A stretch of DNA of 7,370 bases from Candidatus Fermentibacterota bacterium (GTDB taxonomy: Bacteria > JAFGKV01). Position 1 is the first letter of the stretch. Each line of letters begins with the position of its first letter. Below the pieces are notes generated by a model, which was not told where the DNA came from, did not search any database, and worked only from the letters and a program-made list of their open reading frames with translations. This document shows positions 1 through 7,370 of the stretch, piece after piece. The DNA is taken from the NCBI GenBank assembly GCA_030620115.1, contig JAUXFG010000177.1:1-7370 (forward strand), given 5' to 3'. The translations under genes and the position numbers were made by a program.

Positions 1-65
1 ATTGCAAGGAGGGTTCCGAAAGTGTAAAGCACTTCCCGGCCTATCCTGAAACATCCACAAACGTC

Positions 66-100
66 GTTGCAAAACTTGACTCATCTGTTAAGTTTTCAAC
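66..100. repeat. AT-rich inverted repeat upstream of the first lipoprotein gene
   Basis: AAAACTTGAC (71-80) pairs with GTTAAGTTTT (87-96) around a 6-nt loop, with one G-U pair if transcribed. The outer seven base pairs (71-77 with 90-96) are perfect. After a one-base bulge at C70 against a mismatch, GTTG (66-69) also pairs with CAAC (97-100). The right arm ends in four T residues, so it could be an A-run/U-run terminator for an upstream gene, but the stem is poor in GC. It also contains a -35-like TTGACT (76-81) without a good -10 at normal spacing, so an operator is the alternative. The structure is seen in the sequence; the function is inferred. Confidence 0.4.
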
Positions 101-115
101 CTATTGAAGACGGCT

Positions 116-122
116 AGAGGAG
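116..122 (+). promoter_or_regulatory. Ribosome binding site that selects the GTG start at 129
   Basis: AGAGGAG is a near-complete Shine-Dalgarno match. It directly abuts the ATG at 123, which leaves no spacer for that codon, but it lies 6 nt before the in-frame GTG at 129, an ideal distance. A TTG at 135 would have a 12-nt spacer and is less likely. The site therefore argues for a GTG start two codons downstream of the ATG. Confidence 0.65.
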
Positions 123-128
123 ATGCCT

Positions 129-1958
129 GTGGAGTTGTTTTCCGAAGAAACAATCATTGCGAGATGCACGAGGAAGGCGGTTGGCGCCCTTCTTGGCCTG
201 ATCGCTGCGGCGACTCTTGTGTTCTCAGCCTGCTCCAACAGTCCACCCAACATCCTGCTCGTCACGTTGGACACGACGCGTGCCGATCGCCTTGGTTGCT
301 ATGGCTACTCGTTGGGTCATACGCCGGTTATCGACTCACTTGCCGCGTTGGGAACGCTCTTCCTTTCGGCCTACACGCCGGTCCCGCTCACATTACCCGC
401 CCACGCGACGATTCTGACGGGTATTGAACCCTGGGAGCATGGGGTGCGGGACAATGGATTCCATCGTCTCGATGAGCATAGGCCGAGACTTGCCGGCAAA
501 CTTTCCGAAGCCGGATACCGGTGTGGCGCTATTGTTGCTGCATACCCACTCATTCGCCAATACGGTCTTTCCGGTGGATTCGATCTCTACGATGACGAGC
601 TCCCCTCCATGGATGGGGGGTTCGTCTACCCTGAGAGAAAGGCGCCGGCCGTAACCGATGCTGCTCTTGCGGCGCTCTCCAGAAGCGATTGGTGGGAACC
701 CATTTTCCTCTGGGTTCACTACTTCGATCCGCACACGCCGTACGAAGCCTTGTGCGGGGGGCTCTCCGGCTATGATGCAGAGATCGCTCTGATGGATAGG
801 GAGATAGGCCGGTTGTTGCGAGGCCTCCCGAAAGGTCGCTGGGTCATCTGTGTCGTGGGTGACCACGGCGAGGGGCTTGGGGATCATGGTGAGGATACTC
901 ATGGGGATATGCTGTACTCATCCACCATGCGAGTTCCCCTCATTTTTGCCGGGGCTGGTTGGCCGTCAGGAGTCGCTCGTCCCGAGCCCGCGACCTTGTC
1001 GGATCTGGCGCCTACCCTTCTTCATTGCGCCGGCATTCCCGCAGCGGAGTTTCCGGGGAATGATCTCAAGGAAAGATGCGCAGAACGGATCATCAGAGGG
1101 GAAACGCTGCATCCTTTGTACCGATATGGATGGCCGCCATTGCGATCTGTGCAGCGGGGATCCATGAAGCTGATCAGCGGAGAGATCGCGGAGCTCTATG
1201 ATCTATCACGAGATCCCGGAGAGCTCCACAACTTGTCTTCAGAACGACATGACTCGGTCACCTCTCTGACCGTGCAACTCCCGCCTCAGGTTGTTCCTCG
1301 CAAGACAGTGGCCCTCTCCACCACCGATCGGCGAGCTCTACTGGCCTTGGGATATCTTGATGAGCCGGGAGCCCAAATCGCGTGCCGTGAGAGCCTTCTT
1401 GTTCTGTTGGAAGAGGGGAACAGGTATGCCCAGGAAGGGCAGTGGGTTGATGCGCAAAGGACGTTCTTGCGCGTACTCCGGCACGACTCGGGTAACCTGT
1501 GGGCTCGTTTGGGCGTGGGAACCTGTCAAATCCGCCGGGGGGAGATCGAGAGCGCCGACAGCACATTTTTGGCTCTTTATCAGGAATACCCCGACTATCT
1601 ACCCGTGTTACAGAATCTTGCCATGATCAGGTGGATGGTGGGGAATTTCGAGGGAGCGGAGCAGTTCAATCGACTGGTGTTGGCGCGAATGCCCGAGGAC
1701 GCCACTGCGTTGCTCTATCTGGCAATGATCCTACGCCACGCCCATCAGTATGAGGAGAGCCGGCGGTGCTATGAGAAATTGGTCAAGATTCGACCTCACG
1801 ACGCGCATGTGCAGCGGGATCTGGGGAGCCTTCTTGCTTATGAGTTCAAGGAACATGGAGCAGCATCTGACTGTTGGGCCAAGGCATTGGAGATTGATCC
1901 CCTCCTCGATCAACGCGAGGCCATGGAACGGGAGATGAAACGGTGGCGTGAGGAATGA
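129..1958 (+). CDS. Sulfatase-fold lipoprotein with C-terminal TPR repeats and a Thr nucleophile
   Basis: The protein has 609 residues from the GTG at 129, or 611 if ATG 123 is used; numbering here is from 129. A basic n-region and hydrophobic stretch end in a lipobox-like FSA-C, giving a lipidated Cys35. The alkaline-phosphatase/sulfatase fold starts at Asn41 and runs to about 370. Visible landmarks are the metal ligand Asp48 (LDTTRAD), the nucleophile loop TLPAHATILTG (88-98), HYFDPH (197-202), the metal ligands Asp245-His246 (GDHGEG) and His258, and the family C-terminal signature ELYDLSRDPGELHNL (355-369). A linker (LSTTDRRALLALGYL, about 396-410) leads to five consecutive TPR-like units of about 34 residues (about 422-591) and a charged tail. 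TPRs usually bind protein partners. Thr88 replaces the Cys/Ser of sulfatases, Arg is His92 and the sulfate-binding Lys is missing, so it is probably a phosphotransferase or phosphodiesterase-like enzyme at the membrane rather than a sulfatase. The substrate is unknown. Fold and TPR calls are firm; chemistry is inferred. Confidence 0.9.
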   Translation: MELFSEETIIARCTRKAVGALLGLIAAATLVFSACSNSPPNILLVTLDTTRADRLGCYGYSLGHTPVIDSLAALGTLFLSAYTPVPLTLPAHATILTGIEPWEHGVRDNGFHRLDEHRPRLAGKLSEAGYRCGAIVAAYPLIRQYGLSGGFDLYDDELPSMDGGFVYPERKAPAVTDAALAALSRSDWWEPIFLWVHYFDPHTPYEALCGGLSGYDAEIALMDREIGRLLRGLPKGRWVICVVGDHGEGLGDHGEDTHGDMLYSSTMRVPLIFAGAGWPSGVARPEPATLSDLAPTLLHCAGIPAAEFPGNDLKERCAERIIRGETLHPLYRYGWPPLRSVQRGSMKLISGEIAELYDLSRDPGELHNLSSERHDSVTSLTVQLPPQVVPRKTVALSTTDRRALLALGYLDEPGAQIACRESLLVLLEEGNRYAQEGQWVDAQRTFLRVLRHDSGNLWARLGVGTCQIRRGEIESADSTFLALYQEYPDYLPVLQNLAMIRWMVGNFEGAEQFNRLVLARMPEDATALLYLAMILRHAHQYEESRRCYEKLVKIRPHDAHVQRDLGSLLAYEFKEHGAASDCWAKALEIDPLLDQREAMEREMKRWREE

Positions 1959-2002
1959 CCCGTGTGAGAAATCCAGGCTATCCCGAGTTTTCTTACCTAT
2001 CC

Positions 2003-2030
2003 TTGAGCTTTCCATGCCACTTGATATATT
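2003..2030 (+). promoter_or_regulatory. Possible sigma70-type promoter for the protease gene
   Basis: TTGAGC (2003-2008, four of six match TTGACA) and TATATT (2025-2030, five of six match TATAAT) are separated by 16 bp. Transcription would start near 2037 and leave a leader of about 105 nt before the protease start. The 184-nt gap after the TPR lipoprotein gene allows an independent promoter here. No transcript data back this, and the consensus may differ in this lineage. Confidence 0.4.
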
Positions 2031-2129
2031 CCTCTGATCAATCCGGCGATAGTCTTCTTTGGTCGCCCAATTAACCCGTAGTACCCTTGTTCCGCGTTGA
2101 TGTCCAACCATCTCCCGTCTGTTTCTTTT

Positions 2130-2135
2130 GGAGGG
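2130..2135 (+). promoter_or_regulatory. Ribosome binding site that fixes the protease start at ATG 2143
   Basis: GGAGGG lies 7 nt before the ATG at 2143. An in-frame TTG at 2128 overlaps this site, so it cannot be served by it, and starting there would put five extra residues ahead of a well-formed signal peptide. ATG 2143 is the clear choice. Confidence 0.8.
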
Positions 2136-2142
2136 TTCCTTC

Positions 2143-5100
2143 ATGATCACCCATACTCGCTTTCTCATGATTTTTCTTTCGTTGTTCTGTATCTTGCTTC
2201 TGCAGGGATCTACATCGTCGGCTTGGGCAGAGAAATCAGTTGATCTGACCGCACGTCAAGATGCGCTCCAGCTGCTGGAGAACAGCCCTGGCGGGCTACG
2301 AGTCGCCTATACCTTCTCTCGAATACAGAGCTTCGAGGTTCAAACTGAACGCGGTACATTCTCACATATCAGCATGCCTGGGCTCACCCATTCGACGCGT
2401 ATTGGAGCGCCTAAGCTCCCGGTGAGTCGCCGAATAATTTCGGTTCCGCTGGAAGCTCGCGTTCTGGCTCGTGCAGTGTCTTTCGAGCGCGAGGAGATTC
2501 CCCTCGCTGAATCCGGGATCGATCATCCCATCATGCCGGCACAGCCCTCGCTCTCGAAGAGCCAGTCTCCTGAAGATATGCCTTTTGAATATCGCGAGGA
2601 GTCCTATGCCATTCATGGATTTGGCGATCGTCCGCTGGTGCAGGTGGAGGAGTTGGGAATCCTGCGAGGTTTGCGTCTTTTTCGTTTGATCGTTGAGCCG
2701 GTTCGGTATGACCCGTCCAGCCAAGTGATCGAGGTCTATAACAATCTTGAAGTGGAGATCGAGTTCTCAGGCGGAGATTTCCATGGCACCGAGAATCTGC
2801 GTTGGAAATCATGGTCGCCATACTATGAGGCGGTGTATCAGCGTTGGGTGTTGAACTACATCCCGTTGGACATGCCGAAAGATGATCTCACCCGATATCC
2901 TATCAAGTATATCATTGTTTCGGATCCTATGTTCGAGGCCCAGTTGCAGCCATTCATTGAGTGGAAGACGCAGCAGGGCTTCGAGGTTTTTGTTGGCTAT
3001 GTTGGTGATCCGGACGTGGGATCCACCACGAGCTCCATCAAGAGCTATATCCAAGGCATCTATAACGCAGAGGAACCCAAACCAAGCTTCGTCCTTTTCG
3101 TCGGCGACAGGGAGCAGGTCCCTGCGTGGAACGGGAGTACTGGTGGCCACATCACCGATCTGAACTACGTCAGGCTCGAAGGAAGTGACTACATGCCCGA
3201 GATGTACTATGGCCGTTTCTCTGCACGGAACACCGATGAGCTCCAACCGCAAATCGACAAGACTCTGGAGTACGAGCGATACGAGATGCCGGATCCGGCC
3301 TTTCTGGGCGAGGTGGTGATGATCGCCGGCATGGATAGCGGTCATGGCTCAACCTGGGGTAATGGCCAAATCAACTACGGCACTACGTACTACTTCAACG
3401 GGCCACATGGGATCTTCTCTCACACCTATCTTTACCCGGAATCAGGCAGCAATTCCGCCAATATCATCAATGATGTAAGCAACGGGGTGGGATACGCAAA
3501 CTACACCGCCCATGGCGGAACGACTTCCTGGTCAAACCCCAGCTTCACCATCTCTGACATCAACAGCTTGAACAATGCATCCGAATACCCAACAGTGGTG
3601 GGCAATTGTTGCCTGACCAATGCGTTCGGTACCGGTACATGCTTCGGAGAGGCGTGGCTTCGTGCCGAGAACAAGGGCGCCATCGGCTATATCGGAGGCA
3701 CCAATAGCACCTACTGGGATGAGGATTACTGGTGGGGCGTCGGCGCCGGAACCATTGTCTCTAATCCGACCTACGAGACCCATGGTCTGGGCGCCTATGA
3801 CGGTATGTTCCACGACCATGGCGAGGTTTTCAGAGACTGGTACACCACCCAGTACGCAGTCATCATGGCCGGCAATTTAGCGGTGGTGGAAGGAGGTGGG
3901 AGTGACAACTACTACTGGGAGATCTATGCGCTCATGGGTGATCCCTCCCTTTCCACCTATTTTGCGGTGCCGTCGGCAAATACGGTCAGCTACCCTGGCG
4001 CCATTCTCATCGGGGAGAGCTCGATTCAGGTCACCGCGGATCAGTACTCGTATGTAGGGCTGAGCAAAGACGGAGAACTGTGCGCTTCCGGACTGGTAGA
4101 GAGCAGGGGGCAGATCACTCTGGAATTCGAGCCCTTCATGATTCCGGGTCAGGCCGATCTTGTCATTACACGACAGAATCGAGAACCTGTGATCACGACC
4201 ATTGATGTAATCCCCAACGAAGGCTCGTATGTGGTCATCGATTCGACATTCATTGACGATACCACTGGGGGTAACGGTGATTTCGCCATCGACGTAGGCG
4301 AGAATGCGGCCCTTACGGTATTCCTGAAGAATGTTGGTACACAGACTGCTTCATCGGTGGTGGGTTCGCTCTATACCGACCAGGCCGAGGTAACGATTAC
4401 GGATCCAGTCCAGGCGTTCGGCGATTTGACGTCGGGGCAGATGGGAGGCTCCGGCGCTCCGTACGGCGTTGATTTGGGCACTGTAGATGATGGCGCTTCT
4501 CTTCCTTTCTATCTGAAGATCACCGCGGCAGAATCATTATGGATACGTGATTTCCTCCTGCAGGCTCATGCGCCGATCCTGGCTCAAGAAGGGTGGCAGA
4601 TAAATGACGCGTCAGGCAATGGGAATGGAAGGCCTGATCCAGGCGAGACGGTGGAGCTCACCATAGTGGTCGGCAATACCGGATCCGGTGATGCAGCAAA
4701 TGCGCAGCTCACCTTGGATGATTCCGATCCCTACGTGACCATCACGGAGCCATCCACGCAGAGCCTTGGGCAGATACTATCGGGGAACCAGGTTACCAGC
4801 CCATCATTCGTGGTGACCTTTGATGTCGCATGCCCTGAGGCTTATGCTGCCATAATCCCGATCCAGTTCGCCTCCAACGGTGGAGCGTATAGCAACACGG
4901 GGTCGTTGACCCTTATCGTGGGTCAGCGCGAGCTCCTGTTCGTTGATTCGGACAATGAGACTACCGAGGGTCGGATTGTCACAGCCCTCGATGCGTGGGG
5001 AGGCTCATACCGCAGATTGGACGTGCACAACCAGGAGACCGTGCCTGTGGACACTCTTCTTTCGTACCGCATGGTGCTCTGGTCAGCGGGAGACCAGAAT

Positions 5101-5868
5101 GTCTCCAGCCTCACGGAGGCAAACCAGACCAACATGGCATCGTACCTCGACCAGGGTGGGGCGCTGCTTTTTACCGCGGAGAATTATCTCACTTCGTATG
5201 GGAGTACATCCTTCACGTCCGACTATCTTCATGTTGGATCATATGAGACGAGCATAAGCGGAACAAATATTGTCGGGGAGCCGGGCGATCCCATCGGTGA
5301 CGGCATTTCACTGACATTGAGCTATCCATCCGGTCTTGCGGAATACCCAGACCGTGTCACGCCGGATGCGGAGGCCGCGGTTGTCTTTCGCATGGAAGGA
5401 AGCAATGATCCTATTGCCATCCGATACCCTGGCAGCGGCTCATCAGTGTTCCGGGTTGTGTTCTTTGGTGTGGCTCTGGAAGCGTTTCCATCGAGCGGTA
5501 TGAGCCGCAATGATGTAGAAACCGTGGTATCCGATTGTCTGGGATGGTTGGGTGGCAGCGGGGACTTCATTGCCCCCACCACGCCGGGAGACGTGATATT
5601 TGCGGCAGATGGAATCCTGAGCTGGAGCGCATCCACGGATAACGTGGGCGTTGACCACTACAGTATCTACCGGAGTACCAATGCGTACTTCGACGTGGAC
5701 GGCATGACGCCTCTACAGACGACTGCCGGGACCAGCGCCTCGTTTCCAGGCAGTGTAGGAGATCCGATCATTAACTACTACTTCCGCGTGACGGCTACGG
5801 ACGGTGCTGACAACGAGTCAACGCCTTCAAACCCGGTAGGGGAGCATGATTTTAGCCTGAATGGTTAG
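2143..5868 (+). CDS. Secreted gingipain-like (peptidase family C25) multidomain cysteine protease
   Basis: The protein has 1241 residues from ATG 2143. A type I signal peptide ends in AWA-E, with cleavage expected after Ala29. Residues of about 30-250 resemble the C25 propeptide. The peptidase domain runs from about Pro253 to GDPS (599-602). It contains the catalytic His457 (NYTAHGG), the Cys in NCCLTNAF (Cys490 by alignment to RgpB Cys244, preceded by Cys489) and the typical CFGEAWLRA at 500-508. Asp398 sits where RgpB has Glu152. A gingipain-type Ig-like domain follows (about 612-691), then two related beta-sandwich modules with Asn/Asp/Gly-rich GE motifs (about 700-810 and 815-928). Next comes a glutamine-amidotransferase-like Rossmann domain without a visible nucleophile Cys (about 930-1137), and a fibronectin III domain (about 1147-1232). 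It ends in GEHDFSLNG, with no type IX sorting domain that I can recognise. The role is an exported endopeptidase, secreted or on the surface. The family call is strong; specificity and export route are open. Confidence 0.92.
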   Translation: MITHTRFLMIFLSLFCILLLQGSTSSAWAEKSVDLTARQDALQLLENSPGGLRVAYTFSRIQSFEVQTERGTFSHISMPGLTHSTRIGAPKLPVSRRIISVPLEARVLARAVSFEREEIPLAESGIDHPIMPAQPSLSKSQSPEDMPFEYREESYAIHGFGDRPLVQVEELGILRGLRLFRLIVEPVRYDPSSQVIEVYNNLEVEIEFSGGDFHGTENLRWKSWSPYYEAVYQRWVLNYIPLDMPKDDLTRYPIKYIIVSDPMFEAQLQPFIEWKTQQGFEVFVGYVGDPDVGSTTSSIKSYIQGIYNAEEPKPSFVLFVGDREQVPAWNGSTGGHITDLNYVRLEGSDYMPEMYYGRFSARNTDELQPQIDKTLEYERYEMPDPAFLGEVVMIAGMDSGHGSTWGNGQINYGTTYYFNGPHGIFSHTYLYPESGSNSANIINDVSNGVGYANYTAHGGTTSWSNPSFTISDINSLNNASEYPTVVGNCCLTNAFGTGTCFGEAWLRAENKGAIGYIGGTNSTYWDEDYWWGVGAGTIVSNPTYETHGLGAYDGMFHDHGEVFRDWYTTQYAVIMAGNLAVVEGGGSDNYYWEIYALMGDPSLSTYFAVPSANTVSYPGAILIGESSIQVTADQYSYVGLSKDGELCASGLVESRGQITLEFEPFMIPGQADLVITRQNREPVITTIDVIPNEGSYVVIDSTFIDDTTGGNGDFAIDVGENAALTVFLKNVGTQTASSVVGSLYTDQAEVTITDPVQAFGDLTSGQMGGSGAPYGVDLGTVDDGASLPFYLKITAAESLWIRDFLLQAHAPILAQEGWQINDASGNGNGRPDPGETVELTIVVGNTGSGDAANAQLTLDDSDPYVTITEPSTQSLGQILSGNQVTSPSFVVTFDVACPEAYAAIIPIQFASNGGAYSNTGSLTLIVGQRELLFVDSDNETTEGRIVTALDAWGGSYRRLDVHNQETVPVDTLLSYRMVLWSAGDQNVSSLTEANQTNMASYLDQGGALLFTAENYLTSYGSTSFTSDYLHVGSYETSISGTNIVGEPGDPIGDGISLTLSYPSGLAEYPDRVTPDAEAAVVFRMEGSNDPIAIRYPGSGSSVFRVVFFGVALEAFPSSGMSRNDVETVVSDCLGWLGGSGDFIAPTTPGDVIFAADGILSWSASTDNVGVDHYSIYRSTNAYFDVDGMTPLQTTAGTSASFPGSVGDPIINYYFRVTATDGADNESTPSNPVGEHDFSLNG

Positions 5869-5927
5869 CCCCGAACCTCTGAAGACTGAACCCGGGAACG
5901 GTTACCTCTATTGAGAGAGTTTCCTCG

Positions 5928-7283
5928 ATGACGAGTTCACCTCCTTCCAGAATACTGGCCTTTGCTTTGATCCTGCTATTCTTGGGTTTCATTGGTTTGG
6001 CGCTGCCCCTGGTCTCTTGCGCAAAGAAACAACCCAACCTCCTATTGATCACCATTGACACGCTCAGGCGGGACGCACTGGGCATCTACTCCCCTGATGT
6101 CTGGTGGACGCCCACCATGGACTCGATTGCTGGATCGGGGACCGTATGGGATGAGGCAAGGGCACCCTTTACGCTCACGCAGCCCAGCCATGCTACAATG
6201 ATGACAGGGCTCTATCCCGCTGAACACGGAGTTTGCTCGAATAGGTCGTGTTTGCAGGATGCCTTCAGCTCATTGGCCGAGGAACTAAGCATCGAGGGTT
6301 ACCAATGCGGGGCATTTATCAACACGTGGGTCTTGGATCGCGGTGCTGGCTTTGGGCAGGGGTTCTCCCTCTTTACACGGGCAGAAAAGGAGTCTTTGCT
6401 CGCTCCGGTCCGCATTCGTGAGAAAGGGGATCGTCTTGTCTGGTGGAGAATAAATCCCAAGGCAGGTCGAAGCGTGGACATGGCTCTCGGATGGCTTTCC
6501 GATGCGCACGAACCATTTTTTCTCTGGTTACATCTGATGGATCCACATCTGGACTATGCTCCTCCAGATTCGGCACTTCAGATTCTGGGAGCCCCAGACA
6601 TCCCATCGGAGCTTGGATCAAGAGAGTACATAAGAGATCGCGAGGATTCGAACCAACCCCTCACCGAGCTTGAGATTTCGCAGGTAAGACTCCTCTATGC
6701 TGGTGAGGTTGCATACGTGGACATGGCTTTGCGGGACCTGTTCCATGGGATTCGACGGAGCAACAAGTCCTCTCGAACTGTGATCGTCTTGGTGTCTGAC
6801 CATGGAGAGAGCATCTTTGATGATGGGAGATATGTTGGACACGCATATTCCCTGGATGAGAGTGTTGTCCGTATTCCACTTGTGCTGACGGGATACCACA
6901 TTCCCAGGGAGACTCGTATCCAAGCGCCAGTGGGATTGGTGCAGCTCAAGCCCACACTACTCGATCTCCTTGGTGTAGCGCCAGCGAAAGAAGCTGTTCC
7001 AGGGCTTTTTTCCAATACGGACAGAGTCCAGATCACTGGAGATATAAAAGGAAGGATGCTCGCGCATTGGAGGGGCTGGGAATGCGTGTGGTCAGAAGGG
7101 AAGAAACAGCCGGAGCAAATAGCGAGAGGAGATGCTGACAGCATGCTGGCAGCATCGGTTATGGATTCGGTTTACGAAGCCCTGATAGATATCTCAAGAA
7201 GACCAGTATCGAGATCCCTCGGTCAGCACGACATTGAGGAACTACAAGCGTTGGCCCAAGTTCACCTCTGTTTTGCGAACTGA
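5928..7283 (+). CDS. Sulfatase-fold lipoprotein without TPR repeats, Thr nucleophile
   Basis: The protein has 451 residues. The ATG lies 8 nt after a weak purine-rich site (GAGAGAG, 5913-5919). The N-terminus has an Arg followed by a hydrophobic run and an LVS-C lipobox, giving lipidated Cys31. The sulfatase fold begins six residues later (PNLLLITID). Metal ligands are Asp44, Asp291-His292 (SDHGES) and His305. The nucleophile loop is TQPSHATMMTG (84-94) and the substrate-side motif is HLMDPH (202-207). As in the upstream lipoprotein, Thr84 takes the place of the sulfatase Cys/Ser and His88 that of Arg, and the sulfate-binding Lys is absent. The C-terminal part (about 360-451) is diverged, with no clear ELYDL..DP signature. 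The protein stops just after a segment (QHDIEELQALAQV) that resembles the linker before the TPRs in the upstream paralogue. The gap to the protease gene is 59 nt without a clear promoter, suggesting co-transcription. It is probably a membrane-anchored phospho- or related transferase or hydrolase; the substrate is unknown. Confidence 0.88.
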   Translation: MTSSPPSRILAFALILLFLGFIGLALPLVSCAKKQPNLLLITIDTLRRDALGIYSPDVWWTPTMDSIAGSGTVWDEARAPFTLTQPSHATMMTGLYPAEHGVCSNRSCLQDAFSSLAEELSIEGYQCGAFINTWVLDRGAGFGQGFSLFTRAEKESLLAPVRIREKGDRLVWWRINPKAGRSVDMALGWLSDAHEPFFLWLHLMDPHLDYAPPDSALQILGAPDIPSELGSREYIRDREDSNQPLTELEISQVRLLYAGEVAYVDMALRDLFHGIRRSNKSSRTVIVLVSDHGESIFDDGRYVGHAYSLDESVVRIPLVLTGYHIPRETRIQAPVGLVQLKPTLLDLLGVAPAKEAVPGLFSNTDRVQITGDIKGRMLAHWRGWECVWSEGKKQPEQIARGDADSMLAASVMDSVYEALIDISRRPVSRSLGQHDIEELQALAQVHLCFAN

Positions 7284-7284
7284 G

Positions 7285-7307
7285 GCCGGAAATCGCGGAT
7301 TTCTGGC
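7285..7307. terminator. Hairpin immediately after the last stop codon, possible terminator
   Basis: GCCGGAAATC (7285-7294) pairs with GATTTCTGGC (7298-7307) over 10 bp, including one G-U pair, around a GCG loop. It begins two bases after the TGA of the second lipoprotein. No T-run follows, so it is not a standard intrinsic terminator. It could be a U-tract-less terminator or protect the 3' end of the transcript. The remaining bases to 7370 show no gene that I can support. Confidence 0.35.
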
Positions 7308-7370
7308 GCGGAAACCCTTGATAAACCTACCTCCATACCTCTGAAATCGAAATGTAGTGACCATAGAATA

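Follow-up and report, generated by a model that had tools for sequence, protein, structure and literature searches.

What chemistry is carried out by a PF00884 protein that has threonine in place of the catalytic Cys or Ser of sulfatases? The DNA analysed here (the window) is one whole contig of 7,370 bases (G000:C133) from a host genome of 4.1 Mb that is 98% complete, and it holds three large open reading frames, all on the + strand, at 123–1958, 2128–5868 and 5928–7283. The first, as delimited by the ORF list, Pfam and fold matching, encodes a protein of 611 residues in which PF00884 matches residues 42–305 with 102.7 bits, the structural match extends over residues 40–390, and TPR models from Pfam match the C-terminal part at residues ∼430–595. 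The protein has one hydrophobic segment (residues 18–40) and no multi-pass N-terminal membrane domain. A lipobox-like FSAC (residues 34–37; 222–233, + strand), recognized from the motif and from orthologues, ends in Cys37, the predicted lipidated residue, which stands behind the hydrophobic segment and is invariant in six relatives; the lipoboxes of two orthologues read LVGC and VLGC. The protein is therefore, as originally described, a putative TPR lipoprotein; it would be lipid-anchored at Cys37 and would face the periplasm or the surface.

The loop that raised the question, TLPAHATILTG (residues 90–100), was found at nt 390–422 (+ strand) within this reading frame and can be aligned to C/S-x-P-x-R...TG, the signature of sulfatases, with no gap, as the original prediction had stated; in the profile alignment to solved sulfatases, ‘ltlPaHasl’ lies over ‘ALSGPSRACIL’. 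Translation, alignment and the structural model place the predicted nucleophile at Thr90 and His94 in the position of the sulfatase Arg when residues are counted from the ATG at 123; the numbers first given, Thr88 and His92, were two too low. Residues 90–94 thus read T-L-P-A-H rather than C/S-x-P-x-R, giving the protein the two marks of a Thr-type PF00884 member, a Thr where the nucleophile belongs and the loss of the signature Arg. The Lys of the GKWHL motif is also missing, IVAAYPL being found there (residues 137–143). A further argument, that HYFDPH has lost the Lys of a ‘usual K-x-P-H’, had to be dropped, because Lys occupies that column in only one of nine sampled Cys-type proteins; K-x-P-H is no general sulfatase feature and its absence means little. 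Elsewhere in the domain, alignment and conservation point to Asp50 as a metal ligand in Asp50-Thr51 (LDTTRAD; 270–275, + strand), with Thr51 occupying the position where Cys-type sulfatases carry D, Q or N. Asn111 (HGVRDN; 453–455, + strand) lies 21 residues past Thr90. Conservation makes His199 and His204 of HYFDPH (residues 199–204; 717–734, + strand) candidate ligands of a second metal, and GDHGEGLGDHGEDTHG (residues 246–261; 858–905, + strand) holds Asp247 and His248, predicted metal ligands, together with His260.

A single-sequence scan of genome contigs found no relatives. A profile scan of a species-level genome collection returned at least 580, of which the 80 nearest were kept; these come from Planctomycetes, Acidobacteria, Aminicenantes, Deltaproteobacteria, Eisenbacteria and other groups. 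All 80 keep Thr90, Asp50, Thr51, Asn111, His199, His204, Asp247, His248 and His260, and 79 keep His94, at 28–44% identity. Two sister genomes have orthologues, 52% identical overall, in which the loop is TLPAHASLMTG or TLPAHASMMTG. The host genome has 23 PF00884 genes; among the 22 others, Thr occupies the nucleophile position in 21 and Cys or Ser in none, while the remaining paralogue, L023, has Arg aligned there and matches PF00884 poorly. Thr in all 80 nearest homologues and 21 of 22 paralogues does not arise by chance; it is a property of the family, whose Thr-type members in bacteria number hundreds or more and are unstudied. The expectation that Thr at this position would be something unusual was not borne out, since it is the rule in a very large group, and the mislabelling of such proteins was published in 2016.

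For contrast, 30 PF00884 genes were picked from five other genomes by family score alone, nine of which proved to be Cys-type. Both Arg at +4 and GKWH with its Lys were present in all nine, while Arg at +4 was found in none of 123 Thr-type sequences (Fisher P = 3.9e-14, a value that ignores the relatedness of the sequences) and a Lys at the GKWHL position was not seen among the Thr-type rows and tallies inspected for the same 123. Conversely, His199 was present in 121 of 123 Thr-types and in none of the nine Cys-types; His204 was present in all. Comparison of the sequences thus indicates that Thr and Cys are exchanged as part of a coordinated active-site swap. Because the sequences are related, a tree is the better argument. 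In a tree of 61 rows, built by a quick method from an alignment stripped of the motif columns, a single branch (SH-aLRT 99) divides the Thr-types from the Cys-types, which argues that Thr is, in this sample, the trait of one coherent group and not the product of repeated sulfatase decay.

In the host genome we found no classical C/S-x-P-x-R sulfatase and no anSME maturase over the cut-off, radical SAM matches reaching at most 47 bits, far below it; none of its six FGE-like PF03781 proteins, one of them truncated, shows the Cys pair expected of FGE. The sister genome G002 offers a contrast: a radical SAM gene resembling a maturase, whose 319.6 bits fall just short of the curated cut-off, stands ∼0.5 kb from L169 (CSPFR, GKWHL), the only Cys-type among its sampled genes. 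The 611-residue protein is very unlikely to work through formylglycine, and the claim that a ‘sulfatase’ label would be wrong in chemistry is supported both by the joint loss of the Arg and signature Lys and by a host genome in which no classical sulfatase and no maturase over the cut-off was found.

An AlphaFold model built from 57 sequences has a mean pLDDT of 90.5 and a pTM of 0.87. In it a strand (residues 78–84) is followed by a helix with Thr90 as its first residue, and the nucleophile of the alkaline phosphatase superfamily sits at this strand-then-helix place (PMC11677397). The nearest solved structure is 6hr5 (Z 37.8, 327 residues aligned, 2.4 Å), with further matches to SpAS2 (4upl, Z 36.5) and the phosphonate monoester hydrolases 4uph (32.7) and 2vqr (32.4); no EptA, LtaS or NPP structure was among the fold matches listed. 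A profile search including the TPRs was swamped by TPR proteins, and when repeated on the catalytic domain alone its nearest solved structures, too, were S1 sulfatases and formylglycine phosphonate hydrolases. The N-terminal domain is thus modelled with the S1 sulfatase/phosphonate-hydrolase fold, sharing with 6hr5, 4upl and 2vqr the PF00884 match, ∼320–370 aligned residues at Z 32–38, and the Asp and His metal positions. The chemistry does not follow from the fold, however, and the 611-residue protein differs from these enzymes in having Thr for Cys/Ser, His for Arg, no GKWHL Lys, His260 near the place of the C-terminal Lys, and an extra His199.

The conserved residues find counterparts, in order and partly in spacing, among the metal and phosphate ligands of enzymes with a Thr nucleophile; D50, D247, H248, H204, H260 and N111 can all be so matched. 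MCR-1 binds Zn1 through E246, T285, D465 and H466, and H395 and H478 take part in a second zinc site (PMC5175174). Asp50, Thr90, Asp247 and His248 would stand in for the first set, and His204 (or His199) is a candidate for H395; His260 follows Asp247 by 13 residues, the same spacing as from D465 to H478. By residue match only, the protein therefore has the Thr, Asp-His metal pair and distal His of EptA, MCR and LtaS, and the metal geometry proposed here comes from this alignment. It differs from MCR-1/EptA in Asp50 for Glu246, the lack of a transmembrane domain, the TPR tail and the nucleophile loop sequence. The nucleophile of NPP3, T206, precedes its phosphate-binding residue N227 by 21 positions (PMC6052110), and Thr90 stands at the same distance from Asn111, so that the Thr and phosphate-binding Asn of NPPs (ENPP, XacNPP) are likewise present by residue match only; Asn111 alone is not diagnostic, because some Cys-types also have Asn there. 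The PF01663 phosphodiesterase model matches residues 45–114 above cut-off, a partial match whose best stretch spans profile positions 2–68 of 342, short of full length, and the rest of the domain, unlike an NPP, is S1-sulfatase-like. Scanning the PF01663 paralogues for NPP motifs with a regular expression produced no output.

We consider it likely that the 611-residue protein is a lipoprotein of the alkaline phosphatase superfamily, with the S1 fold, in which Thr90 itself is the nucleophile on phosphorus; Thr-based phosphoryl transfer is the likely chemistry. Direct attack by Thr90 is the best reading because of the residue match to MCR-1 and NPP, the PF01663 match and the missing Arg and Lys, whose equivalents are needed by the EfAS sulfatase (PMC12421950). 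What the analysis itself shows is the residue identities, their conservation, the correlated absence of sulfatase residues and a predicted fold; against this reading, the nearest solved structures in both sequence and model comparisons are S1 sulfatases and formylglycine phosphonate hydrolases, not EptA or NPP. No close relative found in this analysis has a known activity. We infer the metals, chemistry, substrate and location as follows. Asp50, Thr90, Asp247 and His248 would hold one metal, which would activate the Thr hydroxyl. His204 and/or His199 would hold a second metal together with His260, and this metal and Asn111 would bind the phosphoryl group. Attack of Thr90 on phosphorus would give a phospho-Thr intermediate, and the enzyme would be a phosphodiesterase or phosphatase if this is passed to water and a head-group transferase if it is passed to an acceptor. 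A partner protein is the probable target of the TPR tail. The original interpretation survives in that the protein is not a formylglycine sulfatase and its conserved residues match the Thr-nucleophile enzymes MCR-1 and NPP; its numbering, K-x-P-H argument and claim of unusualness do not.

A rival reading is a phosphotransferase of the EptA/MCR, OpgE or LtaS kind, which would move a phosphoethanolamine or phosphoglycerol head group, carried on phospho-Thr, from a lipid onto a glycan or protein of the surface. The nucleophile and ligand pattern is the same as in MCR-1, and in several Thr-type paralogues the catalytic domain is preceded by more than one transmembrane-like segment, as in EptA and LtaS. 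The 611-residue protein, however, has a lipidated signal segment only, carries Asp50 where MCR-1 has Glu246, and has hydrolases as its nearest solved structures, so that we regard a transferase as rather unlikely. With no transmembrane domain and a predicted lipid anchor as its only attachment, it would somewhat more probably hydrolyse phosphodiesters, soluble or on the surface, than act as a transferase in the manner of EptA or LtaS.

More distant readings abandon phosphorus or catalysis. The S1 fold and PF00884 match would suit a true sulfatase using an unmodified Thr, but neither the Arg nor the signature Lys is present, EfAS mutants in the Arg and Lys lose nearly all activity (PMC12421950), and no Thr-sulfatase had been demonstrated as of SulfAtlas (PMC5066984); we consider it extremely improbable. 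That the fold serves binding or regulation is suggested by the TPR domain, with its implication of protein partners, but a pseudoenzyme would hardly be expected to keep its metal-ligand positions invariant across near homologues so divergent in sequence, and YejM, long deemed inactive, has been reported to be a Mg-dependent phosphatase whose activity is ∼70% lower without its Thr. We therefore think a pseudoenzyme improbable.

The neighbouring genes do not name a pathway. Open reading frame 5928–7283 (+ strand; ORF list, Pfam) encodes a second Thr-type PF00884 lipoprotein of 451 residues, a paralogue of the first that has no TPR domain; its loop is TQPSHATMMTG, with Thr84, and its lipobox reads LVSC. 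Between them, 2128–5868 (+ strand) encodes a C25 peptidase resembling gingipains, in which Pfam matches a propeptide, C25_C and, weakly, CARDB. The TTG listed as its start is probably too early, and an ATG follows at 2143; the His of TAHGG (460) and the Cys of GNCC (492) resemble a catalytic pair, and Pfam reported no type IX sorting domain. The peptidase was not seen beside the two orthologues, one of which is on a short contig. What surrounds the 80 homologues is other PF00884 genes and families resembling surface proteins, with no pathway recurring among them; around the Thr-type TPR genes (loci L066–L145), further PF00884 genes occur at 13 loci, and by eye there are pilin-like DUF1559 neighbours in Planctomycetes and TonB-receptor-like and GWxTD-like ones in Aminicenantes. 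In the host genome, about 20 Thr-type copies amount to a striking expansion. Paralogues L002, L004, L007, L011 and L021 have 3 to 10 transmembrane-like segments before the Thr-type PF00884 domain (five in L002, six in L007 and about ten in L011). L021 and L024 (G000:C144:9989–10944) form one PF00884 gene in two pieces in different frames (profile 1–187 and 210–300), which appears to be a frameshift, a pseudogene or an assembly error.

That Thr-type PF00884 proteins are mislabelled has been known since 2016, and the 611-residue protein is a real, ordinary member of this group. SulfAtlas recorded Thr in 30 of 59 PF00884 seed sequences, did not expect formylglycine to be made from Thr, and noted that the PF00884 profile gave many false sulfatase annotations (PMC5066984); the main point of the original prediction was thus right but already published. 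We find no difference in kind from the SulfAtlas Thr-type proteins, this one being built as a lipoprotein with TPRs; our search of open-access papers found no characterized TPR-bearing Thr-type member. It is possible, if doubtful as a joint claim, that the Thr-type clade is a major class of enzymes, as yet untouched by experiment, that transfer phosphoryl groups with two metals on the S1-sulfatase scaffold, have a second metal site (His-x-x-Asp-x-His) of their own and have expanded to ∼20 copies per genome, and that its TPR-lipoprotein branch modifies or cleaves phosphodiesters on surface proteins or glycans. Annotation pipelines call Thr-type PF00884 proteins ‘sulfatase’, and the host genome has 23 PF00884 genes, yet apparently no classical sulfatase at all; sulfatase counts in Planctomycetes, Acidobacteria and similar genomes will be inflated unless the nucleophile is checked. 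Since the Thr-type group is widespread, with many copies per genome and no characterized close member found, one activity assay would inform many genes.
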